From assembly GCA_035308025.1 (NCBI GenBank), contig DATGHL010000029.1, forward strand, positions 62,001 through 126,000: a stretch of 64,000 nucleotides of DNA, in the 5' to 3' direction. This document shows positions 1 through 64,000 of this stretch, piece after piece. Made by a program: the position numbers and the translations under genes. Each line of letters begins with the position of its first letter. Position 1 is the stretch's first letter. The DNA is from Candidatus Binataceae bacterium. Lineage in GTDB: Bacteria > Desulfobacterota > Binatia > Binatales > Binataceae. The notes beneath the pieces are model-generated. The model was not told where the DNA came from, did not search any database, and was given only the letters and a program-made list of their open reading frames with translations.

Positions 1-455
1 ACCTGGCCAAGCCCTTCGCCTTTGCCGAGCTGGTGGCGCGGATTCGCGCGCTGATCCGGCGTCAAACCGCGGCGCCGCAGCCGCGGCTGCGCTTCGCCGA
101 TCTCGAATTCGATCCGGTCAAGCGTCGCGCCCGACGCGGAACGCGCGAACTCAACCTCTCGCCCAAAGAGACCATCCTGCTGGAACTTCTGATGCGCAAT
201 GCGGGCCAGGCCGTCACCCGCGCCATGATTGCCGAGGTCGTCTGGGGCCCCGGCTACAACGATTTCACCAATCTGATCGAGGTCTTCGTCAATCGCCTGC
301 GGAGTAAAATCGGCATCGACGGCGATGAGCCGCTGATCGCTACGATCCGCGGCGTCGGCTATTCGATGCGGCCGCCGCCGGGGGGCGGCGAAGTCTCCGG
401 CGCGCGGCCAAAGTCGGGGGGCGGCGTAGTTTCTGACGCGCGGCCAAAGTCATGA
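1..455 (+). CDS. OmpR/PhoB-family response regulator, C-terminal part (partial at window edge)
   Basis: The gene enters the window already open (frame from base 3), so the Asp-containing start of the receiver domain is missing. The first visible residues, LAKPF, are the usual end of a receiver domain (the conserved Lys-Pro). They are followed by a winged-helix DNA-binding domain with the recognition-helix motif VNRLRSKI and the wing motif TIRGVGYSM. It should bind DNA upstream of target genes after phosphorylation by the kinase encoded next. The stop overlaps the kinase start as ATGA, which implies translational coupling. The last 24 or so residues are a low-complexity tail made by a 36-bp tandem duplication, not part of the conserved fold. 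The family is certain; the target, probably the efflux operon downstream, is inferred from position. Confidence 0.9.
   Translation, partial: LAKPFAFAELVARIRALIRRQTAAPQPRLRFADLEFDPVKRRARRGTRELNLSPKETILLELLMRNAGQAVTRAMIAEVVWGPGYNDFTNLIEVFVNRLRSKIGIDGDEPLIATIRGVGYSMRPPPGGGEVSGARPKSGGGVVSDARPKS
380..451 (+). repeat. Two-copy 36-bp imperfect tandem repeat at the 3' end of the response-regulator gene
   Basis: Bases 380-415 and 416-451 are two adjacent 36-bp units, both starting GGGGGGCGGCG and ending GCGGCCAAAGTC, with a few mismatches. Because 36 is a multiple of three the frame is kept, and each unit encodes about 12 residues ending in ARPKS. The second unit runs straight into the start codon of the kinase gene. 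Confidence 0.85.
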
Positions 456-1807
456 CGATCCGGCTGCGCCTGACGCTCTACTGGGCCGCCGTGCTGGCTG
501 TCATTCTGATTCTGTCCGGCGCCGCCGTGCTGCTCCTGTTTGCGCGTGAACAGTGGGGACAGCTCGACAGCGCGCTGCTCGAAGAGGCCGACACCGCGAG
601 CGCAACGATCCAGCAAAACGACGGCGCTACCGCGGCGACGATCGTGCGCGCGCTCAGCGCCGAGCGCGATCTCGGCCCGGCGCGCCGCGTCCGGCTGACA
701 TGCGGAACCCAGGTGCTCGCTGATTCTGGCGACGCACGCGCGGATCTGCCGGCGGCGCCTAGCCCGGCGCGGCGCCAGATCGTCAACGGGCGCCACCGTG
801 TCTACCGCTTCGCCGCGATGCCGTTGCGGCTCGCCGGGCGGCCCGCCCTTCTGCTCGACGGCGTCGATGCGCGTCCGATCCGCGCCTCGATCGCGCGGCT
901 GCGGCGCAATCTGCTCGTAGCGCTGCCGCTGATCCTCGCGCTTAGCGTCGCCGGCGGTAGTTGGCTGGCGCGCCGCGCGCTCGAACCGATCAACGCGCTC
1001 GCCGCCGGTCTCGGACGGATCGAGCCGCGCGATCTGCAGAGCCGCCTGGCGCGCGCCGCCGTCGAGGACGAGGTCGCGCGCCTGACCGACGCGATCAATT
1101 CCCTGCTCGCCCGCGTCGCGCGCGCCACCGAGGCCGAACGCCGCTTCGCTGCCGACGCCGCCCACGAGCTGCGCACGCCCTTGGCCGTGCTGCGCGCCGG
1201 ACTCGAAGTCGCGCTTGCGCATCCGCGCCCCGCTGCTGAGTACGCCGACGCGCTGGCCGCCTCGCTGCGCGAAACCGTGGCCTTGTGCCGGATGGCCGAC
1301 GAGCTGCTCACGTTGGCGCGGCTCGATCATGACGGCGCACTGGCGCGCAGTCCGTTGAATCTCTGCACGCTGCTGCAGGAAGTGATCGACGCGGTCGAGC
1401 CCCTGCTTGAAGCCAAACAACTCGAATTGCGCAGCGCGCTGGGCACCGCCTTGATCGTCAACGGCAATGCGGATTACTTGCGCCGCTTGATCGTCAACCT
1501 GCTCGACAATGCGCTCAAGTTCGCCCCGCCAGGCGGCTGGGTCGCCATAGCCCTGACGAGCCATGACGGCGTGGCGACGCTGCGGTTTGCCGATAGCGGC
1601 CCCGGTATTGCCGCGGCAGACCTGCCGCGCATTTTCGATCGCTTCTTTCGCGGAACCTCGACAACTCAGCCCGGCAACGGCCTTGGCCTCAGCCTCTGCC
1701 GCGAGATCGCGCGGCTTCACGCCGGTGAGATTCGCGTGGCAAACCTCGCGGGCGGGGGCGCCGAGTTCGTCGTCACGCTCCCGCTCGCCGCGGCAATGCG
1801 AGCTTAA
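452..1807 (+). CDS. Sensor histidine kinase of an OmpR-type two-component system
   Basis: This 451-residue inner-membrane kinase has two transmembrane segments (about residues 11-30 and 155-172) flanking a periplasmic sensor region of about 125 residues. A HAMP linker follows, then a HisKA domain with phospho-acceptor His238 in AHELRTPLAVL, then a HATPase domain with an N box (NLLDNALKFAP), G1 box (DSGPGIA) and G2 box (GNGLGLSL). It should autophosphorylate and pass phosphate to the upstream regulator, whose stop it overlaps by 4 bp. The efflux genes start 46 bp downstream, so metal or drug sensing is a reasonable guess, but the sensor region carries no ligand motif I recognise. Confidence 0.93.
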   Translation: MTIRLRLTLYWAAVLAVILILSGAAVLLLFAREQWGQLDSALLEEADTASATIQQNDGATAATIVRALSAERDLGPARRVRLTCGTQVLADSGDARADLPAAPSPARRQIVNGRHRVYRFAAMPLRLAGRPALLLDGVDARPIRASIARLRRNLLVALPLILALSVAGGSWLARRALEPINALAAGLGRIEPRDLQSRLARAAVEDEVARLTDAINSLLARVARATEAERRFAADAAHELRTPLAVLRAGLEVALAHPRPAAEYADALAASLRETVALCRMADELLTLARLDHDGALARSPLNLCTLLQEVIDAVEPLLEAKQLELRSALGTALIVNGNADYLRRLIVNLLDNALKFAPPGGWVAIALTSHDGVATLRFADSGPGIAAADLPRIFDRFFRGTSTTQPGNGLGLSLCREIARLHAGEIRVANLAGGGAEFVVTLPLAAAMRA

Positions 1808-1853
1808 CGTTTATTAATTAGCGAGCCGCTCTGCCGGTCGTTAGGATCGGCGG

Positions 1854-3116
1854 ATGATGCGAACCTCAGCCGTCGTCTTCGGCGCCGCGATCGTGGCGGC
1901 GCTCAGCTCTGTATGCATCAGCGCGCGTGCGTCGGAACCTCTGACGCTAAAGGAAGCGATTGGCCGCGCGCTCGCCTATGCACCCGCCGCCGCGATCGCC
2001 GGCGCGCAGGCGGAGTTCAGCGACGCCAGAGCCGACGAGGCGCGTGCGCCGCTATTTCCATCGGTCTTTGCGAATGGCGAGTACAATCAAGCGCCCGGCT
2101 ACGATAAGACCATCAGCAACGGCGGGCTGACCCTCGCCCAACTCGCGCTCGATTACACGGTGTTCGATGGCGGCCGGCGCGCGGATTTGTTGAAGGCCGC
2201 GCGTTACGCCGCGCAAGCAACCAGGCTCGGCGTAAATACTGCGCGCGCACAAATTATCTACGCAACAACTGTCGCGTACTACGACCTGCTCCGCGCGCGC
2301 ACGGCCGAAGCCCAGACCGAGGAGAGCCTGCGGCGGCTCGAACAGTATCTCAGCATTGTGGAGAATCTGCGGGAGAGCGGCCGCGCCATTGCCAACGACG
2401 TGTTGAAGACGCGCACCGCGCGCAACACGACTGAACTTGCGCTGGCCGCCGCGCACCAGTCCGCCGCACAAGCCGCGATCGTGCTCGGCGCGTTGATTGG
2501 TGCGCCGGACCCGGCGACCATCCAGGTAGCTGCGGTCGCGGATCTGCCGTCGCCCCCGGCCGGCGATGTGGCCCGCAGCCCGACCTTCCAGGCCGCGGAG
2601 CGCCAGCTCGAATCGACGAAACTAGCTGTCGCTGCCGCTGAGGCCGAGCGCGCGCCCGTGGCAAAACTCGCGCTCACGTCAGGCTGGGAAGGTATTAATC
2701 CGCCGAAAACTTTCGGCCATCATCTCGGCGCCTCTTACGATGGCGCGATCAGCGTGCCGATCTTTCAGGGCGGCCTGGTGCGGGCCCATATTGACGAGGC
2801 CGTGGCCGCGCAGCGCGTCGCGCTGGCGCAGGTGCGCCAGATCGAGCTCGATCTCACGCGCGATTTCGCTGATGCGCTCGCGCGGTACCAGGGCGCGCGC
2901 GCGCAGCTTCGACTGCTGGCGCTGGCGCAAACCACCGTCGACGACTCCTTCGCGCTCGACTGGACCCGCTTTCTGGGCGGCGGCGCCGTCACTCTTTTCG
3001 AAGTGCTCGACGCTTATCAGCAGGCGCAAACGCTGCGACTGACGCGAATCGACGATGAGTTCACCGTGCGGCAAACGGCCGCGCAAGCGGCGCTGATCCT
3101 GGGTGATGCGCGATGA
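1854..3116 (+). CDS. TolC-like outer-membrane efflux channel
   Basis: The 420-residue protein begins with a Sec signal peptide (hydrophobic about residues 6-24, likely cleavage after ARA-S). The mature part has the two-repeat layout of the outer membrane efflux family: SEPLTLKEAIGRAL at the start, long heptad-rich helices, and the repeat-like second half. It should form the trimeric outer-membrane duct for the RND pump encoded downstream. Two in-frame ATG codons lie at 1854 and 1857; either is possible. Its stop overlaps the adaptor start as ATGA. The assignment is to family; the substrate cannot be read from the sequence. Confidence 0.88.
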   Translation: MMRTSAVVFGAAIVAALSSVCISARASEPLTLKEAIGRALAYAPAAAIAGAQAEFSDARADEARAPLFPSVFANGEYNQAPGYDKTISNGGLTLAQLALDYTVFDGGRRADLLKAARYAAQATRLGVNTARAQIIYATTVAYYDLLRARTAEAQTEESLRRLEQYLSIVENLRESGRAIANDVLKTRTARNTTELALAAAHQSAAQAAIVLGALIGAPDPATIQVAAVADLPSPPAGDVARSPTFQAAERQLESTKLAVAAAEAERAPVAKLALTSGWEGINPPKTFGHHLGASYDGAISVPIFQGGLVRAHIDEAVAAQRVALAQVRQIELDLTRDFADALARYQGARAQLRLLALAQTTVDDSFALDWTRFLGGGAVTLFEVLDAYQQAQTLRLTRIDDEFTVRQTAAQAALILGDAR

Positions 3117-4117
3117 CCGCGCGCGGCGCGTCACCGCGCATCGTGGAATTGGTGCTGGCGCTAGGCCTGCTGCTCGCTGCGGGATGCAACGGCGCGAAGC
3201 CGCGCGGCGATGATACGGGCGATGCGGCGCCCAACGTCGTGCTGGCGGTGAGCGGCGCGCGGGTTGTACACATGCCGCTCACTGCCGGCTTGCACCTGCT
3301 CGGCACGACCGCTGCGCAGCGCCATCTGACGGTCCGCGCACCGACGGCCGGCCGGATCATCGATTTCGCGCTGAAAAGCGGCGATGCCGTGCACCGCGGC
3401 CAGGTCGTTGCCCGCGTGATAAATCGCGAGGTCGAGGCCGCGCAAAATGGCCTGGCCGTGGCCCGTACCCTCGATCCGAGCGAAGCGCCCGCCTTCGCGG
3501 CGGCGCTGAAACGCAATCGGGCGCCCGCCGCAATCGCCGTGACGGCGCCCACGGACGCCGTGGTCTTCCAGCCGCTGGTCAGTGATGGCCAGATGGTTGC
3601 CGAGTTGGATCCGCTCGCCGACCTGATCGATCCGCGTAGCGTCTATGTCGAGGCGGCGGCGCCGCTGGACGAGCTCGGCAAGCTACGGCCGGGCATGGCC
3701 GCGCGAGTCACCTCGCCGCTGGCGGCCGGAGTGCAATATCCCGCCCGCGTCGCCGCCTTTTCGCCGAGTTTCGCCGCGGCCGGCGCCACGGCGCCCGTCA
3801 GAATCGAATTCAGCAGCGCTGCGCGAATTACGCTGGCCGGCGCGCCGGTCGAGGTCGCGGTGACGACGGCCTCCGTCGCGGCTGCGATCGTCGTTCCGGT
3901 CGCCGCGCTGTTCGACGACGCCACGAGCCACACCAGCTATGTCTTCATCGCGGGCGCCGACGGCATCGCTCATCGCACGACGGTGACGACCGGGATTCGT
4001 GTGCCGGGCGAGGTCCAAATCCTCGGCGGCTTGACGCCCGGCGAGGTGGTGATCACCTCGGGCGGCTTTGCATTGTCGGACGGCTTGCATGTGAAGGTCG
4101 CGCTCCCTCAGTCATGA
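3113..4117 (+). CDS. RND efflux membrane-fusion protein (periplasmic adaptor lipoprotein)
   Basis: This 334-residue adaptor has a lipoprotein signal ending LLLAAGC, with Cys25 as the predicted lipidated residue. A lipoyl half-motif follows (TAGRIIDFALKSGDAV, about residues 79-94). Then comes an unusually short hairpin region of about 25 residues, the second lipoyl half (TAPTDAVVFQPLVSDGQMV) and a beta-barrel/membrane-proximal part with LRPGMAARV and LTPGEVVITSGGF. It should link the pump to the outer-membrane channel. It overlaps both neighbours as ATGA, so the three efflux genes are translated together. The short hairpin suggests a variant contact with the TolC-like protein. Confidence 0.88.
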   Translation: MTARGASPRIVELVLALGLLLAAGCNGAKPRGDDTGDAAPNVVLAVSGARVVHMPLTAGLHLLGTTAAQRHLTVRAPTAGRIIDFALKSGDAVHRGQVVARVINREVEAAQNGLAVARTLDPSEAPAFAAALKRNRAPAAIAVTAPTDAVVFQPLVSDGQMVAELDPLADLIDPRSVYVEAAAPLDELGKLRPGMAARVTSPLAAGVQYPARVAAFSPSFAAAGATAPVRIEFSSAARITLAGAPVEVAVTTASVAAAIVVPVAALFDDATSHTSYVFIAGADGIAHRTTVTTGIRVPGEVQILGGLTPGEVVITSGGFALSDGLHVKVALPQS

Positions 4118-7100
4118 GCCGCAGCAACCCCGCCTTGGTCTTATTTCTGGTGCTCGTCGCCTCAGTGATCGGCGGGCTGGCCGCACGCACGATTCCCAGC
4201 GCGGTCTTTCCCGAGATTCAGTTCAATCGTGCGATCATCCTGGCCGACGCCGGCGATCTGCCCGCCACGCAGATGTTGGTGACGGTTACGCAGCCGCTCG
4301 AGCAAGCCGCCTATGGTGTCATCGGGGTGAGCCTGGTGCGCTCGACGACGACGCGCGGCAGCAGCGAAATCGACGTGACCTTTCTCGAGGGGAGCGACGC
4401 GGTGGCGACGTTTCAATTGCTGAGCGGGGCGGTCGCCCAGATCCGCGCAACTCTGCCGGCGAACGCGCACCTTGATACCCGGCTGCTGACCACCGGCACC
4501 TTCCCAATCATCGACGTCAGTTTGAGTTCTCCCATTCGCGGTCTCGCCGAGCTGACCGATATCGCCCAGTACGAACTCGCGCCGAGCCTCCATCGGATCG
4601 CCGGGGTCTATCGCGTCGAACTCGATGGCGCCAAGCAGCGCGAGTTCGTCGTCCGCCTCGATCCGGCGCAGATGCTCCAGCACGGGCTGACCGCGGCCGA
4701 CGTCGCGGCAGGCCTCGCGCGCGCTAATGTGATCGAGGCCGCGGGCCGTGTCGACGACGCCCATCGTGCCGTCCTGACCGTGGTGCGCGGCGACTTGCAC
4801 GATCGCGAGCAGCTCGCCGCGCTGTCGGTCGCGACGGTTAACCATCAACCGGTTTTTCTGCGCGATGTCGCTCAAGTCGAACTCGGGATTGTCGAGGACT
4901 ATATTCGTACGGCCGACGAAAAGGGTCCCGCGGTGCTGGTGGGAGTCTCGCGGCAGCCCGCAGGCAATACGGTAGAGATTTCCGCGCAGGCGCACGCAAT
5001 TATTGACGAATTCCGCGCCCGCTATCCTGACGTTCAGTTCTCCTTCTCCTACGATCAGGCCGGTCTGGTGACCGAATCCTTCAACAGTGTCCGCGACGCC
5101 ATTGTGCTGGGGCTCGCGCTGGCGGTGGTGATCGTTTTCCTGTTCACCTGGAGCTTTCTGAACGCGCTGGTCGCGGCGGTCGTGGTGCCGGGCACGATCG
5201 CGATCACCTTCGCGGTGATGAAACTGACCGGCATGACCTTCAACCTGATGACGCTGGGCGGCCTCGCCGCCGGTATCGGGCTGTTTATCGACGACGCGAT
5301 CGTGATGATCGAATCGATCCATCGTGCGCATAGCGGCGGCGACCGCGGCGCCGCGAGCCTCGCCGACGCACTGCGCGAACTGACGCGGCCGCTGATCGCC
5401 TCGACCGCCACGGTGATCGTGGTCTTTGCGCCGCTGGTCTTTGTCTCGGGCGTGACCGGCGTGTTTTTTCGCGCGCTGGCGCTGACCTTGGGCAGCGGGC
5501 TTTTCATCTCCCTGCTGCTCGCGCTTTTTTTCACACCCGCGTTCGAACTGCTGATCGAACGCTGGCGGCGTCCCGCGCGTCCGGGCGGCCGCACCGCGGA
5601 ACTGATTACCAAACTCTATCTATTGAGCGTGCGCCCCTTTTTGCGCGCACCGATCCTCGCGCCGATCCTCGCCGCGCTCGCGCTTGCCGCGACTTTCCTG
5701 CTTTACCGGACGATCGGCACCGATTATCTGCCGGCGCTAGATGAAGGCGCCTTCATCCTCGATTACATGACGCCGGCGCAGAGCACGCTCGCGGATACGC
5801 AACATTTGCTTGAGCAAATCGAGTCTGTGCTGAAAACTACTCCCGAGGTCGCGGCGTTCGCGCGCCGCACCGGCACACAGCTTGGCTTTTTCCTGACCGA
5901 GTCGAACCGCGGCGATATCTCCGTGCGGCTCAAGACGGCTCGCACTCGCGATATCTACGCTGTGATCGACGCGGTCCGCGGGCGGATCTCGAGGACGCTG
6001 CCCAACGTCACGATTGAGTTTTCGCAGGTCCTGCAGGACTTGATCGGCGATCTTTCCGGCACACCCGAACCGGTCGCGATCAAAGTCTTCGGCTCCGATC
6101 AGGCTACGATCGAAACTACCGCCGGCACGATCGCGGCGCGTCTGCGCGGCATCCCCGGGCTGGTGGACGTCAAGAGCGGGCTCGTCCTGAGCAATCCCGA
6201 GGCGGACGTCGTAGTTGATCAGACCGCGCTCGCGCGCTATGGACTCAACGCTGCAGACGTCGTCGCGACGCTCAAGACCGCGATCGAAGGTAACGTCGCC
6301 ACCGAGATCACGATGGGCGACCGTCTCTATGGCGTGCGCGTACGCTACCCCGCGGATTTCCGTCAGAACCTCACCCTGCTTCCCGAGGTGCTGATGCGGA
6401 CGCCTGACGGCGGGCTGGTGCCGCTCTCCAGCCTGATGACGCTGGTCTGGAAGGGAGAACGCACGGAGCTGGATCGCGAACGGCTGCGCGCGGTGGTAGA
6501 CGTCACCGCGCGGGTCGATCAGACCGACCTCGGCACCGCGATCGCGCGCATCAAGGCGAATCTGGCCGGGTTCGCACTTTCGCCCGGTGTGACCCTCGAG
6601 TACGGCGGCCTTTACGCCGAGCAACAGAAAGCGTTTCACCAGCTGACACTGGTGCTCCTCGCCGCCATCGTCGCGATGTTTCTGGTGCTGTTATGGGAAT
6701 TCGGGCGGCTGACACCGGCCGTCGCGATTATGCTCAGCGCGCTGGCCTCGCTGGCCGGCAGCTTCGCCGCTCTGACGCTCACGGGCCTCACGCTCAACAT
6801 CTCGTCCTTCATGGGGATCATCATGGTGGCGGGTATCACCGCGAAGAACGGCATCCTGCTGCTCGACCATGCCGAGCGTTCTACGGCCCCGGATGGACGA
6901 ACCGCGCTGATCGAAGCGGCGCAGATTCGCTTCCGTCCGATTCTGATGACCACGCTGGCGACCGCGGCCGGCCTGCTGCCGCTCGCTTTAGGACTGGGCG
7001 CGGGCGCGAAGGTGCAGCAGCCGCTGGCCGTCGCGGTAATCGGCGGGTTGGTCTTCGCGCTGCTGCTCTCGACCTCGCTGGCCGGCGGCATCTACTTGAT

Positions 7101-7134
7101 GGGCGGCGCACCGCGCGGCGATAAGGAAAACTAA
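4114..7134 (+). CDS. RND-family efflux transporter, inner-membrane pump
   Basis: At 1006 residues this has the full RND layout: TM1, a large periplasmic loop, TM2-6, a cytoplasmic link, TM7, a second periplasmic loop and TM8-12. The proton-relay Asp pair lies in TM4 (Asp393-Asp394 in GLFIDDAIVMIES), matching Asp407/408 of AcrB. The second half contains the expected GIIMVAGITAKNGILLLDH segment. It uses proton influx to expel substrates through the adaptor and channel encoded just upstream. Whether it exports drugs, metals or lipids is not visible. The stop codon shares four bases with the stop of the convergent vWA gene, leaving no room for a terminator between them. Confidence 0.93.
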   Translation: MSRSNPALVLFLVLVASVIGGLAARTIPSAVFPEIQFNRAIILADAGDLPATQMLVTVTQPLEQAAYGVIGVSLVRSTTTRGSSEIDVTFLEGSDAVATFQLLSGAVAQIRATLPANAHLDTRLLTTGTFPIIDVSLSSPIRGLAELTDIAQYELAPSLHRIAGVYRVELDGAKQREFVVRLDPAQMLQHGLTAADVAAGLARANVIEAAGRVDDAHRAVLTVVRGDLHDREQLAALSVATVNHQPVFLRDVAQVELGIVEDYIRTADEKGPAVLVGVSRQPAGNTVEISAQAHAIIDEFRARYPDVQFSFSYDQAGLVTESFNSVRDAIVLGLALAVVIVFLFTWSFLNALVAAVVVPGTIAITFAVMKLTGMTFNLMTLGGLAAGIGLFIDDAIVMIESIHRAHSGGDRGAASLADALRELTRPLIASTATVIVVFAPLVFVSGVTGVFFRALALTLGSGLFISLLLALFFTPAFELLIERWRRPARPGGRTAELITKLYLLSVRPFLRAPILAPILAALALAATFLLYRTIGTDYLPALDEGAFILDYMTPAQSTLADTQHLLEQIESVLKTTPEVAAFARRTGTQLGFFLTESNRGDISVRLKTARTRDIYAVIDAVRGRISRTLPNVTIEFSQVLQDLIGDLSGTPEPVAIKVFGSDQATIETTAGTIAARLRGIPGLVDVKSGLVLSNPEADVVVDQTALARYGLNAADVVATLKTAIEGNVATEITMGDRLYGVRVRYPADFRQNLTLLPEVLMRTPDGGLVPLSSLMTLVWKGERTELDRERLRAVVDVTARVDQTDLGTAIARIKANLAGFALSPGVTLEYGGLYAEQQKAFHQLTLVLLAAIVAMFLVLLWEFGRLTPAVAIMLSALASLAGSFAALTLTGLTLNISSFMGIIMVAGITAKNGILLLDHAERSTAPDGRTALIEAAQIRFRPILMTTLATAAGLLPLALGLGAGAKVQQPLAVAVIGGLVFALLLSTSLAGGIYLMGGAPRGDKEN

Positions 7135-8369
7135 GGGTCGGCGCGCGAGGACGTGAGATTGCGGCCGAAGGCGGAGACCTCCGTCTGCCACTGTTCGCCA
7201 AAGGCCAGGATTAGCACCTGCTGATTGATGTGCTCGTCCTTGGTCAGGCTTTTCCAGACCCCGCCGCCCGCCGCCGCCATCGCCTGATACGCGGCCTGTG
7301 TCTGGGCGTAGAAACTTGGCATATTCTCGATCGCGCCCGGCGGGGGTTTGATCCCTTGCGCCGCGTACCACTCGATGATGAAACGCTCGTGCTCCTCGCG
7401 CGTCACATCCACCGTGTTGAAGGCGCCGTTCTCGGCGCGAAACCGGCGAATCTCCTCGAGCACCGGCTCGTAGTCCTCATTGAACGGCGGCGTGTCGCCG
7501 ACCAGCACGATCACCTTGCGGGTGCCCGGCTTCCAGCCCATCCGATCAATCGAAGTGCGCACCGCGCCGAGCAGGTCCTCCTGCCATTCGCCGCCGTTAT
7601 GCGCCTTGATGCTCTCAAGAAACCCGATCAGCTTGTCGGGCGAAACCGTCAGTGGCTGGACCTCGATCGGCTCGCCGCGGCCGCCGTACACAACTATCCC
7701 GATGCGCGCAGCCGGCACGAGCCGATGGATCGAGAGCACCAACTGGCGCATCTTGTCCTTGGCGTCCGCCATCACCCGCAACATCGAGCCGGTGCCGTCG
7801 ATCACCAGCGTCACTTCGAACCCGGACTTGCGCAATCCCGCGATAAACCCGCCGAAGCCGGCGCCGACGCCACGCCCATAGCCGGCGCCGATACCGCCTC
7901 CGCGACCGGCGCCGATCCCCCCGCCGGCGACGCTGCGCACATAATGGCTCGCGCTCGTGATCGTCGCCGAGCTTTGCGAAGCGACTACCGGCCGCTCGAT
8001 CGGGATCGGCATTCGCATCTGCGGCATCGGCATCTCCGGCATGTCCAACTGCTTGAGCTCCTGCGTGCCGCCGCCCCCGCCGGCTTGCAGTTTGACCATG
8101 ATGAGATTGCGCCCGGCCTGCAGATGCACGCCCCACAGCAGCGCCAGAATGATCGCGACATGCAACGCAATCGAAATCTCGAAGGGTCCCTCGATGAAGC
8201 GAAAGACATTCCAGACCGATCGCCGCTGGCCGCCGAGCAGTGGGTCTTCGTCATTGTCGGCAGGCTGATCTTTAGTTCGCGCCCACGCCCGCCGATAGAT
8301 AAGAAGCGCGGCCACCACGACGACGGCAAGCGCGATCGCCGCGGCGGCCACTATGATCGTCAACGACAT
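7131..8369 (-). CDS. Inner-membrane protein with TonB-like helix and von Willebrand factor A domain
   Basis: The 412-residue protein has TM1 (about residues 3-24) followed by an Arg/Lys-rich cytoplasmic loop, then TM2 (about 65-83). TM2 carries S66-x3-H70-x6-L77, the first three positions of the SHLS motif of TonB and TolA, with V81 at the fourth. After TM2 come a Met/Pro-rich stretch (110-128) and a Gly-rich linker (148-174). The vWA domain follows, with MIDAS residues in DGTGSM (191-196), GGEWQED (259-265) and GDTPP (Asp292). The positive-inside rule places the vWA domain in the periplasm. It is the last gene of exbB-exbD-exbD-vWA and starts within the TGATG overlap with exbD2. I infer that proton-motive force from ExbB/ExbD acts on a vWA effector. 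Ligand and partner are unknown. Confidence 0.8.
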   Translation of the reverse strand: MSLTIIVAAAAIALAVVVVAALLIYRRAWARTKDQPADNDEDPLLGGQRRSVWNVFRFIEGPFEISIALHVAIILALLWGVHLQAGRNLIMVKLQAGGGGGTQELKQLDMPEMPMPQMRMPIPIERPVVASQSSATITSASHYVRSVAGGGIGAGRGGGIGAGYGRGVGAGFGGFIAGLRKSGFEVTLVIDGTGSMLRVMADAKDKMRQLVLSIHRLVPAARIGIVVYGGRGEPIEVQPLTVSPDKLIGFLESIKAHNGGEWQEDLLGAVRTSIDRMGWKPGTRKVIVLVGDTPPFNEDYEPVLEEIRRFRAENGAFNTVDVTREEHERFIIEWYAAQGIKPPPGAIENMPSFYAQTQAAYQAMAAAGGGVWKSLTKDEHINQQVLILAFGEQWQTEVSAFGRNLTSSRADP

Positions 8370-8890
8370 CAGGGTTCGCCCGCAGGCGCAACCGGCTCGG
8401 GCGCGGGACCAGCCCCGGGGGTGATCGACTCGGGCGCCGGCGCATTTACCGCCGGCGCGCCCAGGTCTGCGGCTGGCGGACCGTTGACGCCCGAAACCGC
8501 CAGTGCGATCTGATCCGCGCCGGCCCGCTTGGCAATATCGACGATGCGCACCGCGTCACCGAGGATAACTTTGGGATCGCCGTCGAAGACCACGACCTTC
8601 TTCGTGGTTTGCGCCAACGCAGCGCTGACCGCCGCGCCCAAAGCGTTTTCCGTGACGGACTTCTGATTGACGAAAATCTGATGGTCGGCGGTGTACGTTA
8701 CCGTGACCCCGCGCGCCTCCGGAGGCTGATTGGGCGCGTCGAGCCGCGGCAGATCGACATGCGCGGCGGACTCGATCGTGAGCGCGGTCGCAACCATAAA
8801 GATGATCAGCAGGACCAGGAAGATGTCGGTCAACGGCGTGATGTTGATCGATGCGAAGATTCCGCCTTCGTCGCCGCTCGGAATCGCCAT
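8369..8890 (-). CDS. exbD: ExbD/TolR-family protein with Pro/Ala-rich C-terminal tail (second ExbD copy)
   Basis: This 173-residue protein has a short cytoplasmic N-terminus and one TM helix with the conserved INITPLTDIFLVLL motif; Asp22 is the proton-carrying residue. A periplasmic ExbD domain follows (VTYTADHQIFVNQK, then VVFDGDPKVILGDAVRIVDIAK). It works with ExbB as the stator of a TonB-type motor. Unlike the neighbouring copy it ends in about 45 extra residues rich in Pro, Ala and Gly, which would lie in the periplasm. It starts 48 bp after the first exbD and overlaps the vWA gene, so the four genes form an operon. Confidence 0.9.
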   Translation of the reverse strand: MAIPSGDEGGIFASINITPLTDIFLVLLIIFMVATALTIESAAHVDLPRLDAPNQPPEARGVTVTYTADHQIFVNQKSVTENALGAAVSAALAQTTKKVVVFDGDPKVILGDAVRIVDIAKRAGADQIALAVSGVNGPPAADLGAPAVNAPAPESITPGAGPAPEPVAPAGEP

Positions 8891-8938
8891 ACTTTGATCC
8901 TGGATCCTGATCTTGGACGAGGGCCAGCTAAACCGGCT

Positions 8939-9364
8939 TCATCCGGCGCTCGAGTCGGTAGCCGAACGTTTGGCCGCGATCGCGATTTGATCTGCGCCGG
9001 CGGCTTTAGCGATGTCGAGGATGCGCACCATGTCGCCGAGCAGCACCGTGCGATCGCCCTGAAAAATCACAATTTTCGCGTCGACTCGTCCGAGCGCCTC
9101 GTGGAGCGCTGCTTCGAATTCCCGCTCGGGCACGTCCTTGGAGTTGACGAAAAGCTCGTGGTTCGCGGTGTAGGTGACGATCACACCCTTGTTCTCGGGC
9201 GTGGTCTCCTCGGCCGAGGGCAGGTCTACATGGGTCGCTGATTCCACCGCCACCGAGGCGGTCACCATAAAGATGATCAAGAGGACGAGGAAAATATCCG
9301 TCAGCGGCGTGATGTTGATCTCCCAGAACATCCCGCCCTGGCGACCCGGCGTACTAATTGCCAA
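8939..9364 (-). CDS. exbD: ExbD/TolR-family proton-channel protein (first ExbD copy)
   Basis: The 141-residue protein is a normal-length ExbD with one TM helix in INITPLTDIFLVLLIIFMV (Asp23 is the conserved proton-transfer residue) and a periplasmic domain with VTYTANHELFVN and GDMVRILDIAKAAGADQIAI. The start is a TTG at 9364 that overlaps the exbB stop; GGGAGAG lies six bases upstream. It pairs with the ExbB protein encoded just before it. Two different ExbD copies beside one ExbB may form a hetero-oligomer or serve two partners. Confidence 0.9.
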   Translation of the reverse strand: MAISTPGRQGGMFWEINITPLTDIFLVLLIIFMVTASVAVESATHVDLPSAEETTPENKGVIVTYTANHELFVNSKDVPEREFEAALHEALGRVDAKIVIFQGDRTVLLGDMVRILDIAKAAGADQIAIAAKRSATDSSAG

Positions 9365-9995
9365 CGGCGGCTCTCCCGGCGATAGCGGCGTCGATCAGCC
9401 GGGCCGCACAAATATGGATGGTCGCGTTAATCCGCTCGATCTTCTGCGAAAAATAATTGTAGAAAATGACCGCGATGATCGCGACCACCAGCCCCAGCGC
9501 GGTCGAGATCAGCGCCTCCGAGATGCCTGCGGCGACCACCGAAAAACCGCCGGTTCCCATCACCGCCATCGATTGGAAGGCGACCAGAATTCCGACCACC
9601 GTGCCGAACAGGCCGATGAACGGCGCCGACGCCCCCGAAGTCGCGAGCACCCAGATCATGCCGCGCAGTTGCTGGAGTTCGGCGAAGCGCCGTTCCTCGT
9701 CAATTTCTTCAAGGCGCGGGCGGTCGGCGGATTGCGCCTCCGTCACCAGTTCGTGGAAAATGCGCTCGCCCGCGCTGCGACGGCCTTTCAGATGATCGAG
9801 CGCGGCGCCGAATTTACCTTGCTTGAGCGGTCCAATCATCTGCTCGGCGCTGCGTCGCGCCCGCGTCATCACGCCCGCCAGCGCCCACACTCGTTCCAAA
9901 ATTATGGTTACGCAAACGACCGAGATGATCAGCAGAGGATAGGTCGCGTACCACCCCTGCTGAATCATCGCGAAGATATTGAACTGATTCTGCAT
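9354..9995 (-). CDS. exbB: ExbB/TolQ/MotA-family proton channel
   Basis: From the ATG at 9995 this is 213 residues with three TM segments: near residues 16-35, then in the APFIGLFGTVVGILVAF region, then in STALGLVVAIIAVIFY. The motif GASAPFIGLFGTVVGI is the family signature. ExbB forms the pentameric channel that energises TonB-like proteins. An open frame runs up to 10133, but that extension is not ExbB-like. AGGGCGG lies upstream of the ATG at 9995, so I chose that start. It is the first gene of the exbB-exbD-exbD-vWA operon. Confidence 0.92.
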   Translation of the reverse strand: MQNQFNIFAMIQQGWYATYPLLIISVVCVTIILERVWALAGVMTRARRSAEQMIGPLKQGKFGAALDHLKGRRSAGERIFHELVTEAQSADRPRLEEIDEERRFAELQQLRGMIWVLATSGASAPFIGLFGTVVGILVAFQSMAVMGTGGFSVVAAGISEALISTALGLVVAIIAVIFYNYFSQKIERINATIHICAARLIDAAIAGRAAVGN

Positions 9996-10429
9996 CGCTA
10001 ATCCGCCCTGAAAGTTGCGCCTGAAGTTATGCCTGAACCATATCGCCCGAGCCGTTATGCATGATCGTTGCCACGGAACCGGCACTGAACAGGTATTCAG
10101 AGTAAGCTCTAGTGCCAAGAAACCGCGCCTCATGTCAAGAATATCCTTCGTTGCATTTTCTCGGCAACGATCGATTTGCGCCGAATATGACGTGGTTTCG
10201 CCGCTTTTGGTCGGGCACCGGACGCGACCTGATCGGGTTTAGCAACCACGGCCGTAGCTGCTACGGAAGCACCACACTGGAGTGAAGGCGGACACTGGCT
10301 GGACGCCGATTGGCGCTTTGAGGCACGATGAGCCAGCCGATCGCAGCGGACGCGGCGCTCCAGCGTGCGATGAAAGCGACGCCGCAAGCCGCGGAGCGTC
10401 AATTACGGCGGCTGGATGGTGGGGCCTTG
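9996..10429. other. Divergent intergenic region between exbB operon and NHL lipoprotein gene
   Basis: These 434 bases separate two divergently read genes and should hold both promoters. On the minus strand a TTGACA (10138-10133) is present but has no convincing -10 at 17 bp. A 6-bp inverted repeat GGCACT/AGTGCC spans 10081-10116 and encloses CTGAA/TTCAG. A compact hairpin CCGTAG-CTG-CTACGG lies at 10252-10266. No gene or known riboswitch is recognised. Confidence 0.4.
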
Positions 10430-11380
10430 ATGCTGGTGGCGTACATGCGATGCTCTCTCTCGACCATGCTGTTGCTGATGTTTGCCGTCAGCGCCGGCGG
10501 ATGTTCCCGCGGCGGCGATAACGGTGGCGCGGCGGATCAACGGCTGTTCGTGACAGCGCCGGCGGACCATACGATCGCGGTTTACGCTAACGGCGCGAGT
10601 GGTTCAGCGGCGCCGCTCCAGCTAATCAAAGAAGCTGCGACCGATCGCCCAGTCGCGGCGGCGGTCGATTTGGTGGGTGGTCTGTTTGTCGCCAACGCCA
10701 ATGGCAATGTGCGGGTTTTTATGCCCAAACCCACCGGCGAATACGATTTCCTCAAAAGCTTCGAGGGACCCAACACCCGCATCGCGCATCCGGTGGCGAT
10801 CGCGGTGAGTCCGGCGGGCAGCTTTTACGTCGCGGACGCGGGCGACGGCCATGGGCGGGTCGAATGGTTCTCGGGCGGTGCGAGCGGTGATATTTACGTG
10901 GATCGGGTGATTGAGGGGCCACGCAGCGGGATCACCACGCCGAGCGGTCTGGCGGTCGACGGTTCACAGCGAGCCTTCGTGGCCGATCGGTCGTCGCACC
11001 GGGTGCTCGTCTTCGCGGCTGACGCCAATGGAGACGCCGCGCCGGTTGGGGTGATCGATGGGTTGCAAGCGCCAAGCCAGGTTGCCGTGGACGATGCGCT
11101 GAACGTTTATGTCGCCGACGACGCGGATAGCTCCGTCGTGGTATTTAGCAACAACGGGCCCGCAAGCTGGTCGCGCACTGCAACGATCACCAGCGATGCG
11201 CTGAAGCGGCCGGCCGGCGTGGCCGTCGATCAGGATGGCCGGATCGCGGTGGCCGCCGCCGATGGGATTCTATTCTTCCCGGGTAACGCGAACGGCAGGG
11301 TCGCTCCCGCATTAAGCCTGGCGGCTCCGGCGCCAACGCAGCCCGCGGGAATCTGTTTTTCATCGACGGCGAACCCATAG
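10430..11380 (+). CDS. NHL/beta-propeller repeat lipoprotein
   Basis: The 316-residue protein starts at the ATG at 10430, preceded by GGTGGGG. The open frame extends upstream, but that part is not signal-like. A signal ending in AVSAGGC (Cys25) predicts a lipoprotein, although Gly at -1 and -2 makes the lipobox weak. The rest is a series of NHL-type blades with repeats such as PSGLAVDGSQRAFVADRSS, PSQVAVDDALNVYVADD and PAGVAVDQDGRIAVA. NHL propellers usually bind proteins or ligands and are non-enzymatic. It is divergent from the exbB operon and lies 30 bp before a CoA-transferase gene; a functional link to either is not shown. Confidence 0.75.
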   Translation: MLVAYMRCSLSTMLLLMFAVSAGGCSRGGDNGGAADQRLFVTAPADHTIAVYANGASGSAAPLQLIKEAATDRPVAAAVDLVGGLFVANANGNVRVFMPKPTGEYDFLKSFEGPNTRIAHPVAIAVSPAGSFYVADAGDGHGRVEWFSGGASGDIYVDRVIEGPRSGITTPSGLAVDGSQRAFVADRSSHRVLVFAADANGDAAPVGVIDGLQAPSQVAVDDALNVYVADDADSSVVVFSNNGPASWSRTATITSDALKRPAGVAVDQDGRIAVAAADGILFFPGNANGRVAPALSLAAPAPTQPAGICFSSTANP

Positions 11381-11410
11381 CCGTTAAGCTCACACAGGGA
11401 GGTCATGCCG

Positions 11411-13837
11411 ATGGCGGGACCACTGACGCAAGCAACCCGCGTACTAGACTTGTCGGAGCGCTCGCCGGCCGCCGCGATCGCCGCGATGGTGCTTGCCGAT
11501 CTCGGCGCGGAGGTGATTCGGGTCGAACCGCCCGGAGGAGATCCGCTCCGCGCACTATCCGGTGCGCGCGTCTGGTTGCGCGGACAGCGGAGTGTCGTTG
11601 TAGGCGATGCCGAGATGCGCAGCGGCGCATGGTTGGCGCTGCGCGATTCGGCCGACGTGATTATCGACACCGCGCATCCCTGGATCGACAAGCCGACAGG
11701 ATTGCTTGACGGCGCCACGCCGGGGCCCCGGCAAATTCTCGCCGTTCTTAGCGCCTATCCGCGGACGATCGCAGAGCTCGCGCACGCGGGCAGCGGGCTT
11801 AATCCTCCAGTGTGCGGCGAGCTGATTGAGGCGCAATACGGGATGCAAAATTTCCAGCAGGGAGTGCGGCCAGAGGGACCGCATTTTCTCGGCTGGCCGC
11901 ACGCGATATACGGCGCAGCGTGGATGCTCCAGATCGGCATCCTGGGCGCGCTCTACCATCGTGCTCGCAGCGGCGAGGGCCAGACCGTAACGACCTCGCT
12001 GCTCGACGGCGCGGCTATCCTCAGCAACGCGCGCTGGCTCGGCGGCAAAAACTTAGGCCCGATGCTACTGACCGGCAGCCGAATCACCACCCGCCCGAGC
12101 AATCTGCGCCTGATTGTCGGGCTCTTCCAGTGTTCGGACGGCTACTGGATTCAGGTTCACACCGGGCCGCGCGGCGCTTTCGACCGCATGCTCAAGGTGG
12201 TCGGACGCGAGGATCTGATTGTCGAAAATGCGGGCGTCCATATTCTCGCGACGCCGCTCGCGCCCGCCGTCGTCGCCGATTTGTGGGGCTATCTTGACGA
12301 CTTCTTTAAGACCAAACCGTCCAGCCATTGGTGCGAGGCGCTCGCACAGGCCGATGTCTGTTGCATGCCCGCGCTCAAACCCGGCGAGGCGCTCTGGCTG
12401 GAGCAGATGGAGGCGAACGGTCTGGTCGATATTGCTGCCGACGGCGCGCGGATGCTCGGCCGGCTCGCGAAGTATAGCCGCAGCACGATCGAGCTCCGGC
12501 GCGAAGCGCCGTCGTGCGGGCAGGACAACGCGACGCTGCTAACTGATCGGGGCGCGGCTGCCAATGGCGCGAAACCTGCCATCGTCTCAAGCGTTGCGCG
12601 CAAGATCGCGACAGCCGATAGTCCGGCGATCGGGCCGCTCGATGGAATCCTGGTTCTCGACTTTGGCGCCTATATGGCCGGACCTTTCGCCAATCGGCTC
12701 TTCGCCGATCTCGGAGCGCGCGTGATCAAGGTTGAGGAGTACGGCGGCGATCCGATGCGCGGTCCGCAACTGGGTTCGTTCCTCGGGGTGCAGCGCGGCA
12801 AGGAGAGTATCGCGGTGGATCTGAAATCCAGCGAAGGGCGGCGCATCGCCCACGATCTCGCCCGCCGCGCCGACGTGGTCCATCACAATCTCCGCGCGGG
12901 CGCGATGGAGCGTCTCGGCGTCGGCTGGGAGGATCTGCGCACGCTCAATCCCCGTCTGATCTATTGTCATTCTTCCGGCTACGGAAATGCGGGCCCGTGG
13001 GCCAAGTTGCCGACCTTCGAGCCCCTGCACTCGGCGCTGACCGGGATGCTGGTGCGCACCGGCGGCGACGGCAATCCGCCCGACCACTATCTGACGCACA
13101 TGGACTATGGCTGCGGGCTGACCTCCTGCGCGATGGTGCTGGCGGCGCTGGTCGAGCGCGAGCAGAGCGGTGTCGGCCAGTACCTGGAAGTTCCGCAAAC
13201 CGGCGCCGGCCTGTTCGCGATGTCGGACGTGCACGGTTCCGCTCAACGCAAGGTCGAAACCTTTCCGCTCGATCGCGAGCAGCGTGGGCACTCGCCGGCC
13301 AATGCGCTTTATCGCACCGCCGACGGCTGGGTCGTGATCGCTTGCTATAGCGAACGTGAGTGGCTCGGCGTGTGCCGTGCGCTTGGGCTCGACCTCGCCC
13401 GCTGGCCGAGTTACGTAGAGACGCGCCAACAGCGCCTTGAGGCAAGTCCGTCGGCGACGCTCATCGAGTCGGCGATGTCGACGCTCAGCACGGCGTCGGC
13501 TCTACGCCGCCTGCGCGCCGAGCAGGTTCCAGCGGCGTCGCCTGCGCCGTTCACTCCCGCCGAGATAAACAGCGAGCCAACGCTGACCTCGCGTGGCGTG
13601 ATCGTGACCGAGGAGCACTTCGACGCGGGCGAAGTTACCGAGGTCGGGCATACGGTGCGTTTCAGTAATGCGAATCGTTGGAATCTCCGTGCCGCGCCGG
13701 TTACCGGTCAACATAGCGTCGCGATTCTGCGCGAGCTCGGCCGCGGCGAGGCCGAAATCGCCCACTTGGTCGAGCGCAAAATCGTCAATGCGGGGCGGGT
13801 TGCCCAGGCAAGTCCGGAACTGACCAAGCCGGCCTAG
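11411..13837 (+). CDS. Class III (CaiB/BaiF) CoA-transferase, two fused domains
   Basis: About 808 residues, made of two head-to-tail family III CoA-transferase domains. The second domain (about 412-800) has the start motif ILVLDFGAYMAGPF, then ADVVHHNLRAGAMERLG, and Asp565 in THMDYGCG, which aligns by eye with the catalytic Asp of formyl-CoA transferase. In the first domain the same position is His164 (in GWPHAIYG), so that half is probably not catalytic. These enzymes move CoA between carboxylic acids in the catabolism of carnitine, bile acids, aromatics or steroids. AGGGAGG ends eight bases before the ATG at 11411, which I prefer to the ATG at 11405. The substrate is unknown. Confidence 0.87.
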   Translation: MAGPLTQATRVLDLSERSPAAAIAAMVLADLGAEVIRVEPPGGDPLRALSGARVWLRGQRSVVVGDAEMRSGAWLALRDSADVIIDTAHPWIDKPTGLLDGATPGPRQILAVLSAYPRTIAELAHAGSGLNPPVCGELIEAQYGMQNFQQGVRPEGPHFLGWPHAIYGAAWMLQIGILGALYHRARSGEGQTVTTSLLDGAAILSNARWLGGKNLGPMLLTGSRITTRPSNLRLIVGLFQCSDGYWIQVHTGPRGAFDRMLKVVGREDLIVENAGVHILATPLAPAVVADLWGYLDDFFKTKPSSHWCEALAQADVCCMPALKPGEALWLEQMEANGLVDIAADGARMLGRLAKYSRSTIELRREAPSCGQDNATLLTDRGAAANGAKPAIVSSVARKIATADSPAIGPLDGILVLDFGAYMAGPFANRLFADLGARVIKVEEYGGDPMRGPQLGSFLGVQRGKESIAVDLKSSEGRRIAHDLARRADVVHHNLRAGAMERLGVGWEDLRTLNPRLIYCHSSGYGNAGPWAKLPTFEPLHSALTGMLVRTGGDGNPPDHYLTHMDYGCGLTSCAMVLAALVEREQSGVGQYLEVPQTGAGLFAMSDVHGSAQRKVETFPLDREQRGHSPANALYRTADGWVVIACYSEREWLGVCRALGLDLARWPSYVETRQQRLEASPSATLIESAMSTLSTASALRRLRAEQVPAASPAPFTPAEINSEPTLTSRGVIVTEEHFDAGEVTEVGHTVRFSNANRWNLRAAPVTGQHSVAILRELGRGEAEIAHLVERKIVNAGRVAQASPELTKPA

Positions 13838-13925
13838 AGCTTCGCTTCTTATGCCGGGCCGCGACTGTGCCAATTTGGGACTCTCGCACGCGGCGGAGTA
13901 AGCGATGAAGGTTAACGAAAAAATG

Positions 13926-13958
13926 TTGACTATGCATACCGACTGGGTATTGCATAAT
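13926..13958 (+). promoter_or_regulatory. Candidate promoter/operator upstream of the lytic transglycosylase gene
   Basis: TTGACT (13926-13931) resembles a -35 box, and TGCATAAT ends at 13958, but the spacing to CATAAT is 21 bp, longer than usual. The same stretch holds an imperfect inverted repeat TGCATACC / GGTATTGCA, which could be an operator. It lies about 90 bp before the gene start in an AT-richer patch. Confidence 0.3.
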
Positions 13959-14044
13959 GGGATGGCTTATCCTCAGCCGAGGGCATCATCGATACTGGGG
14001 AAGGCAGCGTCACGTCTGGCGAGTTGAACGAGGGGATGGGGATT

Positions 14045-15142
14045 ATGTGGGGGAAATTAGCGCGGGTCGCCGCCGCGGCGCTGCTGCTGCTTGTCTGTGT
14101 CTATGGGCGCAGTTTTGCCGGGGCCGAGCTCTCCTTTCCGCGCCCAGTTGCCATCGAGCCGAACGTCAAGTTCTGGGTCGACGTTTTCAGCAGTTATGGC
14201 GAACGCGATTTTGTCATTCACGATCGCGACAACCTTTGGCGCGTCTACCAGGTGATGCATATCCCCGGCGACGGGACACCGCCGCGTGACGAAACCGAGG
14301 CGATCGGCGATTATCTCAAGGTCAAGTACGCCAACATTCTTAATCATCTGGCGACGGGTCAGGCGCCGGCGAGTCCCGAGGAGCGGCGCGTAGCGGCTTT
14401 GTTTCAAGGGGAACCGCTTGCGGCCTACGCCCTCGCCGCGCAAAACCTGCGGGTCCAGCAAGGCCTGCGCGAGCGCTTTCAGGAGGGCTTGCTGCGCAGT
14501 CGCTATTATCGCCCGACGATGGAGCGGATCTTCCGCGCAGCCGGTTTGCCGCCGGAACTCGTGACGCTGGCGGAGGTCGAGTCGGGCTTCTATAGCCGCG
14601 CCAAATCGGGCGCCGGCGCCGTCGGGATCTGGCAGTTCACGCGCAGCACCGGGCGTGAGTACATGCGGATTACCCGCTACCACGATGATCGGCTGAATCC
14701 GACGACCGAGACCGCGGCGGCCGCGAAACTTCTGCGCTCGAACTACGAGGAACTCGGCAATTGGCCACTCGCAATCACCGCCTACAACTATGGCACCGGC
14801 GGGATGGCGGAAGCGTCGAGCGAGTTTCACGGCGACTATGCGCAGATCCAACGCAACTATGCGGGCACGCACTTTGGTTTCGCTTCAAAGAACTACTACC
14901 CCGAGTTTCTCGCCGCCCTCCAAGTCCATCGTTACGAGGATCAGTATTTTCCCGGACTGAAATATGCCAACGCGCCGGCGCCGCCTCCGGTAAAAACCGA
15001 TTTCGCGCCGCGGCGACTCGCCAGACGCAGTCATGGCGTCCATCACACTGCGGCCCATTATGCCCGCAACTCGCAAACGCACCGGGTTTCAGTCCGTCAT
15101 CCGCATCGGGGCCGCCGGAGCGGCGTCCGTACGGTGGCGTGA
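14045..15142 (+). CDS. Lytic transglycosylase (SLT/MltD-like), exported
   Basis: The predicted 365-residue protein begins with a signal peptide (VAAAALLLLVCVYG). A helical region precedes the SLT domain, which has catalytic Glu179 in LAEVESGF, then GAVGIWQFTRSTG, then the NYGTGG motif of MltD-type enzymes. It should cleave peptidoglycan glycan strands to 1,6-anhydro products in the periplasm. Three in-frame starts exist (TTG 14024, ATG 14036, ATG 14045); the last has GGGG at a workable distance and begins directly with the signal. MltD LysM repeats are absent, and the C-terminus is instead a basic, His/Arg-rich tail of about 45 residues. Confidence 0.85.
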   Translation: MWGKLARVAAAALLLLVCVYGRSFAGAELSFPRPVAIEPNVKFWVDVFSSYGERDFVIHDRDNLWRVYQVMHIPGDGTPPRDETEAIGDYLKVKYANILNHLATGQAPASPEERRVAALFQGEPLAAYALAAQNLRVQQGLRERFQEGLLRSRYYRPTMERIFRAAGLPPELVTLAEVESGFYSRAKSGAGAVGIWQFTRSTGREYMRITRYHDDRLNPTTETAAAAKLLRSNYEELGNWPLAITAYNYGTGGMAEASSEFHGDYAQIQRNYAGTHFGFASKNYYPEFLAALQVHRYEDQYFPGLKYANAPAPPPVKTDFAPRRLARRSHGVHHTAAHYARNSQTHRVSVRHPHRGRRSGVRTVA

Positions 15143-15157
15143 GTGACGCTCGTGCCG

Positions 15158-15174
15158 CGCGCAACAATTGCGCG
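15158..15174. terminator. Short hairpin between convergent transglycosylase and cupin genes
   Basis: CGCGCAA-CAA-TTGCGCG forms a perfect 7-bp stem with a three-base loop 16 bp after the transglycosylase stop. It sits between convergent genes, where a terminator is expected, but no clear T-run follows on either strand. Confidence 0.35.
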
Positions 15175-15207
15175 GAGCAAGCACGCCTGCGATCGGTTCA
15201 GAGATTT

Positions 15208-15540
15208 TTAATCGCCCAAATCAGCCTGCCGAAAGAAAGATACAAGTATTGCCACATCAGGATCGCCCTGGACGCTGTGAACAACATGCGCCTCAACCGG
15301 CACGAGGACACCTGGAAGCAGCACGTGCTCCTCACCCGCCAGGCGAAGGAGTCCCTTCCCTAGCAGTCCTTGAATCGTGATCGGCACCCGCGCCGAATGA
15401 TCTGCCAGCAGCCCGCCTCGCCGCAAACGGATAATTACGAGCTTCCGCCATCGGTCGGCAAGTAGGGTCTGGACCTCGCGATCCTTTCCGATGCCGATTT
15501 CGTTAGGTAGAACAAGCTCAATCGTATTAATACGTCCCAC
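15208..15540 (-). CDS. Small cupin-domain protein
   Basis: This 110-residue protein starts at GTG with GGAGAACGGAAG just upstream. The middle and end look like a single small cupin barrel: ADHSARVPITIQ, then GLLRLAGEEHVLLPG, then AHVVHSVQGDPDVAILVSFF, with possible metal-binding His residues in DHSA and HVVHS. Small cupins bind a metal and serve as enzymes or sensors, and the sequence does not say which. It is codirectional with the GST gene upstream (53 bp) and convergent with the transglycosylase gene. Its codon use looks less GC-rich than its neighbours. Confidence 0.6.
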   Translation of the reverse strand: MGRINTIELVLPNEIGIGKDREVQTLLADRWRKLVIIRLRRGGLLADHSARVPITIQGLLGKGLLRLAGEEHVLLPGVLVPVEAHVVHSVQGDPDVAILVSFFRQADLGD

Positions 15541-15592
15541 CTTCCGTTCTCCGTCAGCGCATCGAGACGCCTGCGGCGCTCGGGCGGTGTGC

Positions 15593-16273
15593 TTAAGCCA
15601 AACCGCTCAACGAACTCGCCTCTGCGACCTTGGTGGTCGTACTGATCGCGCGGTAACTCGGCCGCGTACGCAAGCGCTCGAGATACTGCGCGACGCGCGG
15701 GAACGCGGTCAACGGCATCTGATCGAACGCCAGCACCATCGCAAGCACCATCATGGGAATATCGGCCATCGAGAATTCGCCGCAGATGAAAGCGTCGCCG
15801 GCGCCGAGCAGATTCTCGAGATAGGGCAGGTCGCGGGTGCGCAGTCCCTCGCGCCCCTGCTCCATCCGCGCCTTGTCACGCTTTTCGGGATCGCTCCAGT
15901 AAGGCATCCAGATCGGCGGCAGATTGCCGACGAGCAGCGCTTCGTCGGCGAACTGCTCGACCATCCGGATGCGCGCGCGGGCGAGCGCGTCGCCGCGCGG
16001 AATCAGTTGCGGCCACGAATAGCGGTCTTCGAGATATTCACCAATCACCGTCGAATCATAGATCGTGACGCCGCCATCCTCGATATAAGGGACTTTGCCG
16101 AGCGGATGACGCGCGGTCATCTCGGGCGGCTTTTTCCAGAGATCGCCCGGGCGCAGATTCTCGATCCGGTAGGGAATTCTTTTTTCTTCGAGCACGACCT
16201 TGGTCTTGCAGCCGTGGGTCGAGCGCAGCGTGCCCCACGGATAGTCGCGTTCGGTGGTGTAGAGCACGATCAT
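15593..16273 (-). CDS. Glutathione S-transferase family protein
   Basis: The ATG at 16273 gives 226 residues, with GGGAGG about nine bases upstream; the longer frame to 16351 lacks such support. The N-terminal thioredoxin-like domain has MIVLYTTERDY, then a cis-Pro segment HPLGKVPYIEDGG and the glutathione-binding DSTVIGEYLEDRY. The C-terminal all-helical domain contains the N-capping-type segment GEFSMADIPMMV. It should be a cytoplasmic GST that conjugates or reduces with glutathione or a similar thiol. Its 5' end is divergent from glnE, with 76 bp between the start codons. Confidence 0.88.
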   Translation of the reverse strand: MIVLYTTERDYPWGTLRSTHGCKTKVVLEEKRIPYRIENLRPGDLWKKPPEMTARHPLGKVPYIEDGGVTIYDSTVIGEYLEDRYSWPQLIPRGDALARARIRMVEQFADEALLVGNLPPIWMPYWSDPEKRDKARMEQGREGLRTRDLPYLENLLGAGDAFICGEFSMADIPMMVLAMVLAFDQMPLTAFPRVAQYLERLRTRPSYRAISTTTKVAEASSLSGLA

Positions 16274-16349
16274 GGAAGCGGCCTCCCGATGCCGGTTTTC
16301 AGGTTTCCCAATCAGGATGAGCGCGGCGTCTGCTAATGTAAATATCGCC

Positions 16350-19280
16350 ATGGCGGAGCCGATTTTTGGGCCGGCGCTGGAGAGTCTGGCGCTTCAAGTG
16401 GCGCGCTTGCTCGACGATCCGGCGTTGGCCGCAGCATCGCTTGGGCGCGTGCGCGAACGGGCCCCCGACGAAGAGCTGGCGCTGGCCTTTATGCTGCGGC
16501 TCGGCGAGCTTTCCCCGCCGCTTCTGCGCGAGGCTTTGTGCGACGACGCGCGCGCCGACGATCTGATTTTTTGCCTGGGCGGTTCTGAGTTGATTGCCGG
16601 GGGACTCGCGAACAGCGGCGCGAATTGGGTCGCGGTGCTCGATCAGGCGCGCGCCGCGCCGGCCGCGGCCCCGCCGGAAACGGTCGATGACGCGCTCGGG
16701 TCGGTGGCCGAACTCGGCGCTTTCAAGCGGCGCGCGCTGCTCCGAATTGCGATCACTGATCTGCTCGGACGCCACGGCGTCGCCGCGACCGTAGCGGCGA
16801 TGTCGCAGTTGGCCGACGAGTGTGTCCGCGCCGCGCTGGCGCTGGCCGCACGCGAGGTAACGGGCAAAGCGCTTGCCCAGGATTTCTGCGTGCTGGCGAT
16901 GGGCAAGCTCGGCGCGGGCGAACTCAATCTCAGTTCTGACATCGATTTGATCTATCTGATCGATGGAGCCCACAACCTCGATCGGCACGCGGAGGCGCAA
17001 CGCCTGGGCGAGAAGCTCAACGAGATTCTTGCGGCCCATTGCTTCAGGATCGATTTGCGCCTGCGTCCCGGCGGCGCCGCCGCTCCGCTCGTCACTTCGA
17101 TCCCGGGCGCGCTCAATTTTTACCAGACCTACGGCGAGACCTGGGAGCGAGCCGCGCTGCTGCGCGCGCGTCCGGTCGCAGGCGCGGTCGCCGCCGGTCA
17201 ACGCTTCATCGCGGAGCTGAGCCGCTTCATCTACCGCGTCTATCTGGATTTCGACACGATTCGCCAACTGCGCGCGATGAAAGCGCAGATCGAGGATGAG
17301 CTGCGTTCGCCCGAGCTGGTGCGCCGCAATGTCAAGCTCGGCCATGGCGGCATCCGCGAGCTCGAGTTTGTCGTGCAGGCGCTCGCGCTGATCTATGGCG
17401 GACGCGATCCGCGCCTGCGCACACCGGGCACTATCGAAGCGCTGACGCGCCTGGAGGCGCGCGGCTATATGCCGGCTTCGCGCGCGCAGGAACTCAGCGC
17501 GGCCTATCTGTTCCTGCGCAATGTCGAGCACAAGCTGCAAGTCGCCGCGGGTCTCCAAACCCATACGCTACCGGCGGCGCCGCGTGCGCTCGCGGTCTTG
17601 GCGGCGCGGCTCGGTTACGGCAAGGCGCCCAATGCCGCGGACCGCTTCATGCGTGCGCTCGATGTCCGGCGCGCGCTTGTGGCTGACCAGTTCCGTGCGA
17701 TGTTCCAGCCGGCCGACGGCGAGCACGAGAGCCCGGCGGCGCCGGCGCTGGCCAAGGCCGCGTGGCGCGTCGCGCTGGAGCCGGAGTGGTCGATTCCGGC
17801 GCTGGCGGAACTGGGCTTTGCTCATCCGCAGGCGAGTGCGCGGCATCTGGAATTACTGGCGCGTGAGCCCAAGTATCTGCCAGCGAGTGCGACCCGCCGC
17901 GGCGCGCTCGAGCGGCTGGGACCGCGGCTGCTAGAGGAGCTGCGCGAATTGCCCGACCCGGATCTGGCGCTGATGAACCTGGCGTCATTCATCGCTGCGG
18001 TCGGCGCCCGGACGTCGTTTCTAGCGCTGCTCGAGGAACATACGGCGACCCGCCGGATGCTGTTGCGGCTGTTCGCTTCGAGCGCCTACCTCTCGACGCT
18101 CTTCCTGCGCCATCCTGAGATGATCGATACGCTGGTCGGCTCGAGCCTGGCGCGCGGACCGCGCCCGCCCGCCGCCCTGGCCGCAGAGTTGCGCGCGCTG
18201 CTCGAGGCTTGCGACTCGCTCGAGAGCCGCCTCGACGCGCTGCGAACTTTTCGCCAGCAGGAGTTTTTACGGATCGCGATCGCCGATCTTGAAGGCGAAC
18301 TGGCCTTCGCGGAGGTTCAGGCCGGACTCACGCTGCTCGCCGAGACCGTTCTGCGTGAGGCGCTCGAATGCGCCCGCACCGACGTCGCTCAGCGCCGCGC
18401 GATTCCGCTTGAGCTGAAGCTTTGCGTGCTGGCGCTGGGGCGCATGGGCGCGGGCGAGATGGCCTATAACTCGGACCTTGATCTGATTTTCGTCTATCAC
18501 CTCCCGGGTGAGGTCGCCGCCGCCGGTCTTGAGGCCGCGTCACGCGTGGCGCAGCGCCTTATCGCCTTCCTCGAAACCCCGACGCGCGAAGGCTTTGCCT
18601 ACAAGATCGACGTGCGCTTGCGGCCGTCAGGCAACGCCGGGCCGCTGGTCGCGTCGTTCGCAGGTTTTCATGAGTACCACCGGGAGAGCTCGGCGCTGTG
18701 GGAGCGTCAGGCGCTCGTGCGCGGGCGCGTCGTCGCCGGCGATCGCGCACTCGGCGAGCAGGTCGAGACGGCGCGCAAGCAATTCGTTTTCGGCCGCGGA
18801 TTGGATCGCGCGGCGGTCCGCGAAATCGCCGGTATGCGTGCGCAGATCGAACGCGAACTCGGCATCGAGACCAGCTCCCGGCTCAATCTCAAGCAAGGCC
18901 CGGGCGGCCTGGTCGAGGTCGAATTCCTCGCACAGATGATGGCCCTGCGTTATGGCCAGACTCATCCGGCGATCCGTCTGCGCGGAACGATCGAACTCCT
19001 GCACGCGCTGGCGCAGAACCAGTTACTGGACGTGACGGACGCGCGCAATCTGATCGACGATTACGACTTTCTCTCGCGGCTCGAGAACCGCCTGCGCATC
19101 GAGAGCGACCAGGCGGCGACGGCGCTGCCAACGGCGCCCGAGCGGTTGACCCCAATAGCACGCCGGATGGGCTATGGCGGCGCCGCCGCGGCCGGCGCGC
19201 TCCGCCGCGATCTCGGCTGGCGTCGCGCGCGCGTGCGGGCTACGTCCGCAGCGATCTTTTCCCGCGAAATCTCAAAATAA
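16350..19280 (+). CDS. glnE: Bifunctional glutamine synthetase adenylyltransferase/adenylyl-removing enzyme
   Basis: The 976-residue protein has the GlnE layout of two nucleotidyltransferase domains, each followed by a helical regulatory segment. The N-terminal de-adenylylating domain carries LSSDIDLIYLID, and the C-terminal adenylylating domain carries YNSDLDLIFVYH; both Asp pairs needed for metal binding are present. It switches glutamine synthetase by adding or removing AMP in response to PII. E. coli GlnE is 946 residues, so the length is normal. I chose the ATG at 16350 because the protein then starts at MAEPIFGPALE; in-frame ATGs at 16272 and 16317 are alternatives. No glutamine synthetase gene is in the window. 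Confidence 0.92.
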   Translation: MAEPIFGPALESLALQVARLLDDPALAAASLGRVRERAPDEELALAFMLRLGELSPPLLREALCDDARADDLIFCLGGSELIAGGLANSGANWVAVLDQARAAPAAAPPETVDDALGSVAELGAFKRRALLRIAITDLLGRHGVAATVAAMSQLADECVRAALALAAREVTGKALAQDFCVLAMGKLGAGELNLSSDIDLIYLIDGAHNLDRHAEAQRLGEKLNEILAAHCFRIDLRLRPGGAAAPLVTSIPGALNFYQTYGETWERAALLRARPVAGAVAAGQRFIAELSRFIYRVYLDFDTIRQLRAMKAQIEDELRSPELVRRNVKLGHGGIRELEFVVQALALIYGGRDPRLRTPGTIEALTRLEARGYMPASRAQELSAAYLFLRNVEHKLQVAAGLQTHTLPAAPRALAVLAARLGYGKAPNAADRFMRALDVRRALVADQFRAMFQPADGEHESPAAPALAKAAWRVALEPEWSIPALAELGFAHPQASARHLELLAREPKYLPASATRRGALERLGPRLLEELRELPDPDLALMNLASFIAAVGARTSFLALLEEHTATRRMLLRLFASSAYLSTLFLRHPEMIDTLVGSSLARGPRPPAALAAELRALLEACDSLESRLDALRTFRQQEFLRIAIADLEGELAFAEVQAGLTLLAETVLREALECARTDVAQRRAIPLELKLCVLALGRMGAGEMAYNSDLDLIFVYHLPGEVAAAGLEAASRVAQRLIAFLETPTREGFAYKIDVRLRPSGNAGPLVASFAGFHEYHRESSALWERQALVRGRVVAGDRALGEQVETARKQFVFGRGLDRAAVREIAGMRAQIERELGIETSSRLNLKQGPGGLVEVEFLAQMMALRYGQTHPAIRLRGTIELLHALAQNQLLDVTDARNLIDDYDFLSRLENRLRIESDQAATALPTAPERLTPIARRMGYGGAAAAGALRRDLGWRRARVRATSAAIFSREISK

Positions 19281-19300
19281 GTTTTTCACCGCCGGTACGG

Positions 19301-19329
19301 TTGACAATGTTCGGCGGGTTTGAGATAAA
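19301..19329 (+). promoter_or_regulatory. Sigma-70-type promoter of the cupredoxin/beta-barrel operon
   Basis: A perfect -35 TTGACA (19301-19306) is followed after 17 bp by GATAAA (19324-19329), which has an extended -10 TG at 19321-19322. Transcription would start near 19336, about 37 bp before the cupredoxin ATG, directly ahead of the Fur-box-like palindrome. Confidence 0.7.
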
Positions 19330-19341
19330 GGCGGTCGATTT

Positions 19342-19356
19342 TGAGAATCACTCTCA
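19342..19356 (+). promoter_or_regulatory. Fur-box-like operator (7-1-7 palindrome)
   Basis: TGAGAAT-C-ACTCTCA is a 7-1-7 inverted repeat with one mismatch, of the same form as TGAGAATCATTCTCA-type Fur boxes. It lies just downstream of the predicted transcription start, where a bound repressor would block RNA polymerase. This predicts iron repression of the two genes that follow. Confidence 0.65.
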
Positions 19357-19372
19357 ATTTCATCTGAGGCTC

Positions 19373-19717
19373 ATGACGCTCAAGTTCAAGCTTTTCATCT
19401 TTGCGGCTGGCGCGAGTCTGCTCGCAATTGGCGCGCTCCCCGCGAGCGCCGCCGACGCCACTTATGAGATTCGCTTTCAGGATTATCACTTCGTTCCGCA
19501 GACCCTGGCGGTTACCGCAGGCCAGCCGCTGATTATCAAGGTGGCGAATTCAAGCAACGAGACCATCGAGTTTGAGAGTTTTAAGCTCAACCGCGAAAAA
19601 GCGGTGACGCCCGGCGAGACCGCGATGGTGCATCTGCCTGCGTTGGGTGCAGGACGTTACGACTTTTACGACGACTTTCATCAGGACATTCCCGAGGGCT
19701 CGATTGTCGCCAAATGA
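19373..19717 (+). CDS. Periplasmic cupredoxin-like protein, FtrB type
   Basis: The 114-residue protein has a signal peptide (LFIFAAGASLLAIGALPASAA) and one cupredoxin-fold domain. The segments YHFVPQTLAVTAGQPL, EFESFKLNREKAVTPGE and GRYDFYDDFH resemble the small cupredoxin (FtrB-type) proteins of ferrous-iron uptake systems of the FTR1/P19 kind. In those it is thought to act as a periplasmic redox or iron-handling partner. Classical Cys copper ligands are absent. It sits behind a strong promoter and a Fur-box-like palindrome and overlaps the beta-barrel gene as ATGA. No FTR1 permease or P19 gene is in the window. Confidence 0.75.
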   Translation: MTLKFKLFIFAAGASLLAIGALPASAADATYEIRFQDYHFVPQTLAVTAGQPLIIKVANSSNETIEFESFKLNREKAVTPGETAMVHLPALGAGRYDFYDDFHQDIPEGSIVAK

Positions 19718-20565
19718 ACGCGAGTGCGAAAGCCGGGCTGGCAATTGCCGCGGTCATGGCGAGCTGCGCGATCTATGCGAGCCGCGCGGCGGCGCAAGTC
19801 GATCCCTGGGAATTCGAGGTTTATCCGTACGCCACTGAGGGCCGTGGCGTGCTCGAAGTTGAAGCGCTCAACAGCGTCATCGCCAATGGCCACAGCACCG
19901 GGTTCAATGGCACGTCGGCGGGCGCGTTCGCCAGTCAGGCAATGTATCGTTCGGCGATCGAGCTGACCTACGGGCTGACCGATCGTATCGAAGCGGCGGC
20001 CTATCTGACCACGGCGCAGGTTTCCGGTCATGGCTTCTGGTACTCCGGGTCGAAATACAGGCTGCGCGGCCGGCTGTTTGACGAGGAAACCTTACCGCTC
20101 GAGCTGGGCTGGTACGCCGAGCTGGAATGGCATCATACCCCGCAGTTCGATGACGCGGATTTGGAACTCGAACTGCGCCCGATTATCGAGAAGGACTACG
20201 GAGCGCTGGCGCTGATAGTCAATCCGATCTTCGAGAAATCGCTGGCTGGCGCCGGACGGCGTCAAGGCTTCGAGTTCGGCTATGTCAGCGGCGCCTACTA
20301 TCGCTCCCTGCGCGCTATCTCTCCGGGCCTGGAGTTTTACGGCGGCGTCGGGCTGATCGATGACAACGCCCCGCTGCACAATCAGCAGCACTATATTTTC
20401 CCGGTGGTCTGGGGCGAGCTGCCGCACGGACTCGAGTACAACGTTGGACCGGGCATCGGCCTCACGCGCGGCTCGGATCACGTCATCATGAAGTTCAACT
20501 TCGAGCTCGAACACTTCATCGGCGCGCTCTTCGGCCCGTCGGCAGAATCGAACTGGTTCTTCTAG
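19714..20565 (+). CDS. Outer-membrane beta-barrel protein, function unknown
   Basis: The 283-residue protein has a signal peptide ending in SRAAAQ. The rest consists of alternating short hydrophobic strands rich in Gly, Tyr and Trp (for example YGLTDRIEAAAYLTTAQV, RLRGRLFDEE, LGWYAELEWHH) and ends in WFF; a terminal aromatic is typical of outer-membrane barrels. I do not recognise a specific family. It is coupled by an ATGA overlap to the cupredoxin gene and shares its Fur-like promoter. A role in metal passage across the outer membrane is the simplest inference, but a structural or sensor role is possible. Confidence 0.7.
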   Translation: MNASAKAGLAIAAVMASCAIYASRAAAQVDPWEFEVYPYATEGRGVLEVEALNSVIANGHSTGFNGTSAGAFASQAMYRSAIELTYGLTDRIEAAAYLTTAQVSGHGFWYSGSKYRLRGRLFDEETLPLELGWYAELEWHHTPQFDDADLELELRPIIEKDYGALALIVNPIFEKSLAGAGRRQGFEFGYVSGAYYRSLRAISPGLEFYGGVGLIDDNAPLHNQQHYIFPVVWGELPHGLEYNVGPGIGLTRGSDHVIMKFNFELEHFIGALFGPSAESNWFF

Positions 20566-20623
20566 GAGGCTGTTGAATCTTGACGCAGCTCGCAGACTCG
20601 CCTGCTCGCTCCGCTCCGCTTCG

Positions 20624-21874
20624 CTAGCGGCGGGCGCGCATCCGGTAGCGAATGGGCATGTGCTTGATGCCGCCGACAAAGCTCGAACGCATCCGCTGGA
20701 TCGGGCCATTGAGCTCGACCGCCTCAAGCCGCTCGGTGAGCTGGCGGAACATGATCTGCAGTTCCATCCGCGCGAGGTTGGCGCCCAGGCAGTAATGCTC
20801 GCCGATGCCGAAGGCGATCTGCGGATTCGGATTGCGCGTGATGTCGAACTTGAACGGCTCGGCGAAGACCTCTTCGTCACGGTTGGCGGAGGGATAGAAC
20901 AGCGCCAGCACCTCGCCCTCACGAATCTTCTGGCCGTGCAGGACCGTATCGCGCGTCGCGAGCCGCGTGAACTGGATCACCGGCGAAGTCCAGCGGATTA
21001 TCTCATCGGCCGCCGAGGCCAGCAGGGCCGGCTCGCGCCGCAGCCGCGCCCATTCCTCGCGATGCTCGATGAGCGCGGCGAGGCCGCCGGTAATCGCGTT
21101 GCGGGTGGTCTCGTTACCCGCGATGATCAGCAGCGCGAAGTAGGACATCAGCTCAAAGACCGGCAGCGGTTCGCCGTTGACCTTGCCCTGTACGAGCGCG
21201 GTGGCGAGATCGGCGCGCGGGTTTTTGCGGCGGTCCTCGATGAGCCCGCTGAAATACTGGAAAAACTCCATCTGCGCGCCCTGGATCATCTCGCGGAACT
21301 TCGTGCTGCCCGCGAACTCCGGATCGGTCGGCGCGATCATCTCGTTGCTCAGCCGGAACATCAGGGGCCAATCGGAGCGCGGGATCCCGAACATCTCGGA
21401 AATCACTGCGAGCGGCAGCTTCGCCGACAGCTCGGTGACAAAATCGCACTCGGTCTGATCAACCACGCTGTCAAGCACTTCGGCGGTGACCTCCTCGATC
21501 TGCGTGCGCAACTGCTCGATCGCGCGCGGGGTGAAGCGCCGATTGGTCACCGCGCGATAGCTGCCGTGCTCGGGCGGATTCATGTTGAGGAGCTGGCGCA
21601 GCACCGGTTCATCCAGCGCTTCCTGGCCATCTTCTTCCTTGAAGATGAAGAGCCGCTGGCGTTCAGCCGGAAGCTCATTGAAAAGCTCAGGCTGGCGCGA
21701 GACTTCGATCAGATCGGCGTGTTTGGTAATCGCCCAGAACGGCGCGACTTGCGGTCGCTGGTACCAGAAAACCGGCGCCTCGCGGCGGAGCAGCGCCCAC
21801 TCGGCGTGCGGGTAGCCGCGTTCGATATAGAGATCCGGGTCGATGATATCGAGGTTTGCAAGGCTCAGCTCCAT
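20624..21874 (-). CDS. Cytochrome P450
   Basis: About 416 residues from the ATG at 21874 (a second ATG at 21892 is possible; GGAGG lies 11 bases before the first). The I-helix motif is AGNETTRN, the ExxR helix reads ADEIIRW, and the heme-binding loop FGIGEHYCLGANLAR contains Cys362. There is no membrane anchor, so it is a soluble bacterial class I P450 that needs a ferredoxin and reductase, neither of which is nearby. The general look is close to the bacterial CYP groups acting on steroids and terpenes, but the substrate cannot be fixed. It is divergent from aroA across about 140 bp. Confidence 0.92.
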   Translation of the reverse strand: MELSLANLDIIDPDLYIERGYPHAEWALLRREAPVFWYQRPQVAPFWAITKHADLIEVSRQPELFNELPAERQRLFIFKEEDGQEALDEPVLRQLLNMNPPEHGSYRAVTNRRFTPRAIEQLRTQIEEVTAEVLDSVVDQTECDFVTELSAKLPLAVISEMFGIPRSDWPLMFRLSNEMIAPTDPEFAGSTKFREMIQGAQMEFFQYFSGLIEDRRKNPRADLATALVQGKVNGEPLPVFELMSYFALLIIAGNETTRNAITGGLAALIEHREEWARLRREPALLASAADEIIRWTSPVIQFTRLATRDTVLHGQKIREGEVLALFYPSANRDEEVFAEPFKFDITRNPNPQIAFGIGEHYCLGANLARMELQIMFRQLTERLEAVELNGPIQRMRSSFVGGIKHMPIRYRMRARR

Positions 21875-21959
21875 ACCTGAATGAACCTCCATTCAGCTTG
21901 TACTTCAACTTAACACCCGGCACTGCATCAGAATACCCGCGAATTTGCTAACTTGAGTC

Positions 21960-21983
21960 CGTTGGAGCGAGTCAGCGCCAACG
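21960..21983. promoter_or_regulatory. Inverted repeat between P450 and aroA genes
   Basis: CGTTGG and CCAACG form 6-bp arms separated by 12 bases, about 30 bp before the aroA start codon and 86 bp before the P450 start. The position fits a dimeric repressor site. There is no regulator gene beside it. Confidence 0.3.
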
Positions 21984-22012
21984 ATAAAAGAAGCAAATAA
22001 GAGTTAAGTGCT

Positions 22013-23290
22013 GTGCCATTGAGAGAGATCGAGATAATTCCGCTGACGCGGCCATTGAACGCGAGCGTGACGCCGCCCGGCTCCAAGAGCATCACGAATC
22101 GCGCGCTGATCCTCGCTGCGATGGCCGATGGGCGATCAGTGATCGAAGGCGCGCTGCTGAGCGACGATACCGCCCGCATGGCCGCGGCGCTGCAAGCGCT
22201 CGGGTTTGCGGTCGAGACTGACGCGCCGCAGCGCAGAATTACCGTTTTCGGCCGCGCCGGCAGGATTCCCGCGATCGCCGCCGACCTCGACGCCGGCAAC
22301 GCCGGCACCGCGATGCGCTTTCTCGCCGGCTTCGTGACGCTCGGACGCGGCCGCTATCGCCTCGACGGCAGCGTGCGGATGCGCGAGCGGCCGATCGCCT
22401 CGCTGCTCGAAACGCTTCGCGCCCTGGGTGTCGCGGCCTCGAGCGCGAATCGCGACGACCGTCCGCCCATCATAATCGACATGAGCGGTGCGCACTTCGC
22501 CGGCGGTGAAGCGACGATTGACGCCAGCCTCTCGTCTCAATTCGTCTCGGCACTGCTGATGCCGGCGCCGCGCTGGCCGCGCGGCTTGCGACTCACGGTG
22601 CGCGGCGAGACCGCTCATCCGTTTATCGCGATGACGACCCGGCTGATGGAGCGTTGGGGTGCGCACAGCACGATGCGCGACGACACAATCGTCGTTGCGG
22701 GTGGACAGCAGTACCAGCCAATGGAATTCAGCGTCGAGCCGGACGCGACCGCGGCCGGCTACTTCGCCGCGGCTGCGGTCGTCGCCGGCGGGGTGGTGAC
22801 GATCCGCGGACTCGAGGCGGACTCGCTCCAAGGCGACAGCGGATTTTTCGCACTGCTCGAACGGATGGGCGCTCGCGTCGTGCGGCGCGGCGGCGCGATA
22901 GAGGTCGCGAGCGGCGCCGAACTCCGCGGCCTTGACGTAACGATGAACACGATGCCCGACGTCGTGCCGACGCTCGCGGCAATCGCACCGTTTGCCTCGT
23001 CGCCGACGCGGATTCGCGGCGTCGGCTTTATTCGCCATCACGAAAGCGATCGTATCCGCGCGCTCGCGACAGAGCTGCGCCGGCTGGGCGCGGCGGTGGA
23101 GGAATTTGACGACGGCCTCGGAATCGCGCCCTCAACTCTGCACGCCGCGACGATCGAAACCTACGACGACCATCGGATCGCGATGGCGTTCGCCGTCGCC
23201 GGACTGCGAGTCGCGGGCGTACGCATCACCAATCCGGGCTGCGTGGCCAAGACCTATCCGAATTTTTTCCGCGACCTCGCCACCCTCTGA
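22013..23290 (+). CDS. aroA: 3-phosphoshikimate 1-carboxyvinyltransferase (EPSP synthase)
   Basis: This 425-residue enzyme transfers enolpyruvyl from PEP to shikimate-3-phosphate, the sixth step towards chorismate. Visible motifs include PGSKSITNRAL (Lys25 contacts phosphate), GNAGTAMRFLAG, the catalytic-Asp region MPDVVPTLA and FIRHHESDRI. The two-fold repeated fold and length are normal. The start is GTG at 22013; a TTG six bases later is possible. The residue matching Pro101 of E. coli EPSPS, just after GTAMR, is Phe. The gene stands alone rather than with other aro genes. Confidence 0.94.
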   Translation: MPLREIEIIPLTRPLNASVTPPGSKSITNRALILAAMADGRSVIEGALLSDDTARMAAALQALGFAVETDAPQRRITVFGRAGRIPAIAADLDAGNAGTAMRFLAGFVTLGRGRYRLDGSVRMRERPIASLLETLRALGVAASSANRDDRPPIIIDMSGAHFAGGEATIDASLSSQFVSALLMPAPRWPRGLRLTVRGETAHPFIAMTTRLMERWGAHSTMRDDTIVVAGGQQYQPMEFSVEPDATAAGYFAAAAVVAGGVVTIRGLEADSLQGDSGFFALLERMGARVVRRGGAIEVASGAELRGLDVTMNTMPDVVPTLAAIAPFASSPTRIRGVGFIRHHESDRIRALATELRRLGAAVEEFDDGLGIAPSTLHAATIETYDDHRIAMAFAVAGLRVAGVRITNPGCVAKTYPNFFRDLATL

Positions 23291-23329
23291 AATAGCCGCC
23301 GACTCGGTCTAAAAACTTAGGGGCTGCTC

Positions 23330-23362
23330 GCATGCAACTATCATTGAGTTGCAAGCGTAATC
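23330..23362 (+). terminator. Probable terminator downstream of aroA
   Basis: TGCAACT (23333-23339) and AGTTGCA (23347-23353) form a perfect 7-bp stem with a 7-base loop. It extends past an A-A mismatch by CGC/GCG, and AATCTTTCC follows. It begins about 40 bp after the aroA stop. The T-run is short, so efficiency is uncertain. Confidence 0.45.
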
Positions 23363-23637
23363 TTTCCTAGCGTGCCCGCAACCCCTACGGGCATCGGCAA
23401 CGGCGCGCCGTTAAGCTTTACAAGCCCGCTCGGAACCAAAATGACGACATCTCTTCGGATTCCAGGCGCCGCGCGCGCTCAGATCACGAACCTGTTTTGA
23501 GATATCGTACTCTGTGAAAACACTCGGCGTCGGAGCAACTGCATGGCCCTCCATGGAATGCGCTTTTTAGCGCAAGGCAAGGGGTCAGAAGCACTAACGG
23601 GCTCGGGAGAGCGTTATGTTCGAACCGCCGCGGAACG

Positions 23638-23685
23638 CAATGGAGGAGGCCTCAGGCCCAAAGGGCCTGTGCTGCTCCTCCATTG
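23638..23685. repeat. Long interrupted hairpin (11-bp outer and 6-bp inner stems)
   Basis: CAATGGAGGAG (23638-23648) pairs perfectly with CTCCTCCATTG (23675-23685). Inside it AGGCCC (23654-23659) pairs with GGGCCT (23663-23668) around an AAA loop, leaving a small asymmetric internal loop. It lies 17 bp past the stop of the minus-strand gene that ends at 23702 and may end that transcript, but there is no T-run on either side. Confidence 0.6.
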
Positions 23686-23701
23686 GTCAATCAATTAGCT
23701 C

Positions 23702-24130
23702 TTAAGGTGTCTTGGATTGTGCTCTTTCGAGACGCGTTATCAACCCTTCAACCCGAGCGTTCAAATCCCACCCCGCCATCAGACGTGCCAAGACAGGATT
23801 CAACATGCTGAAAGCATTGAGAGGGTAATAGCCGTCGGATAGGTCCTTGACCATCAATTCAAGGCCACGGCGAAAATCTTGTGTGCCGTGACGGGCAACT
23901 TGATGTCGGCGGACATAGTAAGCGCTGTACTCAATGGGTTGAGCAATCTTCAGCATCCGCTCTTCACAATCATTTACTATAACTAGCTGGTCGAGAGCGC
24001 GTTGAAAAGTAGGAGCGGCCTTACGAAATCCTCCACTTTCATCGTCACTGTGTTTTGTTGAATGAATTTGCGCAACGCCGGCGAAATAATGGCTTACTGC
24101 GGTGAACATTGCAACGTCTGCTTGAACCAT
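23702..24130 (-). CDS. Hypothetical helical protein, possibly N-terminally truncated
   Basis: The 142-residue protein is not recognised. It is Ala, Arg and Leu rich and predicted mostly helical (for example PTFQRALDQLVIVNDCEERML and GLELMVKDLSDGYYPLNAF), with no signal or TM segment. The frame stays open upstream of the ATG at 24130 for another 18 codons that also read like an amphipathic helix (SRASREEADKLYAEM). They end at a TGA without any ATG, GTG or TTG, so the true N-terminus may have been lost. Codon use is less GC-rich than its neighbours, in line with an acquired or decaying gene. Confidence 0.5.
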   Translation of the reverse strand: MVQADVAMFTAVSHYFAGVAQIHSTKHSDDESGGFRKAAPTFQRALDQLVIVNDCEERMLKIAQPIEYSAYYVRRHQVARHGTQDFRRGLELMVKDLSDGYYPLNAFSMLNPVLARLMAGWDLNARVEGLITRLERAQSKTP

Positions 24131-24725
24131 TTCTGCATATAATTTATCAGCTTCCTCACGGGAAGCCCGACTCAGGGTTTCGAGTCACGTATGGTGGGTT
24201 GGTCAGGTGCCCGCATCACCGTTGGCAAATCTCACTCCAGGTCTGAGCCCGGGAAATTGGACGGGATCTGGCAAGTGTCTGAGGCTCATAAGAATTCTCC
24301 TTTCGCTTTGTGGAATTCTTTTAAAAAACCATTCGTACGATCCTGGTCAATATCGCTTATAGATCGCCGAAATCATGATTGCAACGGACCGGCCGATCAA
24401 AACCCGCGTATTTATCGGGAAGTTCCCTCCTCATCAGGGAGGGAATGTCCTAAGCTCAGCTGATTTCTGACTGACGGCAATCACCGCCCGATTCGAAAGA
24501 TCGGGCCGCCGAATGGGAGGAAAGCTTGAGACGGTTCGGGCTGCTTAGGCGACAATATCATCAATAGCGAACAGAGTAGCTCCCACACACTACCCTTGAA
24601 AATTGACGAATATCCAGTCTATGGTTCCTGTCGTGACGAGATAAAGCAAGTCTGTCCGGGCCGATGCTCCTAAGCCCGATTCCGCGAGTCACGATCTCGC
24701 CGCACTCTGAGATGCTTTGCGGGCG
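24131..24725. other. Non-coding or degenerate region with hairpins
   Basis: Nearly 600 bases without a convincing gene. A 90-codon open frame at 24191-24463 (plus) contains the phrase RSEPGKLDGIWQV but has no ribosome-binding site or recognisable domain. Perfect hairpins lie at 24423-24445 (TTCCCTCC/GGAGGGAA, 7-base loop) and 24486-24506 (GCCCGAT/ATCGGGC, 7-base loop). No terminal inverted repeats or transposase remnant could be identified by eye. Confidence 0.4.
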
Positions 24726-25043
24726 CTAAGCGGAAAGCTGCTTTAGATCCTCGGCCCAATTCTCGTACGGCCGCAGCGCGGTGATCTCGAGCTTCGCCAC
24801 GATATGCGAATAGCCGAGCTTCCAGATCGGCAGGCCCGCGATTGCGTGATCGAGATCGTCCGCCGACGGCAGGTCGAGAATCGCGATGACCACCGGCTCC
24901 CCAGCGACCTTGTAGATACTCTTGATTGCACCCGCCTTTAACGCGCCCAGGGCGGCTTCCGCCTCCTGACGCCAGACCGTGTAGAACTCCTTGTTCGAGG
25001 TCTGCGCGGGCTTTTCGATATGGGCTTTGAGCATGAACAACAT
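24726..25043 (-). CDS. Muconolactone isomerase-like (CatC/YciI-fold) protein
   Basis: The 105-residue protein starts at an ATG with a strong AGGAGG six to seven bases upstream. It has the compact ferredoxin-like fold pattern of muconolactone delta-isomerases: MLFMLKAHIE at the first strand, EFYTVWRQEAEAALGALKAG in the helix, and PVVIAILDLPSADDLDHAIAGLP at the second half. CatC proper acts in the beta-ketoadipate pathway, but no other gene of that pathway is nearby, so the substrate is open. It lies 36 bp after the TldE-like gene on the same strand and is probably cotranscribed with it. Confidence 0.7.
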   Translation of the reverse strand: MLFMLKAHIEKPAQTSNKEFYTVWRQEAEAALGALKAGAIKSIYKVAGEPVVIAILDLPSADDLDHAIAGLPIWKLGYSHIVAKLEITALRPYENWAEDLKQLSA

Positions 25044-25079
25044 TTTTCTTCCTCCTGGCCGTCTGAAAGTTGACCGGCT

Positions 25080-26432
25080 TTATTCGCCGGCGATCATCAT
25101 CTCGCTGACCTTGATCGTCGGTGAGACCGTCGAGGAACGCCAGCGCAGATCGTTCCCGATCATCTCGATTGCCAAAAACATCTCCTTGAGATTGCCCGCG
25201 ATCGTAATCTCCTGCACCGGATAGGCGAGCTCGCCATTCTCGATCCACATCCCGCCGGCGCCGCGCGAGTAATCGCCGGTCACGCCGTTGACGCCGAAGC
25301 CGATCATCTCGGTGACGTAGAGTCCTTGTTTCACCGACCCGATAATCTCGTCGGGCGTATGCCGGCCGGGTTGCAGGTAAAAATTGGTCGTACTGACGCC
25401 CGGCGAATCGCCCACCCCGCGCGACGCGTTACCGGTCGGCGCGAGCTTGAGCTTGCGCGCAGAGTAGGAATCGAGCAGGTAGGTTTTGAGTACACCGTTC
25501 TCAACCAGATTCTTCTGATTGGTCGCGAGACCCTCGCCGTCGAAGGGCTTCGAGCCGAGGCCGCCTTGCATCCGGCCGTCGTCGCGCAGAGTGACAGTTG
25601 GCGCGGCGATCGCCGTGTCGAGGCGATCAGCGAGAAATGACGCCCCCTTGTAGAGTGACGGCCCTGACGCCGCACCCGCGATCGAGCGAATCAGCGACGC
25701 CGCCATCTCCGGATCAAAGACGATCGGTGCGCGCATGGTCTTGATCTTCCGCGCACCCAGCCGCCGCAGCGCCCGCTGCGACGCCGTGACGCCCACCGCC
25801 TCCGCCGCTTCCAGCCGGTCGAAGTGGCGCGACGCCGTGGACCAGTAACCCTGCTGCATCCGGCCGTCGTCCGATTGCGCGATCGGCGCAGCGCCGAGGC
25901 CAAACGAGCTCCCCGCGTACGCGCCGCTGAAGCCCTGGCTGTTGGCGAACATCACCTGGTAGCGGCCCGAACTGAACTCGGCGCCTTCCGAGTTTTTGAT
26001 CCGCGGATCGACCGCCAGCGCGGCCTGCTCCGCCGTGCGCGCCAGCTTCAGCGCCGCGTCGGCCCCGACGATCCCGTGCGTCTGATCGCTCAGATCGAGC
26101 TCCGGAAAATCGTGCGGATGGAGCGCCGGGTCGGGCAGCCCAGCCCACGGATCCGCCGCGGTCAGCCGCGCCATCGCGACCGTGTTGGCGACGAACGCCT
26201 TAAGCGAATCGCGCTCCAGCTCTGCCGTAGAAGCATTCGCCGACGATTGCCCGGTGAAGACGCGCAGCCCCAGCCGGCGCTCGCGCGAGCTTTTGAGCTT
26301 TTCGACTTCGCCCATGCGCACGCCCGCGGCGAGCGATTCCGCGCTCACCAGCAACACCTCGGCGGCGGTCGCTCCGCACTTCCTCGCCTGCTCGAGCACC
26401 CATTCGGCGAGTGCCGGATCAAACTGACTCAT
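25080..26432 (-). CDS. pmbA: TldE/PmbA-family metalloprotease subunit
   Basis: From the ATG at 26432 (GAGAGG upstream) this is 450 residues. It aligns by eye to PmbA/TldE: an N-terminal region with ERRLGLRVFTGQSSANAST, a middle part with IVFDPEMAASLIRSI, and a C-terminal part with GVGDSPGVSTTNFYLQPG and GAGGMWIENGELAYPVQEI. It lacks the HExxxH zinc site, as expected for the non-catalytic partner. TldD and TldE form a heterodimeric protease that degrades or matures peptides, as in microcin B17 maturation and CcdA turnover in E. coli. The partner gene is 62 bp upstream. The longer open frame to 26585 lacks support. Confidence 0.9.
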   Translation of the reverse strand: MSQFDPALAEWVLEQARKCGATAAEVLLVSAESLAAGVRMGEVEKLKSSRERRLGLRVFTGQSSANASTAELERDSLKAFVANTVAMARLTAADPWAGLPDPALHPHDFPELDLSDQTHGIVGADAALKLARTAEQAALAVDPRIKNSEGAEFSSGRYQVMFANSQGFSGAYAGSSFGLGAAPIAQSDDGRMQQGYWSTASRHFDRLEAAEAVGVTASQRALRRLGARKIKTMRAPIVFDPEMAASLIRSIAGAASGPSLYKGASFLADRLDTAIAAPTVTLRDDGRMQGGLGSKPFDGEGLATNQKNLVENGVLKTYLLDSYSARKLKLAPTGNASRGVGDSPGVSTTNFYLQPGRHTPDEIIGSVKQGLYVTEMIGFGVNGVTGDYSRGAGGMWIENGELAYPVQEITIAGNLKEMFLAIEMIGNDLRWRSSTVSPTIKVSEMMIAGE

Positions 26433-26494
26433 CTGTAAATACCTCTCAGCGTCGCGACGGCCCGCAGACTCGCACGCGTTCACGAACGAATGTT

Positions 26495-27946
26495 TCAGGC
26501 GCGGGTGCCCCCGACCGTGAGACCGTCGATTCGGATCGTCGGCAAGCCGACTCCGACCGGCACCGATTGGCCGTCCTTCCCGCAAACCCCGATACCCGAG
26601 TCCAGTGCGAGATCATTGCCGACCATCGAGACCCGCGTGAGCACGTCGGGACCGTTGCCGATCAGCGTCGCACCCTTGACCGGCCGCGTCACCTGCCCGT
26701 CTTCGATCAGGTAGGCCTCGCTCGCTGAAAAGACGAATTTGCCGTTGGTGATATCCACCTGGCCGCCGCCGAAGCTGACCGCGAACAGCCCCTGCTTCAC
26801 CGACTTGATTATATCGTCGGGCGCCGATTCGCCCGGCAGCATGAAGGTGTTGGTCATCCGCGGCATCGGTGCGTGGGCGAAGCTTTCGCGCCGGCCGTTG
26901 CCGGTCGGCGTCATCTTCATCAGCCGCGCGTTGAGCCGATCCTGCAGGTAGCCGCGCAGGATGCCCTTTTCGATCAGCGTCGTGCGCGAGGTTGGCGTCC
27001 CTTCGTCGTCAACGTTGATGCTGCCGCGGCGATTCGCAATCGTGCCGTCATCGACCACCGTGCACAGCGGCGTCGCGACCTGCTGTCCGATCCGACCGCT
27101 GAAAGCCGAGACGCCCTTGCGATTGAAGTCGCCTTCGAGGCCGTGACCGATCGCTTCATGCAGCAGGATTCCCGGCCATCCTGGTCCGAGCACCACCACC
27201 ATCTCGCCCGCCGGCGCGTCGATCGCGTCAAGGTTCGTCAGCGCCTGCCGCGCCGCGCGCAGCGCGTAATCCTTCCAGCGTTCCTGATCGAAGAAGTAGC
27301 TCCATTCGACCCGGCCGCCGCCGCCGAAGGAGCCGATCTGACGGCCCTTGCCCTGCTCCTCGACGATAACGCTGACGCTCAGCCGGCTGAGCGGCTGCAG
27401 ATCAGCGGCAAGCTGCCCCTCGCTATTGACGATCATCACGATCCGCTGCTCGGAGCTGAACGACGCCATCACGTTGCGCACGCGCGGATCGAGCGCACGC
27501 ACGGTCTCGTCGATCTGACGCAGCAGGCGCGCCCGCTCCTCGATCGGGACTTCGAGCGGCGTGCTACCGAGCTCATACAGATGATGGCGCGGCACAGGCT
27601 GCCCGAGGTGCACCGCCGCCGGCGTCGCGCCGCGCTCGTCGGCGATCGCGCGGGCGGCCTCCGCCGCCAGCTTCATCCGATCGATTGTGACCTCGTCGGA
27701 GTAGGCGTAGCCCGTACGATCCTCGGCACAGACCCGCACCCCGACGCCGTGCGAGACGCTCTTCGAGGTCTGATTGACCATCGATTCCTCGAGCCCCAGC
27801 CCCTCGGCGCTGCGGTACTCGAAGTAGAGATCGGCATAATCCGCCTTGCGCTCGAGCGCGTTGCCGAGAATCCGCTCGAAGGCATTCGCGTTCATGCCAA
27901 AGCGGCTCATGAAAAAATTTTCGGGCTTGGTCAGTTCATTCGCCAT
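26495..27946 (-). CDS. tldD: TldD-family zinc metalloprotease
   Basis: This 483-residue catalytic subunit has the zinc site HEAIGH (His263, Glu264, His267) in LLHEAIGHGLEGDF and the third ligand Cys455 in GIGVCGKDGQ, as in TldD. Other family segments are VDDGTIANRRGSINVDDEG and MPRMTNTFMLPG. It should cleave unfolded peptides threaded into the TldD-TldE cavity in the cytoplasm. The ATG at 27946 has AAAGGTG upstream. It is the first gene of tldD-pmbA-isomerase, which follows the end of the ribosomal protein cluster after a terminator. Confidence 0.93.
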   Translation of the reverse strand: MANELTKPENFFMSRFGMNANAFERILGNALERKADYADLYFEYRSAEGLGLEESMVNQTSKSVSHGVGVRVCAEDRTGYAYSDEVTIDRMKLAAEAARAIADERGATPAAVHLGQPVPRHHLYELGSTPLEVPIEERARLLRQIDETVRALDPRVRNVMASFSSEQRIVMIVNSEGQLAADLQPLSRLSVSVIVEEQGKGRQIGSFGGGGRVEWSYFFDQERWKDYALRAARQALTNLDAIDAPAGEMVVVLGPGWPGILLHEAIGHGLEGDFNRKGVSAFSGRIGQQVATPLCTVVDDGTIANRRGSINVDDEGTPTSRTTLIEKGILRGYLQDRLNARLMKMTPTGNGRRESFAHAPMPRMTNTFMLPGESAPDDIIKSVKQGLFAVSFGGGQVDITNGKFVFSASEAYLIEDGQVTRPVKGATLIGNGPDVLTRVSMVGNDLALDSGIGVCGKDGQSVPVGVGLPTIRIDGLTVGGTRA

Positions 27947-28043
27947 TGGTTTATTTCACCTTTCACGTATCGTCATTGTAGCAGAGCGCAGGGTCGCTCG
28001 CGGTGGACGTTACCCACAACTTTCGGGCTCTGCGTCGACAATT

Positions 28044-28078
28044 AGTAAAACTAAAACGGCGCCCGCGAGGACGCCGTT
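28044..28078 (-). terminator. Intrinsic terminator at the end of the ribosomal protein cluster
   Basis: Read on the minus strand, AACGGCGTCC-TCGC-GGGCGCCGTT makes a 10-bp stem (one G-U pair) with a four-base loop, followed by TTAGTTTTAC. It lies 29 bp after the rplQ stop. The strong GC stem and T-run make it the best terminator in the window. Confidence 0.85.
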
Positions 28079-28106
28079 CAACGAACTCAAAGATGATGCG
28101 CCTGGC

Positions 28107-28559
28107 TCAGCCGGCGGCGGCGCGAGCGCGTGCCGGCTCCGCCATTACACGATCGCGGCGAGCCGCCCGTTTCTTCGGCGGCTTTTTCGCCTCGGCCCGC
28201 TCGGAGGTGCCCGTGAATTCGATAATCGACAGCGGCGCCGCGTCGCCGCGCCGGAAACCAAACTTGACCACGCGCGTATAGCCGCCGTTGCGTTCCTTGA
28301 AGCGCGGCGCGATCTCGTCGAAAAGCTTCTTTACGGCGTCGCGCGATTGCATGAAGTTGAACGCCAGCCGCCGCGCGGCGAGGTCGCCACGCTTGCCCAG
28401 CGTCACCATGCGATCGGCGAAGCGCCGCAATTCCTTGGCCTTCGCATCCGTGGTCCTGATCCGCTCATGCTCTAGCAGGGCCAGCACCAGGTTGCGAAAC
28501 AGCGCCTTGCGATGAGCCGACGTGCGGTTGAGCTTCCGCCCCTGATTCATGTGACGCAT
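28107..28559 (-). CDS. rplQ: 50S ribosomal protein L17
   Basis: L17 sits near the peptide exit tunnel. The N-terminal core [17 protein letters not shown] and [14 protein letters not shown] are standard. The protein is 150 residues against 127 in E. coli; the excess is a basic Ala/Arg/Lys-rich C-terminal tail after FTGTSER. GATGAGG lies 11 bases before the ATG. It is the last gene of the alpha cluster, 40 bp after rpoA. Confidence 0.97.
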
Positions 28560-28599
28560 CTGATTAAAACCTCATCTCTGGCTGCACTTCGGGCGCATT

Positions 28600-29631
28600 C
28601 TAAGCGGACTCGCGCCGCTCCTGCTCTTCCCACATGCGATCGAGTTCGCCGCGCGCCGGCAGATTATCCAGCCGCATCCCGAGCGACAGCCCCATGTCGG
28701 TCAGCACTTCCTTGATTTCCGTCAACGACTTGCGGCCGAAATTCTTGATCCGCAGCATGTCCTGCTCCGCGCGCTGGACCAGTTCGCCGATATACTTGAT
28801 GTCGGCGTTCTGCAATCCGTTGAAGGCGCGCACCGAGATCGGCAGCCCTTCAACCGGGCGATACAGATATTCATTGATCGCCGGACGCGCGTCGCTCGGC
28901 GCCGCGCCGCCGACCACGGCCTCGACGTCATCTTCCTCGACGCCCGCGAAGATCGACATCTGATCGCGCATCACGCGCGCCGCATAGGTCAGCGCCTCGC
29001 GCGGCGAAATCGAACCGTCGGTCCAGATTTCGAGCGCCAGCCGGTCGTAATCCGTACGCTGACCGACGCGCGCGTTGGTCACGACGAAGTTCGCGCGCTT
29101 AACCGGCGCATAGATCGCGTCGAGCCGAATCGTCCCGATCGGCTCTTCGTCCTCGCTGCGCTCGCCCGGTACGTAACCGCGCCCGCGCTTGATCACCAGT
29201 TCGACATCGAAGTCGGCGCCCTTATCGAGCGTCGCGATATGCTGATTCGGCGTCAGCACTTCGAGGCTCGGTCCGCCGGTGATATCCCGCGCCGTCACTA
29301 CCGACTCGCCCTTCGCCTTCAGCGTCGCCGTCAGCTCTTCACCTTCGTGCAGCCGCAGCCGGACTTCCTTGAGGTTCAAGATGATGTCCGTCACGTCCTC
29401 TTTGACCCCGGGCACCGTCGAGAATTCGTGCAGGACGCCCTTGATCCGTACCGCGGTGATCGCGAAGCCCGGCAACGAGGAGAGCAGGATGCGGCGCATT
29501 GCGTTGCCGATCGTGATCCCATAGCCGCGCTCGAGCGGTTCGGCAAAGAAGCGCCCGTACATCGGGGTCAGCTCCTTTTCTTCAAACTCGACCGTCTTGG
29601 GTTTGATCAGGTCACGCCAATCGTTATGCAT
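28600..29631 (-). CDS. rpoA: RNA polymerase alpha subunit
   Basis: The 343-residue protein has the N-terminal dimerisation domain (RGYGITIGNAMRRILLSSLPG, conserved in all alpha subunits) and the C-terminal UP-element-binding domain (NFGRKSLTEIKEVL). A linker of about 20 residues separates them. E. coli alpha is 329 residues. It nucleates polymerase assembly by dimerising and binding beta and beta prime. The position between rpsD and rplQ is the classical alpha-operon arrangement. Confidence 0.98.
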   Translation of the reverse strand: MHNDWRDLIKPKTVEFEEKELTPMYGRFFAEPLERGYGITIGNAMRRILLSSLPGFAITAVRIKGVLHEFSTVPGVKEDVTDIILNLKEVRLRLHEGEELTATLKAKGESVVTARDITGGPSLEVLTPNQHIATLDKGADFDVELVIKRGRGYVPGERSEDEEPIGTIRLDAIYAPVKRANFVVTNARVGQRTDYDRLALEIWTDGSISPREALTYAARVMRDQMSIFAGVEEDDVEAVVGGAAPSDARPAINEYLYRPVEGLPISVRAFNGLQNADIKYIGELVQRAEQDMLRIKNFGRKSLTEIKEVLTDMGLSLGMRLDNLPARGELDRMWEEQERRESA

Positions 29632-29740
29632 AGTTGTTTATCTTAACCGCCGAAAATTTGGATTCGCTGTGCAATAATTTTCACCCGCGCGGCATCTGCC
29701 GCGGCTAACGCCAATTTGCCGCGCTCAATGCGCGGCGCTG

Positions 29741-30367
29741 CTAGCGCGAGTAGTGTTCAACGATCAGCTTTTCGCTGATCGGCATCGTCAGATCAGCCCG
29801 CGCCGGCAGGGCTTTGAGCGAGCCGCGGAACTGCTCGCGCTCGAGCGTCATCCAAGGCGGCACGCCGCGCCGCTGCGCCAGCTCGATCGCCTCGACCACG
29901 ACCTTCTTTTGCCGGCTCTTTTCCGCGATGCTGACGACCTCGCTTACATTCACCAGATGCGACGGAATAGTAATCGTCCGGCCGTTAATCGCGATATGCC
30001 CGTGCCGCACCAGTTGCCGCGCCTGCGCCAGCGAACTCGCGAAGCCCAGCCGGTAGACGACGTTGTCCAGCCGCCGCTCGAGCAGCACCAGCAGATTCTC
30101 GCCGGTGATCCCCGCCATCCGCTCCGCGCTCGCGAAGTAGCCGGCAAACTGCTTCTCGAGCAACCCGTAGATGCGCCGGACCTTCTGCTTTTCCCGCAGC
30201 CGGATCGCAAACTCTGAAAAGCGCGTGCGCGCCTGGCCGTGCGCCCCCGGCGGATAATTGCGCCGCTCGATCGCGCACTTGTCCGAATAACAGCGCTCAC
30301 CCTTGAGGAAGAGCTTGAGCCCTTCGCGCCGGCACATCCGGCAGACCGGACCGAGATTTCTCGCCAC
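29741..30367 (-). CDS. rpsD: 30S ribosomal protein S4, zinc-binding form
   Basis: The 208-residue primary 16S-binding protein has the S4 RNA-binding fold in [21 protein letters not shown] and [10 protein letters not shown]. The N-terminus carries Cys9, Cys12, Cys26 and Cys31, the same spacing as the zinc site of Thermus S4, so this is the C+ form. In E. coli S4 represses the alpha operon; a similar role is possible here. A gap of 109 bp separates it from rpoA. Confidence 0.98.
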
Positions 30368-30452
30368 CTTGCTCTTCGCTCCTTACTTCTAATCAGGCCG
30401 CACTTCTAATCAGACCGCGCTCTAGTCAGACCCCGAAAATCAGATCCGGAAA

Positions 30453-30920
30453 TCAGACCCGGCGCTTCTTGGGCGGCCGGCAGCCGTTATGTGGTATCGG
30501 CGTCACGTCCTTAATCGATTGCACGTTGAGCCCGGTGGCTTGCAGCGCGCGCACCGCCGATTCGCGCCCTCCCCCCGGTCCCTTCACGTACACGACTACC
30601 GAACGCATTCCGTATTCCCCGACTTTGCGGGCGGCCGCCTCCGCCGCCATCTGCGCAGCGAACGGCGTCCCTTTGCGCGAACCCTTGAAGCCCACCGAGC
30701 CCGCGCTCGACCACGCCACCACCAAGCCCTGATGGTCGGTGATCGTTACGATCGTATTGTTGAAAGTCGCGTGCACGTGCGCGATCCCTTCCGGCACGCT
30801 GCGCTTGGTCCGCTTGCGGCGTGGTGCGGGCGCTGCGGCGCCTGCCGGCGCCGGGGTCCCAGTAGCCTCGGCCGGGGCCGGAGCGGGCGTCGTTTCCTTG
30901 CTTTCGTTCTCGTCAGCCAT
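30453..30920 (-). CDS. rpsK: 30S ribosomal protein S11 with N-terminal extension
   Basis: The C-terminal 115 residues are canonical S11: [18 protein letters not shown], the [20 protein letters not shown] block and the C-terminal [11 protein letters not shown]. The first 40 or so residues are extra, an Ala/Pro-rich acidic stretch ending in a basic RRKRTKR patch, making 155 residues against 129 in E. coli. The ATG at 30920 is the only start with normal spacing to rpsM (32 bp). S11 forms part of the platform near the mRNA exit. Confidence 0.97.
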
Positions 30921-30952
30921 TTAGCTTTTTCTCTCGACTTGTTCGCGAACGG

Positions 30953-31336
30953 CTAGCCTTTGGGCGGCGCCTGCTTCTTGCCCGCTACCAGTTTGCGCGG
31001 CCCCTTGCGCGTGCGTGCATTCGTATGGGTCCGCTGGCCGCGCACCGGTAATCCCCGCCGATGGCGGATGCCGCGATAGCTGCCCAAATCCATCAGCCGC
31101 TTGATTGCCTGCTGATGATCGCGCCGCAGGTCGCCCTCGACCTCATAATCGGCGTCGATCACGTTACGAATGCGCACCTGCTCTTCGGCGCTCAACTCGT
31201 CGCTATTCCGCGCGGCATCGACATTCGCCTTCGCCAGGATCTTTTGCGCTGCGGTACGGCCGATGCCGTAGATATAGGTCAGCGCAATCTCCATGCGTTT
31301 ATTGTGTGGCAGCTCCACTCCGGCAACACGCGCCAT
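30953..31336 (-). CDS. rpsM: 30S ribosomal protein S13
   Basis: The 127-residue head protein contacts the P-site tRNA and the large subunit. It starts [21 protein letters not shown] and ends with the [14 protein letters not shown] basic tail, both conserved. It is 15 bp downstream of rpmJ, the usual order. E. coli S13 is 118 residues, and the extra residues are a basic tail end. Confidence 0.98.
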
Positions 31337-31351
31337 CGAATTCGCCTCCCG

Positions 31352-31465
31352 TTAGCCCTGCCGCTGCTTGTGCCGCGGATTCGAACACAAAATCCGGATG
31401 ACGCCGAGCCGGCGCACCACTTTGCAGTTCTTGCAGATCTTTTTTACCGAGGCCCGAACCTTCAT
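31352..31465 (-). CDS. rpmJ: 50S ribosomal protein L36, zinc form
   Basis: A 37-codon gene. It reads [15 protein letters not shown], then [22 protein letters not shown]. The ligands CxxC, Cys and His of the zinc-binding C+ type are all present. It lies between infA and rpsM, its standard place, 15 bp before rpsM. The ATG and TAA codons and flanking spacing are clear. Confidence 0.96.
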
Positions 31466-31534
31466 CTCACTTCCTGCTGCTCGCCACTTCGCGCTCGTCC
31501 TTCTATCCTGCCACTCGTGCTTGGCCCCGAAACC

Positions 31535-31753
31535 CTAGCGCACCCGGTACGTAATCCGCCCGCGCGTCAGGTCATAGGGCGACAGCTCAACTGTGACTTT
31601 GTCGCCCGGCAGAATCTTGATGTAATGCATGCGCATCTTGCCCGAGATATGCGCGAGCACGCGGTGGCCATTCTCTAAGGTCACCCGAAACATTGCATTG
31701 GGCAGCGCCTCTTGCACCGACCCGCTCACTTCAATTGCATCGCCCTTCGACAT
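31535..31753 (-). CDS. infA: Translation initiation factor IF-1
   Basis: The 72-residue protein is a single OB fold with the conserved [17 protein letters not shown] and [19 protein letters not shown] segments. IF-1 binds the A site of the 30S subunit during initiation. Length equals the E. coli protein. It follows map by 43 bp and precedes rpmJ. Confidence 0.98.
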
Positions 31754-31796
31754 AAATTGCCTCGTTCAAATGACTGGCCAACTCAATAGATTTGGC

Positions 31797-32564
31797 TCAA
31801 TTGAGTTGGCTCAGAATCTCCGGACCCGCCGCGGTGATCGCGATCGAGTGCTCGAAGTGCGCCGAGAGCTTGCCGTCGGCGGTAACCGCGGTCCAGCCAT
31901 CGTCGAGAATCTCCAGATGCGGCGTACCCTGATTCACCATCGGCTCGATCGCCAGCACCATCCCTTCCTGGAGGCGCGGATTCGGCATCCCAGCGCGAAA
32001 ATAATTCGGCACCTGCGGCTCTTCGTGCAGCTTGCGCCCGATCCCGTGACCGGCGAACTCCGTCACCACCGAAAAGCCCGCCTCCTCGGCGGTCCGCTGC
32101 ACCGCGCGCGCGATGTCGCTTATCCGATTGCCCGTCCTCGCCTGTTCGATCCCGGCGTAAAGCGCCTCTCGCGTCACCCGCATCAGGCGCTCGGCCTCAC
32201 TCGACACCGGCCCAATCGCGATCGTGCGCGCCGCGTCGCCGAAGAAACCCTCATACGAGACGCCGAAATCCAGCCCGACGATGTCGCCCGATTTGAGTTT
32301 GCGCCCGGCTCGCGGAATTCCATGCACAATCTCGTCATTGATCGAAACGCACAGACTATGGCGATACTCCACCGTATGAGGCTTATAGCCTTTGAACGCC
32401 GGCAGCGCGCCCTTGCTGCGCGTCAATTCTTCCGCCAGACGATCGAGCTGCAGCGTGCTCACTCCGGGCTTCGCCGCAGCCGCCAGTTGCACCAGCACCT
32501 CCGCGACGATTCGGCTCGCCGTTCGCATCAGCACCAGCTCTTCCGCGTTCTTCAGCGTGATCAC
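31797..32564 (-). CDS. map: Methionine aminopeptidase, type I
   Basis: The 255-residue pita-bread metallopeptidase removes the initiator Met. The metal-site residues lie in DIVGLDFGVSYEGFFGDAARTI (two Asp), EFAGHGIGRKLHEEP (His) and MVLAIEPMV (Glu), with the last Glu in SAHFEHSIAIT. The start is GTG, overlapping the adk stop by 4 bp (GTGA), so translation is probably coupled. This gene order, adk-map-infA, is common outside the Gammaproteobacteria. Confidence 0.97.
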   Translation of the reverse strand: MITLKNAEELVLMRTASRIVAEVLVQLAAAAKPGVSTLQLDRLAEELTRSKGALPAFKGYKPHTVEYRHSLCVSINDEIVHGIPRAGRKLKSGDIVGLDFGVSYEGFFGDAARTIAIGPVSSEAERLMRVTREALYAGIEQARTGNRISDIARAVQRTAEEAGFSVVTEFAGHGIGRKLHEEPQVPNYFRAGMPNPRLQEGMVLAIEPMVNQGTPHLEILDDGWTAVTADGKLSAHFEHSIAITAAGPEILSQLN

Positions 32565-33214
32565 GCGAGTTTTACGCCGAGCGCGTCCCGAATCCGCCGT
32601 TCAATATCCGCCGGACTCCCGATCCCGTCGATTTCCGCCAGCAAACCGAGCTTCGCGTAATGCTCGAGCAGTGGGCGCGTCGACTCATTATAAACTTCCA
32701 GCCGCGTCCTCACCGTATCTTCGGCGTCGTCGTCCCGCTGATAAAGTTCACCGTTGCACTTGTTGCACATCTCCATATTGCGCGGCGGATCATAAATCAC
32801 GTGGTACATCGCCGCGCATTTCCGGCAGGTCCGCCGCCCCGAGATACGCTTGACGATCTCGGCGTCGGGTACTGCAATCGCCACCACCTTGTCGAGCGCT
32901 ACGCCGCGAACTTTCAGCATCTGCGCCAGCGTCTCGGCCTGCGGCACCGTACGTGGAAAGCCGTCAAGTATGAATCCCTCCCGCGTGTCGGGCTGATCTA
33001 GCCGCTCGCCAATCATCGCCAGCACGAGATCGTCGGGAACCAGCTCTCCGCGATCCATGAAGCGCTTGGCTTTGAGGCCCGACTCGGTCCCGTTACGCAC
33101 CGCCGCGCGCAGCAAATCGCCGCTGGCGATTTGTGGAACCCGCAGCCCGCCTTCGAGCATTCGTGCCTGCGTGCCCTTGCCGGCTCCAGGCGGACCCAAC
33201 AAAACCAGTCGCAT
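32561..33214 (-). CDS. adk: Adenylate kinase, zinc-LID type
   Basis: Adk interconverts ATP plus AMP and two ADP. From the ATG at 33214 it is 217 residues and starts with the P-loop MRLVLLGPPGAGKGTQ. LDGFPRT and the LID arginines are present. The LID carries Cys130, Cys133, Cys150 and Cys153, a zinc site typical of Gram-positive and some other lineages but absent from E. coli Adk. The longer open frame to 33274 would put extra residues before the P-loop and overlap secY. Confidence 0.97.
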   Translation of the reverse strand: MRLVLLGPPGAGKGTQARMLEGGLRVPQIASGDLLRAAVRNGTESGLKAKRFMDRGELVPDDLVLAMIGERLDQPDTREGFILDGFPRTVPQAETLAQMLKVRGVALDKVVAIAVPDAEIVKRISGRRTCRKCAAMYHVIYDPPRNMEMCNKCNGELYQRDDDAEDTVRTRLEVYNESTRPLLEHYAKLGLLAEIDGIGSPADIERRIRDALGVKLA

Positions 33215-33254
33215 CTGCGCTTGTCCCTTAACCGATCGCCCTTGCGTCCGCCAC

Positions 33255-34580
33255 TCAGGCGGCGCGACCGCCACGAGGGCCTCTCCGGCCGCCGCGCGGC
33301 GGCCGGCTCATAAACCCTTCGTAGTTGCGGGCGATCAGATGCGTTTGAATCTGCGCCGTCGTGTCCAGCGCAACTCCCACAACAATCAGCAGCGCGGTGC
33401 CGCCAAAATAGAAAGGCACATTGAAACGCTGGATCAGCAGCGTCGGCAAGACGCAGACCGCGCTGACGTAAATCGCTCCTCCTAGCGTAATCCGCGACAA
33501 AACCCGATCCAGGTAATCGGCGGTGAACCGCCCCGGCCGAATCCCAGGTATGAACCCGCCATGCTTTTTCAGATTGTCGGCAACGTCGATCGGGTTAAAT
33601 GTTACGGCTGTATAAAAGTAGCAAAAAAAGATGATCAGCGCGACGTACAGGAGATTGTATGCGGCGCTCCCGGGCGTGATGTAGGTGCTGATCGGTTTGA
33701 GCGCCGGCACAAAGGTCGCGATCGTGGCCGGAAAAACCAGCAACGAAGACGCAAAAATCGGCGGTATCACTCCAGACGTATTGATCTTCAACGGCAGATG
33801 GCTGGATTGGCCGCCGTAGACTCGCCGTCCGACCACGCGTCGCGCATAACTCACCGGAATCCGCCGCTGACCCGTCTCGACATAGACGATCAATGCGATC
33901 ACCGCCATTGCCACCAGCAGAATCAAAATGAGCACAAAGATGCTCATCTCACCCTCGCGAACAAACGTCGCGGTGGTGCCGAGTGCGCTCGGCAGCCGCG
34001 CCACGATTCCCGCCATGATGATCAGCGAGATGCCGTTGCCGACCCCGCGCTCCGTCACCTGTTCGCCGATCCACATCACGAAGATCGTCCCCGCCACGAG
34101 CGTGATCACGGTCATCGCGATAAAGGAGGCGCCCGGATGATAAACCACGCTGCCGCCGCCAGGCGACTGCACTTTTTCAAGTCCGTAGGCGATCATGCTG
34201 CCCTGCAGGACCGCCAGTCCGACCGTGCCGTAGCGTGTATACTGGCTGATTTTGCGCCGCCCGGCCTCGCCCTCTTTATACAACTCGTCAAGATAGGGCC
34301 AGCCGATTTTCATCAGATCGAGAATGATCGCGACCGAGATGTACGGCATGATGCCGAGTGCAAAGACCGAAAAACGCTGGAGCGCGCCGCCCGAGAACAG
34401 ATTCACCCAGCCGAACAATGTACTCGAGGCCGCATCGAAGAATGACGCCAGCGCCTGCCCGTCGATTCCCGGAGTCGGCACCGCCACGCCCAGCCGGTAC
34501 ACCGCCAGCATCGCCGCCGTAAACAGCAGCCGCCGGCGCAACTCCGGGATGCGCGAAGCGTTCGAGACCCCTTCAAGCAT
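33255..34580 (-). CDS. secY: Protein translocase subunit SecY
   Basis: The 441-residue channel protein has ten TM helices and the conserved LRRRLLFTAAMLAVYR start, GMPYIS-like segment (LGIMPYISVAIIL) and cytoplasmic loop with GQRRIPVSYARR. With SecE (60.9 kb) it forms the inner-membrane Sec pore. It begins one base after the rplO stop, so the two are tightly coupled. The C-terminus ends in a basic Arg/Gly-rich tail. Confidence 0.98.
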   Translation of the reverse strand: MLEGVSNASRIPELRRRLLFTAAMLAVYRLGVAVPTPGIDGQALASFFDAASSTLFGWVNLFSGGALQRFSVFALGIMPYISVAIILDLMKIGWPYLDELYKEGEAGRRKISQYTRYGTVGLAVLQGSMIAYGLEKVQSPGGGSVVYHPGASFIAMTVITLVAGTIFVMWIGEQVTERGVGNGISLIIMAGIVARLPSALGTTATFVREGEMSIFVLILILLVAMAVIALIVYVETGQRRIPVSYARRVVGRRVYGGQSSHLPLKINTSGVIPPIFASSLLVFPATIATFVPALKPISTYITPGSAAYNLLYVALIIFFCYFYTAVTFNPIDVADNLKKHGGFIPGIRPGRFTADYLDRVLSRITLGGAIYVSAVCVLPTLLIQRFNVPFYFGGTALLIVVGVALDTTAQIQTHLIARNYEGFMSRPPRGGRRGPRGGRAA

Positions 34581-34581
34581 T

Positions 34582-35073
34582 CTACGCCTGCGTAGCCGCC
34601 TCCTGTGTACTCGGTTGCTGCGTTATCAATTCTGCCGTGCCGCCAGCCGCAGTGATTTTCTCGCGCGCACTCTTGGAAAAGGCGTGCGCGCGTACCGTCA
34701 AGCGGCCATTGATCTCGCCATCACCCAAAATCTTGACCTTGAGCCCGATCCGAACTAATCGACGATCGGCCATCAGTGCCGGATCGATCGCGTCGCCGTC
34801 GTTGAACACCGCGAGCCGCTTGAGGTTGACTTCTGCGAATTCTTCGCGCCGCGCCGCAGCCTTTTGCAAGCGCCGGAAGCCGCGCTTGGGAATCCGCCGC
34901 TGCAACGGCATCTGGCCGCCCTCGTACCCGGGTGGAGTGTTCCCGCCCGAACGCGACCCGCGTCCCTTATGGCCCCGTCCGGAGGTCTTGCCGTGTCCCG
35001 AGCCGATTCCGCGTCCGACGCGCTTCTTCTTCTTGACGGCGCCGGCCGCCGGCTTGAGTTCGTTCAGTTTCAT
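34582..35073 (-). CDS. rplO: 50S ribosomal protein L15
   Basis: The 163-residue protein starts MKLNELKPAAGAVKKKKRVG and contains the signature RGIGSGHGKTSGRGHKGRGSR and GFEGGQMPLQRR-like PGYEGGQMPLQRRIPKRGF. It binds the centre of the large subunit. It overlaps rpmD by 4 bp and is followed directly by secY, the usual spc order. It is somewhat longer than the 144-residue E. coli protein because of its Ala/Thr/Gln tail. Confidence 0.97.
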   Translation of the reverse strand: MKLNELKPAAGAVKKKKRVGRGIGSGHGKTSGRGHKGRGSRSGGNTPPGYEGGQMPLQRRIPKRGFRRLQKAAARREEFAEVNLKRLAVFNDGDAIDPALMADRRLVRIGLKVKILGDGEINGRLTVRAHAFSKSAREKITAAGGTAELITQQPSTQEAATQA

Positions 35074-35279
35074 CGCGCGACTTCGTCTCCGTTGCCGCCG
35101 GGCGGCAGCACGCTCACCAGGTGCGGGACACGCTTGACCATCCCGACGATCGCCGCCGTGCGCTTGAGCGTCCGCACTGTGCCAACCTTCCCCAGTCCCA
35201 GCCCCTTGATCGTCTGACGTACCCGGTCAGTCGTTCCAATCGGACTGCGCACGAGCTTGACGCGGATTGTATCAGCCAT
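35070..35279 (-). CDS. rpmD: 50S ribosomal protein L30
   Basis: The 69-residue protein has the L30 core IRVKLVRSPIGTTDRVRQTIKGLGLGKVG. It overlaps rplO by 4 bp and is 56 bp after rpsE. The last ten residues extend past the usual end. Confidence 0.96.
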   Translation of the reverse strand: MADTIRVKLVRSPIGTTDRVRQTIKGLGLGKVGTVRTLKRTAAIVGMVKRVPHLVSVLPPGGNGDEVAR

Positions 35280-35335
35280 CGATTCTATCCAATTTATCCA
35301 AGCTTTCGCTCAACGAATTCCGCTACGCACTTTTC

Positions 35336-35854
35336 CTACGCGACGGGCGCAGGTTCCAGAACCACAACCGGCTCGACCGCGCGCTGCTTGGCGACATCAG
35401 CCGGATAGCGCAATTCCGTCAATGCCTCGAGCGTTGCCTTGACCAGGTTGTGAGGGTTCGAGGAGCCGAGCCGCTTGGTGAGAATATTGCGTATTCCCGC
35501 CAATTCGACCACCGCACGCACGCCACCGGCAGCGATCACTCCCGTCCCTTCCGCCGCCGGCCGCAACATCACCTTGCCGGCGCCAAAATGTCCCAGCACC
35601 TGATGAGGTATCGTCCCATTGCGCAGCGGCACCCGAATCAGGCTCTTTTTGGCGCTCTCGACCCCTTTGCGAATCGCCTCGGGCACTTCCTTGGCTTTGC
35701 CCATCCCAAAACCAACCAAGCCGTTCTGATCGCCAGCGACGACCAGCGCGCTGAAGCTGAATCGCCGCCCACCCTTAACCACTTTGGCGACGCGATTGAT
35801 ATGAACAACCTTCTCCTTGATATCCAGGCCTTGCGAATCGATCCTTTGCGCCAC
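35336..35854 (-). CDS. rpsE: 30S ribosomal protein S5
   Basis: At 172 residues it is the normal S5. The N-terminal double-stranded RNA-binding-like domain has [18 protein letters not shown] and [14 protein letters not shown], and the C-terminal domain has [19 protein letters not shown]5 guards translational fidelity near the mRNA entry. The GGRRFSF loop, where spectinomycin-resistance changes occur in E. coli, looks wild type. It lies between rplR and rpmD. Confidence 0.98.
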
Positions 35855-35907
35855 CGTTTTTTCTTCCTATCGTGAGTCCGACTGATCGGTACCGGTAATG
35901 CCTTTGC

Positions 35908-36270
35908 TCAGAACTTGAGGCCGGCCTCGCGCGCTGCTTCGGCCAGCGCCTTGACCCGCCCGTGATACAGAAAACCGTTGCGGTCGAAGACCACCTCGTT
36001 GATACCCTTTTCGCGGCAGAGACCCGCTATCGCCTTGCCGACCGCCTGCGCAGCAGCAACGCCGCGCTTGCTCTTCAGCCCTTCGCCGACGCTCGCCGTG
36101 GCGGTTGACGCCGCGGTCAGCGTCCGGCCGCTCTCGTCCGAGATAACTTGCACGTAAATATGATGGAGCGAGCGGAAGACCGACAAGCGCGGCCGTGCCT
36201 CGCTGCCCCTAACCCGCCGACGCACTCGCCCTCGCCGGTTCTCGCGCATTTCCGCCCGATTCATCGCCAT
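35908..36270 (-). CDS. rplR: 50S ribosomal protein L18
   Basis: From the ATG at 36270 it is 120 residues, close to the family norm, and GGGA is well placed upstream; the frame extends four codons further. It contains [18 protein letters not shown] and the GIN.VVFDR signature ([18 protein letters not shown]). L18 binds 5S rRNA with L5. It starts 20 bp after rplF. Confidence 0.97.
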
Positions 36271-36290
36271 AACGAATCCCAAATCCCGGC

Positions 36291-36842
36291 CTAGCCGGCG
36301 CTCGAACCCGCCGCGGCCTTGCCCGCCTTGCGCCGGATCGTCTCGGTGGAATACTTGATGCCCTTGCCCTTGTAGGGTTCGGGCGGCCTCAGCGATCGCA
36401 CTTCCGCCGCCACCGTGCCGAGCAACTGGCGGTCAGCGCTTTCCAGCGTGATTAGCACCTGGCGCTCGACCTTCGCCGTAACTCCAGGCGGTAGCTGATA
36501 GACGATCGGATGAGAGTAGCCGAGCGTCAGATTAATGTTCGTTCCCTTCGCCTCGGCCCGATAACCCACACCGTTAATTTCAAGCACCCGCGTAAAACCC
36601 TTGCTCACGCCCTCCGCCATGTTGGCGACCAGCTTGCGCATCAGACCGTGCCGCGCCCGCTCGCCGCTCGAATCGCCGGGCCGCTGCACCACTACCTGAC
36701 GTTCGCTGATATCGAAAGTGAACCCCGGCTCGACGCGGGTCTGGAGCTTGCCTTTCGGCCCTTCAACCTTGAAGGCGCCATCGGCCAACACGGCCTTGAC
36801 GCCTTTCTCGAGCACTATCGGTAGTCTTCCAATTCGTGACAT
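36291..36842 (-). CDS. rplF: 50S ribosomal protein L6
   Basis: The 183-residue protein has two repeated domains, starting MSRIGRLPI and containing [19 protein letters not shown], and the C-terminal signature [13 protein letters not shown]6 lies near the factor-binding centre. E. coli L6 is 177 residues. It is 64 bp after rpsH. Confidence 0.98.
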
Positions 36843-36906
36843 TAGTCTTAACTTTTGCCTGACTCTTGCCTAACCCGTAGTAATCCGACTTCTCCCAAAA
36901 CTTCTT

Positions 36907-37305
36907 TTACCAAACCTTGAGCAAAACTTCGCCCCCGACGTTGCGGCGGCGCGCTTCGCGATCGGTCATGACACCGAGCGGCGTCGAGACCAGATGAAGT
37001 CCGATACCACCCGAGATGCGAGGCATCGTCTGCGCTCCCGCGTAACGCCGGATACTCGGCTTGCTCATTCGCTGAATCCCCCGGATAACCGCCTCGCGCG
37101 ACGCCGTGTAGCGCAGTCCGAGAACGAGTTTTTTCTTGTAGCTTTCGCCGGTGGTCTCCATTCCGGCCAGAAAGCCTTCCGCCACCAGCACGCGGCAAAT
37201 TGCTTCGCGCAGCTTGGAATGCGCGATCTCGACCTTGTTGTAACGCGCGCGCATCGCGTTGCGGATTCGCGTCAGCAGCTCTGCGATCGGATCAGTCTGT
37301 GCCAT
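36907..37305 (-). CDS. rpsH: 30S ribosomal protein S8
   Basis: The 132-residue protein starts MAQTDPIAELLTRIRNA and ends with the conserved GEVLLKVW block preceded by STPLGVMTDREARRRNVGGE. S8 binds the central domain of 16S rRNA and in E. coli represses the spc operon. Nine bases separate it from rpsN. Confidence 0.98.
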   Translation of the reverse strand: MAQTDPIAELLTRIRNAMRARYNKVEIAHSKLREAICRVLVAEGFLAGMETTGESYKKKLVLGLRYTASREAVIRGIQRMSKPSIRRYAGAQTMPRISGGIGLHLVSTPLGVMTDREARRRNVGGEVLLKVW

Positions 37306-37314
37306 GTGGAATTC

Positions 37315-37500
37315 CTACCAGCTCGCCTTGATCACGCCCGGCAACGCGCCCTTGAGCGCATTCTTCCTGAGACACAGCCGGCACATCTTGAAGCGCCGAT
37401 AGAAAGCCCGCGAGCGTCCGCACAACGGGCAGCGATTGTACGCGCGCACCTTGAATTTCGGCGGCCGCGCCGCTTTGATCTTGAGCGATTTCTTCGCCAT
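37315..37500 (-). CDS. rpsN: 30S ribosomal protein S14, type Z (zinc)
   Basis: At 61 residues this is the short zinc-binding form of S14, with CPLC and CRLC pairs supplying four Cys ligands; the longer E. coli form lacks them. The N-terminus [10 protein letters not shown] and C-terminus [13 protein letters not shown] are normal for the type. It lies between rplE and rpsH. Confidence 0.97.
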
Positions 37501-37533
37501 TTGCTTCCTGTTCGGTACCGTTCCTGTCCAGCC

Positions 37534-38256
37534 CTAGGCTGCGCGCGCCGCGCCCTCGCCGCCGGCGCCCCGAAACGGCATCCCCAGCGCTTTGAGGAGC
37601 GTCAGCCCCTCGAAATCGCTGGCCGCCGTCGTCGTCACCGAAATTGTCATGCCCTTGACCTTCTCGACCTTGTCGAGGTTGAGCTCGGGGAAAATCGTAT
37701 GTTCGCGCAGCCCAAGCGAGTAATTGCCGCGGCCGTCGAAAGACTTGTCGCTGATTCCGCGGAAGTCACGCACGCGCGGCATCGCGATATTGACCAGGCG
37801 GTCGAAGAATTCCCACATGCGCTCGCGTCGCAGCGTGATCATCACGCCGATCGGCATGCCTTCGCGCAGCTTGAAGTTTGAGATCGCCTTGCGCGCGCGC
37901 GTAATCACCGGCTTCTGCCCGGTAATCTGGCGCAATTCATCCGTTGCTGCGTCCAGGATCTTGACGTTCTCCCGCGCCTCGCCGAGCGCCATGTTGATCA
38001 CGATCTTCTGCAGCCGCGGCACCCGCATCCGATTCTCGATCTTGAGCTCGCGCATCAGCGCCGGCACGATTTCCGTCTCGTAACGCACGCGCAAACGCGC
38101 AGGCAGCGGCGCTTCCGGGGCGCGCGGCGCCTGTTCCGCCGCCGCTTCGGCGGCTTGCGGCTTGCCGCGCTTACCACCCTGACTCGCGGCTCCGCCCGGA
38201 TTCTTGGGCCGCTTCGCTTTCGCCTCACCCGGCTCGCGATTCTTCTCGTCAGCCAT
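37534..38256 (-). CDS. rplE: 50S ribosomal protein L5 with N-terminal extension
   Basis: The L5 core begins near residue 58 ([15 protein letters not shown]) and has the signature [19 protein letters not shown], then [18 protein letters not shown] and the C-terminal end before a short Ala/Gly tail. The total of 240 residues compares with 179 in E. coli. The added N-terminus is Lys/Ala/Pro/Gln-rich low-complexity sequence. The ATG at 38256 is the natural start, 63 bp after rplX. L5 binds 5S rRNA. Confidence 0.96.
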
Positions 38257-38319
38257 TAGTCTTCTTCCGTCACAAAAAGTCTCTGGTCACCTGCCCGCTC
38301 TTCTCGATTTCTCGCCAGC

Positions 38320-38688
38320 TCAGTCGTTGCCGAGCGGCTCGCCGCAGCGCCGGCAAATTCGCGTCTTCACTTTGTCTCCCGCGGCCTTGTCCGCCGTCAC
38401 CTTAACTCCGATCCGCACCGGCGCATTGCAGCGCTCGCACATGATCATCACATTCGCCAGTTGCAACGCCGCTTCCTTCTCAACGATGCCGCCTGCGCTC
38501 GACGGACCACGGGCCTTTGAATGGCGTTTGACCAGATTTAACCGCTCGATGACGACGCGGTTTTCGGCCGGCACTACCCGCAAGACCTTGCCGGTCTTGC
38601 CGCGCTCGCGCCCCTTGATCACCATCACGGTGTCGTTCTTGCGAATCCGCGACTTGACTGTCGCCGCTTTGATCCCCGCCGATGCCAT
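38320..38688 (-). CDS. rplX: 50S ribosomal protein L24 with zinc-ribbon Cys
   Basis: From the ATG at 38688 (GAGAGGGG upstream) the protein is 122 residues; a TTG one codon earlier is less likely. The KOW motif KNDTVMVIKGRERGKTGKV is standard. The C-terminal half has CERC and CRRC, a four-Cys zinc-binding form that is missing from the E. coli protein. L24 starts assembly of the large subunit. Confidence 0.96.
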   Translation of the reverse strand: MASAGIKAATVKSRIRKNDTVMVIKGRERGKTGKVLRVVPAENRVVIERLNLVKRHSKARGPSSAGGIVEKEAALQLANVMIMCERCNAPVRIGVKVTADKAAGDKVKTRICRRCGEPLGND

Positions 38689-38717
38689 CAATGAACCCCT
38701 CTCTCACAGGACTGCCA

Positions 38718-39086
38718 TTACAGTACTTCCGGCGCCAGCGAGATGATCTTGAGGAAGCGCTTGGCGCGCAGCTCGCGCGCGACCGGCCCAAAAATACGCG
38801 TGCCCAGCGGCTCGTGCTGATTATCAAGCAACACCGCCGAGTTGTCGTCAAAGCGGATGTAACTGCCGTCGTCGCGGCTCACTTCCTTGGCCGTCCGCAC
38901 GATTACTGCCCGCGACACGTCGCCTTTTTTGACCTTGGCGTTCGGAATTGCCTCTTTGACCGCCACCACGATGATGTCGCCCACGCTCGCATAGCGCCGG
39001 CGCGAACCGCCCAGCACCTTGATACACATCACTTTGCGCGCACCGGAATTGTCCGCCACGCCCAGTATCGTCCGCATCTGCACCAT
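38718..39086 (-). CDS. rplN: 50S ribosomal protein L14
   Basis: The 122-residue protein is highly conserved: [20 protein letters not shown] and [28 protein letters not shown]. It forms an intersubunit bridge. It lies between rpsQ (46 bp) and rplX. Confidence 0.98.
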
Positions 39087-39132
39087 CGCGTACTAAATCC
39101 TTCTCCAATCCACCCGATCCGCAGCTGGCGTG

Positions 39133-39387
39133 CTAACGCGCCGCCTGCTTGAGCACGCGGCTTATCCGCCAGCGTTTGAGCCGCGAGAGCGGACGCGATT
39201 CGATGATCATCACGCGATCGCCTTCGTGACACTCGCTCTTTTCGTCGTGCGCCAGAAAACGCTGGCGGCGCTTGACGCGCTTGCCATAGAGTTCGTGCTG
39301 CACCAGGCGGTCCACCTGGACCACCACCGTCTTGGTCATCTTGGCCCCGACGACGGTGCCCTCGCGCCGCTTGATCCGCTCCCGCAT
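39133..39387 (-). CDS. rpsQ: 30S ribosomal protein S17
   Basis: The 84-residue OB-fold protein has GTVVGAKMTKTVVVQVDR and CHEGDRVMIIESRPLSRLKRWRI, both family signatures. Length equals E. coli S17. It is between rpmC and rplN. Confidence 0.98.
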   Translation of the reverse strand: MRERIKRREGTVVGAKMTKTVVVQVDRLVQHELYGKRVKRRQRFLAHDEKSECHEGDRVMIIESRPLSRLKRWRISRVLKQAAR

Positions 39388-39452
39388 GACTTACCTGCTC
39401 ACCTGACTAACCTGCTTATCTGACTTTCTGCTCACCTGTCTTACCCGACCAG

Positions 39453-39665
39453 CTACCCGGCAGCATTCGGCGATTGCACCGTTCGAGTGCGCGTTATCAG
39501 CGTCATGATCCTCGCCAACTCCTTGCGCGCCTTGCGGTAGTTGGACGCGTTATCCAGTTGATTCGTGCGCAGCTTGAGCCGCAGCCGGAAGATCTCCTCA
39601 CGAACCTCGCGCTCCTTCATCTGCAAGTCGGCGGCGCTCATCTGCTTGAGCTCGTCAAGCTCCAT
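39453..39665 (-). CDS. rpmC: 50S ribosomal protein L29
   Basis: From the ATG at 39665 it is 70 residues; a GTG five codons upstream is possible. The two-helix protein has [21 protein letters not shown] and the C-terminal [12 protein letters not shown]. It overlaps the end of rplP by 11 bp. L29 lies at the exit tunnel and helps dock trigger factor and SRP. Confidence 0.95.
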
Positions 39666-40080
39666 GAGTTCCACCCTCACGCTCGACGACGATCGTCTTG
39701 ACCGGCAGCTTGTGCGCCGCCAGCCGCATCGCCTCGCGCGCCGTCACGCGGTCCACGCCTTCCATCTCGAAGAGAATCCGGCCCGGCCGCACGCACGCGA
39801 CCCAGCCCTCAGGGCTGCCCTTGCCTTTGCCCATGCGCGTTTCCGCCGGTTTCTTGGTGTAAGGCTTGTCGGGAAAAACCCGAATCCAGACCCGGCCGCC
39901 GCGCTTGATATGACGGGTCAGGGCGATTCGCGCCGCTTCCAGCGCGCGCGTGTCGATGCGGCAGGTTTCGGTGCTTTTGAGGCCGAAATCGCCGAAGGCC
40001 AGCTCGACGCCGCGCGATTCCGCGCCGCGCACTCGCCCCTTCTGCATCTTGCGCCATTTTACTTTCTTGGGTGACAGCAT
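39655..40080 (-). CDS. rplP: 50S ribosomal protein L16
   Basis: The 141-residue protein starts [19 protein letters not shown] and has the [23 protein letters not shown] block near the A-site tRNA. E. coli L16 is 136 residues. It follows rpsC by 41 bp. Confidence 0.98.
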
Positions 40081-40121
40081 CGCCGCGGATCCTCAAATAC
40101 TCTGCAACACGCCCGAATAAT

Positions 40122-40799
40122 CTAATTCTGATGGGCCTGCGCGTTGCCGCGCTTGGCCAGTTCCGCCTGACGGGTGAGAATCTCACCGCGAAAGATCCAC
40201 GCCTTGACGCCGATTATGCCGTAAGTCGTCTTGGCCTCGGCGAAGCCATAGGCAACGTCGGCGCGCAACGTCTGCAGCGGCACCCGGCCCTCGCGGTACC
40301 ACTCGCGGCGGGCGATTTCCGTACCGCCGAGGCGCCCGGAAACCTGCACCCGGACCCCCTGCGCACCCATCCGCATCGCGCGCACCACCGCCTCTTTCAT
40401 CGCCCGCCGGAACGCCACGCGCCGCTCGAGCTGAAGAGCGATATTCTCCGCCACCAGTTGCGGATCAAGATCCGGACGGCGGACCTCGTGGATATTGATA
40501 AAGGCCTCGCGTCCCTTCATCAGCTTCTGCACGTCAAGCTTGAGCCGATCGATCTCGGCGCCCTTTTTTCCAATCACGATCCCGGGCCGCGCCGTATGGA
40601 TATTCACCTTCGCCTTGTTCGCCATCCGCTCGATCTCGATCCGCGAGATGCCCGCGTGATAGAGGCGCTTCTTGATGAAATCGCGTAGCTTCAGATCTTC
40701 GTGCAGCAACGTCGTGTACTCGCGCGTCGCGAACCACTTCGAATCCCAGCCCTCGATTATGCCGAGCCGCAAACCGCGCGGATGTGTCTTATGCCCCAT
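40122..40799 (-). CDS. rpsC: 30S ribosomal protein S3
   Basis: At 225 residues, it has [14 protein letters not shown], the KH domain [15 protein letters not shown] and the C-terminal domain with [17 protein letters not shown]. It lines the mRNA entry site and has helicase activity. E. coli S3 is 233 residues. Confidence 0.98.
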
Positions 40800-40870
40800 A
40801 CGATCCTTTATCCGGCCGTCTACTCAAGCTCGCTTTGTCTCACGGATTTCAATCTCACGGCAGTTGCGAC

Positions 40871-41212
40871 TCAGCTCGGCCGTTCGTCCACCACGACCGT
40901 CAGATGGCTCGTGCGTTTGAGAATCGGCGTCGAATGCATATGCGCCCGCTTTATCGAGCGCTTCCAGGTCGGCCCGGTATCTGCCGTGACGCGCTTGACG
41001 AACAGCCGGTCCTCGTCGACCTGCTGCTGATCGCGCGCATTGGCGATCGCCGCCAGCAGGGTCTTCGAGACCATCTTGGCGCCCTTTTTGGGCGTGAATT
41101 GCAAAATCGAAAGCGCCTGCTCGACCGGCTTGCCGGCCACCAGCTCGCAGATGAGCCGCAGCTTCTGCGGCGAAATCCGCGCAAAACGCATCCGCGACAA
41201 CGCTTCCATCAC
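40871..41212 (-). CDS. rplV: 50S ribosomal protein L22
   Basis: The 113-residue protein has RFARISPQKLRLICELVAG at the N-terminus and the long beta-hairpin ending in KRTSHLTVVVDE. The hairpin tip lines the exit tunnel. E. coli L22 is 110 residues. It lies between rpsS and rpsC. Confidence 0.97.
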   Translation of the reverse strand: MMEALSRMRFARISPQKLRLICELVAGKPVEQALSILQFTPKKGAKMVSKTLLAAIANARDQQQVDEDRLFVKRVTADTGPTWKRSIKRAHMHSTPILKRTSHLTVVVDERPS

Positions 41213-41254
41213 CTTGCTCCCAACCCTGCCAAATCCATCGAGACGGCGAGCCGC

Positions 41255-41569
41255 TTACGCCTTGGCCGCCGCCCGCGGCGCTCCCGCTGATGATTTCACT
41301 TCGCTCTTGCGATCACCCGAATGGCCATGGAAGATCCGCGTCGGCGAGAACTCGCCGAGCTTGTGTCCAACCATATTCTCAGTGCAGTAGACCGGGATGA
41401 ATTTGTTGCCGTTGTGCACGGCGAAGGTCAAACCGATCATGTCCGGCACTACCATCGAGCGCCGCGACCAGGTGCGGATGATCCGCTTGTCGCCGGCCGC
41501 CACCGCAGTATCGACTTTTTTTTGCAGGTTGGCATCTACAAACGGGCCTTTTTTCAGTGATCGCGGCAT
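41255..41569 (-). CDS. rpsS: 30S ribosomal protein S19
   Basis: The core [19 protein letters not shown] and the signature [26 protein letters not shown] are standard. At 104 residues it has an extra basic/Ala-rich tail over the 92-residue E. coli protein. It is six bases after rplB. Confidence 0.97.
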
Positions 41570-41575
41570 TTGCTC

Positions 41576-42409
41576 TTATCCCCGCTTGCCGCGCGGCCGG
41601 CGCGACACGATGTATTGATCCGAGGTCTTCTTGCCGCGAGTCTTGTAGCCCTTGGCCGGCGTCCCCCATGGCGACTGCGGATGATTCCCCTTCGAGCGCC
41701 CCTCACCGCCGCCGTGCGGATGATCCACCGGATTCATCGCGACCCCGCGCACGTGCGAGCGATGCCCGTACCAGCGGTTACGACCGGCCTTGCCGATCGA
41801 GATATTTTCGAACTCGAGATTGCCCACCTGGCCAATCGTCGCCCGGCACTCCGCCTGCACCATCCGCTGCTCGCCCGAGGGCAGCTTGAGCAGCGCGAAC
41901 TTGCCCTCTTTGGCCATGAGCTGCGCCTGCGCGCCGGCTCCACGCGCCATCTGGGCACCGGCGCCGGGCTTGAGCTCGATCGCATGAACAAAAGTGCCGA
42001 CCGGAATGTTAACGAGCTTGAGCGCGTTGCCGGGCTTGATATCTGCGCTCGGACCGCACTCCACCTTATCGCCTGCCTTGAGCCCTTCGGGCGCCAGGAT
42101 GTAACTTTTTTCGCCGTCGGCATAATGCAGCAGCGCAATATTCGCCGAACGATTCGGATCGTACTCAAGCGCCGCCACCGTCGCCGGAATACCGTCGCGA
42201 CTGCGCTTGAAATCGATCAGGCGGAGCCGGCGTTTGTGGCCGCCGCCCAGATGACGCATCGTCATGCGCCCGAGATTGTTCCGGCCGCCGGATTTCTTGA
42301 GCGGCGCGAGCAGGCGCTTCTCCGGCGCCTTCTTGCTCAGCCCGGAAAAATCCGCAAGCTGCATGAAGCGCTGGCCCGGCGTGCGCGGATTGAGTTGAAT
42401 CACTGCCAT
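41576..42409 (-). CDS. rplB: 50S ribosomal protein L2
   Basis: The 277-residue protein has [20 protein letters not shown] and the peptidyl-transferase-adjacent block [21 protein letters not shown] with the conserved His. L2 is needed for subunit joining and peptidyl transfer. E. coli L2 is 273 residues. Confidence 0.98.
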
Positions 42410-42437
42410 CTTAATCTTATGCCTTGGCGCTTATGCC

Positions 42438-42740
42438 CTAGAGGCCCTCGAAGAATTCGATTTTGTCGCCCGCCTTGAGCGTGACATAGGCCTTTTTCCA
42501 ATCCGATTTGCGCCCCGCGATCCGTCCCTTGCGCCGCTCCTTGCCCATGAAATTTGCCGTGCGAATCTTGAGCACCGTCACCTTGAACAGTTGTTCGACC
42601 GCTAGCCGCAACTGGTCCTTGCTGGCGTCGGGCCGCGCGCGGAAGACCACTTGATTCGCGCGCTCGCCGATAAGCGTGCCTTTTTCGGTCACCAGCGGCG
42701 CCAAAATCAGACCGTCCAGACCTTGGAGACCGGCGCTCAC
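42438..42740 (-). CDS. rplW: 50S ribosomal protein L23
   Basis: The open frame runs far upstream, but the gene starts at the GTG at 42740, which overlaps the rplD stop as GTGA; this gives 100 residues, the normal size. The core is ILAPLVTEKGTLIGERANQVVF and the conserved KKAYVTL segment. L23 is the main docking site for trigger factor at the exit. Confidence 0.95.
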   Translation of the reverse strand: MSAGLQGLDGLILAPLVTEKGTLIGERANQVVFRARPDASKDQLRLAVEQLFKVTVLKIRTANFMGKERRKGRIAGRKSDWKKAYVTLKAGDKIEFFEGL

Positions 42741-43411
42741 TTGCCACCCCCGAGACGCGCTTCCACGGCCCGCGCGGTCTCCGCAGTCATCAGCAACTGA
42801 TCGTAGTTCAGCACGTCGAAGACATTCAGCCCGGCGAGCGAGAGAATCTTGTGCGCCGCGAGATTGCGCGCCGCCCGCGCGAAAACGGCGTCCTCTGCCG
42901 AGACCACGATCAGCGCGTGCGTCAAACCGAGCGCCGCCAGCGCCGCATTCGCAGCTTTGGTCTTGGGCTCCGTAAGTTCCAGCCGTTCGACAACAATCAT
43001 ATGGCCACTGGCCGCGCGATCGGCGATCGCCAATGCAAGTGCGCGCCGCCAGGCCTTTTTGGGCATCTTGTACGAATAGTCGCGCGGCTGCGGCCCGAAA
43101 ATTTTGCCGCCGTGACGCCATAGCGGCGAACGGGTCGAGCCGGCTCGCGCCCGCCCGGTGCCTTTTTGCCGCCACGGCTTCCGCCCGCCGCCCGAGATAA
43201 AGCCTTTAGTCTTGGTCGAGGCCGTGCCGGCGCGCCGCTTCGCGAGTTGCATCCGCACCGCTTCGTGCATCAGCGAGGCGTCGGCGTCGCTGCGGAAGAT
43301 CGAGCCCGAAAGCTCGAAGTCGCCCTGCCGCTCACGCGCCGCCGAGTACATCGGGACTTTCATGGGCGCCTTGACGCCGTCCGCAGTTGCCACGCTCGTC
43401 GTCTCATCCAT
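42737..43411 (-). CDS. rplD: 50S ribosomal protein L4
   Basis: The 224-residue protein has the internal loop STRSPLWRHGGKIFGPQPRDY entering the exit tunnel and the earlier GRKPWRQKGTGRARAG signature. It is longer than E. coli L4 (201), mainly at the N-terminus (METTS-type low-complexity start). It overlaps rplC by 8 bp and rplW by 4 bp. In E. coli L4 autoregulates the S10 operon. Confidence 0.97.
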   Translation of the reverse strand: MDETTSVATADGVKAPMKVPMYSAARERQGDFELSGSIFRSDADASLMHEAVRMQLAKRRAGTASTKTKGFISGGGRKPWRQKGTGRARAGSTRSPLWRHGGKIFGPQPRDYSYKMPKKAWRRALALAIADRAASGHMIVVERLELTEPKTKAANAALAALGLTHALIVVSAEDAVFARAARNLAAHKILSLAGLNVFDVLNYDQLLMTAETARAVEARLGGGK

Positions 43412-44069
43412 CGGCCTGCCCCTGCGTGAAGCGCTGCCCGCTGGACGCGTGCCGGACGATCACCAGACCGCCGTCAGGACCGGGCACCGCCCCGCTGACC
43501 GCAACCGCATGATCTTCGGCGAGAATCTCGACAATTTTCAGATTGAGCACCGTCGCCAACTCATTGCCCATCTGCCCCGCCATCCGCATCCCTTTGCGTA
43601 CGCGTCCAGGATATGAGCGATTACCAATCGAACCGCCGTGGCGAAAATATTCGTGCGTACCGCGCATCATCGGAAAGCCGGCGAAGTGATGCCGCTTGAT
43701 GACGCCGGCGTAGCCGTGCCCTTTCGAGACGCCGGAGACGTCGATGGTATCGCCCGCCTTGAAGACATCGGTCGCCGCCAGCATCTGGCCGAGCTTGAGT
43801 TCGCCCTCGCCACGCGTCTTGAACTCCCGCGTTGCGATCCCCGCCGCGACTTCGGCCTTTTGAAAATGGCCGCGTTGCGGCGCGGTCACGCGCGACAGCT
43901 TGCGCTTGCCCCAGGTCACCTGGATAGCCTCGTAGCCGTCGGTGCCTGCAGTCTTAATCTGCGTCACCGCGCACGGCCCCAATTGGATGACGGTCACGGC
44001 CTGCACGCGGCCGCTGGCGTCGCCAATCTGGGTCATGCCCAATTTTTTTCCAATCAATCCGCTCAGCAC
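43404..44069 (-). CDS. rplC: 50S ribosomal protein L3
   Basis: At 221 residues it starts [17 protein letters not shown] and contains the methylated-Gln region [21 protein letters not shown]3 starts assembly and reaches the peptidyl-transferase centre. It begins 21 bp after rpsJ and overlaps rplD. Confidence 0.98.
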
Positions 44070-44090
44070 GGGACTTCTCTCATCACGGGG

Positions 44091-44411
44091 CTACTCGAGT
44101 TTGATTTCCACGTCCACGCCGGCGGCAAGATCGAGCTTGCCCAGCGCGTCGATAGTCTGTTGGGTCGGTTCGAGCACATCCAGCAGCCGCTTATGCGTGC
44201 GAATCTCGAAATGTTCCCGTGATTTCTTGTCCACGTGCGGCGAGCGGTTCACCGTAAAGCGCTCGATCCGGGTCGGCAGCGGAATCGGCCCGGCGACGCG
44301 GCCGCCGGTGCGCCGAATCGTATCCACGATCTCGCGCACCGACTGATCGAGCAGCCGGTAGTCGTACGCCTTCAGGCGTATCCGGATCTTTTCGTTCATC
44401 CCAGAAGCCAC
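44091..44411 (-). CDS. rpsJ: 30S ribosomal protein S10
   Basis: S10 (NusE) works in the 30S head and in antitermination with NusB. The motifs [16 protein letters not shown] and [29 protein letters not shown] are standard. A GTG at 44411 with GAGG eight bases upstream gives 106 residues; the ATG at 44399 gives 102, which starts more like other S10 proteins. It is 28 bp after tuf. Confidence 0.96.
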
Positions 44412-44439
44412 TATGCCAACCTCGTGCTCGCCGCCCGCC

Positions 44440-45639
<1,200 letters not shown>

Positions 45640-45715
45640 GATATGCCCTCCGGTTCTTGACCCCTTTATGCTAAAAGATAGCAGCCTCTAAGCTGAAATT
45701 TGACCCGCGTTGCGC

Positions 45716-47803
<2,088 letters not shown>

Positions 47804-47835
47804 AGAACTAAAGAATCTAACCCTGAATTCCCGGA

Positions 47836-48306
47836 TTACCAGCGATAGTGCGCAAAGGCCCGGTTGGCCTCGGCCATCCGATGAGTATCTTCGCGCTTTT
47901 TCACGGCGCCGCCGCGATTCGCGCCGGCCTCGAGGATTTCGTTGGCCAGCCGCTCGACCATAGATTTCTCGCCGCGCGCCCGCGCCGCCGTCACCATCCA
48001 GCGCATCGCCAGCGAGTTGCGCCGCAGCGGCCGCACCTCGACCGGCACCTGGTAGTTCGCGCCGCCGACCCGCCGTGAGCGCACTTCGACCGCCGGCCGC
48101 ACGTTATCCAGCGCCCGCTTGAAGACCGTCAGGCCGTCCTCTTTGGCGCGCTCGGCAACCAACTCCAGCGCGCCGTAGAAAATCAACTCGGCCGTGGACT
48201 TCTTGCCGCGCTCCATCACCACGTTCATGAACTTCGCTACCGTGCGATCATGAAACTTGGGATCCGGGATGGCCTCGCGAACCCGAGCCTGTCCTTTGCG
48301 CGACAT
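47836..48306 (-). CDS. rpsG: 30S ribosomal protein S7
   Basis: The 156-residue protein starts [18 protein letters not shown] and has [19 protein letters not shown] and the C-terminal AHYRW. It binds the 3' major domain of 16S rRNA; in E. coli it represses the str operon. It lies between rpsL (61 bp) and fusA. Confidence 0.98.
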
Positions 48307-48367
48307 AAAATTCCTGCTTCGATTCCTACTTCAATGTTTGGCGGCGTAACTGCTTACTGGGCTTTTG

Positions 48368-48739
<372 letters not shown>

Positions 48740-48883
48740 TTTTGCCTTTCTTACTCTTCAAGTTCTTCGGCGCAGCGCCCTGCTGCATCGCCTTTAGTCT
48801 GCTGGTCGAATCGCGGTAGCCCATATCAGATGACAGGTTTGGCTATCGCCCGGACGGATCGTTACAAGCGCGTCCCAAGCAAA

Positions 48884-48909
48884 CCCCCAAGGACGCTCGC
48901 CCTTGGGGG
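48884..48909 (-). terminator. Intrinsic terminator after rpoC
   Basis: On the minus strand CCCCCAAGG-GCGAGCGT-CCTTGGGGG forms a perfect 9-bp stem with an 8-base loop. It is followed by TTTGCTTGGG and lies 36 bp after the rpoC stop. It separates the rpoBC unit from rpsL, so the str genes probably have their own promoter in the following 140 bp, where I find no clear -35/-10 pair. Confidence 0.75.
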
Positions 48910-48944
48910 AAGCATTAAGATGTATATGTATCGCGCCCCGCCTG

Positions 48945-53255
<4,311 letters not shown>

Positions 53256-53392
53256 AACTGCTTACTCTCCTTCTGCTACATGCTGCTGACGTTGTGTCTC
53301 AGCGAGATTCGACCGATCGGACGTCCTACCGAGTCCACGCCCCGTCCCGCGGCGAAAGCCGGCGCGCTGCCGTAAGCGCAGGTGCGGATGCA

Positions 53393-57514
<4,122 letters not shown>

Positions 57515-57586
57515 TGGTACCTCATCCGGCCGCCGCTCGAGGAGCGCCGCGCCGCCGGGTGTGTTAGCGGCTGTTTAAGAATATCG

Positions 57587-57611
57587 CGCACGCACCATCA
57601 CGGCGCGTGCG
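57587..57611 (-). promoter_or_regulatory. Hairpin in the rplL-rpoB intercistronic region (possible attenuator)
   Basis: CGCACGC and GCGTGCG form a 7-bp stem around an 11-base loop in the 223-bp gap between rplL and rpoB. In E. coli the same gap holds an attenuator that lowers rpoBC expression relative to rplJL. No T-run follows, so the role is inferred only from position. Confidence 0.4.
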
Positions 57612-57737
57612 TCGGAAATCCCCCGCTTCGAATTGCGTAAACGGGCAAACGGCCGCCGCGCTGACGGAGAATACCGCCTGCGCTGCCGCTCACCGTTCTA
57701 TGATGCCCGGACTGAACTGCCAAAAAAGCGCCGGCTC

Positions 57738-58136
57738 CTACTTCAACTCGACTCCGCCCCCGACATCTTCAAGCTTCTTTTTGATCTCCTCCGCCTCGGC
57801 CTTGTTGACGCCTTCCTTGACCGCCTTCGGCGCGCCGTCCACCAGGTCTTTGGCCTCTTTGAGTCCCAACCCGGTCAGCTCACGCACGACTTTGATCACC
57901 TGGATCTTCTTGTCGCCCGCCGCTGTCAACATCACGGTAAACTCGTCCTTCTCAGCCGCCGGCGCCGCCGCCGCGGCTCCCGCCGCACCCGGCGCAGCCA
58001 CCATCGCGACCGGCGCCGCCGCCGACACTCCAAGCTCTTGTTCGAGCTCTTTGACGAGGGCCGCTGCATCTAACAGGCTCAGATTTTTGAGATAATCCTT
58101 GACCTGATCGCGGCTTAACGATCCTGCTTCTTCCAT
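57738..58136 (-). CDS. rplL: 50S ribosomal protein L7/L12
   Basis: From the ATG at 58136 (upstream GAGGGAAG) it is 132 residues; an in-frame TTG seven codons earlier is less likely. It has the N-terminal dimerisation helix [22 protein letters not shown], an Ala-rich hinge and the C-terminal factor-binding domain [23 protein letters not shown]. It forms the stalk that recruits GTPase factors. Confidence 0.97.
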
Positions 58137-58272
58137 CTTCCCTCTGTCTCCTTCCAATCAATAAGCGCCGCGCGGACGATGTGGGAGCGCCTCGCGACTA
58201 TCAAACAAACCGCTTTCAAACAAACCGCTTTCTCGAACTAAACCTTGCTCCAAATTACTTCGACGATATTTC

Positions 58273-58881
58273 TTATGCCTGCCCAGTTGTTTCCGCTTCG
58301 ACCGGCGCAGCATCAGCCCCGACGCCCTCCGCAGGAACCGTGGGCGCCGCGTCCGCCACTGCGCTTTCGCCGGCTTTCTTGCCGATCGCGTCGATCAGCC
58401 GTGCCAACCCCGACGCCGGCTCATTCAGCAGCCGCACGAGCTGCGTCGCAGGCGCCTGCAGCAGGCCCAGTAGCTGTCCGAAGATCACCTCGCGCGCCGG
58501 CAACTGCGCCAACGCCGCGATCTCCTCCGCCGTCAACGGCTTGCCGTCGAGCACGCCGCCCCGCACCTTGAACTTCTCGCCCAGATCCTTGAACGAACCG
58601 ACCGTCTTGGCCAGCTCGACCGGATTGGTGTAGCTCACGATAAGCCCGATCGGCCCGCCAAGGCTGGTTTCGAGCGCGGCGAAGGCCGTCTGCTTGATCG
58701 CCAGCCGCATCAAGGTGTTTTTCGCCACCTGCAACTCGCTGTCGATCGCGCGCAGCCGCCGGCGCATGTCGTCCGATTCACCCGCGGTCATCCCACGATG
58801 CTCCGCCAGCAGCGCCATTTTGGCCCGCCCCAGGTTCGCCGTCAGCCGTTGAACGATTTCGGTCTTTTGCTCTTTCTTCAT
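58273..58881 (-). CDS. rplJ: 50S ribosomal protein L10
   Basis: The 202-residue protein has the L10 core AKMALLAEHRGMTAGESDDMRRRLR and NTLMRLAIKQTAF. It is longer than E. coli L10 (165); the excess is an Ala/Val/Glu-rich C-terminal tail beyond the L7/L12-binding helix. It anchors L7/L12 to the ribosome and in E. coli autoregulates this operon. It starts 36 bp after rplA. Confidence 0.96.
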   Translation of the reverse strand: MKKEQKTEIVQRLTANLGRAKMALLAEHRGMTAGESDDMRRRLRAIDSELQVAKNTLMRLAIKQTAFAALETSLGGPIGLIVSYTNPVELAKTVGSFKDLGEKFKVRGGVLDGKPLTAEEIAALAQLPAREVIFGQLLGLLQAPATQLVRLLNEPASGLARLIDAIGKKAGESAVADAAPTVPAEGVGADAAPVEAETTGQA

Positions 58882-58917
58882 CGCGATCGCTTTCTATCGG
58901 GGTCTGCGGACCACCGC

Positions 58918-59631
58918 CTACGCGGCCGCCGCAGCGCCCGTGCGGGCCGCACTGGCCGTATCGACGCGAACGCCTGGACCCATGGTTGACGAGACTGCGA
59001 CGCTCTTTACGTAATTGCCCTTGGCGGTCGAGGGCTTCGAACGGGCAATCGCGCCCAACAGCGCATGAGCATTCTCGGCCAGCTTCTCGCCGCCAAAACT
59101 GATCTTGCCGATCCGCACGTGGACCACGCCAGCCTTGTCAACCCGATAATCAACCTTGCCGGCCTTGACCTCCTGCACCGCCTTCGCGACATCGAAGGTA
59201 ACGGTCCCGACGCGTGGATTCGGCATCAGGCCGCGCGGCCCCAGAATCTTGCCGATTCGCCCGACCGCGCCCATGATATCCGGCGTCGCGATTACCCGAT
59301 CGAAATCCAGCCAGTTCTCTTCCTGGATCTTCTTGATCAAGTCCTCGCCGCCGACGAAGTCTGCGCCCGCATCACGCCCCTCTTTTTCTTTCTCACCCTT
59401 GGCCAGCACCAGCACCCGAAAAACCTTGCCGGTGCCGTTGGGCAGCACTACCGTGCCGCGAACGTTCTGATCGGCTTGCCGCGGATCGACGCCCAACCGC
59501 ACCGCCAGCTCGACCGTCTCGTCGAACTTCGCGACTTTGTTCGCGACGACTAACGCCAGCGCCTCTTCGAGCGGATAGCGCTTTTCCTGATCAACATTCT
59601 TCGCCGCGTTGGCGTATTTCTTTCCAGCCAT
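58918..59631 (-). CDS. rplA: 50S ribosomal protein L1
   Basis: The 237-residue protein has [22 protein letters not shown] and [25 protein letters not shown], the L1 signature. It forms the mobile stalk at the E site. E. coli L1 is 234 residues. It is 66 bp after rplK. Confidence 0.98.
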
Positions 59632-59697
59632 TTTTTTCAGCGTCCTTATCTCGATGCGCCCAGTCTCGACGATCCCGTTTCCGAGCCTCGGCCCCCC

Positions 59698-60123
59698 TCA
59701 CTCCGCTATTTCGATCCCCATCGAGCGCGCCGTACCCTCAACCGTCTTCATCGCTGCGGCGACGTCGCGCGCCGACAAATCCTTCGACTTGGTCTTGGCG
59801 ATCTCCTCGACCTGTTTGCGCGAGACCTTGCCGACCTTGTTCTTGTTCGGTGTCGGCGAACCCTTTTCGAGTCCCGCCGCCTTCAGCAACAATATCGACG
59901 CTGGCGGACTCTTGGTGACAAAGGTGAAGGAGCGATCGGCGTAAACCGTCACGATCACCGGAATCACCAGCCCCTGCATCGCCTGGGTCTGGGCGTTGAA
60001 GGACTTGCAGAACTCCATGATATTCACCCCGCGCTGACCCAGCGCAGGGCCCACCGGCGGCGACGGATTCGCCGCCCCAGCCGGGATTTGCAGTTTAATC
60101 TGCCCGGTTATCTTTTTTGACAT
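59698..60123 (-). CDS. rplK: 50S ribosomal protein L11
   Basis: The 141-residue protein starts [43 protein letters not shown] and has the C-terminal RNA-binding [21 protein letters not shown]. It is needed for RelA activation in E. coli. It lies 79 bp after nusG. Confidence 0.98.
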
Positions 60124-60202
60124 TCTCTTATTCGCGCTGCCGACGTCTTAGCGGCGCCATTGGCCGCCGTTCGCACTCCCCCGAGAGCAACTGCACGGTC
60201 CC

Positions 60203-60772
60203 TTACGACTTCTCTACCTGCACGAACTCCAGCTCGACCGGGGTGGCCCGGCCAAAAATCGAAATCAGCACGCGGACCTTGCCCTTCTCCGGCCGGACTT
60301 CCTCGACCGTGCCGTTGAAATCCTGAAAGGGGCCGTTGATCACCTTGACCGCCTCGCCGACCTCGAACAGCACCTTGGGCTTCGGCCGCAGCGCCCCTTC
60401 CTCCATCTGCTGGCGGATCGCCATGACTTCGGACTCGGGAACTTCCGGCGGCGTCGTCGCATGACCGACGAAGCCGGTCACCTTCGGCGTATTCTTGACC
60501 ACGTGCCAGGTCTCTTCGTCGAGCTGCATGTTGACGAACATGTAGCCCGGAAAAAACTTGCGGCTCGAGACCTTGCGCTCGCCCCCCTTGCCCAGCTCCT
60601 GCACCCGCTCGACCGGCACCACCACGTCGCCGAATTTGTCCTCGACCTTAAGCGAGCGTACCCGCTCTTCGAGCGCCGCCTTGGCCTTCTGCTCGAAGCC
60701 TGAGTAGGTGTGCACGATGTACCATTTCTTGCCCGCGGCCGGCGTGGGCTCGATACTCGCTGCGTCCGCCAT
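60203..60772 (-). CDS. nusG: Transcription termination/antitermination factor NusG
   Basis: From the ATG at 60772 it is 189 residues; a TTG four codons upstream is less likely. The NGN domain starts KWYIVHTYSGFEQKA and contains FFPGYMFVNMQLDEE. The KOW domain has FEVGEAVKVINGPFQDFNGTVEEV. NusG binds RNA polymerase and couples it to Rho or ribosomes. It follows secE by 107 bp. Confidence 0.96.
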   Translation of the reverse strand: MADAASIEPTPAAGKKWYIVHTYSGFEQKAKAALEERVRSLKVEDKFGDVVVPVERVQELGKGGERKVSSRKFFPGYMFVNMQLDEETWHVVKNTPKVTGFVGHATTPPEVPESEVMAIRQQMEEGALRPKPKVLFEVGEAVKVINGPFQDFNGTVEEVRPEKGKVRVLISIFGRATPVELEFVQVEKS

Positions 60773-60879
60773 ATGATCAGCCAATTTTTGCGCAGCCTCT
60801 AAGCAAACTCTTGATGACTTCCGCCCCGCACTGACACGCCGCGCGTCAGCCTAACTTTTCCGTCGGCCCGACCTTTACC

Positions 60880-61083
60880 TCAACCCAGCATCCAGCGGAC
60901 CGCGTGGGTTGCCACCATGTCGGCCATTCCGAGCCACAGCGCAATCACCAGCGTCAGCCCCACCACCACCAGCGTCGCCTGCATAGTTTCGCGCGGCGAC
61001 GGAAAGTGGACCTTGGATAGCTCTGTCCAGGATTCCTGGACAAACGTCGTGCCCTGTTCGAGGTAACTTTTAAGATTAGCCAT
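60880..61083 (-). CDS. secE: Protein translocase subunit SecE
   Basis: The ATG at 61083 gives a 67-residue single-TM SecE, the short form common in bacteria (E. coli has 127 residues and three TM). It has the amphipathic helix SWTELSKVHFPSPRETMQATL and a TM segment VVVGLTLVIALWLGMAD. It clamps SecY in the Sec channel. It lies between tRNA-Trp and nusG, the usual place. Confidence 0.95.
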   Translation of the reverse strand: MANLKSYLEQGTTFVQESWTELSKVHFPSPRETMQATLVVVGLTLVIALWLGMADMVATHAVRWMLG

Positions 61084-61117
61084 TTTCAATCACGCATTCA
61101 AGGGAGGCTGCTAAGTC

Positions 61118-61194
61118 TGGCGGGCCAGGCAGGATTCGAACCTGCAACCCCCGGATTTGGAGTCCGATGCTCTGCCAATTAGAGCTACTGACCC
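61118..61194 (-). tRNA. tRNA-Trp (anticodon CCA)
   Basis: The cloverleaf is complete: acceptor GGGTCAG/CTGGCCC, D arm GCTC/GAGC, anticodon stem TCGGA/TCCGG with loop CTCCAAA, T arm GCAGG/CCTGC with TTCGAAT. Discriminator G and an encoded CCA follow. It lies between rpmG and secE. Confidence 0.97.
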
Positions 61195-61303
61195 TCCCGA
61201 TGCTCATCGGACGCTGTTTCTATCCGTGCGCTCCCGTTCGATCAACTTCGCTCGATCAACCTCTGCCCGACTCGGTTTGCAATTCTGCCTTCTGCCGGGC
61301 CAA

Positions 61304-61456
61304 CTATACTTTGACCTCTTTATGCGCGGTATGACTCCGGCAACTGGGGCAGAATTTCTTAATCTCCAATTTTTCCGTCTGCCGCTTCTTGTTCCGGCTG
61401 GTCGTGTAGTTGCGCCGTTTACAGCCGTCGCATTGCAGTCCGATCAAGTCTCTCAT
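61304..61456 (-). CDS. rpmG: 50S ribosomal protein L33, zinc form
   Basis: The 50-residue protein starts [19 protein letters not shown] and ends with [15 protein letters not shown]; the two CxxC pairs make it the zinc (C+) form. It lies between tRNA-Thr (49 bp) and tRNA-Trp (109 bp), where many bacteria place rpmG ahead of secE. The stop is TAG. Confidence 0.96.
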
Positions 61457-61505
61457 GCTCAACCTGCCTCGCCGCCAAAGTTGACGGCCGATTTTTATTT
61501 GCGCA

Positions 61506-61578
<73 letters not shown>

Positions 61579-61642
61579 AAGTCCTTTTTCCGCCTATCCC
61601 TACCAGTTCATCGCGATCGGCGCGTAACCATCCGCCGGAAAT

Positions 61643-61718
61643 TGGAGCGGGAAACGGGATTCGAACCCGCGACCCCGAGCTTGGAAGGCTCGCGCTCTAC
61701 CAACTGAGCTATTCCCGC
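61643..61718 (-). tRNA. tRNA-Gly (anticodon TCC)
   Basis: Acceptor GCGGGAA/TTCCCGC is perfect, the anticodon stem is CGAGC/GCTCG with loop CTTCCAA, T arm GCGGG/CCCGT, and the 3' CCA is encoded. It sits between tRNA-Tyr and tRNA-Thr(GGT). Confidence 0.97.
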
Positions 61719-61753
61719 TCTCCCGGCCGCCCTGATCTCACGCGCCGTAAATT

Positions 61754-61839
61754 TGGTGGAGAGGGGAGGATTCGAACCTCCGAAGGCATTAGCCGGCAGA
61801 TTTACAGTCTGCTCCATTTGGCCACTCTGGAACCTCTCC
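61754..61839 (-). tRNA. tRNA-Tyr (anticodon GTA)
   Basis: A class II tRNA with a long variable arm (86 bases with CCA). Acceptor GGAGAGG/CCTCTCC, anticodon loop TGTAAAT, T arm GGAGG/CCTCC, and an encoded 3' CCA are all present. Confidence 0.97.
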
Positions 61840-61871
61840 GGACATGCCTCCGCCTCGGGTCTGCAACGCGC

Positions 61872-61944
<73 letters not shown>

Positions 61945-61975
61945 CCCGATAACGAAACCGACCCCGAAACCCACC

Positions 61976-62004
61976 TTTTTATTCAGCCGGTCGGCGCCTG
62001 TCAA
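61976..62004 (-). promoter_or_regulatory. Promoter of the tRNA-rpmG-secE-nusG unit
   Basis: On the minus strand TTGACA (62004-61999) is followed after 17 bp by TAAAAA (61981-61976), then a GC-rich stretch GGTGGGTTTCGGGG, as at stable-RNA promoters that respond to ppGpp. The start would lie about 20-25 bp before the first tRNA. Confidence 0.7.
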
Positions 62005-62022
62005 CCGACGTTGCCCTTGCGA

Positions 62023-62922
62023 TTATATGCCGGATGCGGCGTCTGAGGCGCTTGCATCGCCCCCACCTGCGTCACCGCGATCCCGCCGCCGTCCGATCTC
62101 GAACAGGGTCACCGCCGCCGCGACCGAGACGTTGAGCGAGCCGACCCGGCCCCGCATCGGGATACTGACGACGAAATCGGCGTTGCTCTTGACGATTTCG
62201 CGCACCCCGCGATCCTCCGAACCCAGCACGATCGCGAGCCGCCGCGTGACGTCCACTTCGTACAGCGGCGTATCGCCGTGGGGCGCCAGCGCCACCACCC
62301 AGTAACCCTGCGCCTTGAGCGCTTCGAGCGTCTGCGCGACATTACCGCAGCGCGCGATCTGCAGATGAATCCAGGCACCCGCCGAGGCCTTGACCGCGGC
62401 TGGGGTCACGCCGCTGGTGCGATCGCGAGCCAGGACGATTCCGCGCACTCCGGCGCACTCCGCCGAGCGCATGATCGCGCCCAGGTTGCGCGGATCCGTC
62501 ACGCCATCGACAATGAGCAGCGGATCGGGCTTTTGCTCGAGCAATTGCTCCAGCGGTGCATAACTGTACTCCCGCACCGTCGCGATAATTCCCTGATGAC
62601 GCCCCTCGGACCCGGCCATCCGCGCGAGATCGGCATCTTCCGCCTTGACCACGCGGCCACCGGCTTCCCGTACGGCTTCGATCTCGCCACCGAAGCGCTC
62701 GTAGGCGCCGCTCTTCACGAACAACGCCTGGATCGCCGCCGGCGACGCGGCGATCAGCTCGCGCACCGGCTCGACGCCAAAGATAATCTCACCCTGCGCC
62801 GCGCGGGGCGGCTGCGGCGCTCTGCGCTCGGGACCGCCGCGCACCGGCCGCGGTCCGTTATGCGGTCGCGGCACAGTCGAATCCTGGGTCGAATTGAAGC
62901 GCCGCCGTCCACGATTTCTCAT
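62023..62922 (-). CDS. rlmB: 23S rRNA (guanosine 2'-O) methyltransferase, RlmB/TrmH family
   Basis: The 299-residue protein has a basic disordered N-terminus of about 40 residues, an L30e-like substrate-binding domain starting at EIIFGVEPVRELI, and a SPOUT domain. Its three SPOUT motifs are visible as VDGVTDPRNLGAIMRSAE, IVLGSEDRGVRE and IPMRGRVGSLNVSVAAAV. It methylates 2'-O of a guanosine in rRNA (G2251 in E. coli), a site in the P loop. It lies upstream of the tRNA promoter on the same strand. Confidence 0.9.
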   Translation of the reverse strand: MRNRGRRRFNSTQDSTVPRPHNGPRPVRGGPERRAPQPPRAAQGEIIFGVEPVRELIAASPAAIQALFVKSGAYERFGGEIEAVREAGGRVVKAEDADLARMAGSEGRHQGIIATVREYSYAPLEQLLEQKPDPLLIVDGVTDPRNLGAIMRSAECAGVRGIVLARDRTSGVTPAAVKASAGAWIHLQIARCGNVAQTLEALKAQGYWVVALAPHGDTPLYEVDVTRRLAIVLGSEDRGVREIVKSNADFVVSIPMRGRVGSLNVSVAAAVTLFEIGRRRDRGDAGGGDASASDAASGI

Positions 62923-62997
62923 CTATACGAACAATCCCGCGAAGGCTTGCGCACCCCCCCGCTGCCTTTACCTCGACTGCTTTTAAGCCGGCCGCCC

Positions 62998-63408
62998 TTA
63001 AGCTGGCTGCGGTTCCAGCACCATCTGAGTTTGGGTCACGATCCCGAGCAGCCGGCCGTTCTGACCGCTAATCCGCGTCTGCCAGACCATCGTGCGCTTG
63101 CCACGATGGATCGCGACGCATTCCGCAGTAACCGTCGTTCCGACCGGCGCCGGCGCCAGAAAATTGGTCTTCGATTCGATCGTCGTCGTTCCTGCGCCAC
63201 CGGTCAAATTCAGCACGGTCGCGCAGGCGCCCAGCATATCCGCCAGCGCCATCAGTGCGCCACCATGCAGCACTGCCGGAATCGTGCAGAGGTCTTCCCG
63301 CACGCGCATCTGCGCAGCAACGCGCTCAGGACTCGCGAAGGTCAGCTCAATCCCGAGCAGCTTCGCAAACGGCAAATTCTGCTCGCGCAGCGTTTCTAAC
63401 GCATCCAT
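62998..63408 (-). CDS. PaaI-type thioesterase (hotdog fold)
   Basis: The ATG at 63408 has GGGAG six bases upstream and gives 136 residues; the frame runs longer without support. The hotdog-fold motifs are CTIPAVLHGGALMALADMLG and IESKTNFLAPAPVGTTVTAE. Such enzymes hydrolyse acyl- or aryl-CoA thioesters. Next to it on the same strand is a CoA-transferase (stop at 63527), so a shared CoA-thioester pathway is likely; the substrate is unknown. Confidence 0.87.
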   Translation of the reverse strand: MDALETLREQNLPFAKLLGIELTFASPERVAAQMRVREDLCTIPAVLHGGALMALADMLGACATVLNLTGGAGTTTIESKTNFLAPAPVGTTVTAECVAIHRGKRTMVWQTRISGQNGRLLGIVTQTQMVLEPQPA

Positions 63409-63526
63409 CACTCGCTCCCTAATCTGACCTGCTCGCCGACGATGATTCAGACGCGCATCCGCCGAACCGATCATCACCCGGTCGCAACTTGTAGTCCACA
63501 CCGAAACCACCGTCTGTTATCCGCAG

Positions 63527-64000
63527 CTAGCGCGGCAGGTGGCGCAACACGCCCTCGCGTTCGAGCCGGTTCACCTCTTCGGGAGAGTAGTCGAGGTACG
63601 ACGTCAGAATCGTGCCGTTATGCTCGCCCAGAAAGGGCGCTTCCAGTTCGAGCCGCTGTGGAAAAGCGGAAAACCGCAGCGGAAAACCGGGAATCTGAAA
63701 CTCGCCAAGCACCCGATCGTGCACCGTCTGCACGGTTTGCCGCTCGACCAGATGGGGATGACGCATCGCCTGCTCGACGCTCAGCACCGGCGCCGACGGC
63801 AGCCGCGCCGCACGCAACACCTCGACCGCCGCCTGATCATTAGGGAAGGACTGCAGCCATTTCTCTATCACCACGATGATTTCGCTGCGATTCTTTACTC
63901 GATTCGCGACGTCGACAAAGCGCGGGTCGCGCGCCAGCTCCGGACAGCCCATCAGCTCGCACAGCTTGGCCCAATGATGGTCCAGCCAGGCAAAGACAAA
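63527..64000 (-). CDS. Class III CoA-transferase, C-terminal part (partial at window edge)
   Basis: The frame is open to the window end, so only the last 157 or so residues are present. The C-terminal lobe has LCELMGCPELARDPRFVDVANRV, LRAARLPSAPVLSVEQAM and PFLGEHNGTILTSYLDYSPEEVNRL, as in CaiB/BaiF proteins such as formyl-CoA and alpha-methylacyl-CoA enzymes. The catalytic Asp lies outside. It is codirectional with the thioesterase gene. Confidence 0.88.
   Translation of the reverse strand, partial: FVFAWLDHHWAKLCELMGCPELARDPRFVDVANRVKNRSEIIVVIEKWLQSFPNDQAAVEVLRAARLPSAPVLSVEQAMRHPHLVERQTVQTVHDRVLGEFQIPGFPLRFSAFPQRLELEAPFLGEHNGTILTSYLDYSPEEVNRLEREGVLRHLPR

Follow-up and report, generated by a model that had tools for sequence, protein, structure and literature searches.

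A single-chain family III CoA-transferase with one predicted working site from a Candidatus Binataceae bacterium

Introduction

Why a CoA-transferase should keep, in a single chain, two domains of which one lacks the catalytic residue is the question raised by a gene of a Candidatus Binataceae bacterium (GenBank assembly GCA_035308025.1, contig DATGHL010000029.1, positions 62,001 to 126,000 of the forward strand; this whole stretch of 64,000 nucleotides is referred to here as the window). A preliminary description of the gene proposed a fused pseudo-dimer with one degenerate site, a view that is well supported by the sequence, by a confident structural model, by an asymmetry kept in relatives and by the analogous enzyme BbsEF. 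Here we describe the domain layout, the residues, the conservation, the predicted fold and the evolutionary pattern of the encoded protein, which is, with high probability, a single-chain pseudo-heterodimer of the family III CoA-transferase fold with one predicted working site, at Asp565. A tandem design with one live site has already been described in other bacteria, and the window protein is an uncharacterised further example.

Domain architecture and predicted structure

The ORF may start at an ATG at 11405 or at 11411, and its stop codon ends at 13837. The start at 11411 is favoured, because MAGPL stands there in the orthologues L022, L023, L024 and L086 and because AGGGAGG ends 8 bases upstream. 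Pfam identifies PF02515 (CoA_transf_3) in two stretches of the single chain (E 3.5e-132 for the whole protein), which bears out the two CaiB/BaiF domains first described, and the score of 441.4 bits against a curated cut-off of 23.3 assigns the protein to family III (CaiB/BaiF). The boundaries of the features are listed in Table 1; profile positions refer to a CoA-transferase profile of 397 positions that was built from 47 single-domain relatives and has the catalytic Asp at column 170.

Table 1. Features of the fused CoA-transferase gene and their positions in the window
Feature	Position	Strand	Evidence
Two-domain family III (CaiB/BaiF) CoA-transferase, 808 amino acids	11411..13837	+	ORF; PF02515 twice; MAGPL start in orthologues
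First CoA-transferase domain (predicted inert), about residues 1-375	11411..12535	+	Profile positions 8-384 of 397, 132.7 bits
Residues 164-167 (His-Ala-Ile-Tyr), predicted site of the lost nucleophile	11900..11911	+	Ile166 (or Ala165) faces Asp565
Linker, weakly conserved, residues 376-407	12536..12631	+	Mean pairwise identity 0.14; low pLDDT
Second CoA-transferase domain (predicted live), residues 408-793	12632..13789	+	Profile positions 4-396, 328.0 bits
Codon of the predicted catalytic Asp565	13103..13105	+	SUGCT alignment; profile column 170; kept in relatives

The AlphaFold2 model of the whole chain, computed from 33 sequences, has a pLDDT of 85.8 and a pTM of 0.92, with the linker standing out at a pLDDT of 53 and 48 in the blocks covering residues 381-400. 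The second half of the model resembles solved family III chains with Z scores of 23.1-28.6, the highest being that to 1pt5 (rmsd 2.6 over 371 residues), and is assigned to the family III fold. The structural matches listed for the whole model all lie within residues 402-798, and the first half was therefore modelled alone; this weaker model (pLDDT 73.2) matches family III structures with a TM score of about 0.6-0.7.

Catalytic residues of the two halves

In the second half the last helix of the Rossmann part has its catalytic Asp, Asp565; the first half has none. The assignment of Asp565, made already in the preliminary description, is confirmed by the alignment of the solved SUGCT (E 7.4e-43), whose own Asp falls on this residue, and by profile column 170. 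The same description had placed His164 opposite Asp565, which did not hold. Column 170 contains Ile166 in the first half, with His164 two columns earlier, and the AlphaFold2 model has corresponding helices at 164-187 and 563-586, offset by 399, so that Asp565, the third residue of its helix, pairs with Ile166. The helix 164-187 is recovered in the separate model of the first half. In phmmer alignments to the racemases Far and MCR it is Ala165 that stands at their catalytic Asp. The alignments and helix ends thus leave the register of the first half uncertain by one residue, between Ile166 and Ala165. His164 can be set aside as the matching residue, as it is two columns off in the profile and is replaced by Leu in L024, a 61% identical orthologue. 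None of His164, Ala165 and Ile166 is acidic, and the first site is degenerate as originally claimed, with no acid at the position of the nucleophile by profile, by model or by the racemase alignments. At column 170 the first halves of the window protein, L022, L023, L024 and L086 have I, I, I, V and A, respectively.

The first half has lost more than its nucleophile. Among 40 fused ORFs from the same bacterial family, the Asn at column 97 of the CoA-contact motif, which we take to be Asn96 of FRC, is found in 39 second halves and in no first half. The AGP loop of these ORFs is nearly invariant in the second halves (A in 40/40, G in 39/40) and is less often kept in the first (A in 26/40, G in 12/40).

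Conservation and distribution

Three further genomes of the bacterial family, G038, G035 and G026, contain the fused ORF at 73, 70 and 61% identity, as does a Dehalococcoidia MAG (L086) at 54% identity. Mean pairwise identity among the five orthologues is 0.65 for the N-terminal large domain, 0.72 for the C-terminal large domain, 0.55 and 0.54 for the N- and C-terminal small domains, and 0.14 for the linker. Of the two halves the first has changed more rapidly, with 65% identity to L022 vs 76% for the second. A live site that draws on the small domain of the first half predicts better conservation of that domain than of its C-terminal counterpart, and this was not supported by the values of 0.55 vs 0.54.

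Close orthologues are patchily distributed. In the class, at E 1e-110 and with up to six candidates scored in each genome, they occur in 4 of 148 genomes. Among 395 genomes sampled from the phylum, with up to two candidates scored in each, only the genome of the window itself has one. G020, from the same genus, has no orthologue at E 1e-110 and possesses a more distant fused relative, L042. The window protein matches 11 of 50,697 phage records, the top match having 30% identity, and 1,200 plasmid records, none of them at 60% identity or more. A contig labelled as a Bifidobacterium breve MAG encodes a fused CoA-transferase close to a G026 protein (L091:3703-6378); the label looks wrong, or the bin contaminated.

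The genome of the window, 3.63 Mb in size, contains 44 PF02515 matches, and among the loci covering all 44 the window gene is the only one with both domains in a single ORF. Another CoA-transferase III gene (G000:C29:125617-126726) crosses the right edge of the window and occupies 63617-64000 on the minus strand.

Asymmetry in fused, split and reversed forms

The preliminary description asked whether the asymmetry of the two halves is kept in homologues. Within the same bacterial family the pattern of a non-acidic first half and an Asp in the second was found in all 40 fused ORFs, the window protein included, a regularity that goes beyond chance. These 40 ORFs are those with both columns readable, and their loci were chosen among the sequences most similar to the window protein. 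A further 40 fused ORFs came from named contigs; since L085 is the contig of L023, the 80 rows represent 79 distinct ORFs. In the named-contig set 38 second halves carry Asp and 2 carry Gly; of the first halves, 9 carry Asp, 6 carry Glu and the remaining 25 carry some other residue. Judged from these residues, a single live site is not a rule of the fused architecture, because first halves with Asp (9/40) or Glu (6/40) also occur. The two proteins with Gly show the reversed order, with Asp in the first half, and are encoded in Nocardia alni (L097:8971-11508) and Subtercola (L123:9010-11511).

Separate proteins show similar combinations. The genome of the window has seven pairs of neighbouring genes in which one product bears the Asp and the other does not (L013, L071, L074, L076, L078, L079 and L080), and the Asp-less members of the L013 and L076 pairs have Glu at the catalytic column. 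The best solved relatives of the L078 pair are the chains of BbsE and BbsF. In the eighth pair, L072, Asp occupies that column in the protein grouping with the inert ones.

Relatives of the window type are also encountered as two adjacent ORFs, in L051:177-2603 and L053:194-2593, with the inert ORF followed after about 12 bases by the Asp ORF. They are nested among fused relatives, and may be the products either of fission or of repeated fusion.

Phylogenetic analysis

An IQ-TREE tree of 78 domains was computed with the catalytic column excluded; it comprises 24 of the 80 fused rows, 2 split pairs, 7 pairs from the genome of the window and 12 single proteins from the same genome. The first halves of the window type form one clade (support 100/97). 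The BbsE-like inert domains, split and fused together, form a separate clade (100/100). Each inert clade groups with its own live partners, the window type in a group of 32 rows (98/93) and the BbsE-like type, along with three single-domain proteins, in a group of 31 rows (100/98). A single group uniting the window-type and the BbsE-like inert domains was rejected by the AU test (p-AU 0.00012), a p-value that is optimistic, as the group was named after the first tree had been seen; this test used 44 rows (17 vs 27) and a simpler model. In the reversed fusions L097 and L123 the two halves are sisters (100/99) and are placed elsewhere in the tree.

Because the AU test separates the two inert sets and the reversed actinobacterial fusions fall elsewhere, the tree suggests that the one-site pseudo-heterodimer probably arose at least three times. 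A more far-reaching proposal is that these at least three origins (the window clade, the BbsE/F-like clade of split and fused forms, and the reversed Nocardia and Subtercola forms) reflect selection for the loss of one site, with the inert half remoulded for bulky or branched acids in the manner of ChsH1-ChsH2; this is put forward tentatively and we regard it as doubtful.

Comparison with known systems

PtmU4, compared by description only, resembles the window protein in its tandem CoA-transferase domains, its weakly conserved linker and the location of its catalytic Asp (Asp430) in the C-terminal domain. Mutants of Asp430 are reported to lose activity 125-400-fold (PMC6006322). PtmU4 differs in making thiocarboxylic acids together with PtmA3 and sulfur-carrier proteins, whereas no such cassette is found among the ten annotated genes around the window gene. 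DddD, the DMSP CoA-transferase/lyase, likewise compared by description only, also possesses two CaiB domains per chain, with its catalytic Asp602 in the second, but it uses DMSP as substrate and adds a lyase step. Its CaiB domains are given as residues 1-416 and 439-821 (PMC7174347), and it is described as an outgroup to the one-domain and the other two-domain enzymes (PMC6006322). For some SAR202 CoA-transferases DddD is reported as the top match (PMC5395668).

BbsEF, the succinyl-CoA:(R)-benzylsuccinate CoA-transferase (PDB 9fn0 and 9fol), combines one Asp-bearing chain with one Asp-less chain. Asp178 belongs to chain B and is aligned with a Tyr of chain A, and the title of 9fol is 'D178-CoA adduct'; our literature search found no structure paper on BbsEF, and the comparison is based on the PDB titles and alignments. 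The window protein differs in being encoded by a single ORF instead of as two separate chains. It differs also in descent, as the L078 pair, which stands in for BbsE and BbsF in our trees, belongs to another clade and the inert types are rejected as one group. The window protein is thus not a heterodimer of the BbsEF type, being fused in one ORF and belonging to a clade separate from the BbsE-like domains of its own genome. The steroid hydratase ChsH1-ChsH2 is comparable in principle, in that an inert partner domain is described as serving a live one (PMC11321319), but its MaoC fold and its reaction are both unrelated to the window protein.

The window protein adds a member, with a corrected catalytic register, to this described enzyme architecture. 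If one of the two sites of an obligate interlocked dimer has been lost again and again, each case is a natural replicate in which to ask what keeps an inert partner domain in place; fused, split and reversed examples for such tests are already available.

Proposed mechanism

The established chemistry of family III passes through an aspartyl anhydride and then an aspartyl-CoA thioester. By analogy with its relatives, the window protein is expected to follow this chemistry and to be interlocked around a shared site. Asp565 of the second half would attack the acyl-CoA donor to form an aspartyl anhydride, which would give way to a beta-aspartyl-CoA thioester from which CoA could be handed to the acceptor carboxylic acid. 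The first half would contribute its small domain to complete the pocket of Asp565, and the corresponding pocket on the other side would be inert. The first half would then be retained because the halves interlock and the live site needs the small domain of its partner. In YfdE, Asp173 and His233 of each site are reported to be supplied by different subunits (PMC3720670), and the sites of Mct are described as cavities at the dimer interface (PMC9813914).

Gene neighbourhood and the role of the first half

The ten annotated genes around the window gene encode AcrB-type, vWA, ExbD, ExbB, NHL-repeat, SLT transglycosylase, GST, GlnE and P450 proteins, the last about 7 kb away, and one protein without a Pfam match; they say little on function. 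ExbB, ExbD and the vWA-domain protein, which has a glycine-rich stretch, are encoded in an apparent operon at 7131-10133 on the minus strand, beside an AcrB-type exporter at 4114-7134 on the plus strand.

Some orthologues have other neighbours. At L165:9044-15324 the G026 orthologue adjoins genes for a short-chain dehydrogenase, a thiolase-like protein, a ChsH2-type DUF35 protein and an amidohydrolase, and at L086:6459-8065 the Dehalococcoidia orthologue adjoins thiolase-like and ChsH2-type DUF35 genes. Thiolase-like and DUF35 genes also lie alongside L092, a more distant relative of the same clade. Both genes were found in 4 of the 82 sources scanned, namely these three and L152, which has no fused ORF of 600 amino acids or more and is not among the tree rows; 61 of the 82, the window and L085 included, contain none of the four query genes. 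Homologues of that thiolase in the genome of the window (12 matches, the best at 39%, none on the contig of the window) imply nothing specific for the window gene. In steroid side-chain breakdown such aldolases are described as working with DUF35 partners, and the inert domain of ChsH2 as reshaped for steroid rings (PMC11321319). The orthologue neighbours give a hint of the breakdown of a bulky or branched acid in an aldolase-type degradation pathway, a lead and not a result, because the window and most scanned loci are without these neighbours.

The same neighbours bear on the view, anticipated in the preliminary description, that the inert half has a ligand-binding or regulatory role, its vacated pocket accommodating an acyl-CoA, a free acid or a bulky portion of the substrate so as to serve or control the live half. 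The thiolase-like and ChsH2-type DUF35 genes at L165, L086 and L092 agree with it, as does the precedent of ChsH2, whose inert MaoC domain is described as holding the steroid rings for ChsH1 (PMC11321319). However, these genes are missing beside the window gene and in L085, L087, L088, L093 and L100 (some of these loci are short), and the hydratase Shy is described as handling bulky steroids with no inert partner (PMC11321319). The strong conservation of the first half, which might speak for a ligand, could be explained by structural need alone, and the CoA-contact Asn is missing from all 40 first halves. We consider this view unlikely, and prefer the single-site pseudo-heterodimer in which the first half completes the pocket of Asp565.

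It is very improbable that another acid of the first half takes over and that both sites work. Glu137 and Glu140 would be the candidates, being invariant in four orthologues and located in the model on the helix preceding the catalytic helix. Glu137, however, lies within one column of Glu537 in the live half, an acid found together with Asp565, and so does not look like a replacement nucleophile; moreover, the CoA-contact Asn has been lost as well.

Still less credible is a different enzymatic activity of the first half, for instance that of an alpha-methylacyl-CoA racemase. The best PDB sequence matches of this half are indeed the racemase chains Far (E 2.4e-18) and MCR, but His126 and Asp156 of MCR, mutants of both of which are named among the structural matches listed, face Ser128 and Ala165 in the alignment, and the racemase assignment was rejected. 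The first halves also join the fused second halves in the tree and not L081, a protein from the genome of the window that was judged to be racemase-like.

Finally, the faster evolution of the first half (65% vs 76% identity to L022) could point to a pseudo-domain in decay, or to a fusion of two genes created by a lost stop or an assembly error. Both are practically eliminated, as independent assemblies (G038, G035, G026 and the Dehalococcoidia MAG) contain the ORF fused and open and the N-terminal large domain is conserved at a mean identity of 0.65.
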